Under the pieces are notes generated by a model, which was given only the letters and a program-made list of their open reading frames with translations, had not been told where the DNA came from and searched no databases. This document shows positions 1 to 63,060 of a stretch of 63,060 nucleotides of DNA, piece after piece. The DNA comes from a virus, in the IMG/VR virus record IMGVR_UViG_3300033996_001274, positions 1 through 63,060 of that record; one strand, given 5' to 3'. The translations under genes and the position numbers were made by a program. Numbering within the stretch: the first letter of the stretch is position 1; each line of letters opens with the position of its first letter.

Positions 1-1815
1 TACTTCTCTAAATTCAGGTCTTGCCAATGTTTTACTTAATGAGAATCTATATTTTACTTTATCTAAATTATATGAAAGGTTTAATGATGGTAAAAGGTCT
101 AAATACTCTCTATTCACATTTACTTTCTGTCCACTAAAATCTGCAGTATTAACATTGAATAGATTATACTCACCTCTTAACCCTGTATTTAGTTTCCACT
201 TACCCCATTCGTTTTCATACATTGAGTAAAGAGACCCTAAATCAAAATCAGCAGTGTATCTATCGGTATTGTTTGTTATCTCATCTAACATATCGGTTGA
301 AAGGTATCTGAATATTCTTGCATTAAATCCTCTAATCTTTTTTAGATAACCCCCACCAACTTTAATATTACCAAATGATTTGTTGATGTTACCATTAAAA
401 GAGTTTTCATCCATCACACTCCAAAAACGATATGTATCTCTCCATGCAGTAGCATAAGGTTCGTTCACACCTAATGATTTTGTAATTGGATTTACTCTAT
501 AATCGGGTTGTTCTCTGAATATGAAATTATATCCTAAGTTGAAATCCCAATCTTTAAGTTTACCATCAAATTGAGAATTGATGACAATGTTATTAATATG
601 ATTGGATGAATTACTTAAAACATTTTGAACATTATCAAAGTTATCACCATTACGGGTTAAGTAGGTATCATCGGTTTGATAGTTTACTAATGTTTTCCAG
701 CTATATCTATTCTCACCCAAATAAGTTAAGTTTAATAAACCATTTGTGGATAATCTTTTTGTATATAAAATATCTTTATAATCGTATGCTAATTCAGTTG
801 ATGATTGGTAATCCTTTCTTTCAATATTATTTAGTGTGAATGAGTTTCTTACAGTTGAACTAAATAAGGAATTGAATTTACCTTTCGTATAACCAAATGA
901 AAGGCCGCCGTTTAAGTTTGGATTGGATGTAAAAGATTCTTCCAATGGATTACCAAATTGCTTTGTAAATAATCTCTTATCACCATTTCCACTAATACGA
1001 TATTTGTAAGTTGAAGGGAATGTGGAAGGGAATTCGGTAGCTTGAACTAACTTGAAACCTTTCGAAGTTGAAACCGAACCCCAACCACTTCCCAATGAGA
1101 TATTGAAGAAATTATCCGATACTTCCTTTGTTGTAATTTGAACCAACCCACCACTCCAATCACCTGGTTGATTTGCTGATGCTGATTTAGAAACTATAAT
1201 ATTATCAATTAGTGCTGTTGGGATTATATCAAATGAAAATGCTCTCCTATCAGGTTCGGTTGATGGTAGTATGGTTTTATTTAAGATAGCTGAATTGTAT
1301 CTATCTGCCAATCCTCTTACTAATACAAACTTATCGTTTTGTATAGTTACACCACTTACTCTTTTAAGTGCATCACCTACATTTCTATCGGGTGTTTTTT
1401 TAATGAATTCTATGGATACCCCATCGGATACTACATTACTATTTCGGATTGTTCTAACTACTGCTACATCAGTTACTTTTTGATTTGCTGCTCTAACAAC
1501 GACTTCTGATAATTGCTTTGTATCATCTAAAAATATAATATCAAATGTAGTATCTGATATTAAGTTTATTTGTGTTGTATAGGTATTATATCCAACATAA
1601 GATGCTTTGATTTTATATACACCTAATTTTAGATTGATTTTGTATTCAGCGTTTTCATTAGAAATTGTAGAAAACTTATTACCATTCACATCTTCAAATG
1701 TAATATGTGAAAAATATATTTTTTCGGTTTTGGATTTTGTTTCTCCACTTAATTGGGAGGTTTGAGAAAATGCTACAAATGGAAATAGTAACAAAATAAA
1801 AAAGAAACGGGCCAT
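1..1815 (-). CDS. TonB-dependent outer-membrane receptor, 3' part outside window
   Basis: I translated this frame by hand from an ATG at 1815; it stays open for 605 codons to the window edge, so the C-terminal barrel is missing. Residues 1-17 look like a signal peptide, residues 30-98 a carboxypeptidase-regulatory-like beta-sandwich, and residues 103-230 a TonB plug (SEVVVRA, then LVRGLADRYN and SGGLVQITTK), followed by barrel strands. Such receptors import large substrates through the outer membrane of Bacteroidota using TonB energy. The family is clear; its presence in a phage genome is not expected. It is the most downstream gene of the secreted-protein region. Possible roles are altered uptake, receptor mimicry or blocking of superinfection, all of which are inference. 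Confidence 0.88.
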   Translation of the reverse strand, partial: MARFFFILLLFPFVAFSQTSQLSGETKSKTEKIYFSHITFEDVNGNKFSTISNENAEYKINLKLGVYKIKASYVGYNTYTTQINLISDTTFDIIFLDDTKQLSEVVVRAANQKVTDVAVVRTIRNSNVVSDGVSIEFIKKTPDRNVGDALKRVSGVTIQNDKFVLVRGLADRYNSAILNKTILPSTEPDRRAFSFDIIPTALIDNIIVSKSASANQPGDWSGGLVQITTKEVSDNFFNISLGSGWGSVSTSKGFKLVQATEFPSTFPSTYKYRISGNGDKRLFTKQFGNPLEESFTSNPNLNGGLSFGYTKGKFNSLFSSTVRNSFTLNNIERKDYQSSTELAYDYKDILYTKRLSTNGLLNLTYLGENRYSWKTLVNYQTDDTYLTRNGDNFDNVQNVLSNSSNHINNIVINSQFDGKLKDWDFNLGYNFIFREQPDYRVNPITKSLGVNEPYATAWRDTYRFWSVMDENSFNGNINKSFGNIKVGGGYLKKIRGFNARIFRYLSTDMLDEITNNTDRYTADFDLGSLYSMYENEWGKWKLNTGLRGEYNLFNVNTADFSGQKVNVNREYLDLLPSLNLSYNLDKVKYRFSLSKTLARPEFREV

Positions 1816-1897
1816 AAATTATTTAAGTTAGTTCCTCAATAATTATGCTCTCGCTTCTTTTAATAGGTTAATTCAATATTAACAAATTATTATCATA

Positions 1898-2599
1898 TTA
1901 CCACTTTCTACAAGACCAATAATTTGCTTTTGTTCTTGGCCCCGGTGAATCACAATTCATTCTTGCTCTAAATGATTTTCTAGCAGCAGGATTATCTTTC
2001 TTAATTACCATTCCCTTTTGACCAAAGTTTACTTTAATAACTTTACCTGTCTTAGGATTCTTTACATATACTTTAAACTTCTTAACATCACCTTGCATTG
2101 GTTTGCCTAACTTAACTTCTCTACCTTTGTATTCTGCTTCATAAACACAATTACAATTTGCTTCTTTTAGTTCGGTTTTATATCCTTTTAAATAATTTAA
2201 GAAATCCTCCTCATCATCATCCTCTACATCCAATTCATCGTACTCATCTGAATTATCGTATCCACATTTATGACAAGTATACGGGTCTTCTCCCCCATCT
2301 TCTAAATCCCAATCCCAACCACACTCTGCACATTTTATTGTATCAGTTTCTACACCTTCTTTAATACTTCTTTTTTGTTGAATTATTTGTTGTATTTGTG
2401 AGAATATACTTTGTATATCTTTGTCTAATTGTTTTTCATCCGCACTCATTGGGGATTCTATATCCATATTAGAATACAGTTTTTTCTTTTTAGCAATTAG
2501 AACATCTACTTTTTTAATTAAATCGTGTCTTACCTTATCTAAATCTTTTATAATATCAGATGCGGTTGCTTCGTTTAATATTTTCTTTAACTTTATCAT
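1898..2599 (-). CDS. Tagged zinc-ribbon protein, possible internal virion protein
   Basis: A 233-residue protein of unknown function. The first ten residues, MIKLKKILNE, recur at the start of the next two upstream genes and resemble the T4 capsid-targeting peptide, with an L-x-E site for the prohead protease. Residues about 90-118 hold a four-cysteine zinc ribbon (CAECGWDW and CHKCGYDN). An acidic stretch follows, then a basic C-terminal domain (VYVKNPKTGK, SFRARMNCD, YWSCRKW) that I recall from other phage proteins of unknown function. It overlaps the upstream gene by four bases, so the two are probably translationally coupled. Delivery into the host with the DNA is inference. Confidence 0.7.
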   Translation of the reverse strand: MIKLKKILNEATASDIIKDLDKVRHDLIKKVDVLIAKKKKLYSNMDIESPMSADEKQLDKDIQSIFSQIQQIIQQKRSIKEGVETDTIKCAECGWDWDLEDGGEDPYTCHKCGYDNSDEYDELDVEDDDEEDFLNYLKGYKTELKEANCNCVYEAEYKGREVKLGKPMQGDVKKFKVYVKNPKTGKVIKVNFGQKGMVIKKDNPAARKSFRARMNCDSPGPRTKANYWSCRKW

Positions 2600-3060
2600 T
2601 TCTTTTGTTTATTGTTGGTTTTAACATTAGGATTGGTTAATACCACATAATCTCCAGATTTACTAACATCCCAACCATTTAAGTTTTTTTTCAAATATAC
2701 ATCATACAACTTTGCACGTCTTAAATCTGTATCAAAGTTTTTAGCAGGACTATATTGTAATTTTTCTGGGTTCTTTTTACTTATAAAATCCTTTATTATT
2801 TTTACAATAGTAGCCATTACAGAATACATTTCACCACTATTAATTACTTCATCTCCGTTTTTAGAACCAATTGTTGAAAATGATATGTCCCAAGCATCCG
2901 ATTTACTGATATATTTAAAAATGATATAATAGGGTATTTTTTTTTCTTTTGTTAAAAACATATATTGGTATTCATTCTTACCACTAATTGTTAATAAAAA
3001 ATTAAATGGTTTTGCAGATGAATCACCTATTTCATTTAATATTTTCTTTAACTTTATCAT
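2596..3060 (-). CDS. Tagged small protein of unknown function, possible internal virion protein
   Basis: A 154-residue protein beginning with the same MIKLKKILNE tag as its downstream neighbour; the region after the tag is unrelated. The mature part looks like a compact alpha/beta domain with many Lys and aromatic residues, and I recognise no family. Only the tag is conserved between the three neighbouring proteins, which fits a sorting signal better than divergence of one gene. It overlaps both neighbours by four bases (ATGA). Confidence 0.65.
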   Translation of the reverse strand: MIKLKKILNEIGDSSAKPFNFLLTISGKNEYQYMFLTKEKKIPYYIIFKYISKSDAWDISFSTIGSKNGDEVINSGEMYSVMATIVKIIKDFISKKNPEKLQYSPAKNFDTDLRRAKLYDVYLKKNLNGWDVSKSGDYVVLTNPNVKTNNKQKK

Positions 3061-3464
3061 TTCTTTTGTTTATTTAATATCTTAAATATAAAATCGGTCT
3101 CATTCCAAATTGTTTTTAAACTTTCTTTACTTATTAATTGATAGAGTTGAGCATCTGTAATTTTTCCTAATTTGCGTAATTGAATACCAAAATGTTTAAT
3201 CAATACAATAGGATACTTATCAGACCCGTATTTTTTCTGCTTTATTTCTTTAGCAGTATTTTGTTTTGCAAGTTTTAGTTTATCGTATATCTGTTGCTTT
3301 AATCCAGGTTCGGATGGTTCATTATCCTCATCGTATCTTTCTAAGTATCTATCCGCAAATGCTTGACCAAAAGCATTTAATAATTTATTATACTCTTTTT
3401 GCACATCAGCTGGATACTTTTTTAAGTCCTTTACTTCATTTAATATATCCTTTAACTTAATCAT
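3057..3464 (-). CDS. Tagged small helical protein, possible internal virion protein
   Basis: A 135-residue protein beginning MIKLKDILNE, the third copy of the tag. I start it at 3464, where the codon sits in the common AAATAATATG context one base after the upstream stop. A longer start at 3482 would put seven residues before the tag and overlap the upstream gene. The rest is charged and helical (KKYPADVQKEYNKLL, RYLERYDEDNEPSEPG). I recognise no function. Confidence 0.65.
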   Translation of the reverse strand: MIKLKDILNEVKDLKKYPADVQKEYNKLLNAFGQAFADRYLERYDEDNEPSEPGLKQQIYDKLKLAKQNTAKEIKQKKYGSDKYPIVLIKHFGIQLRKLGKITDAQLYQLISKESLKTIWNETDFIFKILNKQKK

Positions 3465-3465
3465 A

Positions 3466-4185
3466 TTATTTTTCAAATACACCTTTTTTAACCATTCTGC
3501 CTAAGATTCTTGCACATGCTATATCCAATGCTTTCTTTGTAGATGTTCCGATTGTTGATTGGTTAAATTTAACCTCATCCACAGTTGCATCTGAAAGGAG
3601 TGATAATTCTCTTGTTGTAACAGCTTCACCCAATCCACTTGCTGCTATAATTTCTCCTGTCTCTGCATTTGTAAATCTAACTTGTAAACCCAAACGAGTT
3701 ACTACTTTATTCTTAACCCCATTACTTAAATTTACGGTCTCATCTTCGGATACTGAAAAATCATATACTTCAATTTCTACAAAATAATGTGCTAATCTAA
3801 TCTTTCCTCTACCATCTAACTTATCTTGTGAAATACCAGATTGAGAAGCCTGAAATTGCTTTACCATGCGATTCTTAATTTCTGTCTTATCCTCCGTAAA
3901 CGTAAACCTGTTAAGATTCTCCAGATATTCCATCGTGATATTAGCCACACCCAAACCCACTTTCTTTTCTTTGAGTTCAGGATATTGCTCATAAACCTCA
4001 TCACCAATACCACATTTGAGAATCTGTATTGGGATTTGTTTGCCTTCATAATCTAAATATTGACTAATGTCTACTTTTGTTTCGAATGAAGCTTTGTAAT
4101 TTTCTGTCTTTGTTGTTCCCACAGTTTGGGCAATGGCAACATTGCTTAGTAAAACACCAAGCAAGAATACTAATAATTGTTTCAT
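3466..4185 (-). CDS. CsgG-like secreted protein
   Basis: A 239-residue protein with a clear signal peptide (about residues 1-19, ending VAIAQ). The pattern after it resembles the CsgG/HfaB curli-assembly family: RFTFTEDKTE followed by MVKQFQASQSG, then strands and a C-terminal helix (TSTKKALDIACARILGRMVKKG). There is no lipobox cysteine, so it would be periplasmic or surface rather than a lipoprotein. CsgG proteins form secretion pores in the outer membrane. In a phage it might assemble surface structures, but that is inference. Its stop is one base before the next start. Confidence 0.6.
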   Translation of the reverse strand: MKQLLVFLLGVLLSNVAIAQTVGTTKTENYKASFETKVDISQYLDYEGKQIPIQILKCGIGDEVYEQYPELKEKKVGLGVANITMEYLENLNRFTFTEDKTEIKNRMVKQFQASQSGISQDKLDGRGKIRLAHYFVEIEVYDFSVSEDETVNLSNGVKNKVVTRLGLQVRFTNAETGEIIAASGLGEAVTTRELSLLSDATVDEVKFNQSTIGTSTKKALDIACARILGRMVKKGVFEK

Positions 4186-4194
4186 ATACTTTTT

Positions 4195-4938
4195 TTATGG
4201 ATTCCATTTATTTAATGCACTTATATAATTATTTGTCATATGGTCTTTAACAGTCTTGCCAGAGAAAACCGCTTTAAGGTATTCACCTACTCTTTGCCAA
4301 TCAACCATCCATTCTTTTATTTTACCCTCATCATCAATCCTTAATTCAGTATTAACATGATGATATCCAATATTTGGTGCACGGGTTACCACATCTAAAT
4401 TATGAACTATTCTCAATGATTCTATTGGTGATTTATCAAAGTTTTGTTTAAATATTTTATTTCCAACTCTTGGACTACCAATTGTACAACATATAATTTT
4501 ATTTGATTTGTAAATTGAATAAATCTCATAAGCACATAACGTAGAAACTGCAGCACCCAAACTATGGCCACAAACAATAATATTATCTATTGAATGTTCT
4601 TGACCTAAGTTTTTAAGTGCAACATCTAATGCCTGATATGTTTTATCTTTAACTGTTTGCCACGATGATTTGAAACCAATATGAACTTTTTCACCTTCTC
4701 CAATGAAAGGAACTTTATCAATTGATGCATCATTTTGGAAATCTTTTTTAGATGAACTTCCTCTCCAAACAATATAAATGGATTTATCTTTTGTGGCAAC
4801 GAATCCCTGCGTATCGGATTTTTTATCCTCAACCCACTTAACCAATTTCAAACCCAATGATTTAAAATCAATATCTTTTTGGTCAGAATAAACTTTTTCA
4901 GTTAAACCAACATTATATAATATTTCTTCTTTTGTCAT
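4195..4938 (-). CDS. Class 3 lipase-like alpha/beta hydrolase
   Basis: A 247-residue hydrolase without signal peptide. The nucleophile elbow GHSLG lies at residues 124-128 (Ser126). A Gly-Ser-Pro-Arg-Val-Gly-Asn segment follows at about 154-160, then Asp182 in NLDVV and a histidine pair at 193-194, completing a fungal lipase (class 3) type triad. I use the ATG at 4938, because the in-frame extension to 4968 would need a TTG codon inside the upstream gene. A phage lipase could break host membrane lipids at lysis or act in the cell; the following hydrophobic protein (4958-5674) may work with it. Substrate unknown. Confidence 0.8.
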   Translation of the reverse strand: MTKEEILYNVGLTEKVYSDQKDIDFKSLGLKLVKWVEDKKSDTQGFVATKDKSIYIVWRGSSSKKDFQNDASIDKVPFIGEGEKVHIGFKSSWQTVKDKTYQALDVALKNLGQEHSIDNIIVCGHSLGAAVSTLCAYEIYSIYKSNKIICCTIGSPRVGNKIFKQNFDKSPIESLRIVHNLDVVTRAPNIGYHHVNTELRIDDEGKIKEWMVDWQRVGEYLKAVFSGKTVKDHMTNNYISALNKWNP

Positions 4939-4957
4939 AGTATTTTTATATTTTATA

Positions 4958-5674
4958 TTATGCACCAAACGCTTTAGTAAATCCTTGAGGACAAGTTTTT
5001 GTACATATCAAATCTGCAATAACAGGTGCAAATGCTGCTCCAATTGCGATACCAACTCCAGCTGGTGTTGCCCATAACTCAGCCGAATCTAAACTTTTAG
5101 CTAAACAATTTGAAATTATATTGTTTAATAAAGTGTGGTCAATACTATCACTAACATATGGTATTAATAAAAACCCATCTGTTATAATTTTACTCATTTC
5201 TCCTACTACCGCAACTTTAACTGCCATACTAGTAATAGTTGATGCCATTACCGATAGAGTAGTTGATGTTGCTACCGCAGTTGGGTTTGCTGGTTCTGGA
5301 GTGAATGCGTAAACAATTCCTGCTGAAATTGCTGCTGTAACTGCTATATTACAAGCGTTTGCATCTACCCAATTGTATGCATCTATTACACCTTCTTTCA
5401 CTTCTGCATAACCTTCTTTAATTACAGACTCTATTTCATTTCCAATATTAATGAGTACCGGTACTACTTCTTCTTCCCACTCTCTACCAGTCACATCTTC
5501 AATTCTATGATTTATTTCAGGATGGTCGTGTATGTACCTTATTGCCCTATCGGTAAGTCCCCATGATTCACATGTTGAACAAGGACCGTCACCACCAAAT
5601 CCATACCATCTTACATTGTTATCTCCGCAATCTGAGCGATGATATACTATTCCGTCTCCGTTTCTGTCTGCCAT
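4958..5674 (-). CDS. Hydrophobic protein with Cys/Gly-rich head, unknown
   Basis: A 238-residue protein, started at 5674 (MADRNGDG) after an AAAGGA element and just downstream of a terminator. A longer frame exists but would run through the terminator. Residues 1-45 are rich in Asp, Gly and Cys (RNGDGIVYHRSDCGD, CSTCESW). Later there are hydrophobic stretches near residues 105-122, 135-165 and 202-222 that could span membranes. Near the end are paired cysteines (CTKTCPQG). No family recognised. It sits directly before the lipase, so an effector or lysis role is possible but unproven. Confidence 0.55.
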   Translation of the reverse strand: MADRNGDGIVYHRSDCGDNNVRWYGFGGDGPCSTCESWGLTDRAIRYIHDHPEINHRIEDVTGREWEEEVVPVLINIGNEIESVIKEGYAEVKEGVIDAYNWVDANACNIAVTAAISAGIVYAFTPEPANPTAVATSTTLSVMASTITSMAVKVAVVGEMSKIITDGFLLIPYVSDSIDHTLLNNIISNCLAKSLDSAELWATPAGVGIAIGAAFAPVIADLICTKTCPQGFTKAFGA

Positions 5675-5700
5675 AATTTTTTCCTTTTTAATTTGTTTTA

Positions 5701-5710
5701 TATAAATATA
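5701..5710 (-). promoter_or_regulatory. Promoter-like TATATTTATA element
   Basis: On the minus strand this reads TATATTTATA and contains a TAnnTTT box of the Bacteroidota type. It lies immediately after the terminator and 26 bases before the start at 5674. No TTTG is found at the usual distance upstream. The same ten-base element stands before several other genes in the window. Confidence 0.4.
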
Positions 5711-5737
5711 AAAAAAGGGAGAAATCATCTCCCTTTT
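5711..5737 (-). terminator. Rho-independent terminator
   Basis: A perfect ten-base-pair inverted repeat (arms 5713-5722 and 5728-5737, loop 5723-5727) whose transcript on the minus strand ends in a run of U. It follows the stop of the 5742-5996 gene by a few bases and precedes the promoter-like TATATTTATA at 5701-5710. It probably ends most transcripts from upstream, making the 5674 gene the start of a new unit. Confidence 0.85.
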
Positions 5738-5741
5738 CAAA

Positions 5742-5996
5742 TTATCCCAATTCTTCTTCTTTTGGTTCTTCTTTTTTATTAAAGATTTTACCCACTTCAG
5801 CGATACCAAAAGCACCCAATGTTATGTACATAAATGAATTATAAATAAATTCATTTACAAGTAATTCTTTTCCTAAATAACCAGTTACTAAATCAGTAAC
5901 TGCAAATGCTGTCATTACAATAAATGATGCAAACCCTACGATTGTTTTCTCATTCAAATCATTTGAATCTTTGAAAATATCAGTAAATTTAGCCAT
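5742..5996 (-). CDS. Small two-helix membrane protein, holin-like
   Basis: An 84-residue protein with two predicted membrane helices (about residues 19-40 and 52-68) and a highly charged Lys/Glu C-terminus (KKEEPKEEELG). This layout is common for phage holins, but also for many other small membrane proteins. It belongs to a run of small membrane proteins (5742-7169) and is the last gene before a strong terminator. Confidence 0.55.
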   Translation of the reverse strand: MAKFTDIFKDSNDLNEKTIVGFASFIVMTAFAVTDLVTGYLGKELLVNEFIYNSFMYITLGAFGIAEVGKIFNKKEEPKEEELG

Positions 5997-6042
5997 AGTC
6001 TTTTTCCTTTTTTTTTAATTATGAAACTATGTAACCTTTATT

Positions 6043-6666
6043 TTATCCTACTTGTTCGGCATCCTCATCTTTGATTTTGCCACATTTTAAACATTCTTCT
6101 TCACCATCACCATCTAAATCTCCCCATACGTGCTCACATTGTCTATGTGCAAAGTACATATCGATTTTACCATCACCATCAAAATCAATACCATCCATCG
6201 TACCATCACCATCCTCATCCACTTCAATACCTGTTCTAGGTTTTGTAGTTGGTACTTGTTCAAATGTATCGTTTACCTTTTCTATTTTTGAGTTTTCAAT
6301 AGCGGTTTGAAACGCCTCTGGTATGATTGGTGTATTATTTGGTGGAGTTACCGGCATATCAGCAGTGTTACTCATTGCCGTACCATCTTCCTCATCCATT
6401 TTCTGAACCAACATTTTATCTTTATCAGTATCACTAAACCAATAGTCAATGATTTTACCATAAGAACCAATGAACGCTCCTAATAACAATAATAGAAGTT
6501 CTTTCCATTCACCTTCTATTGCTGATTTATTTAATATGGCGAAGAACATTCCACCTATAATAAACATAAATCCACCCAATACCAATGCGGTGATGTACCA
6601 TCTTCTGGCCATCATATTACTTAATAAATCTTTAAAACCACTTGGGGGTTGATTATTTTCTGACAT
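6043..6666 (-). CDS. Membrane protein with EF-hand-like calcium loops and Cys ribbon
   Basis: A 207-residue protein with membrane helices near residues 24-44 and 56-74, a Pro/Thr-rich linker, and a C-terminal part with three DxDGDG loops near residues 150, 161 and 183, as in EF-hand or dockerin calcium sites. Cys177, His179, Cys192 and Cys195 could form a metal site around the last loop. No family recognised. Dockerin-like loops are also present in the protein encoded at 8801-11086, which makes a calcium-dependent link between these proteins conceivable. Confidence 0.6.
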   Translation of the reverse strand: MSENNQPPSGFKDLLSNMMARRWYITALVLGGFMFIIGGMFFAILNKSAIEGEWKELLLLLLGAFIGSYGKIIDYWFSDTDKDKMLVQKMDEEDGTAMSNTADMPVTPPNNTPIIPEAFQTAIENSKIEKVNDTFEQVPTTKPRTGIEVDEDGDGTMDGIDFDGDGKIDMYFAHRQCEHVWGDLDGDGEEECLKCGKIKDEDAEQVG

Positions 6667-6689
6667 TTTACTTATTCTCTTTTTTTAAG

Positions 6690-6851
6690 TTACGGCCTAT
6701 GTGGCCATTTCCAACCTTTTTTTCTACCTCGTATTACTAAATAACTACTACCTCCAATAAAAGATGTTAAAAACATCAATGGAGAATTAAACACAAACAT
6801 AGCTATCGTACACAATACAATTACCACTATAAAACCTAATCCTTGTTCCAT
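6690..6851 (-). CDS. 53-residue membrane mini-protein
   Basis: A short frame from the ATG at 6851 to a TAA at 6690, filling the space between two genes. The product begins MEQGLGFIVVIVLC, is hydrophobic over residues 5-20 and 24-40, and ends with a basic and tryptophan-rich tail (RGRKKGWKWPHRP). Position, spacing and composition match the neighbouring membrane proteins. Function unknown. Confidence 0.6.
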   Translation of the reverse strand: MEQGLGFIVVIVLCTIAMFVFNSPLMFLTSFIGGSSYLVIRGRKKGWKWPHRP

Positions 6852-6860
6852 TTTAATTTT

Positions 6861-7169
6861 TTACCACTTAGGGGCTTCTTCTTTAAATTCGTCACCTTCT
6901 TTTTTCTTAGGTTTTGGTGCCGGTGCTGGTTTAGCATTACCATCTCCACCCTTGTTGATGATTATAGTTTTAGTACCACCTGATACTTGTTGAGGTGCTG
7001 CTTGGTTGATGTTGATTACCGGTGCTGATTGTTGTACCGGTGTTTCATCTTTTTCACCCGTAATAATTTTTGTTACATATGCTGCAATACCTAATGATAT
7101 TGTACTTACAACTGTAATTAGGATACCTTTAAAAGATTTTCCTGTTGATTCCTCTTGTTCTTCTGCCAT
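6861..7169 (-). CDS. Single-span membrane protein with Pro/Lys tail
   Basis: A 102-residue protein with one membrane helix at about residues 14-36, then a Gln/Ala and Pro/Lys-rich region (PAPAPKPKKKEGDE). The start is preceded by AGGAG, one of the few Shine-Dalgarno-like sequences in the window. No family recognised. It may be a membrane-anchored linker or part of the lysis machinery. Confidence 0.55.
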   Translation of the reverse strand: MAEEQEESTGKSFKGILITVVSTISLGIAAYVTKIITGEKDETPVQQSAPVININQAAPQQVSGGTKTIIINKGGDGNAKPAPAPKPKKKEGDEFKEEAPKW

Positions 7170-7184
7170 TGTTAATTCTCCTAT

Positions 7185-7556
7185 TTATAGTTTGTTAAAA
7201 TCCGTTATTCCTAATTGTTTACCACTTGCATCAAATAATCCTATTCTATATCCAGATGATGGTAATGCGTTTGTGTATACTTTTAAAATATTGTCACCCA
7301 CTTTTACTTCACTTGTAGATTTAGATACTACTCTATTAGCAATATCAAAAATTTTAATAGTTACAGTTTGTGCTACATCACTTTTTACATTCATAGCAAC
7401 TTCCGATGTTACAAATGGGGTTTGTAATTTGATACCAACCGCATTAGCTATTTTTAAATCATCAGTAGCCTGAGGTCTTATTGGTTCTATAATATCATCT
7501 TTATAACAACCTGTTAATAGTACTGATACTGCAATTATTGAAATTAATTTTTTCAT
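7185..7556 (-). CDS. Lipoprotein with beta-sandwich resembling a sorting domain
   Basis: A 123-residue lipoprotein: signal peptide, then lipobox LLTGC with Cys17. The rest is predicted beta-rich. Segments such as VTIKIFDIANRVVSK and SSGYRIGLFDASGKQ resemble type IX secretion C-terminal sorting domains, although the match is only by eye. The C-terminal half resembles that of the 7567-7908 protein (both share a YTN segment after a Gly-Asp/Glu-Asn turn), so the two are probably paralogues. Likely anchored in the outer membrane. Confidence 0.7.
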   Translation of the reverse strand: MKKLISIIAVSVLLTGCYKDDIIEPIRPQATDDLKIANAVGIKLQTPFVTSEVAMNVKSDVAQTVTIKIFDIANRVVSKSTSEVKVGDNILKVYTNALPSSGYRIGLFDASGKQLGITDFNKL

Positions 7557-7566
7557 GTGGTTTCCC

Positions 7567-7908
7567 TTATTTGGTTATTATTGTTGTTTTACTTATTTCT
7601 TTTTTAGTAACATCTTCTAATAACAAATATAAATATTGAGATTGTATTGAATTCGTATAAATCTTCTTTACATTTTCTCCATTCTGTCCAATAAACCTTT
7701 CTCTACTAACTACTTGTCCACTTTCTTTATCAATTAAAGTTAGTGTGTATGTTCCAGCTGATGGTAAATCAAAGAAAATAGATTGTCCATTTACTACTTT
7801 ACTTTCCTTTACACTAAATATCTTTTCAATAGGTATAGTTGGGGTTGGTAGTTCTGGTTTAGTACACCCTACCAATAAAATCAATGATATCAATATTATT
7901 TTTTTCAT
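7567..7908 (-). CDS. Small lipoprotein, paralogue of downstream lipoprotein
   Basis: A 113-residue lipoprotein with lipobox LLVGC (Cys15), a Pro/Thr-rich spacer, then a short beta-sandwich (YTLTLIDKESGQVV, KKIYTNSIQS). Similar in layout to the next gene downstream. Its start overlaps the stop of the 7908-8801 gene, which suggests co-translation. Role unknown. Confidence 0.68.
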   Translation of the reverse strand: MKKIILISLILLVGCTKPELPTPTIPIEKIFSVKESKVVNGQSIFFDLPSAGTYTLTLIDKESGQVVSRERFIGQNGENVKKIYTNSIQSQYLYLLLEDVTKKEISKTTIITK

Positions 7909-8801
7909 TAGAATTGAAAGTTTGTTCCTATCATAAATAGGATTGGGTTACTCTTTTTATATCCAACTGATTCACTTAATTTATCCCAAGTTGTATTATA
8001 TCTGATGTTAGTGTTTAATACAAATCTTTTAGTTACCTTCCAATCAATAGATGCACCATAATATAAGTCCAAATTGAAATCATCTACATATGCTAAATCC
8101 GATTCAGTGCCATCTTTGAATACTTTATATACATCACTCATTGCAAATACCTGTGGTGATATGTTTACTCTCTTTGTTTTGAATGTATATGTGTACATTG
8201 CCATACCTCTATAACTCAATTCACTTGATGCCGGTATTTGTGGATATATTAAATCTTTAAAATCACCATTCTCATCAATTGTATATTTTCCTTCCCACTC
8301 ACCATCATAAGTTCCCCAAAATGATTTTGATGCAATTACACTATAACCAAATGTTCCCCATTTTTTAGTTCTGAATACATCGATGAATGATAGTGTAATA
8401 TCTTTTTGGAAATCAAAATCTGTTGAATAAAATGATTGTAATGTGGTTGTTCTTTTTTCGGTATTTTTACTAAGACCGTATCCCACACCATAATAATTCC
8501 ATATAGGATTTATTGATGCTGCAAATGTATGCCCCCACTGTCCATTCATAGATGATTTATTGTAACCCAAATTAAGAGTAGTTGATATTTGCTTTCCAAT
8601 AATACCTACCGATAAGTTTGAAGATGAAAGTACATCTTTTGAAAAATTAACATACGATTGTAATATACCCACATCGTTCCAATCATCACTTTCTCCAAAT
8701 AATTCTTTTGGTGATAATTGTAATGTATCAGGTTTTACGATTTGTGCGTTTGTAACAAATGTAGTCAAAATTAGTGACAGAATTATTATTAGTTTTTTCA
8801 T
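7908..8801 (-). CDS. Outer-membrane beta-barrel protein
   Basis: A 297-residue protein with a signal peptide (about residues 1-19) and regularly alternating strands rich in Tyr, Trp and Ser. It ends ILFMIGTNFQF; a terminal phenylalanine is the usual recognition signal of the BAM machinery for outer-membrane barrels. No specific family recognised. Barrel, lipoproteins and lectin-like proteins follow each other with one-base overlaps, so they are probably produced together. Confidence 0.72.
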   Translation of the reverse strand: MKKLIIILSLILTTFVTNAQIVKPDTLQLSPKELFGESDDWNDVGILQSYVNFSKDVLSSSNLSVGIIGKQISTTLNLGYNKSSMNGQWGHTFAASINPIWNYYGVGYGLSKNTEKRTTTLQSFYSTDFDFQKDITLSFIDVFRTKKWGTFGYSVIASKSFWGTYDGEWEGKYTIDENGDFKDLIYPQIPASSELSYRGMAMYTYTFKTKRVNISPQVFAMSDVYKVFKDGTESDLAYVDDFNLDLYYGASIDWKVTKRFVLNTNIRYNTTWDKLSESVGYKKSNPILFMIGTNFQF

Positions 8802-11086
8802 TAGTTCATTTTTACTTTTAATTGTGTTCCATCTTTATTAACTGCATCAGTATTTGATATTGATGTTAATCCCAATATACCATTTAATCCTATTGATGGT
8901 AAGAATGTTATTTTGTATTCAGTTGTTTTATCTAATATAGTTGAACCATCCGTTATCAATGAACCCAATGTTAGATATGTACCTCTATCAGTTCCAAAAT
9001 TAGTAGGTGTTCCTTTTGTAATGAATTCCACCTTTTCAAATTTTAGAGCGGTATTATCGTAGTTTAAATTGAATTGAGTACCTACTAATTCTTGTTGTAA
9101 TGGGTCTACTGATATCGTTACTATCAATTTACCACCAACATTTTCACCCATTAGATATGCATTAATTTGATTAGAAACTGAATTAGTTGATAAACTCATT
9201 GTTCTTATTGAATTGGTTGTAACACTACTTACACTTTGTTGTGCCGAATGTGAAAGATTTACATCACCCAACCAAGTTACATTTATATTATATGTGTTAT
9301 TCAAACTACCCAATGTAAATGGAATTAAGTTACGAGTTGAATTAAATTGAGTTGCCCAATTTGATGTTGTTATCCCATCGTAATCAGATTTGTTATATAA
9401 TTTCATCAAATAAGTTAATGCCGTAGATTGTGTAAGTGGTTCAACTCCTGTTAAATGTTGTAATAGCTTGTATGTATCACTTTCGTTAAATACACCATTA
9501 CCATCCACATCTGCGTTCAAATACTGAATAGCATTTGTTAATCCCAATCCACTTTGATTTCCAAATATACCTTTATCTGCCAATTCTTTAAATGCCAAAT
9601 ATACATCGGATACCCCTACTATATTACTATATAGTGTGTTTAGTTCCGTTTGGTTTGAATGGGTTAATTCTATTCCATGTGATTTATATACCATTGCCGG
9701 TGAAAAACTAAATTCGGCTCTTGTTCCATACCAACCATCTTGTAATCTTAATTGAGCTTGAAATGTTGATGAAGTTATTTTGGTTGTTAAATTACCGGGC
9801 ATTATATATGTTTTCCAAAATCCACTTACATTATTAATGGTAACCGGTCCATCGTATATATCAAATAATTTAATCGATGTTATATCGTTTGGAGATACTC
9901 CCGTTCCATCAAATTCTCTTTCATCTATTAACAATTGATGTCCACCTAAAGTTACATTATATGGATTTATTATTGCCCATTCAGTTTGTCCTGCAGATGT
10001 CAGTGCTTTATATCCATTTGCGGTTTTAGCAGTATCTAATAAACTTGTCAAATCAACTTTACCTAAACCACTTAATTGTTTAGCAGTTCCGTTTACTATA
10101 TTCCAAGTATTATTTGTATATGTGTATCCTTTTGCTGAAAATTTAGTTTCATCTACATTTGTTCCAAAATCAATATTGAATGCTGCTCTTAATACTTCTC
10201 CGTTTGAGTGTGTTACCGAATTTGTATAAAACTCCGTAAATGTAGCATCATCGGGATTAGACCAAGTTCCATATTCAATTATATATGGATTACTCCAATT
10301 GTTTGATAAATCATTCCATGTTGATGCACCACCCCAGTTTGTTACTGCATAATCCTCACCATGATTATATCCATTTGGTTCACCACCTGCCCAGTTGTTA
10401 TACACACCGGCAATGTTTCCTGCAGTTTGTCCATTTGAGGTTTTCATTACAGTTCCCTTTTCAGGCCCTGCATCAATTACCCATCTTCCATCTATAACCT
10501 CATCAGTTGCTGCAAACCATACATTCGCTTGAGGAACATTGGCAAATATAAAAGCATTTTCTGATGCTGATGTTATTGTTACCAAATATCCAGTCTGTCC
10601 CTTGAATGTTGTTAATAAGGATGCTGCTCTTGCTCCGGTGTATGTTGTACCGGCGGTTACGGGTTTGTAAAAATGGCCATTAACACCATTGTAATAAAAT
10701 CCAACGGGATTAACAGTTGCTGCTACCGATATTTGAACATTGCCAACTACTGAACCTGTATTTATTTTTAGGGATTCTAATGCAGTATTAATACTAGCCA
10801 TTGTACCTGTTACCACCAAACGAGTTTTATTACCTGTTAAAGTAAATCCACTTGCCGCGGTTAAGCCGGTTGTTGTAATTAAGTAAAATGTAGTATTTGT
10901 TGATGGGTTGATTAAACTGATTGAAGCTAGTAATGTAGATGTTGAAGTAAATCCACTTAATTGAAATCCACTTCCATCTTGTGCGGTAGTGGATGGTATA
11001 AACGATTTAGAGTCCGGAGCAGATACACTCTGTCCGAACCCTAAAAATGATATAAATAAGAATAATGTAACTAATAAGTGTTTCAT
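8801..11086 (-). CDS. Secreted C-type-lectin protein with dockerin-like loop and cohesin-like C-terminus
   Basis: A 761-residue exported protein. I start it at the ATG at 11086 (GAATAATATG), giving a signal peptide of about 18 residues. Residues about 130-273 form a C-type-lectin domain (WFAATDE, NNWAGGEPN, WNDL, FIIEYG-like ending). Near residue 525 a dockerin-like calcium loop (DVDGNGVFNESD) leads into a helix. The last 120 residues resemble a cohesin sandwich (FNLNYDNTALKFEKVEF). It shares the C-terminal half with the next gene upstream. Adhesion to glycans or assembly on the cell surface is likely; a virion role is less so because of the signal peptide. Confidence 0.72.
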   Translation of the reverse strand: MKHLLVTLFLFISFLGFGQSVSAPDSKSFIPSTTAQDGSGFQLSGFTSTSTLLASISLINPSTNTTFYLITTTGLTAASGFTLTGNKTRLVVTGTMASINTALESLKINTGSVVGNVQISVAATVNPVGFYYNGVNGHFYKPVTAGTTYTGARAASLLTTFKGQTGYLVTITSASENAFIFANVPQANVWFAATDEVIDGRWVIDAGPEKGTVMKTSNGQTAGNIAGVYNNWAGGEPNGYNHGEDYAVTNWGGASTWNDLSNNWSNPYIIEYGTWSNPDDATFTEFYTNSVTHSNGEVLRAAFNIDFGTNVDETKFSAKGYTYTNNTWNIVNGTAKQLSGLGKVDLTSLLDTAKTANGYKALTSAGQTEWAIINPYNVTLGGHQLLIDEREFDGTGVSPNDITSIKLFDIYDGPVTINNVSGFWKTYIMPGNLTTKITSSTFQAQLRLQDGWYGTRAEFSFSPAMVYKSHGIELTHSNQTELNTLYSNIVGVSDVYLAFKELADKGIFGNQSGLGLTNAIQYLNADVDGNGVFNESDTYKLLQHLTGVEPLTQSTALTYLMKLYNKSDYDGITTSNWATQFNSTRNLIPFTLGSLNNTYNINVTWLGDVNLSHSAQQSVSSVTTNSIRTMSLSTNSVSNQINAYLMGENVGGKLIVTISVDPLQQELVGTQFNLNYDNTALKFEKVEFITKGTPTNFGTDRGTYLTLGSLITDGSTILDKTTEYKITFLPSIGLNGILGLTSISNTDAVNKDGTQLKVKMN

Positions 11087-11087
11087 A

Positions 11088-12749
11088 TTATTCAACTATT
11101 AAGTTGATTTTGTTACCTTTAGCATCTACTGCATCTGATAATATAAAGTAAAATAATCCCGCAGTATTACTTAAAGTTTCTTTTGGTGTGAATATTAATT
11201 TATATGGAGTACCTACTTTAATTCTTGCAGTTTTTAATTGGTCAATAGAACCAAATGTTAATCTACCATTATCATGTGTTGAGAAGTTAGTAATTGTACT
11301 TCCTGCATCGAATATTACATTATCCAAAGTTAATTTAGATTCGTCATAATTCATTACTACTTGTAAACCTGCTAATTCTGCTTTTGTTAAAGTTGTAGTT
11401 AATACTACTTTACCACCTTCTAATGTAGATGTAATACCCAATTTTGCCGTTTCTACCGCTAAAGTTTGATAAGCCATTGGTGCAGTACTCATAGATTTAA
11501 TTGAGTTTGTACCTTTATCATTTACTGAATTAGTAAATTGTCCTGCAGTTATTTTGGTTGCAATTACTGCTGGGTCTGATGAATGTGACCAGTTCAAATC
11601 CCCGCCCCATGCGAATACTGCATATACTTCTTTTATTGGAGTATCAATTAGTACTCTATTCTTTACAACACCATCTAACCAACTTTGATTTAATAAACCA
11701 CTATACCATCTTACTGATGTTGAAGTTGAAGTAGGAATCATTGCGGTTGTTGACATGTTTTGTCCCATTACGTGTGCAAATAATGCATATGAATCTGCTT
11801 CACCAAATGGACCATTACCTAAACTAACTTTACCAACCTTCTTTTCTAATGCAGGTAATGTAAAATAATTTGTAGTTCCACTAATATCAGTTTGAGAGTG
11901 TCCTAAAAATGCTTTGTAAGCATCTGATACAGTTACGATGTTATTCATCCAACTTTTTTGGAATGCTCCTCCAACAAATACACCAACCGAATCACCCACT
12001 TTAACTTGAGTTGTGAAAAGTGCTTCACCACTTGCATCTAATGGTAATTGTGCGATGGGTTGTTGTGACCAATCGATGTCCCCACTACCATCCGTTTTCA
12101 ATTTCATCAATTGAACACTATGGTCAGTAATAGTATATCCTTGTGGATATAAAACTTTTACTTTAAATTGAGATGTATTACCCGTTACACCTGTTATAGA
12201 TGAGAATCCACCACCAGTAATAGCTCCAACGTTTCCACCAACAGTATCAGTACCAGTTGCCAAATCTATTTTGAATATGTTTGAATAACTATTTTGGTCT
12301 TTTAAGATATATTTTTGAGTAGCTATTAATCCACTAATAGATTGGTCTGCTCTTTGAACTGTTAATTGTCCTACATTCCAATCTGCATTTACTGCATATG
12401 CCCAAGGGGTTAACCCATATTGTGCATAAATATCATTATCATTTGCTCCTGCGTTTGGAGTAAACTTATAGTTAGTCCAACCGGTATAAAATGTTTGTGC
12501 AGATGTACCTTGATTAAATGTAGTTGAAACATATGTTAATGCTTTATTGTTAAATTGATATCTAAACCAAAGATAACGAGGATTAACAATAGTCGGACCT
12601 TTAGTTAAATTGTACTTAACTGTCAAAGTATCACCAACTTTTAACCCCGTTTCTGGCGTCATTGATTGACCAATTTTTAATTGTGCATTAGACGTAAATG
12701 CGATAGTGGATAGTATTAATATCCCTAAAAATGTTAATAGTTTTTTCAT
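11088..12749 (-). CDS. Secreted protein with cohesin-like domain, paralogue of the lectin protein
   Basis: A 553-residue exported protein with a signal peptide of about 22 residues. It has no C-type lectin, but the second half matches the neighbour at 8801-11086: a degenerate dockerin-like segment (GNGPFGEADSY), a GGDLNWSHS motif matching LGDVNLSHS of the paralogue, a NSIKSMS segment, and a C-terminal cohesin-like sandwich (VVMNYDESKLTLDNV). The N-terminal part may be a further beta-sandwich. It overlaps the 12746 gene by four bases. Confidence 0.7.
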   Translation of the reverse strand: MKKLLTFLGILILSTIAFTSNAQLKIGQSMTPETGLKVGDTLTVKYNLTKGPTIVNPRYLWFRYQFNNKALTYVSTTFNQGTSAQTFYTGWTNYKFTPNAGANDNDIYAQYGLTPWAYAVNADWNVGQLTVQRADQSISGLIATQKYILKDQNSYSNIFKIDLATGTDTVGGNVGAITGGGFSSITGVTGNTSQFKVKVLYPQGYTITDHSVQLMKLKTDGSGDIDWSQQPIAQLPLDASGEALFTTQVKVGDSVGVFVGGAFQKSWMNNIVTVSDAYKAFLGHSQTDISGTTNYFTLPALEKKVGKVSLGNGPFGEADSYALFAHVMGQNMSTTAMIPTSTSTSVRWYSGLLNQSWLDGVVKNRVLIDTPIKEVYAVFAWGGDLNWSHSSDPAVIATKITAGQFTNSVNDKGTNSIKSMSTAPMAYQTLAVETAKLGITSTLEGGKVVLTTTLTKAELAGLQVVMNYDESKLTLDNVIFDAGSTITNFSTHDNGRLTFGSIDQLKTARIKVGTPYKLIFTPKETLSNTAGLFYFILSDAVDAKGNKINLIVE

Positions 12750-13411
12750 TGTTGTTGTTTCTCAATTTGTTTTACTAATGATTCACATGCTTTTTTAATA
12801 GCATTACTTAAACTTTGTTGATTGAATTTACCACCCTCATCAACTATTAGTGTAGACATTGAGACTTCAGATGAACCCGCTTCAACAACAATATCTTTTC
12901 CTTTTTTGCCTTCTTTGAAAAGATTTGCTTTTAAGCGAACGACAACTTCATCTTCATTTTTATGAAATACTGAAATGTTTGTTTTAGTTGATAGGACATC
13001 TAAATAAACGATTTCAACTTTTAATCTATATTTGGCATCTTCGGATAATCCATATCCCTTTTCTTGTAAAAACTCTTCTAAGATATTTTTTACACCAAAA
13101 GCAAGATTACGATTTCCTGCTAACTTACCAATTTTAACCTGATTTTCTACGGATTCAACAAAGATATGGTCTTCGGCATCATACCATATATTTTCTGGAT
13201 TATTTTTGAATGTACCATCGATTCTCCATTCAATCCAATTTACAATATTTCTTTGTAATTCATGTTTACCAGAAAATTCTAAATAAACAAAGAACATTTG
13301 GAAAGATATGGCGAATATAATCCATAACCCTACTAACGAAAGAAAAGCTGTGAATGCTTTTTCTTTTAACGAATCTACATTAATGTGTAAACTTTTAATT
13401 ACCTGTTTCAT
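12746..13411 (-). CDS. Membrane-anchored periplasmic protein
   Basis: A 221-residue protein with a single N-terminal membrane anchor (about residues 22-46) followed by a soluble domain. The C-terminal pattern of strands, then NQQSLSNAIKKACESLVKQIEK, is reminiscent of CsgG/LPP20-type domains, but too weak to assign. It is the first gene of the secreted-protein region, after the terminator at 13500-13524. It probably remains in the inner membrane and faces the periplasm. Confidence 0.55.
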   Translation of the reverse strand: MKQVIKSLHINVDSLKEKAFTAFLSLVGLWIIFAISFQMFFVYLEFSGKHELQRNIVNWIEWRIDGTFKNNPENIWYDAEDHIFVESVENQVKIGKLAGNRNLAFGVKNILEEFLQEKGYGLSEDAKYRLKVEIVYLDVLSTKTNISVFHKNEDEVVVRLKANLFKEGKKGKDIVVEAGSSEVSMSTLIVDEGGKFNQQSLSNAIKKACESLVKQIEKQQQ

Positions 13412-13499
13412 ATAATACCTTTTTTTAATTGAAAACTAAAACTAAAAAAAATAACCTATTTATGAAACATGTTGTTGCTAATAAGTATTATTCAAAAAC

Positions 13500-13524
13500 A
13501 AAAAACCTCATTGTTAAATGAGGT
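13500..13524 (-). terminator. Rho-independent terminator with stop codon in the loop
   Basis: Arms 13505-13512 and 13517-13524 (ACCTCATT and AATGAGGT) flank a four-base loop. On the minus strand the hairpin is followed by a run of T. The TAA stop of the 13514-14407 glycosyltransferase is in and next to the loop. It ends the sugar operon and separates it from the secreted-protein region. Confidence 0.85.
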
Positions 13525-14407
13525 CTTGTAATTCTTGATTAAAATTTTCTTCGGATATTTTTTTAAATTCATCTCGTTTATCAAAAGCACTGAGATGATT
13601 TAATAAATGAGAATTGTTTCGGTATTTATAATTTTCACAAACTACTAAATTTTTTATTTTAAATTGATAGATTTCCATATCAGTAGTTGTCATCAGTTTT
13701 TCTGCAGCCCACATTATAAATGTATCTTCAAATCCATAATGACTAAATGTTTCCGGTATTCCAATTCTTCGTAATAATTGGCCGGATAAACAAGTAAACC
13801 AACCTCCATTAAATTTATATTTTGGTTGATTATCTATTACATTATTAACTATTTCTATTGTAACCTCTCCCTTAACTCCACAATCTATATATGGATTATT
13901 TGTAAGATGATAATCCAATGGTTTAGTTAAATACTTTTCATTAACTAAACAATCCCAAGTGGAATCACCAACTCTAACAATCTCCGGTGTTATGATAGTA
14001 TATGGATATACATCATTAATTGCTATTAGGGTTTCCTCCATATAAGATAAAGTCTTTTCATCAAATATGATATCACTATCTAACCAAATATAATAATCTG
14101 CAGTTTCTTGAGTTTCTAATGTATGTTTTCTATGAGATACACACCCCTTTATATCTTCAGATGCAGTGAAGTATTTTGCACACCAATCACTATGTGCTGA
14201 TAGTTTTAATAATTTATCAATGAAATAACTTTTTGGTAACGCAGAACGTTTCCAATCTACCATATCATTCGCTATACACATACTTATATCCAATACCCAT
14301 TCGTGTTTTCCACTTAGGTATTTTGATGCACGTCTTAACTGAGTTAGTAGAGTTTCTAAATCATCAATTTCATGTGGTAAAGTAAATATTGATATTACTA
14401 TCCTCAT
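13514..14407 (-). CDS. GT-A glycosyltransferase, tandem paralogue 1
   Basis: A 297-residue protein with a nucleotide-sugar-binding fold. The DxD motif is in YIWLDSDIIF (about residues 105-114), and an acidic FEDTFIMW segment later would fit the catalytic acid region. It is clearly paralogous to the next gene upstream (shared DSTWDCLVNE, NNPYID, GGWF and VVCENY segments), with which it overlaps by four bases. Acceptor unknown. Last gene of the sugar operon. Confidence 0.75.
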   Translation of the reverse strand: MRIVISIFTLPHEIDDLETLLTQLRRASKYLSGKHEWVLDISMCIANDMVDWKRSALPKSYFIDKLLKLSAHSDWCAKYFTASEDIKGCVSHRKHTLETQETADYYIWLDSDIIFDEKTLSYMEETLIAINDVYPYTIITPEIVRVGDSTWDCLVNEKYLTKPLDYHLTNNPYIDCGVKGEVTIEIVNNVIDNQPKYKFNGGWFTCLSGQLLRRIGIPETFSHYGFEDTFIMWAAEKLMTTTDMEIYQFKIKNLVVCENYKYRNNSHLLNHLSAFDKRDEFKKISEENFNQELQDLI

Positions 14408-15297
14408 TTGTTATTTAATATATTTTGTAAACCGATATAAAATAATTCTTCGTTATACTTTTTATACTCCTCACGTTTATCTATAAATTGTATTTGGTCT
14501 TTATAAGTGGTGATTCTATCGTAATAATTTTCACACACAACTGTATTTTTTAATTTGAATTGTTTTATGGTAGGGTCTTGCAATATATTTGCACCCCACA
14601 TTAAGTAAGTATCATCCAACCCATAGTGTCCGTAGTTTTCTGGAAATGGTATAACCTTCATTAATTCTTTTGATATCAATGCGAACCACCCACCACCAAA
14701 TTTCATATATGGTTGGTGATGGACATTATTATGTACCTCCTCTAAGTGTGGGTCTCCATAAATAGTGGCATCAATATATGGATTATTAGTTGCCTGATAT
14801 CCTATTGGTTTATTTATAAATCTTTCATTTACTAAACAATCCCATGTGGAATCCCATTGCCTTACGATTTCTGGAATAGATACAAATTTAGTAAATCCTG
14901 CATATTCAATTACATCTATTGAATTGATTGAATGTGCTAGGGTTTGTGGGTCAAAGATTATATCAGTATCTAACCACAAATAATAATTTGAATCAGAATA
15001 CGATGCTAATCTTCGCATTGAGGTACATCCATTTATAGTAGTTGTAGTTTCAAACGTACCATTAGATGCCCAATCGGTTAATGGTTTTAATCCTAAAAAC
15101 TTTTCAGTACATTCTTCTTTGGTAACACTACTTTTACTCCAATCAATTATCTCATCAGACACACACATAACAATATTAAATTTAATATTATCACATTGTT
15201 CTTTTGTTAGATAATCCTTTCCAATATACAATCGATTTAATGATTTTTCTAAATCATCAATATCGGTGGGTGATATCCAAATTACAATTTCTATCAT
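14404..15297 (-). CDS. GT-A glycosyltransferase, tandem paralogue 2
   Basis: A 297-residue paralogue of the downstream gene. The DxD motif is in YLWLDTDIIF, and the later acidic motif reads GLDDTYLMWG. I start it at 15297 (MIEIVIW), where ATGA overlaps the upstream stop; a start at 15336 would add 13 residues inside the upstream gene. Same length and order of motifs as its twin indicates tandem duplication followed by divergence, perhaps for two successive sugars. Confidence 0.75.
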   Translation of the reverse strand: MIEIVIWISPTDIDDLEKSLNRLYIGKDYLTKEQCDNIKFNIVMCVSDEIIDWSKSSVTKEECTEKFLGLKPLTDWASNGTFETTTTINGCTSMRRLASYSDSNYYLWLDTDIIFDPQTLAHSINSIDVIEYAGFTKFVSIPEIVRQWDSTWDCLVNERFINKPIGYQATNNPYIDATIYGDPHLEEVHNNVHHQPYMKFGGGWFALISKELMKVIPFPENYGHYGLDDTYLMWGANILQDPTIKQFKLKNTVVCENYYDRITTYKDQIQFIDKREEYKKYNEELFYIGLQNILNNK

Positions 15298-15785
15298 ACT
15301 AATTCTGCAACTTTTGCCATTCTGCCAAACACACATATTGTATTTTGTCCAACCAATGGTAAGTTATCAGTTAACATAACCAATTGGTCTTTATCTATTA
15401 TATATTTGTATTCATCTTTTATCTGAACTGATTCACCCTTACTCTTTTTGTTTTTAATATAATTGATAAATGTGTTTGGATTACTACCCCATGTGATATT
15501 ACCAATTCTAATAATATTATAGTTTTCAAAATTAGATTTGATAAGCAATTCCATTCTTCTTTTATGTTGTAAGTATTTGTTACTACCTACCTTTTCAATA
15601 TCATCAACTGAAATGGAACTAAAATAGAATAAACAGTTTGTTCTATCTTGTTTATCTAACAATTCTATTTCACGCATAAATTCAGATTCTCTAATTTCAT
15701 TACTATTGGAAACTCCAGATACAAAGAATGTTGCCCCTTCTCTATCGTTTAAGACAGATGCTATATCACCTCTACCTATAATCAT
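15294..15785 (-). CDS. Short SDR-type Rossmann protein
   Basis: A 163-residue protein starting at the ATG overlapping the upstream stop (TAATG). It begins MIIGRGDIASVL, a Rossmann turn with a shortened glycine motif, and later has YLQHK, which fits the YxxxK active-site pair of extended short-chain dehydrogenases/epimerases, followed by a RIGNITWG segment. It is about half the usual epimerase length, lacking much of the substrate domain. Perhaps a reduced sugar-nucleotide reductase/epimerase, or a non-catalytic relative. Confidence 0.55.
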   Translation of the reverse strand: MIIGRGDIASVLNDREGATFFVSGVSNSNEIRESEFMREIELLDKQDRTNCLFYFSSISVDDIEKVGSNKYLQHKRRMELLIKSNFENYNIIRIGNITWGSNPNTFINYIKNKKSKGESVQIKDEYKYIIDKDQLVMLTDNLPLVGQNTICVFGRMAKVAELV

Positions 15786-16639
15786 TATTCGTATTTTTTT
15801 GTTATGATTCGATTCCATTCTGGAATTCTATCGTATTGGTGTACCATTGCGAATGGAATACCCGTACTTGTTTTTACAATGTCCCCATCCATAATCGGTG
15901 ATGGTTCTAATAGGTTTTCACCATACTGACTGACCATTCTTTGGTCAACAGTCGTTCCACATTGTGCAGCCCAACCCTCTTCAGAATTTGTAAACCTAGT
16001 CAATTCTTTATATGGAGAAAATGATAATGCTACATTTACTGCTGCTTGGTCAGGTGTTGCCGATGGACTTCCTTGACACATTAAGTACACATTTAAAAAT
16101 AATTCAGACATTGTTTTCCAATCACCTGATATTGTTCCTGCATTTACTGTTATATTTTCTTTACATCTATCATACACAATCTCACCAAAACTTTCAATCA
16201 TATTACCCCTACCCCATACCTCATCCTTATACTTAACACTTTCTCTACCTGCATTTATTTTATAATCACCTAAGTTTTTTTCTAACCATTCTGATGGGTT
16301 ATATTGAAATACTACATCCTTTGGGTCTAATGCCATTACATACCTTAACCCACCGGGAGTTTCTTGTGCTAATTGATTTAATACAAGATAATAATGTAAA
16401 TGTCTATCGACGGTTACTATAAAATTATCTCTATAAATGTATCGTTGGTTTGTTTCATCTTTACCAAACCCAACAACATCCCATCCTCTTTTTTTTAATT
16501 CATCGACCGTTGAAAATGGAACATTATAAACTATCATAACTTTATGACCGGTGAATCCACTTCTATCAATTGAGTTTACAAATAGTTTAATATTTTCAAA
16601 TGTATAATTTGTGATACATCCTATTACTACATCTTTCAT
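15785..16639 (-). CDS. Putative glycosyltransferase
   Basis: A 284-residue protein with a GT-A-like N-terminus (VVIGCITNYTFENIKLFVNS), a central MALDPKDVVF segment that could carry the metal-binding acidic pair, and PDQAAVNVAL near residue 205, a feature of several capsule-type transferases. The start lies in AAATAATATG. Family assignment is by general pattern only. Confidence 0.6.
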   Translation of the reverse strand: MKDVVIGCITNYTFENIKLFVNSIDRSGFTGHKVMIVYNVPFSTVDELKKRGWDVVGFGKDETNQRYIYRDNFIVTVDRHLHYYLVLNQLAQETPGGLRYVMALDPKDVVFQYNPSEWLEKNLGDYKINAGRESVKYKDEVWGRGNMIESFGEIVYDRCKENITVNAGTISGDWKTMSELFLNVYLMCQGSPSATPDQAAVNVALSFSPYKELTRFTNSEEGWAAQCGTTVDQRMVSQYGENLLEPSPIMDGDIVKTSTGIPFAMVHQYDRIPEWNRIITKKYE

Positions 16640-17718
16640 ATTATTTCGTTAACTTTTTTTAATGCCGATTCAATTACTTGATGCATATCATAGTATTTGT
16701 ATTCTGCCAATCTACCTCCAAAGATAACATTTTTTTCTGAGTTTACCAAACTTTTATACAAATTATATTTCTCATTGTTTTCAGAATCATTTACTGGATA
16801 ATAAGGTTCGGTGGTTTTAGCATCATATTCTATTGGATATTCATGTGTAACCCATGTGGTATTACTATCTCCAAATTCAAAATGTTTATGTTCTATTGTT
16901 CTGGTATATGGAGTTTCTGAATCCGTATAGTTCATTATAGCACAACCTTGATAATTTGGAATATCCAATTGGTTATGTTCAAATTTAGTTGTTTTATATT
17001 CTAATTCACCAAATTTGTAATTATAAAATTTATCAATTGGGCCGGTGTAGATTACTTTTTTATATTCGGGTAGTTCATCGGTAAAATAATCCGTATTTAA
17101 TTTAACATCAATACCTTCTAATAGTTTTTCAAATATTTGAGTATACCCCCCAATTGGAATACCTTGATATTTGTCATTAAAATAATTATTATCGTATGTA
17201 AATCTAACAGGTAATCTTTTAATAATTTCCTTTGGTAATTCCGTTGCCGGTTTTCTCCATTGTTTTTCGGTATATCCTTTTATCAATTTGGTGTAAACAT
17301 CCTTACCTACAAATTTAATTGCTTGTTCTTCTAAGTTAGTAGGTTCGGTAACATCATCACTTTGTTTCTGAATCATTGTCTTTGCTTCATCCGGAGTAGT
17401 GACCCCCCACATTTGGGAAAACGTCCACATATTAAATGGTAACGAATACAATTCTCCTTTATAATTTGCAACGGGTGATAATCTAAAATGATTAAATTTA
17501 ACAAACTGATTTATCCATTTCCAAACTTCTTCGTTTGATGTGTGGAATATATGTGGGCCATAATCATGCACATTTATACCATCCCTATTTGATGTATGAC
17601 AATTTCCACCAATATGATTTCTATTATCAATTACACAAACTTTATAACCCTTTTTATTTAGTTCATATGCACATATAGAACCAAAGAAACCAGAACCAAC
17701 TATTAAATAATCGTACAT
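16636..17718 (-). CDS. glf: UDP-galactopyranose mutase
   Basis: A 360-residue flavoenzyme interconverting UDP-galactopyranose and UDP-galactofuranose. It has the FAD-binding start (DYLIVGSGFFGSICAYEL), the GGNCHT and DYGPHIFHTS motifs, the FNMWTFSQMWG region, and arginines near the end (FGGRLAEYKYYDM) characteristic of this family. Length is typical. It implies that galactofuranose, or a related furanose, is used by one of the neighbouring transferases. It overlaps its downstream neighbour by four bases. Confidence 0.93.
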   Translation of the reverse strand: MYDYLIVGSGFFGSICAYELNKKGYKVCVIDNRNHIGGNCHTSNRDGINVHDYGPHIFHTSNEEVWKWINQFVKFNHFRLSPVANYKGELYSLPFNMWTFSQMWGVTTPDEAKTMIQKQSDDVTEPTNLEEQAIKFVGKDVYTKLIKGYTEKQWRKPATELPKEIIKRLPVRFTYDNNYFNDKYQGIPIGGYTQIFEKLLEGIDVKLNTDYFTDELPEYKKVIYTGPIDKFYNYKFGELEYKTTKFEHNQLDIPNYQGCAIMNYTDSETPYTRTIEHKHFEFGDSNTTWVTHEYPIEYDAKTTEPYYPVNDSENNEKYNLYKSLVNSEKNVIFGGRLAEYKYYDMHQVIESALKKVNEII

Positions 17719-18564
17719 TTATTTTATAATTTTTTTAAATACTTCTACAATATGGTTATTTATATTTTCTTTTGTAAATGTTTTTTCTGCAAACTCATAT
17801 AAATTATTTGATAATTTATCATATAGTTCTGGATTATTTTCTACATATTCGAGTTTTTCAATTAAATTAGATAAATCTCGTTTAACCATAATACAATTTT
17901 CACCATCTACTAAACCATCCATCCAAAATTCTTGATAAGGTCTTTCATTTATAAACAAAACACGTTTAGTACAACATAAAAATTTTAATCTACCTGACCA
18001 CCCAACTCCTTCAATATCAATTAGATATTTGTATTTACAATGTTCTGCCAATGAAACAAAATTATTAGCTGTTAATTTTTCTGGATTATCTCTTATAAAA
18101 TCAATCGCATTACATAATAGTAAGTTTGGATATTGAATAGCCAGTTGATTATACTTCATTCTTGTCGGTATATGTGAACCGATAGAACCAGACCAAAATA
18201 GTTTATTTATGATTGGTATATTTTTCGCTTGTATTTTTATTTCATTTACTGTATTTTCAAAACTTTCTATGCCAATTTGTCTCCAACCATCAAATGTAAA
18301 ACAAGGAATTGTTTTATATTTATCACTTGCGTGGGCGTAACTAAATCTATCATTATCAAGTTGGTCAGATGTATTGATTAGTATTTGTAACTTCTTATTA
18401 TGAAAAACTTCTTCATTTGATTTTAACCCATCTATTATAAGTTTTATTGTTGATGGATTTCTATCTTCATATCCACCATAATCATAAAAAGTAAAAACAT
18501 TTTCTACAAGACGTATTTCGAATGAATATCTTGGACCAGATTGGTTTATAATATTATATTCCAT
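17719..18564 (-). CDS. GT90/CAP10-like glycosyltransferase
   Basis: A 281-residue protein whose second half has the pattern of the CAP10 (GT90) family: KYKYLIDIEG, then WSGRLKFLCC, FINERPYQEFW and VKRDLSNL. GT90 enzymes transfer xylose or glucose from UDP-sugars. It ends one base before the glf start. Donor and acceptor cannot be read from sequence. Confidence 0.68.
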   Translation of the reverse strand: MEYNIINQSGPRYSFEIRLVENVFTFYDYGGYEDRNPSTIKLIIDGLKSNEEVFHNKKLQILINTSDQLDNDRFSYAHASDKYKTIPCFTFDGWRQIGIESFENTVNEIKIQAKNIPIINKLFWSGSIGSHIPTRMKYNQLAIQYPNLLLCNAIDFIRDNPEKLTANNFVSLAEHCKYKYLIDIEGVGWSGRLKFLCCTKRVLFINERPYQEFWMDGLVDGENCIMVKRDLSNLIEKLEYVENNPELYDKLSNNLYEFAEKTFTKENINNHIVEVFKKIIK

Positions 18565-19245
18565 TTAGTATAATTCTTTATATCCGTGAATAAAACATGC
18601 GGTATCTGATACAATCCTATTTGGATATGTCATATCATCAGTGCCTTCCCATATCTGATAGGTATACCCAAAATATTGTAAAAAACAATTGATTAAAATA
18701 TCACTCCAACCTGTAATTCTACTATCGTATTTAACTAACTCTTCCAATTTAAATTCATCAATTTTTGAATATGAATCTAAAAAAGATTGTCTTCTAAAAA
18801 TAGAACCACCACACATACCATACCCCCAAAGTGTATTTTTTTGGTTTCGATTCATCAATACATTTTTTATTGGGGTAGGCCAATCCCATGCTATCATTCC
18901 ACCACTATCTTCGGTTGGAAATGTTATATCAGAACTTACTGTTAATACATCATCTTCAAATATTACTATCCACTCTTCATTGTATTTTAAACAAGTATCA
19001 TTTACTCGTTTTAACCATTCATAACAACCTTCTATTTTATCAAATCTACCACCAGGAAAAACGTTAATATCTGAAAATGTAAAATCAATTCCGTATGTTT
19101 CAACAAAGTGAGAATAATCACTACCATTGTCAGATACTACTCTCATTTTAGCAGTTGGGAAAAACTCTCTAAATTTTTGTATTGTAAATTCAGTTGCCTT
19201 GTCATTTTTCCAAGTCTGATAGTGTACTGCAAATTTATTTTCCAT
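18565..19245 (-). CDS. GT-A glycosyltransferase (GT25-like)
   Basis: A 226-residue protein with a central IVIFEDDVLTV segment, the usual EDD metal site of GT25-like transferases, preceded by RVNDTCLKYNEEW and followed by a GYGMCGGSIFRR acceptor-loop region. Contiguous with the GT90-like gene. Substrate unknown. Confidence 0.65.
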   Translation of the reverse strand: MENKFAVHYQTWKNDKATEFTIQKFREFFPTAKMRVVSDNGSDYSHFVETYGIDFTFSDINVFPGGRFDKIEGCYEWLKRVNDTCLKYNEEWIVIFEDDVLTVSSDITFPTEDSGGMIAWDWPTPIKNVLMNRNQKNTLWGYGMCGGSIFRRQSFLDSYSKIDEFKLEELVKYDSRITGWSDILINCFLQYFGYTYQIWEGTDDMTYPNRIVSDTACFIHGYKELY

Positions 19246-19247
19246 AT

Positions 19248-19688
19248 TTATTTTGATTTATAATTAATTATATAATCAGAACATATCCCTTCACATTCAC
19301 TAACATCATCATTATAAATTTCAGGCATTACTGCTATACTTCCTTTAATCGGTTGTTTACCAGGATATACCCACATCCACCCATTTGAAGTTAAAGTCAT
19401 AACATCATTTTCGTGCCAAAAATAGTTAAATCCATCAAATGAATTAAACCATTCCATCGCTTCTATATTTTTACAATGTATCCATAAACTATAATGTCTA
19501 TCATTTAACCATTTTTGTGAAACGCCATATTGTGGTTTATCATGCCCTAAAAATAATTGACCTTCTACCATCCATACATCCACTTCAACATTAAATCCAT
19601 CTGATATTGCTTTGTCAATATACATTGGTTCGTTTTCATATGATTCAAACTTTCCATTTGTGTTTCCTCTATGTGATATTAGTATCAT
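19248..19688 (-). CDS. GDPD/PI-PLC-like phosphodiesterase
   Basis: A 146-residue TIM-barrel fragment with the start of the GDPD family: ISHRGNTNG, then a glutamate/aspartate pair in FNVEVDVWMV, LFLGHD and LWIHCKN. These supply the catalytic histidine and metal-binding acids. At 146 residues it is shorter than typical GDPD enzymes (about 240), as seen in versions placed in polysaccharide clusters. It may remove or transfer glycerophosphate groups from a glycan. Confidence 0.7.
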   Translation of the reverse strand: MILISHRGNTNGKFESYENEPMYIDKAISDGFNVEVDVWMVEGQLFLGHDKPQYGVSQKWLNDRHYSLWIHCKNIEAMEWFNSFDGFNYFWHENDVMTLTSNGWMWVYPGKQPIKGSIAVMPEIYNDDVSECEGICSDYIINYKSK

Positions 19689-21052
19689 CTCTTATTTTCT
19701 AAATAGTAATTCAAATCTTCAGGTGTTCCTAACCCCCACATCTTTTCAATGTTGAATGTTTTTATTTTTTTACAATCTGCAATTGCTTCATTAAAAGTTG
19801 GACAAGTGTAAAATTCACCATTTGTTCTAATATCTTTACTAATCATTTGTTCTGCATATTTTACATAATCAGAACCTTTGGCCCAATAGTAAATCCCAAC
19901 TGTTGCAATATCTGAAATTGGATTCTTCTCTGCTACTTCGGTTACATATCCATACTCATCCACTTTAGCGAATGACCATTTTGGATGTGTTGCGGTAAAT
20001 GTAACAATTCCTCCATCTACTTTCTGCTCAATCATCTTATACATAAACTCATTACTATCCCACTCAAGGAATTGGTCAGAGTTAGCCATAACCAATGGTT
20101 GGTTATTATCAATGAATTCTTTTGCTAATAAAGTTGTACATGCTGCACCTTCGGTTATACCATCAACTTCTACAATTTTACAGTTAGGGGTGATTAAATT
20201 TAATAGGGTATCTAAGTTATATTTTGCTCTATGTTCTTTTTGTACTACATAAATGTACGTTGCTTCTATATTAAGATTATCTACAACCACCTGAATCATT
20301 GGTTTACCTTCCACATCAATTAGTGGTTTAGGGAATGTATATCCAGCTTGTTGAAATCTACTTCCAGCTCCGGCCATTGGGATAAGAACGTTCATCTTAC
20401 CACCTTGCCATTTTGGAATACTCATAACTTTATTTTTGTTTAATTTGTTTTCTATTTTTTCTAATGTCAAATCATTTGGGTTGTCCACTCTTAATACACT
20501 TGCTCTACTTCTACTTGCTGCCAATAGTCCATGTGGAGAATCTTCTACTATTAGAGTTTCTTCAGGCAAACATCCCATCATACTCATAGCCTTCCAATAC
20601 ATTTCAGGGTGCGGTTTAGAGTTCTTTACATCCTCATTGGAGATGATTAAATCCATATACTCAATTATACCTATCTTTGCTAACATAACCAATACAGACC
20701 TTCTAATTGAGTTTGAAGCACATGCTAACTTATAACCCTTATCTCTCAATTCCTTAAACAATTCAATCTTTTGTAAATCGGGTTGTAATTCAGATATTGC
20801 TTCAATTGTTAATTGTTGTTTTCTATTCCAAACAGTTTCGTATGTATCTCTTTGTAGTCCTTTGTTTTGTGTTAATAATTCTAATTTCTGATTGGTTTTT
20901 AATCCATCGTATATAGATAGGTGTTCTGCTTCTGAAATAACATATTTTGTACTCTTTGCTATTTCCCACAAAGCCTTATTCAATGTTTCAAAATGTATTT
21001 GTTTTGCTTCTACTAATACACCATCCAAATCAAATATAATTAATTTTGTCAT
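19685..21052 (-). CDS. HAD phosphatase fused to sugar nucleotidyltransferase
   Basis: A 455-residue fusion. Residues 1-205 are a HAD phosphatase or phosphomutase of the beta-phosphoglucomutase type (DLDG at 8-11, ASNS, KPHPE, VEDSPHG). Residues 220-455 are a nucleotidyltransferase (GAGSRF at 228-233, FPKPL, MANSDQFLEWD, GLGTPEDL). One polypeptide could remove or move a phosphate and activate a sugar as its nucleotide. An internal ATG at residue 220 could also give the second domain alone. It overlaps both neighbours. Confidence 0.85.
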   Translation of the reverse strand: MTKLIIFDLDGVLVEAKQIHFETLNKALWEIAKSTKYVISEAEHLSIYDGLKTNQKLELLTQNKGLQRDTYETVWNRKQQLTIEAISELQPDLQKIELFKELRDKGYKLACASNSIRRSVLVMLAKIGIIEYMDLIISNEDVKNSKPHPEMYWKAMSMMGCLPEETLIVEDSPHGLLAASRSRASVLRVDNPNDLTLEKIENKLNKNKVMSIPKWQGGKMNVLIPMAGAGSRFQQAGYTFPKPLIDVEGKPMIQVVVDNLNIEATYIYVVQKEHRAKYNLDTLLNLITPNCKIVEVDGITEGAACTTLLAKEFIDNNQPLVMANSDQFLEWDSNEFMYKMIEQKVDGGIVTFTATHPKWSFAKVDEYGYVTEVAEKNPISDIATVGIYYWAKGSDYVKYAEQMISKDIRTNGEFYTCPTFNEAIADCKKIKTFNIEKMWGLGTPEDLNYYLENKR

Positions 21053-21792
21053 TATCTTCCGTATTTTTGATAATCGTTATGCATAAACAATCCTTCGTTA
21101 TGCCCTACTTTATATTCCTGTTGTGCCCACCATTTACTAATATTACCTTCCAATGCAATACCTTCTCCTGCAAAGGGTTTGACAGTATCTAAATAAAATT
21201 GTTTTTTATAAAGACATGGGTTATTTGTCCAATTACCATAACGAGATGTAGTCCAAAACATATCTTCCGATTTCTTTATCAAATCAGGGAATTCAACTGC
21301 AGGGTCTAACCAATGCAGTGAATCTAAAAGATGAGGTGATGTACATTCAATTTCATCATCATAATAAGTAAGTTCTTTTCCTATATTTCTAAATGAAAAA
21401 TGTGGATTACCTGGCTGTTGTCTATGTCTTAATCTAACAACATCCATACCCATTTCAATTGCTTGATAACTTTTCTTTAATGTATCATATGTAGTTTCTT
21501 TATCTTCAATTAAATTCCAATCATGTTCTAATACTAAAACATATTCTTCCTTTGCATTTTCAGTCAAACGAATGAATGCTTGACCTATTCCGATATTCTT
21601 TTGTAACCCAATGAAATCTAATCCAAAGTGTTTTGCGATTTCCATATCTTGCGAGGTTACCTCCTGAAATAGAATCGTAACATCGTTTACCATATCAAAC
21701 AAACCATTTTCATAATATGTAGTTAAAGTATCTACAAGGACTTGTCCACTACGCCATGCCAATATTCCTATACTGATTGGTAACTTATTCAT
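21052..21792 (-). CDS. GT2-like glycosyltransferase
   Basis: A 246-residue protein with a GT2-type N-terminus (ISIGILAWRSGQVLVDTL) and acidic LVLEHDWNLIED segment taking the place of the DxD motif. Later there is an aromatic segment (MFWTTSRYGNWTNNP). Shares its stop/start base with the HAD fusion gene. Acceptor unknown. Confidence 0.6.
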   Translation of the reverse strand: MNKLPISIGILAWRSGQVLVDTLTTYYENGLFDMVNDVTILFQEVTSQDMEIAKHFGLDFIGLQKNIGIGQAFIRLTENAKEEYVLVLEHDWNLIEDKETTYDTLKKSYQAIEMGMDVVRLRHRQQPGNPHFSFRNIGKELTYYDDEIECTSPHLLDSLHWLDPAVEFPDLIKKSEDMFWTTSRYGNWTNNPCLYKKQFYLDTVKPFAGEGIALEGNISKWWAQQEYKVGHNEGLFMHNDYQKYGR

Positions 21793-21795
21793 AAC

Positions 21796-22398
21796 TTATA
21801 TTTTTTTATAATGTATGTTTATTTCTGCTTCAACTTCATCATTAATAGTTTCTTTTACTATTTCAAATCCATTTGACTTTAAATACTCTCGAATATCCTC
21901 AGCTTTATTACTTGTATTTTTATATAATTCAACTGCATTTGATGCTTCAATTACACCTTCATTTACAAACGATATTTTATCTTTTAAAGATTTTAAAACA
22001 TTAAAATCATTTCCTTGTGCATCTATATGTAAAAAATCGATAGTTTCAATTTTATATAATTCACAAAAATCATATAATGTAATGGTTGGTACAATATAAG
22101 AATGAGTATTACTAAAATCAGCTCTACCTGGCCAAGTTTCATTTAAATCATCAGAAAATTCATATAAACTACTGCAACCCCAATCCCAATGACCTGCTAT
22201 ATTAAATTTTTTGAATGAGTTTTCAGAATCTACTGCAAATGGTAAAATTCTAATATTTTTATTTTCATATGATAGTGGCCAAAGATACTTTACTAATAGT
22301 TCATACGTTGGTTCAAATGCATATACAATAGAACCATCTGATGCTAATTCTTCGGTTTCCGTACCTTTATTAGCTCCTACTTCAATTTTTATTTTCAT
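21796..22398 (-). CDS. FkbM-family methyltransferase
   Basis: A 200-residue SAM-dependent methyltransferase, started at 22398 because the longer frame overlaps the upstream gene. It opens with the SAM-binding IEVGANKGTET, followed by YAFEPTYE, and later has the FkbM signature FLHIDAQGNDFNVL. FkbM enzymes methylate hydroxyl groups of sugars or small molecules, and are usual in glycan clusters. Confidence 0.82.
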   Translation of the reverse strand: MKIKIEVGANKGTETEELASDGSIVYAFEPTYELLVKYLWPLSYENKNIRILPFAVDSENSFKKFNIAGHWDWGCSSLYEFSDDLNETWPGRADFSNTHSYIVPTITLYDFCELYKIETIDFLHIDAQGNDFNVLKSLKDKISFVNEGVIEASNAVELYKNTSNKAEDIREYLKSNGFEIVKETINDEVEAEINIHYKKI

Positions 22399-22400
22399 TT

Positions 22401-23072
22401 TTATAAATTTAAGAATTTGTATGGATTTTCTGGCCAATGAGTTTCTGCATTCACATTTCTAACCAATCTATAATCCCAATTTGTTTGATGTACTTTTATA
22501 TTATTATCTTTAAGTTGTTTCCCCAAAAATGTTTCAGGATGCCATCTACCCAATTCATGTGCAAATATATTTAAATTCAAAAATGTATCTGAATAAATTT
22601 TCATTGCATCATACGTTCCTATTGCTAGTTGGTCGTTATACCCACCCATATTAAATTCTTCAGTTGGTATATAGATATCATATTTTTTATTACTTAAATC
22701 ATTAATTATACTTTCAATATCAAATTTTGGTTGAAGTAGTAAATCAAATCTTGCTCTGATTACCACATCATACTCCCCTTCTATTAAATCAAAACATTTC
22801 TTAATGGAATAATACATTAACACATTATTCTTAGTGTTTCCTTCTATTTTTATACCATTTAAATCTAACATTGGTACTAATACATCCAATGCTTCTTTAT
22901 CTGAATTTATTTCTAATTTTTTTGGATTGTATAAATCAATTGCTCTACACTCATCCCAACTATGTATAAATGTATCAACTTGATGTTCATTATTTATAAA
23001 GGCATCGTAAATATATGGATAACAAAACATAGAACTTCTAGGTTTTCCAGATATACATAAAGCAATTTTCAT
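22401..23072 (-). CDS. Putative glycosyltransferase of capsule type
   Basis: A 223-residue protein with N-terminal KIALCISGKPRSS, a DTFIHSWDE segment and VIRARFDLLLQP, a layout found in uncharacterised capsule and LPS synthesis proteins. RARFD probably takes the place of the acidic metal motif. Assigned only as a probable transferase on that pattern and its surroundings. Confidence 0.55.
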   Translation of the reverse strand: MKIALCISGKPRSSMFCYPYIYDAFINNEHQVDTFIHSWDECRAIDLYNPKKLEINSDKEALDVLVPMLDLNGIKIEGNTKNNVLMYYSIKKCFDLIEGEYDVVIRARFDLLLQPKFDIESIINDLSNKKYDIYIPTEEFNMGGYNDQLAIGTYDAMKIYSDTFLNLNIFAHELGRWHPETFLGKQLKDNNIKVHQTNWDYRLVRNVNAETHWPENPYKFLNL

Positions 23073-23096
23073 AATTTTTATTTTATATACTGAATA

Positions 23097-23318
23097 CTAT
23101 GGTTGTTTAAATACTTCTATACATAATACATTTTTATCGTTTACCAAAATCATTCTACCATCACTTGTCATAAGTTTAGTAAATTGACCTTGCTTAATGT
23201 ATTCTGATTCTATATTTTCAAAAGTTCGTTTTTCCCCACCTACAAAATGTATTATTTGAGTGACATATTTTCCTTGCGATTTAACACTTGATTCACAATC
23301 TAATTTTAATAATGCCAT
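23097..23318 (-). CDS. 73-residue protein, unknown
   Basis: A short, probably all-beta protein (KYVTQIIHFVGGEKRTFENI, MILVNDKNVLCIEVF). It overlaps the stop of the 23318 gene by one base, so it is likely a real gene. No family recognised; I see no signal peptide or membrane helix. Confidence 0.5.
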   Translation of the reverse strand: MALLKLDCESSVKSQGKYVTQIIHFVGGEKRTFENIESEYIKQGQFTKLMTSDGRMILVNDKNVLCIEVFKQP

Positions 23319-24205
23319 TATTTAATTTTTTTAAAATTATTAAATTCGGTTATTAGTTTATCTACTCTTTGTATTTGAGTATGAGTATTTAAAACCTTAT
23401 TCATTCCATTTAGGGCAATGCGATTGAGTTCATTTCTATTTTCATTATAATAATTTATCTTTTCAATACAATCTAACATATTATCATAATAAACTATTTC
23501 TTCACCCTCTATAAACATTTCAGAAAGACCAGTTGATTCTTTTAACCTATCAGTTATAACCATCTTACCGCATGCCATTCCTTCAAACAATCTACGAGTT
23601 ATTTCTCCCCATCTACTATTCTGAATAACCATTAAACCGGAATTCAAAAATTCAGTATGTTCTATAGCATCCATTCCGTTTCGGTTTCCAATCCCACCAT
23701 CACCCCATTCCGTAAGGTAATCTAAAAATTCAGAACCACCTCTTCCTCTACTTGTAACCGCAACATATTGAGGCGGTTCATCCATTGGGAATTGAACTGC
23801 CGTATCTGCCCAATGGGGGACCCAATCAGCAGTTATGCCTCTTTTTCTATATTCTTCTGCTGATACTTTATCTGGTGTAATTGTATAATGAAACCTATTT
23901 GCTTTTGGATAGTTTCTTACAAAGTTTTGAGGGTCATCTCCACTTTCTTGTATCCAAAATGTGTTTGGTTTTAAACTCTTATCCAACCATTTAGAATCAA
24001 TTCTACCCCAATCCATAAACAATACAATATCCGTTGGGATATCTTGTTGAATCCATAATTGTAATTGAGAATCATCCGTTGCAGTTATTGAAACTATTTC
24101 AGTTTCCCATCCTCTCTTTTGGAATTCATTTAATAATGATAAAGGAGTTGACCACGTTTCATTTGGAGCGTGGTTATATACGAATGTTATTTTAGATGGT
24201 TGCAT
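23318..24205 (-). CDS. GT-B glycosyltransferase (Glyco_trans_1_2 type)
   Basis: A 295-residue GT-B protein. The C-terminal half has RRLFEGMACGKMVITDRL, followed by EGEEIVYYDN and a helical end, as in the Glyco_trans_1_2 domain; the conserved glutamate of LFEGMACG would bind the donor nucleotide. N-terminal half starts ITFVYNHAPNETW. It overlaps the upstream GT2 gene by 14 bases. Confidence 0.75.
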   Translation of the reverse strand: MQPSKITFVYNHAPNETWSTPLSLLNEFQKRGWETEIVSITATDDSQLQLWIQQDIPTDIVLFMDWGRIDSKWLDKSLKPNTFWIQESGDDPQNFVRNYPKANRFHYTITPDKVSAEEYRKRGITADWVPHWADTAVQFPMDEPPQYVAVTSRGRGGSEFLDYLTEWGDGGIGNRNGMDAIEHTEFLNSGLMVIQNSRWGEITRRLFEGMACGKMVITDRLKESTGLSEMFIEGEEIVYYDNMLDCIEKINYYNENRNELNRIALNGMNKVLNTHTQIQRVDKLITEFNNFKKIK

Positions 24206-24818
24206 AGAAAGAGTTTTGTTTTTCCTGTCTTTCTATTTGTTTATGATGATATAAACAAAATTGTTCTTCTGCTGGAAAATTTGAGAATGTATTGTATCCA
24301 GTAATTCTTTCATGTACTTTACCCATCCATGTAACATCATCCGTATTCTTATATATTCTTGTCTGATAATCAGGAAAGTTTACCCATTGGGTTTCGTTTA
24401 CATTCCAACCCCATTGTTGAATATGAGATTGAGTTAAACCTTCGACTGTATTGATTCGCGGTACAAAAACAATATCTACATTATTACTATCCAACACCTC
24501 ACCCAATATTTCTATTAGATATTCGTGTGGAATCTCATCGGCATCTATTTGAAAAATATAATCCTTTGAACAATGAGATTTAAGATTATTTTTGAATGAT
24601 GCAAAATCATTATTTAATGAAAAACCAACCACTTTGTGATTGGAATGCATTACATTGATTAAATTAAGATAATCTGCTACCTCTTTAGTAACTGATGCCT
24701 CATCATATTGAATGACAATCTCATCTTCTTCTCTGATATGTAATTGTAAAAAATTAAGGAGTTGTGCTAACTCATCAATTTCATTACAAACTGTAACTGC
24801 GTAACTTATACTAGCCAT
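24192..24818 (-). CDS. GT2 glycosyltransferase
   Basis: A 208-residue GT2 enzyme with start ISYAVTVCNEIDELAQLL, a DxD motif in IFQIDADEIPHE, and a WMGKVHERITGY segment typical of WaaE/KdtX-like transferases. It is shorter than full-length members but keeps these key elements. Confidence 0.78.
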   Translation of the reverse strand: MASISYAVTVCNEIDELAQLLNFLQLHIREEDEIVIQYDEASVTKEVADYLNLINVMHSNHKVVGFSLNNDFASFKNNLKSHCSKDYIFQIDADEIPHEYLIEILGEVLDSNNVDIVFVPRINTVEGLTQSHIQQWGWNVNETQWVNFPDYQTRIYKNTDDVTWMGKVHERITGYNTFSNFPAEEQFCLYHHKQIERQEKQNSFYATI

Positions 24819-25332
24819 CTTTTTCGTTTATTTCTTTTTTAATAACTTCTCGTCTTGTAGAAGCCGTATTTCCTTCTTGGAATATTTCTTGTAAAAACCC
24901 ATCTTCAAATCGGATTTCCCAAACATTAGCAATTTTATCTAAAAAATAACTTCTATAATTATCTAATTTATGTGAGTAGATTGTTCTATTTCGTTTTACA
25001 TAGGTTTCAAATAATTGATGACCATCTTTACTCATTAATTTGAGTAACTCACTTAATGGTTGGTCTTTTTCAATTGGTTTTGTTTTATCTCTAAGTTTAT
25101 TTAAAAATGTAATAAAATTTGCAGGTAATACGTGATTCAATAAAAGACAATGAATTTTGTTATCAATTTTACCAATTACAAATACATATCTACTTTCCAT
25201 CCCAACTTTTGTTGGTGGTACACCATCAACATATGTAGAAATACGATAAACGTTTCTAGGTAAAATTAGTGATTTACTAATTCTTCGTTCCGGTTTTAAT
25301 ATTTCTTTATATTGGTTGGTATAAAACTGCAT
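24811..25332 (-). CDS. Phage protein of unknown function
   Basis: A 173-residue soluble protein. Recognisable segments are RYVFVIGKIDNKIHCLLLN, FITFLNKLRDKTKPI and IANVWEIRFEDG. I recall similar proteins in other large T4-like phages, without a known role. It lies between two transferases, overlapping the downstream one by eight bases. Confidence 0.55.
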   Translation of the reverse strand: MQFYTNQYKEILKPERRISKSLILPRNVYRISTYVDGVPPTKVGMESRYVFVIGKIDNKIHCLLLNHVLPANFITFLNKLRDKTKPIEKDQPLSELLKLMSKDGHQLFETYVKRNRTIYSHKLDNYRSYFLDKIANVWEIRFEDGFLQEIFQEGNTASTRREVIKKEINEKDG

Positions 25333-25333
25333 T

Positions 25334-26635
25334 TTATAATTTAGTTATCTTTGGTAAGTTTAACTGAGGTAATTTCAATTGAACATGACTTGCAACTTTA
25401 ACATATTTATTAAGTAAATTACCAAAAACTTCTGTCATTTTTTCTAGTGAGAAATTATTTTTAATATTTGTTTGCAATCCCTTTGAAGTATCTGAATATT
25501 TATTATAATTTTTAAACACATCCATTATTTTTTGTGCTGCAGTTGAATAATTTACGGAGAACCATTGTGATTCTGCCATTAAGAATTGGTTTGCTGCTGA
25601 TGGGTGGACATTTGTTAATTCTCCATCTAAATAAATAGTATTAGTTTCAGGTAAAAAATCAGTCAATCCACTCCATTTTGAAACTATAACAGGTTTACCC
25701 GTTGTAGCAAACTCTGCAAGTGGCCTACCATACCCTTCACCCTTAGTAAATGATATCATAGCCTTTACTTTTGGATGATGATATAAATTTGCTATTTCGC
25801 TTGATTTCATATCTCCAAATAATAAATAAATAGGTGGACAGTTTTCACCATATTCTTTTGTTATGGTTTTAATTTTTTCACTAATCTCTTCTCTATCGAT
25901 AATACTAAATCCAGCCATAGATGTTTTTAATATCAAACCGGGTTGTTTATTTTTTGGAACGGATTTAAAAATAGTACAAAATGTTTTAATTAACATTCCT
26001 ACATCTTTTCTGTCTTGTCCTAAATCTCCACTCAACCAATGACCTACAAATAAGAAATTAAAATCAGTTTCAATTTTTTTATCTAATTTTTCAGTATTAA
26101 TAAGAACATCAGTTTCTTGATTAGTTCTATTTAAAAAAATATCTAAATCAACTCCTTCGAAAAGAACTTCAATTGGAGTTTGAACACTTATATCTCTAAT
26201 TTTTTGACCTGATGCTTTATCCACTTCAGAAAACGAAGTTTTTTGTAATACCTCTTTTGTAAAGTTAGATGGTACTAAAACTAAATCCATTCTATTACAA
26301 CCATCAATAAAATCCTTTGGTGCTAAAGTAGTTTCAACTCCTGCGGTAATACCAATATTGTATTTACCCATTTTTTTAAATTCATTAGCAACTGTAACCT
26401 GAATATATACATCCGGTTCTCTATCTAACGTTGTAATGACACTACTCAATACTTTTTTACTAAATTCACTCACACCATCGAGTTGATTTTGTGGTGTAGA
26501 ACCCCAACGAGTTGGTACTACTTTCACATCATATTTATCCAAATCAAATAAACTCTGAAGTAAATCTCTACTATGGTCACCATATCCACTCCTTGTAAAA
26601 ACTGGTGCTTGAAATACTAATAATGGTTTGCTCAT
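25334..26635 (-). CDS. GT4-like glycosyltransferase
   Basis: A 433-residue GT-B protein. It starts with a glycine/serine donor loop region (APVFTRSGYGDHSRDLL), has FLFVGHWLSGDLGQDRK at the start of the second Rossmann domain, and SFTKGEGYGRPLAEFATTG, the EGYG...E signature of GT4 transferases. It ends in a Leu/Pro/Lys-rich tail. Probably cytoplasmic. Confidence 0.8.
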   Translation of the reverse strand: MSKPLLVFQAPVFTRSGYGDHSRDLLQSLFDLDKYDVKVVPTRWGSTPQNQLDGVSEFSKKVLSSVITTLDREPDVYIQVTVANEFKKMGKYNIGITAGVETTLAPKDFIDGCNRMDLVLVPSNFTKEVLQKTSFSEVDKASGQKIRDISVQTPIEVLFEGVDLDIFLNRTNQETDVLINTEKLDKKIETDFNFLFVGHWLSGDLGQDRKDVGMLIKTFCTIFKSVPKNKQPGLILKTSMAGFSIIDREEISEKIKTITKEYGENCPPIYLLFGDMKSSEIANLYHHPKVKAMISFTKGEGYGRPLAEFATTGKPVIVSKWSGLTDFLPETNTIYLDGELTNVHPSAANQFLMAESQWFSVNYSTAAQKIMDVFKNYNKYSDTSKGLQTNIKNNFSLEKMTEVFGNLLNKYVKVASHVQLKLPQLNLPKITKL

Positions 26636-26645
26636 ATTTTATTTT

Positions 26646-27071
26646 TTATTTTCCTGTTGAACCGAAACCTCCGGCTCCTCTTTCGGTATTATTTAATTCA
26701 TTTACTTCTGTCCATTCTACGATTGGATGTGGTATGATTATAAGTTGACAAACTCTATCTCCCACTTTATATGCTAGGGAATCAAGTCCATTAGATTTAA
26801 CGAATGTTGCTTGAAGTTCTCCCCTATATCCAGCATCAACTACTCCAACTGAATTGCTTAAAATAAGTTCGGTATTTCTAATAGATGAACGCGGGAAAAT
26901 TAAACCCATAAACCCATCTGGTATTTCTAATGCTATACCCAATCCGTATGTTATTTGAAATGTAGTATTCTCTTTAATTGATGTTGCTACCAAATCCATG
27001 CCCGCATCACTTTCTTTTGCGTAAAATGGGAGTATTGCATTTTCTTGTAACCTTTTTATATTAACTTTCAT
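26646..27071 (-). CDS. dut: dUTPase
   Basis: A 141-residue trimeric dUTP diphosphatase, which keeps uracil out of DNA and supplies dUMP. All five motifs are visible: SDAGMDLVA, FPRSSIRN, VGVVDAGYRGEL, GDRVCQLIII and the C-terminal RGAGGFGSTG. Full length. It sits between two GT4-like genes rather than with the ribonucleotide reductase. Confidence 0.96.
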   Translation of the reverse strand: MKVNIKRLQENAILPFYAKESDAGMDLVATSIKENTTFQITYGLGIALEIPDGFMGLIFPRSSIRNTELILSNSVGVVDAGYRGELQATFVKSNGLDSLAYKVGDRVCQLIIIPHPIVEWTEVNELNNTERGAGGFGSTGK

Positions 27072-27072
27072 A

Positions 27073-28467
27073 TTATTTTAATTTATATAATCCAAATCTA
27101 TCTTTAGGTCTCCAATTTTGGAAAGCTGTTTCCATACCATCAGAAAGAGTTTTACACATATTTGTATGATTTAATCCACCTTCGTTTAACATCCATTCCC
27201 TGCCCGCTAAACCTCTCTTTTTACGGTCTTTCTTAGGAATATCATACCAATACTTCATTGCATCAGCAACTTCGTAAATATCAACCTTATCATCAATAAT
27301 ATATGGCGTTGGAACTGAACCTACAAGTGTTTGAACTTTACTGAATACTGGTTTAACCCATTCTCCGTGTCCTAACTTATCTGCCCATACTCTCCAATCA
27401 TGTACCGAACCAATTTTCACATAATCTTCTGCCGTTAATTCTTTACCATCTAATGTAAATGCACATTGGTCTTGTAATCCACCCGTAACGTTTACAATAA
27501 TAGGAGTTCCGGCCATTACTGATTCTGCAGTTGTTAATCCAAATCCTTCGTTACCTGCAATGTTAATAGTAACATCTGATAAGTTATAATACCAATTTAA
27601 TTCCTCTTGTGAAATTCTAGTTTCTGAGAACTTAACTTCGTAATCAGGACAAATGGTTTCCTTTACTTTAAACAAATCCGTTCCGTTTTGGTCAACCGCT
27701 TGGGTATGCATAATTAGGCAAGTCTTATCTCTATCTTCAATTGGTAAAGAATCTACAAAGCGTTTATATGCCCAAATGACATCGGATGGTTGTTTTCGTT
27801 TGATATTACGATTCATCCAAAATAGGACAAATTTATAATCTTTATCACCTAATACTCTTTTACGGAATTCATCAGGTACTTCAGCAGGTTTGAAGGTATT
27901 TGAGTTAATACCATGCGGTACATATGATACTTGCCAATCTTCAAGGGGTTTGAATGTTGGTGAATCAGTTCGTTGACCTACTCTTCGTACAATACCATAT
28001 GTTTGTTTAGAAATACATCCTAACCAATCACAACTCTCATAATAATCTCTATTATATTGAGGGTCTGGTAAATCATCCCAAATATGATAAAAGAAAATAG
28101 GTACGTTTTCACGTAATTCTGCTTCCATATCATACAACCATCTCCAATAACGAGGGTCGGTAAAGTGTAAGATTGCATCAGGTTGATGTCTCATTATTAA
28201 CTCGCGTAAAATATCAGCATCACCATAACCACTCCACGGAACGATTTTAACTGAAGCATCAAATACACCACTAATTTTTCTAGCATCATCACCTAAATCA
28301 ATTTCTTTACCTTTTTCAGGATGTTCTACTGCTGCACCTAATTGTATCCAATTGTACTTATCCAATGTACCAAAAATTAATTCTTTTGATACAGTTGCTA
28401 TACCAGAGGACATTCTGAAATCATCGGATAATAAAAGAATTTTCTTTTTCTTTCTTACTTCTGTCAT
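27073..28467 (-). CDS. GT4-like glycosyltransferase
   Basis: A 464-residue GT-B enzyme. SDDFRMSSGIATVSKELI is the N-terminal glycine loop; VLFWMNRNIKRKQPSDVIWA opens the second domain; and EGFGLTTAESVMAGTPIIVN is the GT4 donor-binding signature with its two glutamates. First gene of the sugar operon proper, directly after the small regulator gene. Acceptor unknown. Confidence 0.83.
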   Translation of the reverse strand: MTEVRKKKKILLLSDDFRMSSGIATVSKELIFGTLDKYNWIQLGAAVEHPEKGKEIDLGDDARKISGVFDASVKIVPWSGYGDADILRELIMRHQPDAILHFTDPRYWRWLYDMEAELRENVPIFFYHIWDDLPDPQYNRDYYESCDWLGCISKQTYGIVRRVGQRTDSPTFKPLEDWQVSYVPHGINSNTFKPAEVPDEFRKRVLGDKDYKFVLFWMNRNIKRKQPSDVIWAYKRFVDSLPIEDRDKTCLIMHTQAVDQNGTDLFKVKETICPDYEVKFSETRISQEELNWYYNLSDVTINIAGNEGFGLTTAESVMAGTPIIVNVTGGLQDQCAFTLDGKELTAEDYVKIGSVHDWRVWADKLGHGEWVKPVFSKVQTLVGSVPTPYIIDDKVDIYEVADAMKYWYDIPKKDRKKRGLAGREWMLNEGGLNHTNMCKTLSDGMETAFQNWRPKDRFGLYKLK

Positions 28468-28484
28468 TTACTTAAAATTAAAAA

Positions 28485-28679
28485 TTAAAATTGTGAACCA
28501 CTTGCGTGTAATTCTGAATACTCATTAATCTGAGTTCTAAATGTTTCGTCTTCAATGTATTTGTTTAAAGAACGATTAACTAATTTTTGTAGTGTGATGT
28601 TTGATTCAAACGATAATTGTTTGAATTTTGAATAAACATCTTTTACGATTTTGACCGTAGTCAGTTTTGTATTTGTCAT
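28485..28679 (-). CDS. Small ribbon-helix-helix-like regulator
   Basis: A 64-residue protein started at 28679, which has an excellent Shine-Dalgarno (AAAGGAG) and a promoter 36 bases upstream; a longer frame to 28754 would cross the promoter. TTVKIVKDVYSKFKQLSFE followed by ITLQKLVNRSLNKYIED matches the strand-helix-helix of Arc/MetJ-type repressors. Placed at the head of the sugar operon, it may regulate that operon. The DNA target is not visible. Confidence 0.62.
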   Translation of the reverse strand: MTNTKLTTVKIVKDVYSKFKQLSFESNITLQKLVNRSLNKYIEDETFRTQINEYSELHASGSQF

Positions 28680-28702
28680 AACTCTCCTTTTTTTGTTATG
28701 TA

Positions 28703-28746
28703 TATAAATATATACAAATATAAAAAAGATAAAATTTATGACCAAA
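28703..28746 (-). promoter_or_regulatory. Bacteroidota-type promoter of the sugar operon
   Basis: On the minus strand TTTGG (28742-28746) and TATATTTG (28715-28722) are 19 bases apart, matching the Bacteroidota primary-sigma consensus. A TATATTTATA element follows at 28703-28712. It overlaps the end of the nuclease gene and lies 36 bases before the start at 28679. Confidence 0.8.
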
Positions 28747-29593
28747 TAGGACAAATTTTTCTGGATTTGAATTCACACCAATCACAAGCTTTTGATTTAT
28801 TAGTAGGAAAATCAACTTGTTTTACTGCACCTACTTCATCATATACGGAATCAACAAACTCCATAAATCCCTTCCAAGCTGCATTGACTGATGGTTTCCC
28901 ATTAGCGGGAACAAATTTAGATATACGAGGAATTGTAAACTCAGTCGTATCTGATACCTTTCTTTTTAGAATTTGATATTCAACCTCAATTTTATCTAAT
29001 GGGACATTATACTTTTCTGAGTAAAACTTCTTATATAGAAGCATCTGAGATGTTTTAACCTTATCTGCTTTTTGATATTGATTCCAACCTCGTGTTGATG
29101 TTTTTAAATCAATGATAATAATTTTACCACTTGATACTTCCTTTAATACAATATCGATAAACCCAACAAAATTAACCCCTGGTCTTACTTCTGCGTTTAG
29201 GGGTAACTCAATTGAAACTAATTCGAATCCACTTTTAGTATAAAGTTTATCTAACTTAGTTTTAAAATAGTGTAGAATTTGTCTACCATCACCAAAGAAT
29301 TCCTCTAATTCGATTTGAGTACATGGAGTACCTTCTGTCATTTTAGCCTTTTCAGTAGTAAAATGTTCTACTAACTTTTCCTTTAACATTCCCTCTACAT
29401 CCAATAGAAGTGCCTGTTTTTTGGAAACGCCATACATAACGGAAAGAAAATGTTGAATGGTTTCGTGCATTGCCGAACCAAAGATTGTATGGATATTTGC
29501 AGATGATTCACCTAACTTATCTATATAACTTAGTTTGAATTGTTGTTGACAACCTGTCCACATTCCATATTGACTATAACTTACTCTTGCCAT
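28736..29593 (-). CDS. PD-(D/E)XK nuclease with Cas4-like cysteines
   Basis: A 285-residue nuclease of the RecB/Cas4 superfamily. GSAMHETIQHFL near residues 39-50 supplies the motif I histidine, and GFIDIVL followed by IIIIDLKTS gives the catalytic D...DxK core. One cysteine at 15 and three near the end (270, 273, 281) could bind a 4Fe-4S cluster as in Cas4 and AddB. It may recess DNA ends for UvsX recombination or degrade host DNA. No cas genes are nearby. Confidence 0.82.
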   Translation of the reverse strand: MARVSYSQYGMWTGCQQQFKLSYIDKLGESSANIHTIFGSAMHETIQHFLSVMYGVSKKQALLLDVEGMLKEKLVEHFTTEKAKMTEGTPCTQIELEEFFGDGRQILHYFKTKLDKLYTKSGFELVSIELPLNAEVRPGVNFVGFIDIVLKEVSSGKIIIIDLKTSTRGWNQYQKADKVKTSQMLLYKKFYSEKYNVPLDKIEVEYQILKRKVSDTTEFTIPRISKFVPANGKPSVNAAWKGFMEFVDSVYDEVGAVKQVDFPTNKSKACDWCEFKSRKICPIWS

Positions 29594-29612
29594 TATTTGT
29601 TTTTTTATACTA

Positions 29613-29644
29613 TAAAGATACGAAAATTAATCGATATTACCAAC
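29613..29644 (-). promoter_or_regulatory. Bacteroidota-type promoter
   Basis: Minus strand GTTGG (29640-29644) and TATCTTTA (29613-29620), 19 bases apart. It overlaps the last codons of the radical SAM gene and lies 20 bases before the nuclease start at 29593. Confidence 0.72.
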
Positions 29645-30892
29645 TATTTTTGATATTATTTGTAATTCAATTTGTTTAAAATCAACCGCATTTAACTTAT
29701 TAACATCAGTATTGTTCATTTTATCCATTTCCGTTGTAAAATGAAATAATCCCTCTATTGCGTTTTCAACATTATTAGTTGAATTGATGAATTTAATTAA
29801 ATCCCGTAATTCATCAATAGTTTTTTGTTCAGTTAAATCCTGTATACCATTTTCTAAAAATTCAACTAATCTTATTTTTTCATAATCAGGTAAATTATTT
29901 AAAGATGCATAACTAGGACTCCATGCATAATAAAAATCGATATGTTCTGATGTTTTTATAAAATCATTTTCCTTCATAAATTTGATAAAATCAAAAATAT
30001 GGTATGCATTCCAAATAGTAGTAGTATATTGAAAATTATATTGTAAACCAAATCCACCTTCATATGGGGACTTAGGATTAAAATATTTTTGTATTGTTTT
30101 TAGATTTGTTATGAATTTATCATGTAAAAATCCTATTCTTTGATATTCACCCACTTCCCCTATCCCATCACATGATATAGATAAAAATACTCTATCAAAT
30201 CCTTTCCATAATTCAACTAAACTATTTTCATCATATGTGATTACTGATAAATTTGTATTATAATGAATACTCAATGGTCTTACATTACCCCAATGCTGTT
30301 CTATAACTGGCATTGTATCATAAAGATGTTTTAATACTTTATAATGTTCCGGCATTATTAGGGGTTCGCCACCTGCAAAATAAAAACTTTTGATATTCTT
30401 TAAATGTGGAATCAAGTCTTCAACGATTGTATCAGAAACTTTCATTACCTTAGTTCTACCTTTATCAGTATAGTTATGTATTTTTTGGGAATCTTCATAC
30501 CAATTGGATGAAAAATCATGATTACACATTCTACATTTAAAATTACATAGGTTTGAAAAACGAATATCTATATGTTGGAATTGAGAATCAACCGAATAAT
30601 CTTCGTTCACTTCCGGCATTTTCCATAACTTATTTTTATTAAAATCAGTACGAGGAGAGTGATTGTTTAAATCTTCTTTTTTATAACAAACATCACATAC
30701 TTTATTTCGTTTACCTTCTAACATATCTTTACGAAGCTCTTTCATTTGAGATGAATTAAATGCTTCTTCAATAGTTAAGGTTTTTAAATCCAATGGTTCA
30801 TCAAATCCACTTGCTATACAGCAGGGTTTCATTTCTCCCTTTGGTTCTGAGTATAGATGAACAAATGGTAATATACAAGTTGTGTTACTCAC
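29627..30892 (-). CDS. Radical SAM protein of twitch type
   Basis: A 421-residue radical SAM enzyme. The CNFKCRMC cluster at residues 116-123 binds the 4Fe-4S cluster that cleaves SAM, followed by the FYFAGGEPL glycine motif. N-terminal cysteines 6, 24, 25, 66 and 69 could bind an auxiliary cluster, an unusual position because SPASM/twitch clusters are normally C-terminal. Similar proteins occur in other T4-like phages with unknown substrates. The gene shares one base with gp62. Confidence 0.82.
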   Translation of the reverse strand: MSNTTCILPFVHLYSEPKGEMKPCCIASGFDEPLDLKTLTIEEAFNSSQMKELRKDMLEGKRNKVCDVCYKKEDLNNHSPRTDFNKNKLWKMPEVNEDYSVDSQFQHIDIRFSNLCNFKCRMCNHDFSSNWYEDSQKIHNYTDKGRTKVMKVSDTIVEDLIPHLKNIKSFYFAGGEPLIMPEHYKVLKHLYDTMPVIEQHWGNVRPLSIHYNTNLSVITYDENSLVELWKGFDRVFLSISCDGIGEVGEYQRIGFLHDKFITNLKTIQKYFNPKSPYEGGFGLQYNFQYTTTIWNAYHIFDFIKFMKENDFIKTSEHIDFYYAWSPSYASLNNLPDYEKIRLVEFLENGIQDLTEQKTIDELRDLIKFINSTNNVENAIEGLFHFTTEMDKMNNTDVNKLNAVDFKQIELQIISKIVGNID

Positions 30893-31341
30893 TATATTTT
30901 TAATTTTAATTTTGTGATTTCTTTGGATTCTATACCATATCTCTCACATGTATACTTAATATGTTCTCTACCTTCCTTTGTTGAATATAGTATTTCTAAA
31001 TACTCTTCAGCCTGTTTTGTAGAACATTGGTAATCCTTTGCAACCAATTCAACTAACCATTTTTCATAGGTATCTTCTTTCTTTCCTTTTACATATCTAA
31101 GATAATATTTACCTTTCGGTATGATACCAATTAATGCTAGATATAATTGTTTGGGTTCTAATATTTCAGTATAAGGTTGTATCTCTGAAATAACTGATAT
31201 CCAATCTGGATTCATTGAGATAAAACGATGTACCATATAATTAGACCAAGTCTTTTTATCTGCATCATCCAACTTATCCCAATACTTTGGGTCTTGTTCG
31301 GTTGTAATTGCTTTGATATGGTCGAATAGTGATTTGGCCAT
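30892..31341 (-). CDS. Clamp loader small subunit (gp62-like)
   Basis: A 149-residue protein matching the T4-type clamp-loader A subunit pattern: NYMVHRFISMNPDWI, a KQLYLALIGIIPKGKYYLRY segment and EKWLVELVAKDYQCS. With gp44 it opens and loads the sliding clamp using ATP. The gene is separated from gp44 by about 2 kb, unlike T4, where 44 and 62 are adjacent. Confidence 0.72.
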   Translation of the reverse strand: MAKSLFDHIKAITTEQDPKYWDKLDDADKKTWSNYMVHRFISMNPDWISVISEIQPYTEILEPKQLYLALIGIIPKGKYYLRYVKGKKEDTYEKWLVELVAKDYQCSTKQAEEYLEILYSTKEGREHIKYTCERYGIESKEITKLKLKI

Positions 31342-31607
31342 TATTCTTGTTCTACTTTTAAACCAGGAGGTAATACTTCATTAAGTACCTCACCACATTC
31401 ACCACATAGAAATAATTCTACTGGTAGGACTTCATCCTTTGGTTTACCTGTTAATAACTTAGATATTTTTCTAAATCCAAATCCTTGTACAAAAACTTCA
31501 CCACCACATTTGTTACATGCGATTGATGTTGTTTTTTCTAATGGGATTTCAACTTCGTCATTTTGTCCACCAATTGGTTGACCACCTGCTCCTAAAATTT
31601 GTGCCAT
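31341..31607 (-). CDS. Small zinc-ribbon protein
   Basis: An 88-residue protein with CNKCG and CGECG pairs about 37 residues apart, a zinc ribbon. The glycine-rich N-terminus (GAGGQPIGGQ) is probably unfolded. Shares one base with the gp62-like gene. Possibly a replication or transcription accessory protein; function not known to me. Confidence 0.6.
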   Translation of the reverse strand: MAQILGAGGQPIGGQNDEVEIPLEKTTSIACNKCGGEVFVQGFGFRKISKLLTGKPKDEVLPVELFLCGECGEVLNEVLPPGLKVEQE

Positions 31608-31613
31608 ATTATT

Positions 31614-31922
31614 TTATTTTATAACCATTAATAAATCCATTTCTCTACATAAGAAATATTCATTATCATCCAATTTAATTTTTTGAATATTCATTCCACC
31701 TGATGGTAATAATACTTTATCACCTACCGATACTTCCATTGGAATTTTAGTTCCATTTTGGGTATAAATACCATTACCTACTGAAACAATTATACCAAAT
31801 TTGTTATCGCCATCTTGAACAGTATCTGGTATGATAATTCCGCCAATCTTTTTTTCTCCTGATTCCACTTTAATTAGGACTCTATCTCCTAATGGTTTTG
31901 CTAATTGTACTTCTGCTGACAT
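31614..31922 (-). CDS. groES: GroES-like co-chaperonin
   Basis: A 102-residue GroES: it starts with LGDRVLIKVESGEKKIGGIIIPD (domain strand plus mobile loop), has VSVGDKVLLPSGG and ends EYFLCREMDLLMVIK. T4 uses gp31 in place of host GroES to fold its large capsid protein; this gene probably has that role. No GroEL is visible in this window. Confidence 0.92.
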   Translation of the reverse strand: MSAEVQLAKPLGDRVLIKVESGEKKIGGIIIPDTVQDGDNKFGIIVSVGNGIYTQNGTKIPMEVSVGDKVLLPSGGMNIQKIKLDDNEYFLCREMDLLMVIK

Positions 31923-31935
31923 ATTTTTTTTGTTT

Positions 31936-32145
31936 TTAGTCGAACCATTGGGTTCTGTTAGTTTTTACGTGTTTTACTCCTGTACCCTTTAGAATCTCAT
32001 GCCCTTTCTTTTTCCATGAAGATACCACCTTACTATCTCTTTTTTTATGTAAGGCCAATTGGTCTAAGTATGAAAAGAAATCTTCCTCTGATAGTTTCTT
32101 TAAATCCTCATCAGTTAGGGGATTGTTTGGGTCGTATGTTATCAT
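31936..32145 (-). CDS. Small phage protein, unknown
   Basis: A 69-residue, charged protein (LTDEDLKKLSEEDFFSYLDQL, then KKKGHEILKGTG and a final WFD). First gene after the promoter at 32164-32195. No function recognised. Confidence 0.5.
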   Translation of the reverse strand: MITYDPNNPLTDEDLKKLSEEDFFSYLDQLALHKKRDSKVVSSWKKKGHEILKGTGVKHVKTNRTQWFD

Positions 32146-32163
32146 TATATCCGTATTTATCCT

Positions 32164-32195
32164 TAAAGATACGAAAATATATTCGTATTACCAAA
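32164..32195 (-). promoter_or_regulatory. Bacteroidota-type promoter
   Basis: Minus strand TTTGG (32191-32195) and TATCTTTA (32164-32171), 19 bases apart. Starts just outside the thioredoxin stop and precedes the 32145 start by 18 bases; it probably drives GroES and gp62. Confidence 0.82.
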
Positions 32196-32510
32196 TTATA
32201 AGGATACTAATTTTTGAAGGTATTCTTCGATTTTTTCGGGTTTACTTCCTATTAGGGGTGTTTCTACTACATTTCCCTTAAAGACTCCTAGAAACGTAGG
32301 TATATTCGTTAAATTGATAATGTTCCTACTCTTTGGTGATACATCTGCATTAATATGAACAAATATTATATTTTCATAATATGTGTATAATCGTTGAAGA
32401 TGGGGTTTAATCCGTGCACAATCAGGACACCAATCTGCATAAAACATAATGAACACTTTTGAATTCTCTTTAATAATGTCACTAAGATTATCATTAACTA
32501 ATTCTATCAT
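32196..32510 (-). CDS. Thioredoxin-like protein
   Basis: A 104-residue thioredoxin fold with active site WCPDC in FYADWCPDCARIKP and the cis-proline turn NIPTFLG. It may reduce phage ribonucleotide reductase or other enzymes. A second, different thioredoxin is encoded at 46247-46510. Confidence 0.88.
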   Translation of the reverse strand: MIELVNDNLSDIIKENSKVFIMFYADWCPDCARIKPHLQRLYTYYENIIFVHINADVSPKSRNIINLTNIPTFLGVFKGNVVETPLIGSKPEKIEEYLQKLVSL

Positions 32511-33355
32511 AACCCATTAATATATTCCTTTAATCTATTTTGAGGTGTCCATCCTAATCTATTTAGAGCATCATCATTTTCTCTAAGTGTTTTACGATAG
32601 TTTCCCTTTTGGTCGGGTATATACATTGATTCAGTTCCGAACTTATCTTTAAACATCGCATACACTTCATTCATAGAATAGTTTACACCAGTACCCAATT
32701 CCCAAGCATCTTCATGTTTTTCAGAACCAATTCCTATTTTAAATAATGCATCTACTATATCATCAACATGCGTAAAATCTCTTCTTTGTTCACCATCACC
32801 CACAATAGTAATTTTTTCACCATTTTTAACTTGTCTTCTCCAAATACCAATTACTGCTGCCCAATCTCCATCTACAATTTCATTAGGGCCGTATACATTA
32901 TAAAATCTTGCTATTTCTGCTTTAACACCATAAACTTTTTTATACATTTTTACAATTTCTTCACCTATGTGTTTAAAACAAGCATAGGGTGATTGTAATG
33001 GGTCATGCCAACGTGATGATGAACCTGCATATACAACTTTTACGTTATTATGTCTTGCAAATTCTGCCACACATTGAGTTCCTATTGTATTAACCCTAAA
33101 TGTTTCAGCAGGGTCTTCGAATGATGGTTGTATTCTACTCAATGCTGCTAAATGATATACTAAATCAAAATTATCACCCTTCCAATATAAAACGGATTCA
33201 ATATCACCTCTAACGTAATTACATCCATCTATGTGATTTTCTACTAAACCACTATCGTAATTATCTAACGAATGAACTTCGTGTCCTTCAATTAGTAATC
33301 GTTTTATTAAATTAGTGCCGATAAATCCTGCACCACCTGTAACTAATATTTTCAT
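32507..33355 (-). CDS. NAD-dependent sugar epimerase/dehydratase
   Basis: A 282-residue extended SDR enzyme: GGAGFIGTNLI binds NAD, HLAALSRIQPS is the structural motif, YACFK the catalytic YxxxK, RFYNVYGPNE the substrate region. Most like GalE or UDP-glucuronate decarboxylase types. A sugar-nucleotide enzyme inside the replication gene block, suggesting that its product may serve DNA modification, although supply to the sugar operon is equally possible. Confidence 0.88.
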   Translation of the reverse strand: MKILVTGGAGFIGTNLIKRLLIEGHEVHSLDNYDSGLVENHIDGCNYVRGDIESVLYWKGDNFDLVYHLAALSRIQPSFEDPAETFRVNTIGTQCVAEFARHNNVKVVYAGSSSRWHDPLQSPYACFKHIGEEIVKMYKKVYGVKAEIARFYNVYGPNEIVDGDWAAVIGIWRRQVKNGEKITIVGDGEQRRDFTHVDDIVDALFKIGIGSEKHEDAWELGTGVNYSMNEVYAMFKDKFGTESMYIPDQKGNYRKTLRENDDALNRLGWTPQNRLKEYINGL

Positions 33356-33357
33356 AC

Positions 33358-34305
33358 CTATATTACATCATTTATTTCAATAAGAGTTGCCATAAAACAA
33401 ATCTCCTTATCTACAATCATAGCATCTTTATATTGCCCTTGTGCAAGAATCATAATTACGGCAGAAGTATTACCCACTGCATAATCATTTACCTTTTCGT
33501 AGAGATGGGTATATAATTCAGTAAAATCTTGTATACGAGAATCTGCAACTGCTTGTCTTAGGTTTACATAACGATTTCTCTTATCATCTTTTGATTTAAG
33601 AATATCTATAATTTTTACTCTAACATCTGCATCAGATATACTACTACTATCAATTTTTAATATCCCCTTTGAGGAATTAAGTTGACACGTATTAATAATT
33701 TTACGGATATCTGGGTATGATGAATCTACTATTGGAACTAATTCTTTTAATTCAAATTGGATTCGCTCCTCCGTTAATATTTTACTGATTTGTACCGCCA
33801 CATCTTTTTTAGTTGGTGGTATAATCTGAAAGGTTTGACATCTACTTTGTATCGGGTCAATAATTTTCTCCACATAGTTACAAGTCAAAATGAATCGACA
33901 ATGTTTACTAAATGTTTCCATTAGATTTCTAAGGATTGCTTGAGCTTGAGGAGTCATATAATCAAACTCATCTAAGATAACAATTTTTATATCTTTAAAC
34001 CCAATTGTAGATGCAAATGATTTTACTTTATTACGGACAGTATCCACATTGTTTTCATCAGATGCGTTTAGTATCATAAAATCACAATTGATTGAATTGA
34101 CAATTAACTTTGCAAGTGTAGTTTTTCCTGTTCCCGCTTTACCAAACAAAAGTAAATGTGGGACATCTCCACTTTCGATGTAATCACGAATCTTTTGTTT
34201 TAAATGGTCATTACCAACATAATCCTCTAATTTCTTAGGACGATATTTTTCAACCCAAAGTGTATTTGGGGTTTCTTCTTTTATATTTTCTTCAAAAAAT
34301 GCCAT
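33358..34305 (-). CDS. Clamp loader large subunit (gp44-like)
   Basis: A 315-residue AAA+ ATPase. Walker A GKAGTGKT at 55-62, Walker B LDEFD at 111-115 and the SRC motif at 154-156 identify it as the T4 gp44/RFC-small type. I start it at 34305 (AAATAATATG); a longer frame to 34350 would overlap the upstream gene. Loads the clamp encoded at 37244-37957. Confidence 0.94.
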   Translation of the reverse strand: MAFFEENIKEETPNTLWVEKYRPKKLEDYVGNDHLKQKIRDYIESGDVPHLLLFGKAGTGKTTLAKLIVNSINCDFMILNASDENNVDTVRNKVKSFASTIGFKDIKIVILDEFDYMTPQAQAILRNLMETFSKHCRFILTCNYVEKIIDPIQSRCQTFQIIPPTKKDVAVQISKILTEERIQFELKELVPIVDSSYPDIRKIINTCQLNSSKGILKIDSSSISDADVRVKIIDILKSKDDKRNRYVNLRQAVADSRIQDFTELYTHLYEKVNDYAVGNTSAVIMILAQGQYKDAMIVDKEICFMATLIEINDVI

Positions 34306-34322
34306 ATTATTTATTTTATATT

Positions 34323-35018
34323 TTAAATACTCTTTTTTACAAAGGTACACAATGCATATCTACCAATTCCACCTACTACTTTAGAAACTCTATGTTCAAC
34401 ATCTGAATTACTTAGTGATATTATTGCTACATTTCCAAATACAGGTAATATACTTTCATTATCATCTAATATCAAAATACCACCATCTTTTTCATCATAG
34501 GTTTCATTCAAATAAATTAAAATAGAACATACTCTTTCTTCATATTTACCATCTCTATGCTTTTCAATTTCACATCCTTCATCATAAAATGTAAATTCAT
34601 TTACAATAGTGGATAATTTAATAGTGTCATCAATTAAAAAACATTTTCTAATTAATTGGAATATTGATTCATTGATAAGTGCATGTTTTATATTTTTACT
34701 ATTACATACTTTATTATTTGATTGATAATACCAAGCCTGTTGTATGTTTATTATTTGTTCTAACGCTTTTAACTTTTCAGTTTTAGCAATATCATGTGAT
34801 TCATAATAATTATTAATATTTATTGATAATTCTGACTCAATTGCTTCGGATTTTAATCCTCCATCGATTCTCAATCCCGTCATAAGGGATTTAAAATTAT
34901 CAGTTGCATTACATTTAAAAGGTAGTAATAGATTATATAAATCCATATCATACTCTTTTAAATTAAAATGAGTATATCCTTTTGTTTGTAAATCAGATTG
35001 AATTTTATTAAACTTCAT
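34323..35018 (-). CDS. 2OG-Fe(II) oxygenase, P4H-like
   Basis: A 231-residue protein. EIEKHRDGKYEE carries the first iron ligands (HxD), DVEHRVSKV the second histidine, and GGIGRYALCTF the arginine that binds 2-oxoglutarate. ILIYLNETYDEKDGG is typical of the prolyl-4-hydroxylase-like group. Targets could be protein residues or, in view of the neighbouring modification genes, nucleobases or sugars. It overlaps the upstream gene by 11 bases. Confidence 0.78.
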   Translation of the reverse strand: MKFNKIQSDLQTKGYTHFNLKEYDMDLYNLLLPFKCNATDNFKSLMTGLRIDGGLKSEAIESELSININNYYESHDIAKTEKLKALEQIINIQQAWYYQSNNKVCNSKNIKHALINESIFQLIRKCFLIDDTIKLSTIVNEFTFYDEGCEIEKHRDGKYEERVCSILIYLNETYDEKDGGILILDDNESILPVFGNVAIISLSNSDVEHRVSKVVGGIGRYALCTFVKKSI

Positions 35019-35577
35019 CGGTATTGTATTTTGCTAATTCTTCCGGTGTTGCAAATGGTTCAGGAGGTTGTTCAGACCAAAATTGTTGCTCCAATTCAGG
35101 TGTCCAACCACCATCATCAATTGCACCAAAAAAATCATTTTCTAATTCCTCCAATGATTCGCCTAATGATTGATTTATATTTTGTATAGTTGGAGAATTT
35201 GGGCCGTGTTCCGGTTTCCATGTTGAATTCGTATAACTCAATGTACTACCACTTGGATACCCATACGCAGTATTTGTTACAAATTGTGGTGTTGCGTATG
35301 TAATAGAACCACCACCAGGTGTTGTTGTTATTGTTGTTCCAGATGAACCACTACCACAATTTATTGTATATGGATTATGTGGGTTGTATGGTTGGATAAA
35401 TGGTAATGTTTGTATTGGTGCAGTATTCGGAACTCCAAATGGAAATCCTATTGGTTCTTCATCTTTAACCTCTGCCAATTTATCTTTTAACGCATCCCAT
35501 TGTTTTGGAGTTGGTGCGTATTCGTGGCAGGCTTCTACAAAACCTTTAAGCCATATAACGTATTCTTTTGATGTCAT
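35008..35577 (-). CDS. Phage protein with Gly/Ser/Thr-rich middle, unknown
   Basis: A 189-residue protein. The N-terminal helix region (SKEYVIWLKGFVEACH, PTPKQWDALKDKL) I recall from other T4-like phages; the middle is rich in Pro, Gly, Ser and Thr, and the end is acidic with EQPPEPFATPEELAKY. Function unknown. A TAATATTTATA element ends only four bases before the ATG, so the mRNA could be leaderless. Confidence 0.55.
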   Translation of the reverse strand: MTSKEYVIWLKGFVEACHEYAPTPKQWDALKDKLAEVKDEEPIGFPFGVPNTAPIQTLPFIQPYNPHNPYTINCGSGSSGTTITTTPGGGSITYATPQFVTNTAYGYPSGSTLSYTNSTWKPEHGPNSPTIQNINQSLGESLEELENDFFGAIDDGGWTPELEQQFWSEQPPEPFATPEELAKYNTDEV

Positions 35578-35605
35578 TATGTATAAATATTAAAATTTGT
35601 AAAAA

Positions 35606-37240
35606 TTATGGTTTGTAAAATACAAAAATGGGTTCAAACTTATACGCTTTACCATCGTGTTTAACTGCGTTCTTAATACCAGTTTTAGATGGGTCTAATC
35701 CTACCATTCGGGTCATTAACATCTTCAATCTACCCCTATACTCACACCCTAATCCGGTTAGAATATCAATAGAATCTTGTTCCAATGCATAGTAGGTATC
35801 CTTACCAATTTTAATATCGGCAATATTCCATAGAATATATCTATCATTTTTAAGATAATTATAAATAGTAGTTAGGGTAGGACGTAAGAAGTTCTGTCTC
35901 CAATCCTCATACTCACCATATGCTTTGAATGATTGATTCTCATCTTGTGAATATTGTTCTCTATTAAAATATGGAGGTGATGTGAATGCTAAATCCAATT
36001 TACCTGCATACTTTTGAAACTTAGGATTATGTTGAATCAATTCCGAACCATCTTGAAATAACTCATAAGTGTTTGATTGTTTTTGAACATCAAAGAACTT
36101 ACCAAATGTTTCTGAATAATCATCTACACAATTTTTGTTGTAGAAATCAGCAACATACTCATAACGTGAAATACCTAATTCCGGTATAAAGTTATCGGGG
36201 TTCGGGTCAGTTCCAATGTAATGGGTTTTCTTACGAGAACTCATTGCACCTAATATTCTACCACCCCATCCACTTGATGAATCATAAATGTGTAAAGGTT
36301 CTGGTTGTTCAATATGTGATGTGTAATGTTCGTATAACCACTTAGCGGTTAGTGCAGGAAAATTCACTGCAGGTTGACCACAACTTAAACGAAACACTTG
36401 TAATATCTTTGGAAAGATACCAATTGTTTTATCGTACCAACGAATCAGATAGAAAAACTTTTTAACCGTCCCATCTTTTAAAGTGGTAGATGGTTCAATC
36501 GTTTTAATATTAGATAATTGAGTATGTGATAACCATCCCTTATCCTTACATTCTTGTACTTGTTCAGCAGTTAGGTATAGATTACCAAATCCAATATATT
36601 GTTCATTGATAGTACCATAATTATCTAAGGTATCCTCCTTTACTTTCGCAAGAACAATCCCTATGTTTTCATACTTACCAACGAACACTTTACCTTCATG
36701 CACTTTTTGTATAAATTCAATTCCAGTTTCACCATCCCAAAATTCATTCTCATCTTTCTTGTTCACAATGGAACGTGACCACGAATACATAGAATCTTTC
36801 TTAACCGCACGTTTCATTATATGAACGAAGGTATCTTCTAATGTAGGGTCTGAGAAATGGTCATAAATAGATAATCCACCTTCTGCTGATTTACCAATTG
36901 ATATTTTGGTTTTCAACATAGTTGGAAAGAATTGATTTACTGCTGATGCATCTTTATTGAAGTTTTGTAAAATACCCAATGAGTTATCATCCCCCGTCAA
37001 ATCTTTTTGAAGGAAATCACAATCATTTGTTTTTAACTTTTTGAATGAATCGATTATATCATTCTTATCTTTTCCGATAACAGGAGGAACACCATCGGTA
37101 TCCCATTGTTTAGTTACTTCTATGCGTAGTAACTTTGCCCAACTAATAAACTCATCATCAGTCATTTCTAATAACCGATGATAAGTTGTATTGGATTGGA
37201 ATTCAGAAAATTTAGACCTTTCGTAATAGTGTTTAGTCAT
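35606..37240 (-). CDS. SPPY-type methyltransferase with long N-terminal domain
   Basis: A 544-residue protein. Residues 1-310 are of unknown function. Residues 318-328 (YDSSSGWGGRI) make the SAM-binding loop, with YIGTDPNP after it, and FTSPPYF at 419-425 is the catalytic motif of DNA N4/N6-type amino-methyltransferases. A second such protein lies at 44779-46011. It could methylate DNA bases for protection or modify a nucleotide; the target motif cannot be read. Confidence 0.8.
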   Translation of the reverse strand: MTKHYYERSKFSEFQSNTTYHRLLEMTDDEFISWAKLLRIEVTKQWDTDGVPPVIGKDKNDIIDSFKKLKTNDCDFLQKDLTGDDNSLGILQNFNKDASAVNQFFPTMLKTKISIGKSAEGGLSIYDHFSDPTLEDTFVHIMKRAVKKDSMYSWSRSIVNKKDENEFWDGETGIEFIQKVHEGKVFVGKYENIGIVLAKVKEDTLDNYGTINEQYIGFGNLYLTAEQVQECKDKGWLSHTQLSNIKTIEPSTTLKDGTVKKFFYLIRWYDKTIGIFPKILQVFRLSCGQPAVNFPALTAKWLYEHYTSHIEQPEPLHIYDSSSGWGGRILGAMSSRKKTHYIGTDPNPDNFIPELGISRYEYVADFYNKNCVDDYSETFGKFFDVQKQSNTYELFQDGSELIQHNPKFQKYAGKLDLAFTSPPYFNREQYSQDENQSFKAYGEYEDWRQNFLRPTLTTIYNYLKNDRYILWNIADIKIGKDTYYALEQDSIDILTGLGCEYRGRLKMLMTRMVGLDPSKTGIKNAVKHDGKAYKFEPIFVFYKP

Positions 37241-37243
37241 ATA

Positions 37244-37957
37244 TTAGTTAGCGATTTCCACTAAATAGTAATCGGATGTATAGGCATCTACTTCAAAATG
37301 AATGTGTGATAACCCTTGTGATGAAATTTCTAAGATAGCATCTTTAGCTTCTTTGTTTGCAACTAAGATTTCTTTTAAGTAAGTTGCTGAGAATGAGATT
37401 GGGTTAATACTACCTTCACACTCACAATCAACATCAATAGAAATTCTATTAGTGTTAATGTTTGAATGACCTAAGATAATTTGACACTTACCATCTTTTG
37501 CAACAAATGTGAAATTGTTCTCATCTGTCAACGCCGATTTAGCACGGATGAACTTTGTAATAAAGTTTTCGTCTAACTTAATTTTAATGTTGAAAGTTGG
37601 TAATTGTTTCAAATCAGGTACATTTGGGATAACCGAAAGGTCAGCCAACATATAATTGATTGAAGTTGAACCATCTTTAAACTTTAATGATACTGCTTTA
37701 CCATCTACATCAGAGATTTCAAAATCAATTGATTCTCCTAATACTGATAACATTTTGGTTAACTTAGATGTATCATATACACCAAATGTTGTATCACCAT
37801 AACCAAAATCTGTCATTGTTACTTTACCCAATACTGATTTATCATCAGAAATGAATGCAGTTGTCAATGCGTTGTCTTTTGTTTCCCATTTTACAGATTC
37901 TACTAAACCTGCAAGATTGTACTTTTGTACGAAACGACCTAATTTACCTTTTTCCAT
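37244..37957 (-). CDS. Sliding clamp (gp45-like)
   Basis: A 237-residue processivity clamp of the T4 gp45/PCNA fold, identified by the general pattern (FVQKYNLAGLVESVKW, TAFISDDKSVLGKV, IEFEVDAYTSDYYLVEIAN-like end) and its place between clamp loader and polymerase. It has its own promoter. T4 gp45 also activates late transcription, which may hold here. Confidence 0.85.
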   Translation of the reverse strand: MEKGKLGRFVQKYNLAGLVESVKWETKDNALTTAFISDDKSVLGKVTMTDFGYGDTTFGVYDTSKLTKMLSVLGESIDFEISDVDGKAVSLKFKDGSTSINYMLADLSVIPNVPDLKQLPTFNIKIKLDENFITKFIRAKSALTDENNFTFVAKDGKCQIILGHSNINTNRISIDVDCECEGSINPISFSATYLKEILVANKEAKDAILEISSQGLSHIHFEVDAYTSDYYLVEIAN

Positions 37958-37992
37958 GTTGTTTTTTTTATTGTTTTAATTTATTGTAAGTG

Positions 37993-38024
37993 TAAAGATA
38001 CGAATAATTTTTGAATTATCCAAA
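37993..38024 (-). promoter_or_regulatory. Bacteroidota-type promoter of the clamp gene
   Basis: Minus strand TTTGG (38020-38024) and TATCTTTA (37993-38000), 19 bases apart, 35 bases before the clamp start. Clean match to the consensus found at other sites in the window. Confidence 0.85.
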
Positions 38025-38030
38025 TTTATT

Positions 38031-40478
38031 TTAAAAAGAAAAGAATTTTTCTGCATTTTTTTGTTCACTCATCACCTCACCCCAACCTAATGCGTTATAG
38101 AAATCTTGTAATTTACCTTTTAATTCCGCTTCGAAGATTCGATTATGGTCGGTATAAGTTGCAATGAAATCAATTATTTCCTGTGGGTCATCATATCCTG
38201 TGAATCCCAACCCATCAATTCCTAATGGATTATTTTTAAGATAGACCCATTTGATTTTATCACCATCTTTCATCGGTGAATATTTGAATGGGGCTTTGAA
38301 GTGGGTTAGACAATCATTATATAGAATTGCTGCTTTAACGTGAGCAGGTGCACCTTTTTCCATATGGAATAGTTGCCTTTTCTTTGGTGAATATTTTGAA
38401 AGGTTTTTAACTGCTGAGTTCTTTGCAATTTCATGTATTGGTCTACTCACCATACTCTTTTTAAACGCAAGAACAAACGCGGTTAATTCCTCTTCAGATT
38501 TACCTTTTAGAATATCTATTAGAACCGTCCCCATACAATCTTGAAACGCCTTAGGGAATGATGACCTTCTAACATCCAATCCCTTTACATCCAATCTATC
38601 TACCGCAACACCATTGTTTGAAATAATCCATTGTGCGTATCGTTTCTTCGCAATCCAAATACCTGCTCTAGCAACGTATTCTTTTTTAATTTCTAATCGG
38701 TGATTCTGAACATTGAAAAACTTATCTGAAAGTATATCGTAAAACTTATTTAGATAATCTTGCATTTCACCTGCGATACCATCTACCAATACTGCAACTT
38801 CACTATCCGGCATTTCTTTCCAATTTGGATGACGGAAATCTAAAAGTGGTACTGCAGAAAAGAATACTGAATCTGTATCAATATAAATGTTAGAATCTAC
38901 GTCGGTTGTACCTAACTCTTTATTGTATTTGATGTTCCCCATATTCGCTGAGTTCTTAATAACCGTCTGACCCGTAGTCGTAACTGCCTCTGCGTTATCA
39001 ACATCATAAAACCGAAAGGCTGGAAGACCAAGCACACCATAAAGAGAGTTAAGTAGAATTTTTTGAACTAATTGTCTTTTGCCGTAAAAGGCATATTTTT
39101 CTTTATTACCCTCTTGGCCGTACTTTTTTTCCAACTTTCTAAATTCCACCCTTTCATTGAACCAAATATCTAAAATTTCAGGAATACATCCTATTTTATC
39201 TTTACGATATAACACACCATTTGATGATACTGTTAAATCTGCTTCTTTAATATACTTTTCTAAGTTATCACGTGATATTTTATCATCACCCATTTGATAG
39301 TAATCAACCTCCCTCTTCATATATTTCTGAACATCCCAATCTGCAATTTTAGCAACTTTGGTTTCAGGTGAAATATTGATTGTCATAATGATTGATGGAT
39401 ATAGAGATGTTAAATCCAAATCATATACCCAATCATACTTACCCACAATCGGGTCTTTTACATACGCACCAATAAACTTCTCTTGTTCGTTATCTCTTAG
39501 GGCTTGCATCATTTCCTTGCGGTCTGATGGTTTATTCGGAGCAACTAATCCCTTGCGTTTAAGGAAACATAACAATGCACCCTCCAAATATTTAGATGAA
39601 TAAACGAAGTCCTCATAGGGAACGTGTCCTGCGTGACAGATACCTCTACATAAATCAATGAATTGTAATTTCTTATCTAACTCTACAACAATCTCAACAT
39701 CGACTAAGTTATACTCAATGAACTTTTCAATGTCTTCATTAAATAAATCATCCAATGAACCTTGATATTCAATCTTACCCTTACCTAATTCAATCGTACC
39801 AATGGTATCTAATCGATAGTTAGGTAATTCGTTGTAGTTAAATTTCTTATAGAGTGATAGGTAATCCAAACAACTTACTCCTGCAAAGAACCATCTTTGA
39901 CGATATGGAGAATAAAATGCTTGGCCAATAGGTGATAACCTCTTTGCTTGAGATTCACCTAAGATGCGTTTCATTCGGTTGAATAGATAGGGAATATCAA
40001 AGTTATCAATATTCCAACCAGTTAAAATATCCGGTGCAATACCTTCATAAAGTTCTAAGAACTTCATACACATATCCCTTTCATCTCTGAATGGTAGAAT
40101 GATTGCCTTATCGGTTTTTCTTTCCACCATCTTACCTTTCTTATCCATAATCAATACCCAATATTGATTGGTGATATTGTCTTGTAGACCTATAGCGGTA
40201 AGTTCGTTTTCAGCCTTTTCGGTATCAGGTAATCCACTTTCCATTTCCACCTCAATATCAAATGTCATTGTTACGATGGTATCGGATGGAATATCAGAAT
40301 CAGTATAAGTATCGACTAAGACACGTGTTGTTTCTGGTACATCCGATTCAAATAAATTTGGGTCATCCCCTTTGAATTTATAAATCTTAGTTAATTTATC
40401 ACCATAAATAGAACGTGCTTCACCTCTCTCTGCTCTTTCGTATGCGTATCTGGTATATGGAAATGTCCTATATCCCAA
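38031..40478 (-). CDS. Family B DNA polymerase (gp43-like)
   Basis: An 815-residue replicative polymerase with 3'-5' exonuclease. Exonuclease motifs: FDIEV (73), GWNIDNFD (154-161), YNLVD (256-260). Polymerase motifs: DLDLTSLYPSI (353-363), KILLNSLYG (473-481), YIDTDS (532-537). The only common start codon is a TTG at 40478, but the frame continues upstream with a plausible N-terminus (NIYYQRERNLIHLWDSH), so translation may begin near 40538 at a non-AUG codon. In that case the protein has about 835 residues. Confidence 0.95.
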   Translation of the reverse strand: MGYRTFPYTRYAYERAERGEARSIYGDKLTKIYKFKGDDPNLFESDVPETTRVLVDTYTDSDIPSDTIVTMTFDIEVEMESGLPDTEKAENELTAIGLQDNITNQYWVLIMDKKGKMVERKTDKAIILPFRDERDMCMKFLELYEGIAPDILTGWNIDNFDIPYLFNRMKRILGESQAKRLSPIGQAFYSPYRQRWFFAGVSCLDYLSLYKKFNYNELPNYRLDTIGTIELGKGKIEYQGSLDDLFNEDIEKFIEYNLVDVEIVVELDKKLQFIDLCRGICHAGHVPYEDFVYSSKYLEGALLCFLKRKGLVAPNKPSDRKEMMQALRDNEQEKFIGAYVKDPIVGKYDWVYDLDLTSLYPSIIMTINISPETKVAKIADWDVQKYMKREVDYYQMGDDKISRDNLEKYIKEADLTVSSNGVLYRKDKIGCIPEILDIWFNERVEFRKLEKKYGQEGNKEKYAFYGKRQLVQKILLNSLYGVLGLPAFRFYDVDNAEAVTTTGQTVIKNSANMGNIKYNKELGTTDVDSNIYIDTDSVFFSAVPLLDFRHPNWKEMPDSEVAVLVDGIAGEMQDYLNKFYDILSDKFFNVQNHRLEIKKEYVARAGIWIAKKRYAQWIISNNGVAVDRLDVKGLDVRRSSFPKAFQDCMGTVLIDILKGKSEEELTAFVLAFKKSMVSRPIHEIAKNSAVKNLSKYSPKKRQLFHMEKGAPAHVKAAILYNDCLTHFKAPFKYSPMKDGDKIKWVYLKNNPLGIDGLGFTGYDDPQEIIDFIATYTDHNRIFEAELKGKLQDFYNALGWGEVMSEQKNAEKFFSF

Positions 40479-40559
40479 ATGCGAATCCCATAAATGTATG
40501 AGATTTCTTTCTCGTTGATAATATATGTTCTTGTAGATAGTTTTAAATTTTTAGTTGTA

Positions 40560-40590
40560 CAAATATACGAAATAATTTTGATAAATCAAA
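40560..40590 (-). promoter_or_regulatory. Bacteroidota-type promoter of DNA polymerase B
   Basis: Minus strand TTTGA (40586-40590) and TATATTTG (40560-40567), 18 bases apart. It lies 81 bases before the TTG at 40478 but only about 21 before the ATC at 40538; the second distance matches the leaders of the other promoters here. Confidence 0.7.
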
Positions 40591-41425
40591 ATTTATAAAT
40601 TCCACCAATATTCCAGAATAGGATAGTTCCTTCCATTTGGTCTATGTTTTCCTCTAACCATTTCCATTGTTTTATATCCCAAAATTGGTTACAAGGAAAC
40701 GGGGCTTCGTATCCATCTAAACGGTCTTCAAATAGATACTCTGATTTTCTTATGTTTAGGGGAATTGGAATTCCACTCTTTTTAAGAGTTTTATTAATGG
40801 AACTAACCGATGATACACAAGTTGTCCAAATCTTCTTTTTAACTTGTGGGAAAAACTCTTTAAGTTCTTCTCTATAATATCCTCTTGCTAATCCAGATAG
40901 AGTTACTCCACTACCAGATGATACTACTAAGTTATCAAAGTGTGCATATGGTTGAATTCTTTCTGCTAGATAATCCTTATAAAAATCGTGGTCAAAAGCG
41001 TAAGGTAACATTTGCCATCCATTTTCTCTTGCTTGTCCTCTAAGTGAATTGTACATAATCTGCATCATATTAGGTCTAATAGGATTTAGATATACCTTTG
41101 GATACATTTCCTTAATCATCCCTAAATACTCTTGTGATATTTTTTTAGAATCAGGATGTGAAACATGAAATTCAATATCCAATTCTTCACATATTGCTGC
41201 AAGTGCCCAACCTGTCCAACTTCCATCTACTGAAAGATGTGTTAATGGTTTAGATTTATCAATATATTTTTTAACTAATTCATATAATGCTGCTACTTTT
41301 CCCCACGGCGGTAATATCATACCATCACCCATCAAATCATCCCTCTTTACCCACACTTCTCTACCTTTAATGTGGTAAAGTTCTAGTGGAGTTTCTTCAT
41401 TTAATCCTTTTAGTTTTAAATCCAT
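40586..41425 (-). CDS. PLP enzyme of ACC deaminase / tryptophan synthase beta fold
   Basis: A 279-residue fold type II PLP enzyme. VWVKRDDLMGDG leads to PPWGKVAALYEL, where the lysine should bind PLP; SVDGSWTGWALAA stands in place of the usual SNH substrate loop, and SSGSGVTLSGLARG is the phosphate-binding glycine loop. Close to D-cysteine desulfhydrase and ACC deaminase. It overlaps the amidotransferase gene by ten bases, so both probably act in one pathway, perhaps on a modified base. Confidence 0.8.
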   Translation of the reverse strand: MDLKLKGLNEETPLELYHIKGREVWVKRDDLMGDGMILPPWGKVAALYELVKKYIDKSKPLTHLSVDGSWTGWALAAICEELDIEFHVSHPDSKKISQEYLGMIKEMYPKVYLNPIRPNMMQIMYNSLRGQARENGWQMLPYAFDHDFYKDYLAERIQPYAHFDNLVVSSGSGVTLSGLARGYYREELKEFFPQVKKKIWTTCVSSVSSINKTLKKSGIPIPLNIRKSEYLFEDRLDGYEAPFPCNQFWDIKQWKWLEENIDQMEGTILFWNIGGIYKF

Positions 41426-42921
41426 TGGTAAATTCCTCCTGAGTTTGACGTTAATTCTCCTTTCATTTTTCTATGAGAGAACCCGTGTATTTTTTCAAAG
41501 TTATCACCAATGACATGAATCATATTTTTTCTTTTCTTAAAATTAATAGATTCATCTTTTAAAATGATTTCTTCGATGTATTGTTTAAAATTTGTTCCTT
41601 TTTGAAATGCCCTCTTTTCCTGGTCTAAAATCTCATCAGGCAGTTTACCTCTGAATGCATTAGCAAGTGGTAATTTCCATTGACCTCCTTTAGATAAGTA
41701 TTCATCGGTTAAATTAGTAGTATAGTTTAAAAATTCGGTATCAAAGAATGGGCATCTTAATTCGATTGTTCCATAATTCATAAAGATAGTATTACCTCTT
41801 AATAGGTTACCATAGTATTGTTTTTCAAATAACTTTTTACGAACATCACTCCAATCGGGTTTCTTACTGAACATACGGAATGTACCATACGAACCATATG
41901 ATTCATCAGAACCCTCACCACTAAATGCTACTTTAATTCCATCTCTTGCCATTTGTTCTGCAATAAAGGATTGTAGGATACCCACTTCCATTTGAACGGT
42001 CGATGGATATTCGATGACTCTAATTGAATCTAAAAATCTTTGTTTAATTATTTCTTCATCTTTAGGTACGAATACTTCAACTAATTCTACTCCTAAATAC
42101 TCCGCACATACTCTTGCCTTTTGTAAATCCTTTGAGGTTTCATCAAATGCAATGGTGTATGCTTTTAGGTTGGGTATACGTTGTGATAGTAGATAAGTAA
42201 TAATTGCAGAATCGATACCACCACTTAGTGATGTAGCAATTGGTACATCTGATAATAATCTTTTATCTACTGCAGTTTCTAATAATTTAAATGTAGTTTC
42301 ACCCACCTCTTCATGCGATGCCGGTATAGTAGGTTCGTTTGAAAATTGGAAATAATAATCCTTATGAACTACGATGGTATCGGTATTCAAATCAATTACT
42401 ACCAATGAATTCTTAGGTACAAACTTAATATCTGAACTCTTTACCTGTGTTGTAATGGATTTCAATTCACTAGCGATGATATAGTTGTTCGTATTGTGAA
42501 TATAAAGGGGCAATTTACCCACCCAGTCCCTAGATAGTATCAACTTATCATTATCGTATATAATGAAGGAGAACATACCCTCTAATCTCTTTAATTCACC
42601 TTCCTTATAAAGATATAAAATGATTTCTGAATCTGAATTAGATTTAAAGTGATATCCTCTTCCTTCGTATTCTTTACGCAATTGAGGATAGTTCCAAATC
42701 TCACCATTGACTACCAATTCAACTCCATCCCATTCCATAGGTTGATTACCCAATGGTGAAGTATCGTTGATTGATAATCGGTTATGTCCTAAGATAATAT
42801 GTTTATCGCCATATTGGAATTCTTTAATACCACGATTATCTCTGCCACGATGCTCAATTGCTTCGAGCATTACATTTACATCATCTCTTTTATAACCAAT
42901 CGTTGCTACAATTCCACACAT
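41416..42921 (-). CDS. AsnB-type glutamine amidotransferase/synthetase
   Basis: A 501-residue two-domain protein. Cys2 (MCGIVATIGY) is the glutaminase nucleophile, HRGRDNRG and NGEIWNYPQL are glutaminase motifs, and SLSGGIDS near residue 232 is the ATP pyrophosphatase loop. Cellular relatives make asparagine; phage relatives are suspected to amidate modified bases. Coupled to the PLP enzyme gene and in the same unit as the thymidylate-synthase-like gene. Confidence 0.9.
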   Translation of the reverse strand: MCGIVATIGYKRDDVNVMLEAIEHRGRDNRGIKEFQYGDKHIILGHNRLSINDTSPLGNQPMEWDGVELVVNGEIWNYPQLRKEYEGRGYHFKSNSDSEIILYLYKEGELKRLEGMFSFIIYDNDKLILSRDWVGKLPLYIHNTNNYIIASELKSITTQVKSSDIKFVPKNSLVVIDLNTDTIVVHKDYYFQFSNEPTIPASHEEVGETTFKLLETAVDKRLLSDVPIATSLSGGIDSAIITYLLSQRIPNLKAYTIAFDETSKDLQKARVCAEYLGVELVEVFVPKDEEIIKQRFLDSIRVIEYPSTVQMEVGILQSFIAEQMARDGIKVAFSGEGSDESYGSYGTFRMFSKKPDWSDVRKKLFEKQYYGNLLRGNTIFMNYGTIELRCPFFDTEFLNYTTNLTDEYLSKGGQWKLPLANAFRGKLPDEILDQEKRAFQKGTNFKQYIEEIILKDESINFKKRKNMIHVIGDNFEKIHGFSHRKMKGELTSNSGGIYQWI

Positions 42922-42922
42922 A

Positions 42923-43174
42923 TTATTTATTTAAAAACCATTTTCCAAATTTGAATACTATTTTCCAACTACCCAATATTAATAACATAGGTATTATAAT
43001 CGGCCAAAATATAGAGAATGTAGTAAATGCTTGTTCATTGCTATCCCAATCATCCCAACCATGTAGTTCATTTTCTTTTTTGTCATAATCAAACCCAATT
43101 TTCACTCCAAAGTATTTGAAAAATGTTAGTGTTAAGAAAAATCCTATTATGTATATTGTTATTATTGTTATCAT
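42923..43174 (-). CDS. Small membrane protein, unknown
   Basis: An 83-residue protein with two membrane helices (about residues 2-20 and 52-72) and a charged loop (DYDKKENELHGWDDWDS). Overlaps its upstream neighbour by four bases. No function recognised. Confidence 0.5.
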   Translation of the reverse strand: MITIITIYIIGFFLTLTFFKYFGVKIGFDYDKKENELHGWDDWDSNEQAFTTFSIFWPIIIPMLLILGSWKIVFKFGKWFLNK

Positions 43175-43383
43175 ATGTTATTCCATTTATTTGCGAAGTT
43201 ATTATCATTTTTAAGTAAATAATCAAACTCTTCTATTTTTAATATTCTAAATTTTCCGGCAGAATCTTCCACCAACCAATTATCATAAAGCCAATCATCT
43301 AAATCACCTATATCTGATTTTCTCCATAGTTCGTCCATTCCGTTACCATAGTTATCATATAGTGTTTCTAATGCTGTTATCAT
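43171..43383 (-). CDS. 70-residue acidic protein, unknown
   Basis: A small acidic and aromatic-rich protein (YGNGMDELWRKSDIGDLDDWLYDNWLVEDSAGKF), shown here only in part. It has an AAATAATATG start. No family recognised; gene order and overlap support it as real. Confidence 0.45.
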   Translation of the reverse strand: MITALETLYDNYGNGMDELWRKSDIGDLDDWLYDNWLVEDSAGKFRILKIEEFDYLLKNDNNFANKWNNI

Positions 43384-43384
43384 A

Positions 43385-43639
43385 TTATTTATATTTTTCC
43401 GTTACTACATTCATTGTATCTCTACCCAATGTTATATTACCTAAACGATATTCAACTATTTTTGTTTGTATTTCATATTGTTGAACTCTACCATAATGTT
43501 CCCATTCAAATACCATTCCTAAAAAGAATACTACTATTGTGTAACTAAAAATTACCAATACCGCTGCAATTACATTTCCCTTTCGTGCTATCCAATTTTC
43601 AATTTTATCATCAGGTTCTCTTTCAGTAAATAATCCCAT
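43385..43639 (-). CDS. Single-span membrane protein, unknown
   Basis: An 84-residue protein with one membrane helix (about residues 22-44) after a charged N-terminus, then an amphipathic C-terminus. One of three small genes placed inside the modification block; role unknown. Confidence 0.48.
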   Translation of the reverse strand: MGLFTEREPDDKIENWIARKGNVIAAVLVIFSYTIVVFFLGMVFEWEHYGRVQQYEIQTKIVEYRLGNITLGRDTMNVVTEKYK

Positions 43640-43644
43640 ATCGT

Positions 43645-44067
43645 TTATTTTATATCAGCTACTACGTCTTTTAAATTCATTTCTATCATTTTCAAATCAT
43701 CATTTAACCAATCATATTTTCCAAATGCTATATCCTTTATCTTTGCATTGATTTCCCAACGTTGAATAATATCTCCTACTACATTTAATTCTAATAATTG
43801 AAACGAAATTGTATTAGTTTGTTTAGATTTATTTTCTGCCAATCCCTTGCAAATAATTGAAGCAATTGGAATTTCTGAAGTTTCATACATCTCAATTGTT
43901 AAATCACCCCAATTTGCCCACCCATCATCATAAACACAAACTACTTTTAATTCACTCATTTTATGAACCGCATATGTTGGGATAACAAATGGGGAATTAA
44001 ATTCAATTAAAAATCTATTTACTTTTTGTGGTTCAAATGCTACGAACTCTTGTTGTTCTTTTTTCAT
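43645..44067 (-). CDS. Possible tail-tube-fold protein
   Basis: A 140-residue protein. The order NRFLIEFNSPF, then a long beta region with ICKGLAENK, LLELNVVGDIIQRWEINAKI and FGKYDWLNDDLKMIEMNLK follows the T4 gp19 tail-tube pattern, where a 'fg.ld...dd...i...l' ending is usual. If correct it is the only virion-tail candidate in the window, and it sits oddly among nucleotide genes. A different beta-sandwich remains possible. Confidence 0.45.
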   Translation of the reverse strand: MKKEQQEFVAFEPQKVNRFLIEFNSPFVIPTYAVHKMSELKVVCVYDDGWANWGDLTIEMYETSEIPIASIICKGLAENKSKQTNTISFQLLELNVVGDIIQRWEINAKIKDIAFGKYDWLNDDLKMIEMNLKDVVADIK

Positions 44068-44068
44068 A

Positions 44069-44767
44069 TTATTTATTTAATACTTCTAATAACTTATGAG
44101 TCTTTTTCGTTTCATCATTCATTTTACCGATATGACAAGAACAAGCTAAAACTGAAACTTTCCCTAACTCCATACCACTTTCTCTCGCTAAGAACTTACC
44201 CATCTCAACCAATGCAGTGTAATCTGCGTAACCTGATTTAGATACTCTATTTGAACGAATGATTGATGTTAGGTATATTTTACCACCACGAGGTTTGATA
44301 TCAATCCCTAACATACAAGGTTGTGAATATGGATTTCTAGCATCTCTGCTCGGGTCAAAGATAATCAATTCACATCTCTTAACTGCTTTACCTGTCTTTA
44401 GAATTTTGATTACATTTTCTACTTGATTAAAAGTTCCTTGCCATGCAATCATTCTACCCCAATATGAATCATGCCAATGGTCTTTAATAAATTTATATTC
44501 CAATCCCTCTTCGGCTACAAAGAATGGGTTATCTGAAACCTTTGGTTGTGGTTCTAAGAATGTTACGGTCTTTGCGTAATCAATTCTATCATCACCCATA
44601 ATCTCTCTAAAATGTGGGTCGAACCAATCATCAGATTTAAATTCGGTGATTTCTGTCATTACGTTTAACTCTTCGGTTAAATCGCCTACCTTTACACCAT
44701 TGGCAATAAGGTGTTTAGATACCTTTACCCATGCATCTCCCGGAGATGTTGCTTCTATAACTGTCAT
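44069..44767 (-). CDS. Thymidylate-synthase-fold enzyme, probably dCMP-hydroxymethylase-like
   Basis: A 232-residue protein. YWGRMIAWQG (102-111) and QVENVIKIL match the thymidylate synthase core, SQPC gives the catalytic cysteine (151), and HIG near 212 the late histidine. From RSN (171-173) the spacing to Asp182 is the same as in T4 gp42, where Asp replaces the Asn that reads dUMP. This points to dCMP as substrate and 5-hydroxymethyl-dCMP or 5-methyl-dCMP as product. The sequence is divergent, so the reaction is inferred. Confidence 0.72.
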   Translation of the reverse strand: MTVIEATSPGDAWVKVSKHLIANGVKVGDLTEELNVMTEITEFKSDDWFDPHFREIMGDDRIDYAKTVTFLEPQPKVSDNPFFVAEEGLEYKFIKDHWHDSYWGRMIAWQGTFNQVENVIKILKTGKAVKRCELIIFDPSRDARNPYSQPCMLGIDIKPRGGKIYLTSIIRSNRVSKSGYADYTALVEMGKFLARESGMELGKVSVLACSCHIGKMNDETKKTHKLLEVLNK

Positions 44768-44778
44768 ATTATTTTATT

Positions 44779-46011
44779 TTATACTTTACGAAATACCCAA
44801 ACTGGTTCACAAAATGTTTTACCAGCGTTTTCAATTGCTTTTTGCTTTTCTTCTTCAGAATATCTATCCTCATCTCCTTCAATCATTGCACCTGCTCCAA
44901 TGCTACCCGGCCGTTTAGCCATTTCCATACCTAAACATCCTTGATATTCTGCACCTTCTAATGTGGAAATAAAATCGTTCATTGGGTTAGTGATTTCCTG
45001 TTGACCTTTACCATCACCTTTTGATGATGCATATACATCTGCAATATTAACTGCTAGATACCCACCCTTACGGATAGTAGGCCATACTTTTTCAATCGTT
45101 GCGTGTAAGAATAATTTATTCCATGCATCAATATTTTTATATCGAATCCAACTTTGAGTATCATCATATGAATACCTCTCTACGTTGAAATATGGAGGTG
45201 AGCTGAATACAATATCGAAATAATCGGTATACTCGCTATAATCCATATCCTCCGCGGGAGAACAATGAAAGGTTGCCCTCTTATCAGTTTCAAAGAAACC
45301 ATTATTCTTTTTATAGAATTCAGCTTGTTTTTCGTATATCGGATGATTTTCTTTACGCGGGTCAATACCTACATAATGCTCACCATACTCTGATGCGAAA
45401 AATCCACATAATCTATCACCCCATCCAGCAGAAATATCTAATACATTCTTTGCTTGAACGAAATCATAAAGTGCCTTTGCTACATTTGGTTTGAACTGAG
45501 AACAAATATACTTTCTTAAAGATAGACAAGTTCTTAGAGTATTTTTACTAACCTCATCAAATTTTAGAGTATACATTCCACCAATTAGTGAAAACATAAA
45601 ATCAGGGTTATTCCAAGTACGGAATGGGCCAGGTGATACCGTCCCATCTACGCTCCATCTATTTGCTTGTTGAAAATGATTCGATGCCCCATTACCGGTA
45701 TTCAACCTTCTTACATATTGTTGTTTACCTTGAAATCCTAATGGATAGCGGGTTTCGGATGCTTTACGAGGAAACCACTCACCTTCGGTTAGAAGTTCGT
45801 GATAACGAGTTCCTTTTAATTTAAGATACTCTTTTCTTGCATCCTCTTCAGAAATGTCTGCATATGGTAATTCATATGTCATACATACTTTGGCAAGAGA
45901 TTCCTTAACGTCTTCTCTTTCGTATGTTTTTTTAATGTGAGACCACTCGTCTTTATCGATATAAAGATATGGTGTCATACCATAAAATTTATCAAAATAC
46001 TCTATGTACAT
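44779..46011 (-). CDS. SPPY-type methyltransferase
   Basis: A 410-residue protein. LDISAGWGDR (191-200) is the SAM loop, YVGIDPRK follows, and FSSPPYF (269-275) is the catalytic motif of amino-methyltransferases acting on DNA. The first 180 residues are unassigned. Related to the 35606-37240 protein in the catalytic half (AGWGxR, SPPYFNxExYS), but not in the N-terminal part. It has its own promoter and precedes the thymidylate-synthase-like gene by 11 bases. Confidence 0.8.
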   Translation of the reverse strand: MYIEYFDKFYGMTPYLYIDKDEWSHIKKTYEREDVKESLAKVCMTYELPYADISEEDARKEYLKLKGTRYHELLTEGEWFPRKASETRYPLGFQGKQQYVRRLNTGNGASNHFQQANRWSVDGTVSPGPFRTWNNPDFMFSLIGGMYTLKFDEVSKNTLRTCLSLRKYICSQFKPNVAKALYDFVQAKNVLDISAGWGDRLCGFFASEYGEHYVGIDPRKENHPIYEKQAEFYKKNNGFFETDKRATFHCSPAEDMDYSEYTDYFDIVFSSPPYFNVERYSYDDTQSWIRYKNIDAWNKLFLHATIEKVWPTIRKGGYLAVNIADVYASSKGDGKGQQEITNPMNDFISTLEGAEYQGCLGMEMAKRPGSIGAGAMIEGDEDRYSEEEKQKAIENAGKTFCEPVWVFRKV

Positions 46012-46045
46012 AACCTTTTATTATTTTATTCAGTTTATATTTTAT

Positions 46046-46077
46046 CAAAGATACGAAAAATATTCCGTATTTCCAAA
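46046..46077 (-). promoter_or_regulatory. Bacteroidota-type promoter of the modification block
   Basis: Minus strand TTTGG (46073-46077) and TATCTTTG (46046-46053), 19 bases apart, 34 bases before the start at 46011 and directly after the stop of the helix-turn-helix gene. The clearest consensus match in the window. Confidence 0.88.
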
Positions 46078-46263
46078 TCAAATGTGTGTCCACGTTTGAC
46101 GTTTCACAATTTCCATAATATTCCACGTACTAACCTTAAAGTTTCTTGCTATAACATTAACTGAAAACCCTTTCTTAAAAAGGTCTCTTATTGATATAAC
46201 TTGCTCGTTTGTTAGTTTAGCTTTAGGATGATTTTCCCCTCGTCTATTATTGGATACATTCAT
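46078..46263 (-). CDS. Solitary helix-turn-helix protein
   Basis: A 61-residue protein: GENHPKAKLTNEQVISIRDL followed by a helix-turn-helix (VIARNFKVSTWNIMEIV). This is the DNA-binding tail often attached to phage HNH homing endonucleases; the nuclease part is absent here. It may be a remnant or a small regulator. It overlaps the thioredoxin gene by 17 bases. Confidence 0.6.
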   Translation of the reverse strand: MNVSNNRRGENHPKAKLTNEQVISIRDLFKKGFSVNVIARNFKVSTWNIMEIVKRQTWTHI

Positions 46264-46510
46264 TTATTGCGTTTATATATGCCATCTTCGAAGACATCCC
46301 AGTAAAGCGATTTACTTCTTTGCCATCTTTTTCAATGATAACTGTCGGTACTGAACGAATTCCGTACTTTGTTGCTTCATCATATGCTACATCTACATCG
46401 TAATCTTCAAATTTAACATTTGAAAATTGATTTTTTATTTCATTAATAACCGGAGCTAATGCTCTGCAAGGGCCACACCACACTGCTGAAAATTTCTTAA
46501 CTGTTACCAT
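46247..46510 (-). CDS. Thioredoxin
   Basis: An 87-residue, compact thioredoxin with active site WCGPC in FSAVWCGPCRALAP and the cis-proline turn SVPTVII. Directly downstream of nrdA and nrdB, so it most likely reduces the ribonucleotide reductase. Confidence 0.92.
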   Translation of the reverse strand: MVTVKKFSAVWCGPCRALAPVINEIKNQFSNVKFEDYDVDVAYDEATKYGIRSVPTVIIEKDGKEVNRFTGMSSKMAYINAINECIQ

Positions 46511-46530
46511 TTTTGTTTTTTCCTTTTTGT

Positions 46531-48312
46531 TTATCCTTCACAACTTACACATTCAGGGTCCATTGCCTTTGTAGCAATATCGCCTCTTAATACGGATTCC
46601 GTTCTCATGTAATACAATGTCTTAACTCCTTGTTTCCAAGCCTCCATTGTTACCTGATTAATCCATTTCGGTTCTGCAATTGCAGGGAATGCTAAGTTTA
46701 GTGAAACTGATTGGTCTATATATTGTTGTCTAATACCCGCCTGTCTTACTAAATCTAATTGGTTGATTTCTTTGAATGTTTTAAATACATCCTTAACATT
46801 AAATGTTTTATGTTTATCTTCAGGTAATACCTCTTCACAAAGAATTGCTTTACCATTTACAAAACACCAATTATCTAATTCTTGAATATCTTGAATAGAA
46901 CCACCATCTTCTAAAATCTTATCCCAAATTTCTTTGGTATTAATTCCAGCTTTTTTAAGTAGTTTTTCTAATTCAGAATTTCTACGAATGAATGTTCCTT
47001 TTGAAGTTTGTTCCGTAAATACATTTGCTGCCCACGGCTCAATACCAGAACTTACATCTCCACTCAATTTAGAGTTAGAAACTGTTGGTGCTATTGCACG
47101 TAAGTGAGTATTACGGAATCCACTATCTCTACACCAAAGTGGTTCACCCAATTCAGATGCCATGTCTCTACTTGCCCTTTCAGATTCAATTTTCATTTGA
47201 GAAAATATCTTACGAGTTTCAAATTGAGCAGGCATTCCTTCAAATGGAATTCCTCTTTGTTGTAAGTAAGTGTGCCATCCTAATACACCTAAACCCAATG
47301 CTCTACCTTTTTCTGCTGAACGAACTGCATTTTCAAATCCTTTCATATTCTTAGCCTTTTGTATGAATTCTGAAAGAACTCCATCTAAGAAATAAGTTGA
47401 TGTGTAAATCAAATCAGTATCCTTCCACTCATCATATTTTGCTAAGTTTAAAGAACTTAGGCAACAAACGAATGAATGTGATTCATCGGTATGTAATACA
47501 ATTTCAGAACAGATATTAGTCATAAAAACTTTCAATCCATTTTGTTTGTACATCGATGGGTTTTGTTTATTCACATTACCCTTAAATAAAATATAAGGTT
47601 CACCTGTTGCTTTTCTTTTCTGAAGTAATTTACTCCATTTTCTTCTAGCCTCAGATTCTCCATCTTGTAGTTTTCTCATAAACTTATCACCTACAACTGC
47701 ACATTGATGAAGATTTAAACATTGACGATTAACATCACCCTTCGGTTCTCTAATCTCCAACCAATCTTCAAAATCTTTATGTTCGATGTTTAAGTTTACT
47801 GATGCTGCACCTCTTCTTACTGAACCTTGATTCGTTGCAAGAATAGTTGAATCATATATTTTACCAAATGGAACTACTCCATCGGATGTACCATTACCGG
47901 TAATCTTTGCACCTGCTGGTCTGATTTGGTTGATACCAATACCAACTCCACCACCATGCTTTGCTAATAGCATTAATTCTAAATTCTTTGAACCTATATC
48001 AAAAATGGAATCTGCTACATCTATACCAAAACAACTAATAGGTAATCCCCTATCAGTACCTGTGTTTGATAATACCGGTGTAGCTAAACATAACCATCCT
48101 CTCCATATATAATCGAAAAATTTAGATGCTAGTTGCGGTTGGCCTAATCTCTGTGCTACTTTTGTAGACACTCTCCAATACGCATCTTTTGGTGTTTCTC
48201 CCTCAATTAAATAACCCTTCGATATGGTTTTAACATATACTTCGGTATTACCCCACTCCGGGAAATCGACACCAAGTTCCCATCCAAATTCTTCACCTTG
48301 ATTTTTTGCCAT
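46531..48312 (-). CDS. nrdA: Ribonucleotide reductase class I, large subunit
   Basis: A 593-residue catalytic subunit. LPISCFGI holds the first redox cysteine, TNICSEI the Asn-x-Cys-x-Glu active site, FVCCLSS the second redox cysteine region, LYYMRTES the radical-transfer tyrosines and CVSCEG the C-terminal shuttle pair. It is shorter than cellular NrdA (about 750), lacking the N-terminal ATP-cone, so it should not be switched off by dATP. This suits a phage that needs high dNTP levels. Confidence 0.95.
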   Translation of the reverse strand: MAKNQGEEFGWELGVDFPEWGNTEVYVKTISKGYLIEGETPKDAYWRVSTKVAQRLGQPQLASKFFDYIWRGWLCLATPVLSNTGTDRGLPISCFGIDVADSIFDIGSKNLELMLLAKHGGGVGIGINQIRPAGAKITGNGTSDGVVPFGKIYDSTILATNQGSVRRGAASVNLNIEHKDFEDWLEIREPKGDVNRQCLNLHQCAVVGDKFMRKLQDGESEARRKWSKLLQKRKATGEPYILFKGNVNKQNPSMYKQNGLKVFMTNICSEIVLHTDESHSFVCCLSSLNLAKYDEWKDTDLIYTSTYFLDGVLSEFIQKAKNMKGFENAVRSAEKGRALGLGVLGWHTYLQQRGIPFEGMPAQFETRKIFSQMKIESERASRDMASELGEPLWCRDSGFRNTHLRAIAPTVSNSKLSGDVSSGIEPWAANVFTEQTSKGTFIRRNSELEKLLKKAGINTKEIWDKILEDGGSIQDIQELDNWCFVNGKAILCEEVLPEDKHKTFNVKDVFKTFKEINQLDLVRQAGIRQQYIDQSVSLNLAFPAIAEPKWINQVTMEAWKQGVKTLYYMRTESVLRGDIATKAMDPECVSCEG

Positions 48313-48325
48313 AATATTGTTTTAT

Positions 48326-49339
48326 TTAAAATAAGTCATCCCAATTCTCACCTTCACCTGCTTTTGAATAATCGGTAGGTCTCATTGCGAAGAAATCCGT
48401 ATGAGTTAACCCACCTGTTAAATGATAGAACCAATCTAATTCAGATGCTTTCTTTTTATTGAATTCAAAATGGTCATCAGTACCCGGAATTGGAGTGTAT
48501 CCTAATTCAGCAAGTTTCTCATTAATTCTTTTGATGATAAAATGTTTTAGGTCATCTTTTTTCATATTCTCTAAATCACCTTGTTCAAACATCTTATCAA
48601 TAAACTTATGTTCCAAGTCCATTATCAGTTTTGCTGCTTTATAGATATCAGCTTTTGCTTCTTGTAGTAATTCTGGGAATTCATCACACATATGTCTGAA
48701 TAGTTGACAACCCATTCTACTATGTAGGGATTCATCTCTTACACTCCATTTCATTTGTTGACCAATTCCTTTTAATTTATTTCTCATTTGAAATGAGTAA
48801 AGAACTGCAAATGATGAATATAGAGATACTCCTTCTGCAAACGCAGAGAATATTGCTAAACTTCTACCAACTTCTTTTCTTGCAATTGGGTTTGTTGCCA
48901 AATCCTCATGTGACCAATCGGCTGTAGTTTTTGTTAATAATTCAAACTTTTCTGCAATTGCAGGTTCGTGTAAAAATGCTTCAAAATCATCTAATCCTAA
49001 AGTTTCATTTAAATACGAATATGCAATTGCGTGAATAGTTTCTTGAGAACCAAACATCATTGCCATCTGACGGATTTCATGTTTTGGAAACCATTTGGTA
49101 ACCATATTAGTCCAATAATCAGATACAGCACATTCAGTCTGAGCAAATCCTAAAAGTATATTACCTACTAAATTCTTTTCAGATTCAGTTAGTGTTTCAT
49201 TCCAATCTTTAATATCACCTTGCATTGGTATTTCGGTATGTAACCAAAATGCCTGTGCTTGTAATAACCATCCTTCCGTATAATATATTGGAAATTCAAA
49301 GGGTTTGAATGGAATTCTTTCAGTAAATAATTTGCTCAT
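48326..49339 (-). CDS. nrdB: Ribonucleotide reductase class I, small subunit
   Basis: A 337-residue radical-generating subunit. Iron ligands are visible in AQTECAVSDYW, QETIHAIAYSYL (ExxH and the radical tyrosine), EGVSLYSSF and RDESLHSRMG (ExxH). Upstream of nrdA with a 13-base gap, the order being nrdB, nrdA, thioredoxin in the direction of transcription. Confidence 0.95.
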   Translation of the reverse strand: MSKLFTERIPFKPFEFPIYYTEGWLLQAQAFWLHTEIPMQGDIKDWNETLTESEKNLVGNILLGFAQTECAVSDYWTNMVTKWFPKHEIRQMAMMFGSQETIHAIAYSYLNETLGLDDFEAFLHEPAIAEKFELLTKTTADWSHEDLATNPIARKEVGRSLAIFSAFAEGVSLYSSFAVLYSFQMRNKLKGIGQQMKWSVRDESLHSRMGCQLFRHMCDEFPELLQEAKADIYKAAKLIMDLEHKFIDKMFEQGDLENMKKDDLKHFIIKRINEKLAELGYTPIPGTDDHFEFNKKKASELDWFYHLTGGLTHTDFFAMRPTDYSKAGEGENWDDLF

Positions 49340-49352
49340 TTTGTAACTTTTT

Positions 49353-49523
49353 TTATTTGTTCTCTTCTACTGATAATTTTCTATAATCCGTAATAAGTTT
49401 CTTTAATTCTCCAATCGCTTTTCTTGCTCTTGATTTGGATGCCTTAGTTGCCCCGTTGTGTTCTGCTTCGAATTGAGTAAATAAATCCTTCATTTGTTCG
49501 AATAATTCAGTTGATGTTGCCAT
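49353..49523 (-). CDS. Histone H1-like (Hc1-type) mini-protein
   Basis: A 56-residue protein found by reading the gap upstream of nrdB: MATSTELFEQMKDLF, then NGATKASKSRARKAIGEL and a basic helix. The Gly/Ala, then Lys/Ser/Arg-rich helix matches the Hc1-like small histone H1 homologues of Bacteroidota, which bind DNA. It could compact phage DNA or replace host nucleoid proteins. The start at 49523 is the first ATG; a basic helix and a clean stop at 49353 support the call. Confidence 0.7.
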   Translation of the reverse strand: MATSTELFEQMKDLFTQFEAEHNGATKASKSRARKAIGELKKLITDYRKLSVEENK

Positions 49524-49557
49524 AAATTGTTTGTTTGTTAAAATGTTAAAAATTAAT

Positions 49558-49668
49558 CCAACAAAATATCTTGTTGGTGAGTATAACTATTGTATATATG
49601 AAAAAAAGAAATGATTTTTTTTAATATTTTTTTTCTTTTTTATTATCCCACATTAGCAAAAAGCTAAC
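49558..49668 (-). other. Two hairpins between helicase and histone-like gene
   Basis: The 163-base space between 49523 and 49687 has two inverted repeats: 49558-49577 (seven-base-pair arms, six-base loop) and 49653-49667 (TTAGC arms, five-base loop). Between them is a nearly pure A/T stretch. Neither is followed by a clean run of U in the direction of transcription, so I do not call them terminators. They may be processing sites or part of a promoter region. Confidence 0.4.
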
Positions 49669-49686
49669 TCCTTTATTATAATAGGG

Positions 49687-51048
49687 TTACCCCATATTTT
49701 CTACATACTTCTTATGTAGAAGTTGTTTCTGAACCATTTGTCCGTTGTTAGATTCCTTTGAAGCAATAATCCCATCAGCGGAAGCTGCATCATATACTTC
49801 GATAAATCCTGTGTTCGTATCCATCTTACAAGGGAAAGTAATTCCATCTGGCCCAAATCGGTTTTTCATAATGTGAGCCCTTGCAGTATTGTTCAATTTA
49901 TCTTTTGATTTTCTACTCCAACTCATAATGAAATCTGCATTCATAACCTTTGCATACGAATCTGCAATCTTATCTGCTTCAATTACATCTGAATCTATCG
50001 CAGAACGATTTGTTTGAGAAGCAGTCCATATTGGTATTCTCAATTCACCACCCATACCTCTAAGGTCAATATAAACACCACCTTGTTCAGCATAAGTTGA
50101 ATCCGTTTTATTTGAATGGGAAAGAAGTAAATCTGCATAATCCACAATAATTAGGTCAGGCCGGTTGCCGGTTGCAATCATTTTTTCAATATGCATTTGC
50201 AACTTCTTAACACTTACCCCTTTTGGTGGATAATATTTAATAAGTAATTTTCCTTGTAATCCTTTGATTTTTGCTTTAACATCCTCTTTTCTATCTCTCA
50301 AATCTGCAGATGGGATATGAGTAAAGACAGTATCGTATCTTGCACCTACATAGTGTTCTGATAACTCCATTGTATAATGAACTACACTTAATCCAGATTT
50401 AACTGCCGATGCACCCAATGCGGTTAGAATCCAAGTCTTACCAACACCGGATGGTGCAACTACTACTCCTAATTCTCCTGGTCCTAATCCTCCATCCATC
50501 AAATCAGTAATGGGTTTCCAATCAGTTGGGACGGTATCCCTCTTTTCATCTACTGAACGGGATTCAAAATCTAAAACATAATCATGTCCTAAATCGTTTT
50601 CAACCCCAACCTTCATTGCCTTATCTACGAGGTCTTTGATTTTATCGTAACTTCCTGCCTTTAATAAATCTACTGATTGTAGAATTACTTGTTTTAAGTT
50701 TTGATTTTTACAAAAGGATGTAAATTCCGTTTTAATGTAGGCTAAATCAGTTACGTTACCTACTTGTGTGTAGATATGACGTAATTGTTCTACAATCGTT
50801 GTTTGTAATCCTTTGTTATCTAATTTCGATAAACTTACTTTGAAAGCATCCATTGTGGGTGCTTGTCTATATTCAGTATGATAGTTAACAATTTCACTAA
50901 CTATCCATTTGTTTGCATCCGATTCAAAAAATTTGGGTGTAACAATTTCTGATATTTGGTCTAAGAATTTATCATCGGTTAATAATGCAGATACAACTTT
51001 GGATTGGAAAGACTGTCCGTATTTCGATAAGTTGTCTATATCTTGCAT
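49687..51048 (-). CDS. Replicative DNA helicase (gp41/DnaB-like)
   Basis: A 453-residue helicase: N-terminal helical domain (1-150), then a RecA-like core with Walker A APSGVGKT at 198-205, Walker B LIIVDYADLL near 300, and a Q-ATASQTNRS type motif (WTASQTNRSA). It should form a hexamer that unwinds the fork in front of the polymerase. No primase gene is visible in the window. Confidence 0.92.
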   Translation of the reverse strand: MQDIDNLSKYGQSFQSKVVSALLTDDKFLDQISEIVTPKFFESDANKWIVSEIVNYHTEYRQAPTMDAFKVSLSKLDNKGLQTTIVEQLRHIYTQVGNVTDLAYIKTEFTSFCKNQNLKQVILQSVDLLKAGSYDKIKDLVDKAMKVGVENDLGHDYVLDFESRSVDEKRDTVPTDWKPITDLMDGGLGPGELGVVVAPSGVGKTWILTALGASAVKSGLSVVHYTMELSEHYVGARYDTVFTHIPSADLRDRKEDVKAKIKGLQGKLLIKYYPPKGVSVKKLQMHIEKMIATGNRPDLIIVDYADLLLSHSNKTDSTYAEQGGVYIDLRGMGGELRIPIWTASQTNRSAIDSDVIEADKIADSYAKVMNADFIMSWSRKSKDKLNNTARAHIMKNRFGPDGITFPCKMDTNTGFIEVYDAASADGIIASKESNNGQMVQKQLLHKKYVENMG

Positions 51049-51278
51049 TATTTATTTTTTTCCTTCTTTGTTTTCGTTTTAATTTCCTCAACTTGAGTTT
51101 CAACTACTTCGGTAACTACCTCAGTCTTACTCTTTCCTTTCGATGCTTTCCATTCGCTCTTTGGAACGAATTTCCAATATCCACCTTTTACTCTTTCATC
51201 TGCTTCGATATCACTCACTCTCTTAATTTCTCCTAACGTATAGGATTTTGCTTCCTTAATTGTTTTAATACACTTCAT
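51048..51278 (-). CDS. Small Lys/Val/Glu-rich protein
   Basis: A 76-residue protein: an ordered N-terminus (IKEAKSYTLGEIKRVSDIEADE, a KGGYWKFVPKSEWK segment) and a charged tail of repeated Lys/Glu/Val. It shares one base with the helicase gene and has a good Shine-Dalgarno (GGAGG). Perhaps a helicase accessory; function unknown. Confidence 0.5.
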   Translation of the reverse strand: MKCIKTIKEAKSYTLGEIKRVSDIEADERVKGGYWKFVPKSEWKASKGKSKTEVVTEVVETQVEEIKTKTKKEKNK

Positions 51279-51300
51279 AGTTTTCCTCCATGTTTAATTG

Positions 51301-52344
51301 TTATTTTATAATAATATTTCCAAATGTTGTTTTTAACCAATCATTGATATCACCAAAGTTGTTTACCGCTTTATACTTTAAACATACCTTCATAAAATCT
51401 AATTTATTTAATTGGTCGTTTGGTTCGTTAAATTTACTCAATATATTCATTTTTATAATACCTGATATATCGGGGTCATCTAATTGCATCAATTCTCTAT
51501 TCATAAGAATCTGCTCCCTTGCAGAAAGGATATCATCGTATATCTTAATCTTACCTCTCTTCTCATCACATAGGCGGAATAAGTCATCAACAGATAATTT
51601 AACATCCTCAGTCAGTTCTGGAAACCTCTTTACGAGGGTTTTAACACCACATCCATTAACTCCTGGTATGTTATCTGATTTATCACCATCCAATACCCTA
51701 TATAAAAGTAGATTTTTTGATTCGATTCCAAATTCTTCCTTAACAACGTTCCTATTATAGATTTTCTTTTTGGTGGGTGACCAAACGATGGTTTTTTCGT
51801 TAACCAATTGAAGGAAATCCTTATCAGTTGACATAACCACCGCTTGTTCATCCTCTTTAAGTAGTTGTGTAGTGATGTAGGCCATAACATCATCTGCCTC
51901 TACACCATCATATATCATGTTGGTTACAGGTAGATAATTTAGCATTTCGTTTAACCAAACAAATTGTCTTTTCATTGATTCGCGTTCATCCTCGATATTC
52001 ATCATACCGGCATATTGACGATTCACTCTAAGTTTGTTTGGGTCTCTATCTGCCTTATAACCCGAAAATCTCTTTTTTCTACTTTGAGAGCCACCTTTAC
52101 CATCGAAAACTACAATAACACGAGTTGGTTGAACCTGACGGATAGCGTAACCTATTGATTTTAAAACTCCCGTTACTCCACCTAAGTGGTCGCCATCATC
52201 ATTCATTGTGGGAATTGATGACCAGCAACGGATGAATGTATTTAATCCATCTATTATGAGAACTCTAGAATTTCTAGTTTTAATAGAGTTGCTAGTATGT
52301 TCTTTTTCTACCGACTCTAAAATGTTTTTGTATATTGCTTTCAA
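51301..52344 (-). CDS. 5'-3' exonuclease / flap nuclease (T4 RNase H-like)
   Basis: A 347-residue FEN-family nuclease. Metal-binding acids are visible in LIIDGLN, VVFDGKGG, DGVEADDVMAY and STDKDFLQL; the helix-hairpin-helix GDKSDNIPGVNGCGVKT binds DNA. In T4, RNase H removes lagging-strand primers, which fits the surrounding replication genes. Confidence 0.92.
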   Translation of the reverse strand: MKAIYKNILESVEKEHTSNSIKTRNSRVLIIDGLNTFIRCWSSIPTMNDDGDHLGGVTGVLKSIGYAIRQVQPTRVIVVFDGKGGSQSRKKRFSGYKADRDPNKLRVNRQYAGMMNIEDERESMKRQFVWLNEMLNYLPVTNMIYDGVEADDVMAYITTQLLKEDEQAVVMSTDKDFLQLVNEKTIVWSPTKKKIYNRNVVKEEFGIESKNLLLYRVLDGDKSDNIPGVNGCGVKTLVKRFPELTEDVKLSVDDLFRLCDEKRGKIKIYDDILSAREQILMNRELMQLDDPDISGIIKMNILSKFNEPNDQLNKLDFMKVCLKYKAVNNFGDINDWLKTTFGNIIIK

Positions 52345-52359
52345 TGTGTTGTTTTTAAA

Positions 52360-53481
52360 TTAATCATCCATTCCTGCACCAGATTCATCGATTTCCATAT
52401 TTTCGATATCTAATGTATCTGATTTGTATTGTAATATCGTAGATTCACAAATCTTTTTATAAATTTGGTCTCTAACATCAACCCTACTTTCCATCATAGT
52501 GATGAAATCTTTAGATTGGAATTTAATAACCTCGCCACTTTCAGTATCAGTATATTCATACCAAGCACCTGCTTGTTTAACGATTTTATTATCTTTCATT
52601 ACAACTAACCACGAACCATAGTTATCGATTCCTCTATCAAAGAAGATATCAAAATCAGCACATCTTAATGGTGGGCCCATTCTATTCTTAACGACTTGAG
52701 CTCTTACTTTCATACCAACGATTTTATCGTTACCATTTACCTTCATCTTAATCTGCCCCATTCCTTTCAAACGTAATCTAACCGAAGCATGGAATGCTAG
52801 GGCTTTACCACCGGATGTAGTCCACGGGTCACCGAACGGCATTGCGTTCATTTTCTGACGAAGTTGGTTTGTATATACTAATAAGATTTTTTGTCTACCA
52901 ATCATATTGGTAATCTTTCTCATCGCCTTTGAGATGATGATTGCTTTGTCAGTTGCATAGCCATCTTTACCATAATCAGAAGCCAACTCCGTTTTAGTGG
53001 ATGCTGCTGCTACTGAATCGGTTACAATTACTACTAATCTGTCTTTGTCTGTCTGTCTAACTTTCTCAATAATAGTTTCAGTAAAATCAAAGATTTGTTC
53101 AACTGAATCTGCTGATACATAAAGTAATTTCTTTACATCCACACCGATTGCTTCAAGAAATTCTCTACTAACTGCAGTTTCAGTATCTATTAACACTGCT
53201 ACACCCCCTTGCTTTTGTGTTTCAGCAAGGATGTGTGCAGATACTAATGATTTTCCACTTTGTTCTAATCCTGTTATCTCAACAATTCTACCAACAGGCA
53301 ATCCACCATAAGGACGATTTGAAATCGCAACATCTAATGTAGCACATCCGGTTGATACCCAACCCTCTACGTTTGTAGGAGTTGCATCATCATCTAAGAA
53401 GAATGCTACTTTTTGGTCTTTAGATTGTTTATTTAGCTCACTCGCTAGAATATCGGCTAAATCCAATTCTTGTTTTGCCAT
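52360..53481 (-). CDS. UvsX/RecA-like recombinase
   Basis: A 373-residue recombinase with Walker A GLEQSGKS (71-78), LIDTETAVS, VVIVTDSVAAAS (Walker B) and a VYTNQLRQK loop corresponding to RecA L2. It pairs homologous DNA in recombination-dependent replication. It is followed by 15 bases and the FEN nuclease, and preceded by gp32. Confidence 0.93.
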   Translation of the reverse strand: MAKQELDLADILASELNKQSKDQKVAFFLDDDATPTNVEGWVSTGCATLDVAISNRPYGGLPVGRIVEITGLEQSGKSLVSAHILAETQKQGGVAVLIDTETAVSREFLEAIGVDVKKLLYVSADSVEQIFDFTETIIEKVRQTDKDRLVVIVTDSVAAASTKTELASDYGKDGYATDKAIIISKAMRKITNMIGRQKILLVYTNQLRQKMNAMPFGDPWTTSGGKALAFHASVRLRLKGMGQIKMKVNGNDKIVGMKVRAQVVKNRMGPPLRCADFDIFFDRGIDNYGSWLVVMKDNKIVKQAGAWYEYTDTESGEVIKFQSKDFITMMESRVDVRDQIYKKICESTILQYKSDTLDIENMEIDESGAGMDD

Positions 53482-53493
53482 AAAATTTGGTTA

Positions 53494-54330
53494 TTAATTG
53501 TTAAATAAATCATCGAATGCTGCAGCTACATCATCAGTCTTTTTAGAAACTGGTGGTTGTGTTGGAGTTTCGATTGAACCGCCTAAATCATGTGATACAC
53601 TTGGTGTAGTTTTAGATGTAGTATTGGTTGAAAGTGCTTCTTCTACTACTGAAGTTGTACCATCATCATCTGATGTTGCAGATGGGTTTAACCATCCTTC
53701 TAATACATTCTTTAATTCAGCGTAAGAAAGTTCGGAATACAATTCAGTAATCTCAGTTTGGTTATCTAAGAATTTCTGAAGGTCTCCACCTTCTGCCAAT
53801 GGTGTTTGATTTGGTTTAACACGCAGTGTAGTCGTAGGATACGATGTACCTGCATCTTCCGCAGAAATGTAATCAACTGTTAAATCTCTACCGGCATTTG
53901 GGTCAGTAATATCTCCGTAATCGGGGTCAGCAATGTAACCCAAAATTTCTTGATAAACTGTCTTACCAAATCCCCAAAATTTAACTCCTTCATTTTCTTG
54001 TCCACGAACAATAACAGGAACGAAGGTTCTCAACTTAGGCTCCATAGCCTTTGCTGCTTTCCAATCTTCCTTATCACCCATTCTTTTAAGTTTGTCTGCA
54101 AACTCAACAATAGGGTCAGGTCTACCAAACGAAATTGGAGATAGATAAGTTTTGTTATTTACGTTGTAGTGAAAATAAAGTTCGATAAATGGATTATCTT
54201 TGTTGAACTTGTAAGGGACGATACGGACTTGGGATTTACCAGGTGTTGGTTTCCACAATGCATCCGTTTTCTTTTGTGTGTTTTGTAGTTTGTTTAGTCT
54301 ACCTCTAATTGCGTTAATGTCTAATGCCAT
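53494..54330 (-). CDS. Single-stranded DNA-binding protein (gp32-like)
   Basis: A 278-residue protein with a Lys/Arg-rich N-terminus (IRGRLNKLQNTQKK), a core with FIELYFHYNVNNKTYLSP, and an acidic end (DDVAAAFDDLFNN) of the type that binds replication partners in T4. No cysteine is visible in the core, so the zinc finger of T4 gp32 is absent. Start has an AACGGAG Shine-Dalgarno. Leader contains a hairpin (54381-54397). Confidence 0.88.
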   Translation of the reverse strand: MALDINAIRGRLNKLQNTQKKTDALWKPTPGKSQVRIVPYKFNKDNPFIELYFHYNVNNKTYLSPISFGRPDPIVEFADKLKRMGDKEDWKAAKAMEPKLRTFVPVIVRGQENEGVKFWGFGKTVYQEILGYIADPDYGDITDPNAGRDLTVDYISAEDAGTSYPTTTLRVKPNQTPLAEGGDLQKFLDNQTEITELYSELSYAELKNVLEGWLNPSATSDDDGTTSVVEEALSTNTTSKTTPSVSHDLGGSIETPTQPPVSKKTDDVAAAFDDLFNN

Positions 54331-54380
54331 TTTTTCTCCGTTTAAGTGTTTAAAATTAAGTTGTTTTATGGTTTTATTTA

Positions 54381-54418
54381 CGAGTCTTTCCTACTCGCGG
54401 TGTGTGTATATAAATATA
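54381..54418 (-). promoter_or_regulatory. Leader of the gp32 gene: promoter-like box and hairpin
   Basis: TATATTTA(TA) is at 54409-54418 (preceded by CG, as in the strong promoters, but with only ATTTA in place of TTTGG). A hairpin follows in the leader: arms 54393-54397 and 54381-54385 (CGAGT/ACTCG) with purine loop AGGAAAG. T4 gp32 represses its own translation by binding a leader pseudoknot and unstructured RNA; this leader of about 75 bases could have that role. Confidence 0.45.
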
Positions 54419-54447
54419 CGAATTTCCGATTTTCGTATAAATGTTTT

Positions 54448-56070
54448 TTATAATTTATTTAAAGATTCAATAGCAAATTCAAGATTATTAACATAGCTAT
54501 GTCTAAATTCTTGAATAGCTAATTCCCACATTTCGTTATCAGCAGGAATATCTACAAAGAAAGAATTAGCTTCAATTGCATTTCTCTTTTCATCGTCTGA
54601 TAATGTTGTATAGTATTCGGAGAAATCATAATTATATTGTTCTTTTAATAATTTTTGATTAACTACGTTCATTCTTACTAATCTACCAATTAATTGTCTT
54701 GCAAATTCAGTAAGTGCCAATCCTTCACCATCATCTTTATCCGTTCTTTTTAATACCATTACTCCACTCATAGTAGGGATATTCATTCCCATAGTTCCTT
54801 TATGAACAACAAGAATTACGGTCAGAGGGTCTTCGTTGTTATTGAGTTTTCTTTTTAATGAAGTTTCATTTTCTTGTTCAATACTACCATCTGGCGAGTA
54901 TGATTCATTTCTTCCGCTTGTCATTACGCATACTTTAAAATCACCCTCCATACCTAAATCCGAATAAATTTTATTTATTCTTTCTAATACAGAATCTACT
55001 TCGTATGGGTTACCATACCCACTAATAGCACATGATAATAAAAGAGTTTTTTTAACGCCAGTAATTATTTTAGAATTTTCTATCTCAATGATTCTTTCTT
55101 TTATTTTACCAAACGTTTCTTCTATATTTCCTAAATTTAAATATTTGTGTTCTTTAATCCAAGCTTGTTTTGGTAATAAAAGTTGTACAGGACAACTTTT
55201 GTTTATAATTTGAAAAGTGGTGTGTGAATTATTAATAGGTACTTTTCCTGTTTGTTGACCGTTTGGAGTTGCTGTTAATCCAAATACATATGGATTATAT
55301 GAACTAACTTCGGATAATAAATTATAAAGAACCGCAGCATAATCATTAGTGTTCCATCCTACTGTTTTTTTATAAAGTTCCAAATCAGTACATAACCAGG
55401 TATGTGCTTCATCAATGATTATTGAATGTTTAATTTTAGTTTTTTTACAATATTTTATAAGATTTTTTCCATTTTTACTTACTAAACCTTTATGAGTTGA
55501 GATATGAATTACTTTATGACCATCTTCTAAAAGTTCAAGTGTACTTTGGGGATTTTCTGAAAACATCCAACCATTTGTTTGAGCACACACTCTAAAATCA
55601 ATTTCATCTAAAATGCCACATTGTGGTGCCGATACTATAACTAATTGAAGATTATGTTTTGATTTTGACCATTCAGGTATCATATACTTTGTAATCGAAA
55701 ATGTTTTACCTTGACCGGTTTTACCAACAATAATACCAATATTATTTTTTATTTTAGGAAAAAGAGGTGAATTACAATATGCAACCCAATCTTTCCAAAT
55801 GAAATCAATAGGGTCTATCCAACTTCTACCTTCAACTTTTTTTAGGTTTCTACCAGGTGTCAACCAATCTTGATGTAAACTTGTTTTATATTGTGCACAA
55901 TTACCACATAATGTTAATAGGTTATCTGCTAAATTATTATTAGGATTACCATCCCAGTGTTCTAGAGTAAGAATACCTTTAGAATGTATATCCATTGGTA
56001 TTTTATATGTGCATTCATAACCTAATATAGCGTTACAATTTTCACAATATTCTTTTTTACTATACTTCAT
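54448..56070 (-). CDS. SF2 helicase with N-terminal HNH-like zinc domain
   Basis: A 540-residue fusion. Residues 9-65 resemble an HNH fold: CENC (9-12), LTLEHWDGN (34-42), a NNN-x-N-L-x-x-L segment and CGNC (55-58). The last catalytic histidine, expected just after CGNC, is not seen. Residues 110-500 are an SF2 helicase: Walker A GKTGQGKT (116-123), DEAH (220-223), LTATP (265-269) and QLIGRLVR as motif VI. T4 UvsW is a comparable helicase in recombination, but without an HNH part. Could be a UvsW counterpart or a defence-like enzyme. Confidence 0.82.
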   Translation of the reverse strand: MKYSKKEYCENCNAILGYECTYKIPMDIHSKGILTLEHWDGNPNNNLADNLLTLCGNCAQYKTSLHQDWLTPGRNLKKVEGRSWIDPIDFIWKDWVAYCNSPLFPKIKNNIGIIVGKTGQGKTFSITKYMIPEWSKSKHNLQLVIVSAPQCGILDEIDFRVCAQTNGWMFSENPQSTLELLEDGHKVIHISTHKGLVSKNGKNLIKYCKKTKIKHSIIIDEAHTWLCTDLELYKKTVGWNTNDYAAVLYNLLSEVSSYNPYVFGLTATPNGQQTGKVPINNSHTTFQIINKSCPVQLLLPKQAWIKEHKYLNLGNIEETFGKIKERIIEIENSKIITGVKKTLLLSCAISGYGNPYEVDSVLERINKIYSDLGMEGDFKVCVMTSGRNESYSPDGSIEQENETSLKRKLNNNEDPLTVILVVHKGTMGMNIPTMSGVMVLKRTDKDDGEGLALTEFARQLIGRLVRMNVVNQKLLKEQYNYDFSEYYTTLSDDEKRNAIEANSFFVDIPADNEMWELAIQEFRHSYVNNLEFAIESLNKL

Positions 56071-56098
56071 CTTTTAAGTTTTATGTTTTATTATTAAG

Positions 56099-56130
56099 CT
56101 AAGATACGATTATTATCTGATATATCCAAA
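56099..56130 (-). promoter_or_regulatory. Bacteroidota-type promoter of the HNH-helicase
   Basis: Minus strand TTTGG (56126-56130) and TATCTTAG (56099-56106), 19 bases apart. One base differs from the TATCTTTG consensus. 28 bases before the helicase start. Confidence 0.7.
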
Positions 56131-56141
56131 TATTCTATCGT

Positions 56142-56612
56142 TTATTTTGCCCATTTACCATTAGAAACTATTTGTGCAATAATTCCATATACTGATAGGT
56201 CTTGAAAGGTATCTTCTATTGATTCCCCAACTGAATCCTCTTTACTTAGAACTACTAATTGTTTTAATCTTTGGATTTTATCGTTCATTCTAAACCATAA
56301 TCCCGTAAGTGATAATTTCTTATCCTCAGCAGTTTCTAATTTAGTACCAACCGAAATATTATTTGGGCCGTAGTTTGATTGTTTTAGACAAAACAATTCG
56401 TATTGAGTAAACATAAGTCGTTTAAACTCATCCGTCATTTCTGGATATTCTTTTTCGACCTGTTCTATGATTTGAGGATTATCATATTTGATAAATGCAA
56501 CCTCATCATCCTTAGTCTCCAATTTAGGAGCGATGTTCATTTGAAGTTGATTCTTTGTTTGTTGACTCAGAATCTTTGGGCCACTTGATTGTGGGGGTGT
56601 GTTTTTTGCCAT
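56142..56612 (-). CDS. Nmad1/DUF1599-like protein
   Basis: A 156-residue, mostly helical protein. QYELFCLKQSNYGPNNIS, a LTGLWFRMNDKIQRLKQL helix and a final SIEDTFQDLSVYGIIAQ segment agree with the DUF1599 family, also named nucleotide modification associated domain 1. The family was linked by gene-neighbourhood studies to DNA base modification; its reaction is not known. This supports the idea of modified bases in this phage. Confidence 0.7.
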   Translation of the reverse strand: MAKNTPPQSSGPKILSQQTKNQLQMNIAPKLETKDDEVAFIKYDNPQIIEQVEKEYPEMTDEFKRLMFTQYELFCLKQSNYGPNNISVGTKLETAEDKKLSLTGLWFRMNDKIQRLKQLVVLSKEDSVGESIEDTFQDLSVYGIIAQIVSNGKWAK

Positions 56613-56639
56613 TATAACCTTTATTTGTTTTTATTAATG

Positions 56640-56671
56640 TAAAGATACGAATAATATTTCGTATTACCAAA
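56640..56671 (-). promoter_or_regulatory. Bacteroidota-type promoter of the Nmad1-like gene
   Basis: Minus strand TTTGG (56667-56671) and TATCTTTA (56640-56647), 19 bases apart, 27 bases before the start at 56612. Confidence 0.84.
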
Positions 56672-56672
56672 T

Positions 56673-57083
56673 TTATTCTGAAATAGTTTCTGATGTTTCT
56701 ATCACTTCAAAAATTCTCGTACTAAGTTTCTTAGTTCCTTCGGTATTTGTCACTATAATAGTGTTTCTAAATTTTTCCCAATCTATCTCAAAACTCTTAT
56801 CTAATTTACCACCATTTTCCTCTTTAACTAATTCATTTAGGGCGTTGATTGTATATAAGGTATTAGATTGTTTTTTTCTATGTACTAAAATAGTATCTTT
56901 TAGTGGAGTAGTTGGTTTATATTGAGTATCTATATTGTATGTAATATATAATTCATCTAAGTTAGATTTATTCTGAAGCACGTATATGTAATTATAAACA
57001 ATTGTATATGTTTGTCTAATTTTTTCTAGTATGGGTTGTAACTCATCTCTTTTTGTAAAGGTACACAATAATTGTGTTTGCAT
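56673..57083 (-). CDS. Phage protein of unknown function
   Basis: A 136-residue alpha/beta protein (CTFTKRDELQPILEKIRQTY, LYTINALNELVKEENGGKL, TKKLSTRIFEVIE). The LYTINALN...NGG segment I associate with other T4-like phages, without known role. Shine-Dalgarno AGGAG before the ATG, and AATAAATATA (reverse: TATATTTATT) at 57114-57123 may be its promoter. Confidence 0.55.
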   Translation of the reverse strand: MQTQLLCTFTKRDELQPILEKIRQTYTIVYNYIYVLQNKSNLDELYITYNIDTQYKPTTPLKDTILVHRKKQSNTLYTINALNELVKEENGGKLDKSFEIDWEKFRNTIIVTNTEGTKKLSTRIFEVIETSETISE

Positions 57084-57113
57084 CTAATCTCTCCTATTTT
57101 TTATACTCTCTAC

Positions 57114-57123
57114 AATAAATATA
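57114..57123 (-). promoter_or_regulatory. Promoter-like TATATTTATT element
   Basis: Minus strand TATATTTATT, 31 bases before the start at 57083. No TTTG at the expected distance. One of several such elements in the window. Confidence 0.35.
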
Positions 57124-57146
57124 AAAAACGAAATTGAAAGACTATA

Positions 57147-59366
57147 TTATGATTCCAATGGTAATATTTCACCTTTAGGTCTATTACCATCACCTGAGAA
57201 TGACATTTGAATACCACCACCATTTCTTCCAGCGGTTCTTTCGTTGCGTATAGTTAATGAATAATCATTAGGTTCTGCAGTACCTTTATCGGTTTTTGAA
57301 ACCGGTTTACCATTCTCATCATAATATTGTTTATTATGTGAAAGTCCATATCCACCACTTGTTCTAATATTTTCTGCTAGTAAAACACCAGATAAAAACA
57401 CATCGGGTGTTAATCTTGTTTTAAAATTAGGTATATTATTTTCACCAACAATTTTTCCTAATTTATCAGATGGGACTAGTTCTTGTATTTTCTTTTGGTA
57501 ATCTTTTTTGAATTTAGATAATCGTTTTTGATACTCGCCCCAAAATGTATCTGCACCAACATTTCCCATTTCCGCTTCTAATTTTTCTCTAAGAGATTTT
57601 AACTCATAAAAATATTCAGAACACACTTCGGAAATTTTATCTAATTCTTCATCACTAAACGTATCACTTAACATTTGATTTTGTAAAGATAGTTTTATTA
57701 AATCTCTTGTTTTCTTTTGAGTTTCTTCTTTTGTCTCACCTTGAATTAATTCATCTTTAATCATCATAGTATGCCCTTTTTCACCAACATACTGACCAAA
57801 CATATCTCTTTTGGTTTCATCTGGATGTAATTGGGTAACTGCTTTCATGTTTGCAGGACATCCATATATTCTACCTTCTTTACCAAACTTGCAACTTACT
57901 AATGATACCGTTTCCACCCCATCGTTTCCACCACCTACTCTAATCATATCACCACCAGGGAATGTTCCATTTGATGGTAAATAAACTTCTTCACCTCTTG
58001 CAAGCGATTCTTCATATAAACGATTTTCAGCAAGTTGTTTCATTACTGCAGATGCTGCTTCGGGGTCTGAATTATGTAAATCTACCATTAAATCATTATA
58101 TGAATCTGCAATTGCATTTGCAGCATCTTCAGATGGTACTTCATAAACACTCAGTATACTTGCTAATCTACTTTGATGGGTTACCAATGCATCTAAATAT
58201 TCTTGTGATAAATGACCATCTTTCACATATTCTTTAACCAAATCGATTGTTTTAGTTAGAGCAGGGTTTTTAAATGATTGGTCTAAATAAGCACGAGGAT
58301 GTTTATTTGATGGATATAGTATATTACCATCTTCATCTTTTGGTACAAACACACCTCTCACATTTTCTCTAATACGAGATAGGACAGGGGATGAATCAAA
58401 TAATTGCTTTACTTCCGGTGTATCTTTGGGTGTTGCTACTGAATCTTTACCTAAATCTGGTTTTGCTGCTGCTGTTAGGTTTTTCTTAATACCAGAAAAA
58501 TCTACTTGGTCTAATTGAGTGTATTGTTTTAGTTGATTTACTAAATTTTCAGTTGATTTTGTACCATCACCAAAAATTTTTCTTTTACCACCTAATGCAT
58601 TTATATAGAATTTACTACCACTTGCATTAGTAGTGATATTATATTTACTTTTAATTTCTTCTGCTATTGTACGTTTTTCCTCATCAGACAAATTATCATC
58701 AAATAGTTTTTCAACATCGGTATAGCAATCTTCAGTTATTTTCTTTTGTTCAGGAGTTAAAGATACTCCGTTTTTATCAATTTGTTCTTTTACTCTTTTA
58801 AGAGTTACTCCATTTTCTTTTGAAATATTTTTTTCAGATTTTTTAGAATTATCAGTTCTAGAATCTGCTGCTGCTTCTGCCTCTTTCTTAAATCTTTCTT
58901 GAGATTGAGGGTCTTGCAATGAAGTTCCCTTTGCCGGTTCTGCAGGTGGTTGTTCACCCCCTACCGCTTGACCTTCTTCCCCATTACCTTTTTCTTGTGG
59001 TTCAGCGTTTGGATTGTTAGTTGGTCCACCTTCTTCACCGGCTTTATTTTTTTGTTTTTCATATTCATCATCACTTACAGGTGAATATTTTCCATTATCA
59101 TCTTTTGTAAATTTTTGTGCACCTTCTTTACCGGCATCTGCTGCTTTTACAAAGAATCCCTGTCCAACGTGTTTGTATTGAGCATCTTCTTCTCCACCTT
59201 CGGTTAAATTTTGGATTAGTTCTGATTCCATTGAACCCAATCCCCACTCTGATAGAATATCTGATATTAGGTCTTGATGTTCCTTTTTAGACAATATAGG
59301 ATACCCTTCGGTACTCCTATAAGAAAGTTCACGTAATAATTTATTGAAAAATTGATTTGAAGTCAT
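57147..59366 (-). CDS. Large low-complexity protein, possible internal virion protein
   Basis: A 739-residue protein. An N-terminal helical part (QFFNKLLRELSYRS) ends in IQNLTEGGEED near residue 54, which has the L-x-E|G form of a prohead protease site. A long Glu/Gly/Pro/Lys-rich linker follows, then helical regions (residues 180-450), a glycine-rich segment (SNGTFPGGDMIRVGGGNDG), CKFGKEGRIYGCPANM, and a charged C-terminus. I do not recognise a family. The upstream TATAAATA supports late expression, as expected for a virion protein. Confidence 0.5.
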   Translation of the reverse strand: MTSNQFFNKLLRELSYRSTEGYPILSKKEHQDLISDILSEWGLGSMESELIQNLTEGGEEDAQYKHVGQGFFVKAADAGKEGAQKFTKDDNGKYSPVSDDEYEKQKNKAGEEGGPTNNPNAEPQEKGNGEEGQAVGGEQPPAEPAKGTSLQDPQSQERFKKEAEAAADSRTDNSKKSEKNISKENGVTLKRVKEQIDKNGVSLTPEQKKITEDCYTDVEKLFDDNLSDEEKRTIAEEIKSKYNITTNASGSKFYINALGGKRKIFGDGTKSTENLVNQLKQYTQLDQVDFSGIKKNLTAAAKPDLGKDSVATPKDTPEVKQLFDSSPVLSRIRENVRGVFVPKDEDGNILYPSNKHPRAYLDQSFKNPALTKTIDLVKEYVKDGHLSQEYLDALVTHQSRLASILSVYEVPSEDAANAIADSYNDLMVDLHNSDPEAASAVMKQLAENRLYEESLARGEEVYLPSNGTFPGGDMIRVGGGNDGVETVSLVSCKFGKEGRIYGCPANMKAVTQLHPDETKRDMFGQYVGEKGHTMMIKDELIQGETKEETQKKTRDLIKLSLQNQMLSDTFSDEELDKISEVCSEYFYELKSLREKLEAEMGNVGADTFWGEYQKRLSKFKKDYQKKIQELVPSDKLGKIVGENNIPNFKTRLTPDVFLSGVLLAENIRTSGGYGLSHNKQYYDENGKPVSKTDKGTAEPNDYSLTIRNERTAGRNGGGIQMSFSGDGNRPKGEILPLES

Positions 59367-59388
59367 TTTTATTTTTTTTTACCCATTA

Positions 59389-59420
59389 CAAATATACAAA
59401 AAATATTTCGGTTTTCCTAA
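59389..59420 (-). promoter_or_regulatory. Bacteroidota-type promoter
   Basis: Minus strand TTAGG (59416-59420) and TATATTTG (59389-59396), 19 bases apart, 22 bases before the start at 59366. The -33 box has one mismatch. Confidence 0.6.
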
Positions 59421-59432
59421 TTTATCTTTGCT

Positions 59433-59440
59433 TATTTATA
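59433..59440 (-). promoter_or_regulatory. T4-late-like TATAAATA box
   Basis: The minus strand reads TATAAATA, identical to the T4 late promoter box, in the intergenic space 66 bases before the start at 59366. Other copies of this octamer on the minus strand seem to be inside genes or within start-codon contexts. AT-rich sequence makes chance occurrence possible. Confidence 0.35.
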
Positions 59441-59449
59441 TAAGTATTG

Positions 59450-60253
59450 TTATAATCCGTATTTGGATTTATCTACGTTGTAGTTATTCAAAACTTCGGT
59501 TGATGTCAATGCCCTATTATATAAACGGGTTATTCCAATTTTACCATCAAACCATTGTGCATATTCACCACCATTGTATGAACCAATGTATAAGTTTGTT
59601 GATGTATTTAATATACTTGCCAAACTATGGTTTACACTACCGATACTACTACCATTAACAAATGTTTGGAATGTATTAGCGGCAACATTGGTAAAGACAT
59701 AAACTAATTGATGCCAGGTATTAATAGTTTTAGAATAATTTGTACTATTAACAAATAGAGTTGCACCCGAACCTCCACCCGAACCATATTGTCCGTAAAA
59801 TGTTGAACTTGTTGTTCTAATACTATAACCCACATTTGTTGTTAATCCACCTGCGTTAAATTTACCAAGAACTACATCGTTACCTGCTACTGCCTGATTT
59901 ACCCAAACTTCTATTGTCCAATCACCACTTCCAGGTTCTAATAATGCATTATCTGCAACTGAAATTTGTGATGAAGAACCATTGTATGTAAAGTATGGTG
60001 ATGTGTATGAGATATTACTCATTGTTCCATGTCTACCATTACCACTCAAATCCGTAATGGTTGTTCCACTACCATTATAAGATGATGGATTGGATGGGTC
60101 AAAGTGTAGTACCAAATCCGTTGTAGTTAAAGTTGCAGTAGTTACTGAACCTGATATAATTGCTTTACCAACTAAATCGCCAAATGCTAAATTCTTACCA
60201 CTTGTAGATGTTTTTAATTCAGTTATTATTCCGTTTTTAATTACTATTGCCAT
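59450..60253 (-). CDS. LamG/concanavalin-like lectin-domain protein
   Basis: A 267-residue protein. An N-terminal part (MAIVIKNGIITELKT) of phage-structural character is followed from about residue 48 by a LamG jelly-roll (LVLHFDPSNPSSYNG, DLSGNGRHGTM, WTIEVWVNQ, WHQLVYVF, IGSYNGGEYAQWFDGKIG) and the usual ending RLYNRALTSTEV. No signal peptide, so it is more likely part of the virion, perhaps a fibre or surface decoration that binds glycans. Confidence 0.78.
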   Translation of the reverse strand: MAIVIKNGIITELKTSTSGKNLAFGDLVGKAIISGSVTTATLTTTDLVLHFDPSNPSSYNGSGTTITDLSGNGRHGTMSNISYTSPYFTYNGSSSQISVADNALLEPGSGDWTIEVWVNQAVAGNDVVLGKFNAGGLTTNVGYSIRTTSSTFYGQYGSGGGSGATLFVNSTNYSKTINTWHQLVYVFTNVAANTFQTFVNGSSIGSVNHSLASILNTSTNLYIGSYNGGEYAQWFDGKIGITRLYNRALTSTEVLNNYNVDKSKYGL

Positions 60254-60265
60254 TTTATTTTTCTT

Positions 60266-60931
60266 CTATTTTTGTTTGAATTTAAAACCTGTTAGTTTTT
60301 CAATATCCGAAACCTCTACTTTGTTATTATTTATACCATCCGGTTTAGATAAGTCGTTCTCAAATAAAAACGCAAACCATTCTTTATTTCTAACTACATA
60401 AAAAACTTTCCAACATTGTGTCGGTACGGAAATCTTTCCTATCTTTTTTAACTCACCCACATTTCCTGCCCACACATGAACGGAATCTGATATTAGAGCA
60501 ACATCTCTTGTTAGGGTTTCTAAGGATTTCCAATCTCCCGCATTCAATCTATGGTATTGTGCTACCATGTTTGAATAATAAAAACTTTCATCTTGTACCG
60601 CAGGGGTTTGACATTGATTCGATTTTGCCGGCATTAGATGACCTCTATCAAATCCACTTCCTACATAATCCGTTCCGATATTGGTTTCGTTTGGTAAAAG
60701 GGGGTCGGGTTTAAAATTATCTTTACGTGGAATCGGGTTTGGACAACCAATTTTTGCTTTGGTTTCCCACCATTCTACTAAGACCGGATACCTTTTTGAT
60801 TTACTAAAGTGTGTTGTGTAATTTGTGTGTTTTAAAACCACTACATCTTGTGCGAATGTTACAATTGTAACGAATGATAGCATCAACGTCATTAACGTAA
60901 TCCCCACTATTGTTCCTAAATTTGTTCTCAT
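60266..60931 (-). CDS. Secreted DNA/RNA non-specific nuclease
   Basis: A 221-residue nuclease of the beta-beta-alpha-metal family. Signal peptide about residues 1-28 (ending TFAQ), catalytic DRGH at 95-98, metal-binding Asn130 within YYSNMVAQYHRLN, and W134/E138 following, as in Serratia nuclease and NucA. It would act in periplasm or outside the cell. It may destroy incoming DNA of rival phages or extracellular DNA; both are inference. A TATATTTATA-type element stands 24 bases upstream. Confidence 0.88.
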   Translation of the reverse strand: MRTNLGTIVGITLMTLMLSFVTIVTFAQDVVVLKHTNYTTHFSKSKRYPVLVEWWETKAKIGCPNPIPRKDNFKPDPLLPNETNIGTDYVGSGFDRGHLMPAKSNQCQTPAVQDESFYYSNMVAQYHRLNAGDWKSLETLTRDVALISDSVHVWAGNVGELKKIGKISVPTQCWKVFYVVRNKEWFAFLFENDLSKPDGINNNKVEVSDIEKLTGFKFKQK

Positions 60932-60954
60932 ATACTAACTTTTCTCGTTTAGTA

Positions 60955-60964
60955 TATAAATATT
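60955..60964 (-). promoter_or_regulatory. Promoter-like AATATTTATA element
   Basis: Minus strand AATATTTATA, overlapping the polymerase A stop and 24 bases before the nuclease start at 60931, a distance like that at 5701-5710 and 28703-28712. No clear -33 box. Confidence 0.35.
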
Positions 60965-62225
60965 AAATTTTAGAGTAATCCATGCCCCAACTCGCCTTAA
61001 TTGGGAAGCCAAAACTTTCGAGCACGATTTGAATCCCCTTTGCAGACTCCATCCCCCAATTCAGAGGGTACTCAAATAGAAACGAATCATAGAGATATAG
61101 AACCGGTAGTGGAAGGTCGGATGTCTTTAATTTGTGGATGATTTCCATATTAAATTCCGTTTCGGTTGCTTGAAGGAGATAATTGAATGCCTTTTGTGGG
61201 GTTAGACCTTCAATCCATTCGATAGGGATTTTACGACCCTTTCCGGTTTGTATCCATCCTCTCTCCAACGAACCGATATGGAGTTTTTGAATGAACTCAT
61301 CGACCTGTTGAAAAAATGGGATACTCCTATCCTCCTCACTCACCCCACCATAAAGAATCCGAAAGGTTCTCCCCTTTGATTCCTCATATGAACAACCATA
61401 TTGGTCTGCCAACCATTGGTGAACGGAAGTCTTCGGAAGGTCATACCCAATCAACTTCCCAATGATTCGAACGTGATACGCATCGTAATCCATGCCTAAA
61501 AACATCGTTCCATCACGGGGAATAAATACTTCTCTCGAACCATCCTTCTTATTAAGTGCACCGAAATTGATGCCACCATGTCGATTGGATGGACGGGAGG
61601 TTAGGGTATAGGGATTATATTCTGTCCAAATAATATCATTAACTAAGTGTTTAGTATTAGATGGCCATCTATCAATAAATTTTTTGTAGTCGACGTGGAG
61701 TCCCATTCGTTCAATATCTGAAAGGATAGGAATCATCGTATCATCAATCCACAAATCGTTTATTGTATAAGGGATATCTTTACTAATAAGGTTTAATACC
61801 TCTACCCACTTCATTATAGGGAAACTTTTACCCAAATCATCTCTTATACCCAAACGAGTATAAAAGTTCAGGGCAGGTTCTAAAAGGGTGTTATATGGGA
61901 TTGTTTTATTATGGAGAAAAAAGGATTCAGTTTCCAAATCATATAGAGATTGAATACCCAAATTCGTTTGTAGTAATCCCTTCTTATTCCACACTTTTTT
62001 AGGTTGTGTAGATTGACTAAGGTCGATTGTAATCGGTTCGCAATCGGTATGGTCAAATGGAATTACCCATTCTCCCTTTGTTTCGAATCGGACATAGAGA
62101 AACGATAGATGGGTATTCATTGGATGCTTTTCCAAATCAGCCCATATAGGAAAAACTATTGAGGTATATGAACCCCAATAGTTTAGAAAATCTTGAACTT
62201 CCTGTTCGGTTTCTACTATAATCAT
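60963..62225 (-). CDS. Small family A DNA polymerase
   Basis: A 420-residue polymerase of the Pol I family. Motif A is MDYDAYHVRI (catalytic Asp246), motif B is SKGRTFRILYGG (Lys284, Tyr292-Gly293, but the usual arginine before it is missing), and motif C is YLYDSFLFE (Asp380; HDE is replaced by YDS). TSRPSNRHGGINFGALNK is the conserved primer-template region. The N-terminal 150 residues may be a decayed exonuclease. Much shorter than Klenow (about 600). It coexists with a family B polymerase in this window. Confidence 0.85.
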   Translation of the reverse strand: MIIVETEQEVQDFLNYWGSYTSIVFPIWADLEKHPMNTHLSFLYVRFETKGEWVIPFDHTDCEPITIDLSQSTQPKKVWNKKGLLQTNLGIQSLYDLETESFFLHNKTIPYNTLLEPALNFYTRLGIRDDLGKSFPIMKWVEVLNLISKDIPYTINDLWIDDTMIPILSDIERMGLHVDYKKFIDRWPSNTKHLVNDIIWTEYNPYTLTSRPSNRHGGINFGALNKKDGSREVFIPRDGTMFLGMDYDAYHVRIIGKLIGYDLPKTSVHQWLADQYGCSYEESKGRTFRILYGGVSEEDRSIPFFQQVDEFIQKLHIGSLERGWIQTGKGRKIPIEWIEGLTPQKAFNYLLQATETEFNMEIIHKLKTSDLPLPVLYLYDSFLFEYPLNWGMESAKGIQIVLESFGFPIKASWGMDYSKI

Positions 62226-62229
62226 TTTA

Positions 62230-62261
62230 CAAAGATACGAAAAATTAGTTAGATTTCCAAA
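62230..62261 (-). promoter_or_regulatory. Promoter placed directly at the polymerase A start codon
   Basis: Minus strand TTTGG (62257-62261) and TATCTTTG (62230-62237), 19 bases apart. The box ends only four bases before the ATG at 62225, so transcription would begin at or near the A of the start codon, suggesting a leaderless mRNA. Confidence 0.82.
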
Positions 62262-62550
62262 ATTGATACCATTTTTTATTTTTTACATCCGGTTTTGCAA
62301 ATGGTTGGGTGTTATCCCAAACATTTACTATACCTCCATACCTTACTTGCATCATTTGACAAAATAGTTGATGATATTCAGGTGGTATTCCTTCAAAATC
62401 TGCTTTGATTGATACATCTAATGATATACGGTCATCATCGCCAACTATTAATCTCAAATGGTCTCTCATTTCAATAATGGTGCTAGTTTTCATTGTCAGA
62501 TAACTTGTATCACCAATATAAAATTCATTTTTCTTTTCGTTACTACTCAC
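62245..62550 (-). CDS. Small protein, unknown
   Basis: A 101-residue protein with a GTG start at 62550 that overlaps the upstream mini-gene by eight bases. It contains TMKTSTIIEMRDHLRLIVGDDD and a FCQMMQVRYGGIVNVWDN segment, and ends with Lys/Trp-rich KKWYQFWKSN. No family recognised. Its end contains the promoter of the next gene. Confidence 0.5.
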   Translation of the reverse strand: MSSNEKKNEFYIGDTSYLTMKTSTIIEMRDHLRLIVGDDDRISLDVSIKADFEGIPPEYHQLFCQMMQVRYGGIVNVWDNTQPFAKPDVKNKKWYQFWKSN

Positions 62551-62692
62551 TTTTTTCCGTTTTTTCTTCTATTACCAAATATTTCATATCATTATGTTCT
62601 TTAATTATACCAGTTTGGATTAAATTATCTACCATTTTTGGATTTTGTTGAGCCATTAACATAATGGTTTGTTGCATATAAATAATTTTCAT
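62543..62692 (-). CDS. 49-residue mini-protein, unknown
   Basis: A short frame from an ATG at 62692 (MKIIYMQQTIMLMAQQNPKM) to a TAG at 62543, filling the space between the SPFH gene and the 62550 gene and overlapping the latter by eight bases. It is helical at the start and ends in a Glu/Lys-rich tail. Gene arrangement is the main support. Confidence 0.5.
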   Translation of the reverse strand: MKIIYMQQTIMLMAQQNPKMVDNLIQTGIIKEHNDMKYLVIEEKTEKSE

Positions 62693-62701
62693 ATCTATAT
62701 T

Positions 62702-63060
62702 TTATTGAATATTTTTGAACATTTGTGGAACTTGTCCATATACCGGTAATTTACCATCCCATTTGTTAATATATTCCAATTGTAACAACAATGGTGTTAG
62801 AGTTACTTGCTTCATTCGATTTGATTCCGCTTCTGCCTTTGCAGATGTTAACATTGCCTGTGCATTACCTTCCGCAGTTGCTACTTTAATCTTTGCTTGT
62901 GCTTCTGCTGTCTTAACTTCATTCTCTGCTCTTAATGCTGCTTGAACTGCATTGTTCTTAGCTTCAATTGATTTCTTAAATGTTTCAGGGTAAATCAAAT
63001 TCGATGTGAACTGATTAATTGTAAATCCCTCTTTTAATAATTGCCCATCTAATAATCTAC
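62702..63060 (-). CDS. SPFH/prohibitin-like protein, 5' part outside window
   Basis: The frame is open to the window edge, so only the last 119 residues are seen, starting with RLLDGQLLKEGFTINQF, a typical end of the SPFH domain. A long Ala/Glu/Lys helix follows (AQAKIKVATAEGNAQAML), as in prohibitin coiled coils. Such proteins form large membrane-associated rings and modulate FtsH protease. In phage it might protect or remodel the host membrane; inference only. Confidence 0.75.
   Translation of the reverse strand, partial: RLLDGQLLKEGFTINQFTSNLIYPETFKKSIEAKNNAVQAALRAENEVKTAEAQAKIKVATAEGNAQAMLTSAKAEAESNRMKQVTLTPLLLQLEYINKWDGKLPVYGQVPQMFKNIQ

Follow-up and report, generated by a model that had tools for sequence, protein, structure and literature searches.

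A short Hc1-family gene ahead of the ribonucleotide reductase genes in phages of probable Bacteroidota hosts

What does a 56-residue histone-like protein do for a phage that encodes it between its replicative helicase and its ribonucleotide reductase (RNR)? The gene, here called HC1, lies in a 63,060-base virus record (the window, meaning the whole stretch analysed) of the 'linear' class, which often denotes a fragment. Its open reading frame (ORF) runs from 49523 to 49353 on the minus strand, is complete with an ATG start, and fills 49353–49523 exactly; the plus strand of this interval contains stops. Thirteen nucleotides separate the end of HC1 from the start of nrdB (48326–49339, minus strand), which encodes the class I RNR small subunit, and nrdA (46531–48312, minus strand), encoding the large subunit, then follows. 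Both were identified by DNA matches to the annotated beta and alpha subunits of Flavobacterium phage immuto. The next gene upstream encodes a DnaB-like replicative helicase (49687–51048, minus strand; phrog_19, E 3.8e-76). A preliminary description had placed a 56-residue Hc1-type protein here, just upstream of the RNR genes, and the reading frame, the position and the family resemblance were all borne out. The minus strand carries 74 of the 75 ORFs kept in a rough gene map of the window; the sole plus-strand ORF (7006–7473) may be a chance frame opposite a gene. Judging from relatives, the phage host is probably a member of the Bacteroidota.

Family membership was assessed by profile search. 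HC1 scored 39.2 bits against the Pfam Hc1 family PF07432 (gathering cut-off 23.5), covering positions 2–56 of the 57-position model, and was the only match to this family in the window. A scan of IMG/VR found relatives encoded on 82 viral contigs, the best 80 of which were kept (L001–L080). All 39 aligned members (the window plus 38 viral loci, with the contig L082 of a metagenome-assembled genome, MAG, counted among the 38) matched PF07432 at E ≤ 0.001, and no other Pfam family. HC1 was single-copy in each of 20 viral records searched over their full length. Its DNA is identical in L002 and L003, while L001, L004, L005, L006 and L007 encode the same protein with 4–5 synonymous and no nonsynonymous changes from the window. 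Over 701 pairs with pS of 0.05–0.6, drawn from the 68 of 81 sequences that are 168 nt long, the median dN/dS was 0.16 and the maximum 0.52, so the gene is under strong purifying selection. A score above the Pfam cut-off, 82 viral relatives and selection together mark HC1 as more than a chance ORF; that it is a real gene of the Hc1 family is virtually certain. PHROGs returned a best E of only 0.041 for HC1, and the window protein had no match in NCBIfam, the chlamydial HctA model NF051889 included. A Flavobacteriales MAG includes the contig L082 (CAJXYM010000018.1), whose HC1 is 77% identical to that of the window; the contig may itself come from a phage.

The viral proteins are 55–61 residues long, and three of the 39 members matched the HctA model NF051889 at E ≤ 0.1. 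The relative L079, which has a longer linker, aligned to positions 8–58 of its 121 positions with 28 bits (equivalog cut-off 100). On this alignment viral HC1 is the counterpart of the N-terminal half of chlamydial HctA and lacks the C-terminal half, which lies beyond the point at which the L079 match stops. The missing half matters, because the DNA-binding domain of HctA is placed in the C-terminal region in the accessible part of PMC3469542; the title of a work cited there calls the N-terminal half a potential dimerisation site. With the C-terminal half missing, 'histone' is a family label for HC1 and no proof of DNA packing, and, as far as sequence comparison goes, DNA binding is an unproven property attached to the family name.

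The AlphaFold2 model of HC1 is a two-helix hairpin (residues 4–21 and 27–55; mean pLDDT 95.8, pTM 0.76). Eukaryotic linker histone H1 has a winged-helix globular domain, a fold not found in HC1, whose predicted model consists of two helices only. Fifteen positions are invariant in the 39 sequences (F18, H22, K27, A33, R34, I37, G38, E39, K41, K42, L43, T45, Y47, K49 and S51). Helix 1 has one basic and five acidic residues and helix 2 nine basic and four acidic; the net charge of the protein is only +2. Helix 2 shows a weak clustering of its basic residues along one face (shuffling p 0.04, uncorrected), giving a marginal strip; four other proteins tried gave p of 0.01–0.05, and an ordinary host Hc1 (L087) gave 0.44. 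A fold search of the PDB and BFVD with the model yielded no match at E ≤ 0.001, and a search of solved structures got no lower than E 0.29 for the protein, or 0.28 when its profile was used. The BFVD entry 'Histone H1 [uncultured virus]' superposed with a TM score of 0.90, yet with an E of 0.87, as do many helix pairs, and was set aside as a structural match.

The gene setting was then compared across viral loci, taken as the best 80 of 82 HC1 loci and, independently of HC1, the best 80 of 420 nrdB loci. Some contigs occur in both sets, and near relatives are over-counted because only the best matches were taken. Of the 80 HC1 loci, 55 have an RNR gene no more than 3 kb downstream of HC1, of class I in 47 and of class II in 8; none was found downstream in 16 loci with at least 3 kb of contig, and the contigs of the other nine end earlier. 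Of the 47 class I loci, 45 have a gap of 9–21 nt from the end of HC1 to the start of nrdB. Class II RNR follows HC1 in L066, L068–L070, L072, L073, L075 and L077, and the RTPR model confirmed the class in L068 (E 2.4e-69) and L075 (E 6.6e-65), with scores below the full-length cut-off for proteins that are both shorter than the model. The order in L075 is UvsX, DnaB, HC1, class II RNR, which is that of the window with the other reductase class, a gene order such as would result from replacing the reductase while HC1 stayed in place. A clamp-loader gene lies just upstream of HC1 in a further setting, seen in 14 of the same 80 loci (L024, L031–L035, L039 and L046–L052), and the neighbours of HC1 in L054–L057 had no assignable name. 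In some phages a DNA methyltransferase gene (L005) or a Mom gene (L013, L077) occupies the gap between DnaB and HC1. The Mom family proteins adjoining HC1 (PF25680, E ~1e-52) are products of DNA-modification genes at L013:4024–4824 and L077:4100–4900. Separately, the first part of the class II RNR in L066 carries an intein-like stretch just below the Pfam cut-off, and DnaB-like matches are split over two to three ORFs in L066, L071, L073 and L077, perhaps by an intein or insertion.

Among the best 80 of 420 nrdB loci, 32 carry HC1 upstream of nrdB and 48 lack it. In 41 of these 48 HC1-less loci dnaB and nrdB are 13–117 nt apart, and in the other seven the spacing is larger. HC1 is thus an optional accessory insert that the gene order does not need. 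Of five clamp-loader-type records searched, three contained nrdB, and in all three dnaB was followed by nrdB with no HC1 between. We conclude that HC1 is a true phage gene, accessory and under selection, that belongs to the Hc1 family.

The reading we prefer is that HC1 is an intracellular, DNA-associated protein of the replication phase, to which we give roughly even odds (about 0.5). It is suggested by the setting among replication and nucleotide genes, with RNR in 55 and a clamp loader in 14 of the best 80 of 82 HC1 loci. HC1 would be made in the replication phase from a promoter-like block before the nrd operon, and would serve as a small nucleoid protein that works inside the cell and not in the virion, with replicating phage DNA (or host DNA) as its target. 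Two hairpins might self-associate through their hydrophobic faces, leaving the basic side of helix 2 to sit on or bridge DNA. Pairing would fit the reference title in PMC3469542 that makes the N-terminal half of HctA a potential dimerisation site. For the DNA contact, the basic character of helix 2 and the invariance of K27, R34, K41, K42 and K49 in 39 sequences are the pointers; self-association combined with contact through helix 2 is held tentatively, with the odds somewhat against it. Counting against this reading are the net charge of +2, the absence of the DNA-binding half of HctA, the marginal strip on helix 2, the lack of a fold match at E ≤ 0.001 in PDB or BFVD, and the 48 of 80 nrdB-chosen loci that do without HC1.

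Cellular relatives bear on a different possibility, that phage HC1 is a partner or decoy of host Hc1, pairing with the host protein to alter or block its action with no DNA binding of its own. The genome of L082 is titled uncultured Flavobacteriales, from which its phylum is taken to be Bacteroidota. Of 296 genomes sampled from that phylum, 177 have PF07432 above cut-off, and the conserved part of HC1 is the half of HctA named as a potential dimerisation site (reference title in PMC3469542). However, no Hc1 was seen in the other 119 genomes, and the viral short-linker proteins form a type apart from the common host ones, in which a longer linker (KGNKAAG type) precedes helix 2. A search with the viral alignment gave 100 matches out of 395, L082's own genome being the best, and the short-linker type was found in seven genomes among 30 cellular loci fetched. 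In a tree of 98 rows and 62 columns, which excludes the L082 contig, duplicates, and cellular hits that score below 12 bits against the viral profile or lack a fitting start, 47 viral and seven cellular rows form a short-linker group (99/94) apart from the common host types. This tree gives no direction of transfer, and a single viral origin is unsupported, since the viral rows need three changes and the starred branches force two. No RNR gene was seen by eye beside cellular Hc1 in 16 regions, at up to three neighbours per side. Two cellular Hc1 genes (L154:4957–5148 and L155:4567–4758) have upstream neighbours that, by eye, resemble type I restriction-modification genes. Weighing both sides, we regard the decoy role as unlikely.

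Take-over or shut-off of the host nucleoid seems unlikely to the same degree. The preliminary description had suggested that HC1 packs DNA or shifts the nucleoid in the take-over of the host, and overproduced chlamydial Hc1 is reported to lower the synthesis of both DNA and protein in E. coli (as cited in the accessible part of PMC12619734). That effect, however, belongs to a protein with the C-terminal DNA-binding region that HC1 lacks, and HC1 sits with nucleotide and replication genes, where nothing points to host DNA. A charge of +2, the loss of the DNA-binding half of HctA and the status of an optional insert beside replication genes leave the suggestion unsupported. A role in the virion or in packaging, condensing phage DNA as suggested for the moraphage proteins in the accessible part of PMC12619734, is more improbable still for HC1: the gene precedes RNR (55/80) or follows a clamp loader (14/80; best 80 of 82) rather than keeping company with structural genes, and its charge would be too low for a typical packing protein.

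Between DnaB and HC1 the leader holds a 27-nt block (49573–49599, minus strand), promoter-like by inference, that is near-invariant in 12 aligned relatives; it has one match in the window and none in 100 shuffles. Its core, at up to five substitutions, occurs in 54 of the best 80 of 82 HC1 loci in a search that was run without a control. A leader hairpin or terminator-like stem-loop (49558–49577, minus strand; eight pairs and a T-rich tail) lies between block and HC1, one being found against 0.1 in shuffles. Of 28 distinct leaders, 23 have a predicted hairpin and five do not, and in several leaders the stem letters differ on both sides between phages (by eye, uncounted). L066 and L068–L073 have a degenerate block and no hairpin, and the leaders inspected at clamp-loader-type HC1 loci have no block. 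In the best 80 of 420 nrdB loci, a 21-nt form of the block (up to four substitutions) was present at 23 of 32 loci with HC1 versus none of 48 without. The block was considered as an element of HC1 itself, an idea dropped because shorter related blocks precede nrdB in the HC1-less loci L203, L219, L164 and L166 (by eye). Those shorter forms make it more likely, on the sequence pattern, that the block serves the nrd operon, and not HC1, as promoter. Where HC1 lies farther from nrdB, such a shorter block stands between the two in six of seven loci inspected, which also spoke against the earlier idea. That HC1 regulates the RNR operon through this leader or promoter is the least probable reading of all: the tight nrdB spacing (9–21 nt in 45/47 class I loci), the block and hairpin before HC1 in many leaders and the eight class II RNRs likewise preceded by HC1 (best 80 of 82) speak for it, but in 14 of the same 80 loci HC1 adjoins a clamp loader, with no block in the leaders inspected, L066 and L068–L073 keep a degenerate block and no hairpin, and nrdB without HC1 is common (48/80; best 80 of 420).

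Some relatives carry a second gene of interest. In L028 (4906–5313) and L065 (4825–5232), a SET-like gene and a MazG-like gene, the latter below its cut-off, lie between HC1 and nrdB. Relatives of the L028 gene occur in 12 of the best 80 of 82 HC1 loci, directly after HC1 in two and after nrdB in ten, and encode 113–139 residues, the shortest cut by a contig end. The SET family PF00856 was the best Pfam hit for all five proteins tested, with nearly the whole model covered; one scored above the cut-off of 22.4 (25.6) and four below (19.3–22.1). Against the PDB the profile weakly matched chains of histone-lysine methyltransferase 2A as its best hit (E 0.034), and two proteins searched had no SET match in NCBIfam. 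The AlphaFold model was poor (pLDDT 56.3) and a fold search from it uninformative, leaving the SET identity to rest on sequence profiles. A scan with the L028 protein returned 20 relatives, 13 at 61–100% identity and seven at 28%. In all 13 closer contigs (L244–L256, two of them the contigs of L028 and L065) the SET-like frame lies at most 16 nt after HC1, the pair being preceded by DnaB in 12 of them and followed by NrdB in 12; HC1 was not found near the gene in any of the seven distant relatives. Independent cases number fewer than 13, as some contigs look like near copies from related samples. In the nrdB-chosen set (best 80 of 420) the gene occurs in three of 32 loci with HC1 and in none of 48 without. 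The window, which may be a fragment, has no SET-like ORF (best BLAST E 0.14). According to the accessible part of PMC3980110, cpnSET methylates Hc1 in Chlamydophila pneumoniae, and NUE of C. trachomatis does not. A small modifiable phage chromatin can be imagined, in which phage DNA under replication is coated by HC1 and, in relatives of the window phage, the adjacent SET-domain protein methylates HC1, tuning compaction while the adjoining RNR feeds replication; we consider this extension unlikely.

Phage Hc1 is already in print, so HC1 is not the first: a PF07432 histone H1-like protein was reported in four complete moraphages in November 2025 (accessible part of PMC12619734), and BFVD already holds a viral entry named Histone H1. 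The moraphage protein is likewise phage-encoded PF07432, and most moraphage hosts are predicted to be Bacteroidota; unlike the phages studied here, moraphages are a lineage of large phages, and the accessible part of that report mentions no RNR operon or SET gene, the likeness being stated at the level of the family. KNV73_gp196 of Flavobacterium phage immuto is 62.7% identical over residues 6–56; it is annotated as a hypothetical protein and lies after GroEL, not beside RNR. The Hc1 proteins of Bacteroidota share family, length class and the lack of a long tail with HC1, but their common types differ in linker length. In the open-licence literature we found neither the link of HC1 to RNR over two classes, nor its optional place between dnaB and nrdB, nor the pairing with a SET-like gene, which is no proof of newness; a paper on the function of the short Hc1 form was likewise not found there.

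Among 296 genomes sampled from the inferred host phylum 177 have Hc1 proteins, as do many phages, and the gene setting of HC1 may help to reveal the function of Hc1 in phages. Together with two RNR classes and, in relatives, a SET-like gene, HC1 makes up a small, defined system in which DNA binding, timing and lysine methylation of a histone-like phage protein might be studied. If modifiable phage chromatin proved true, it would be a phage parallel to cpnSET.
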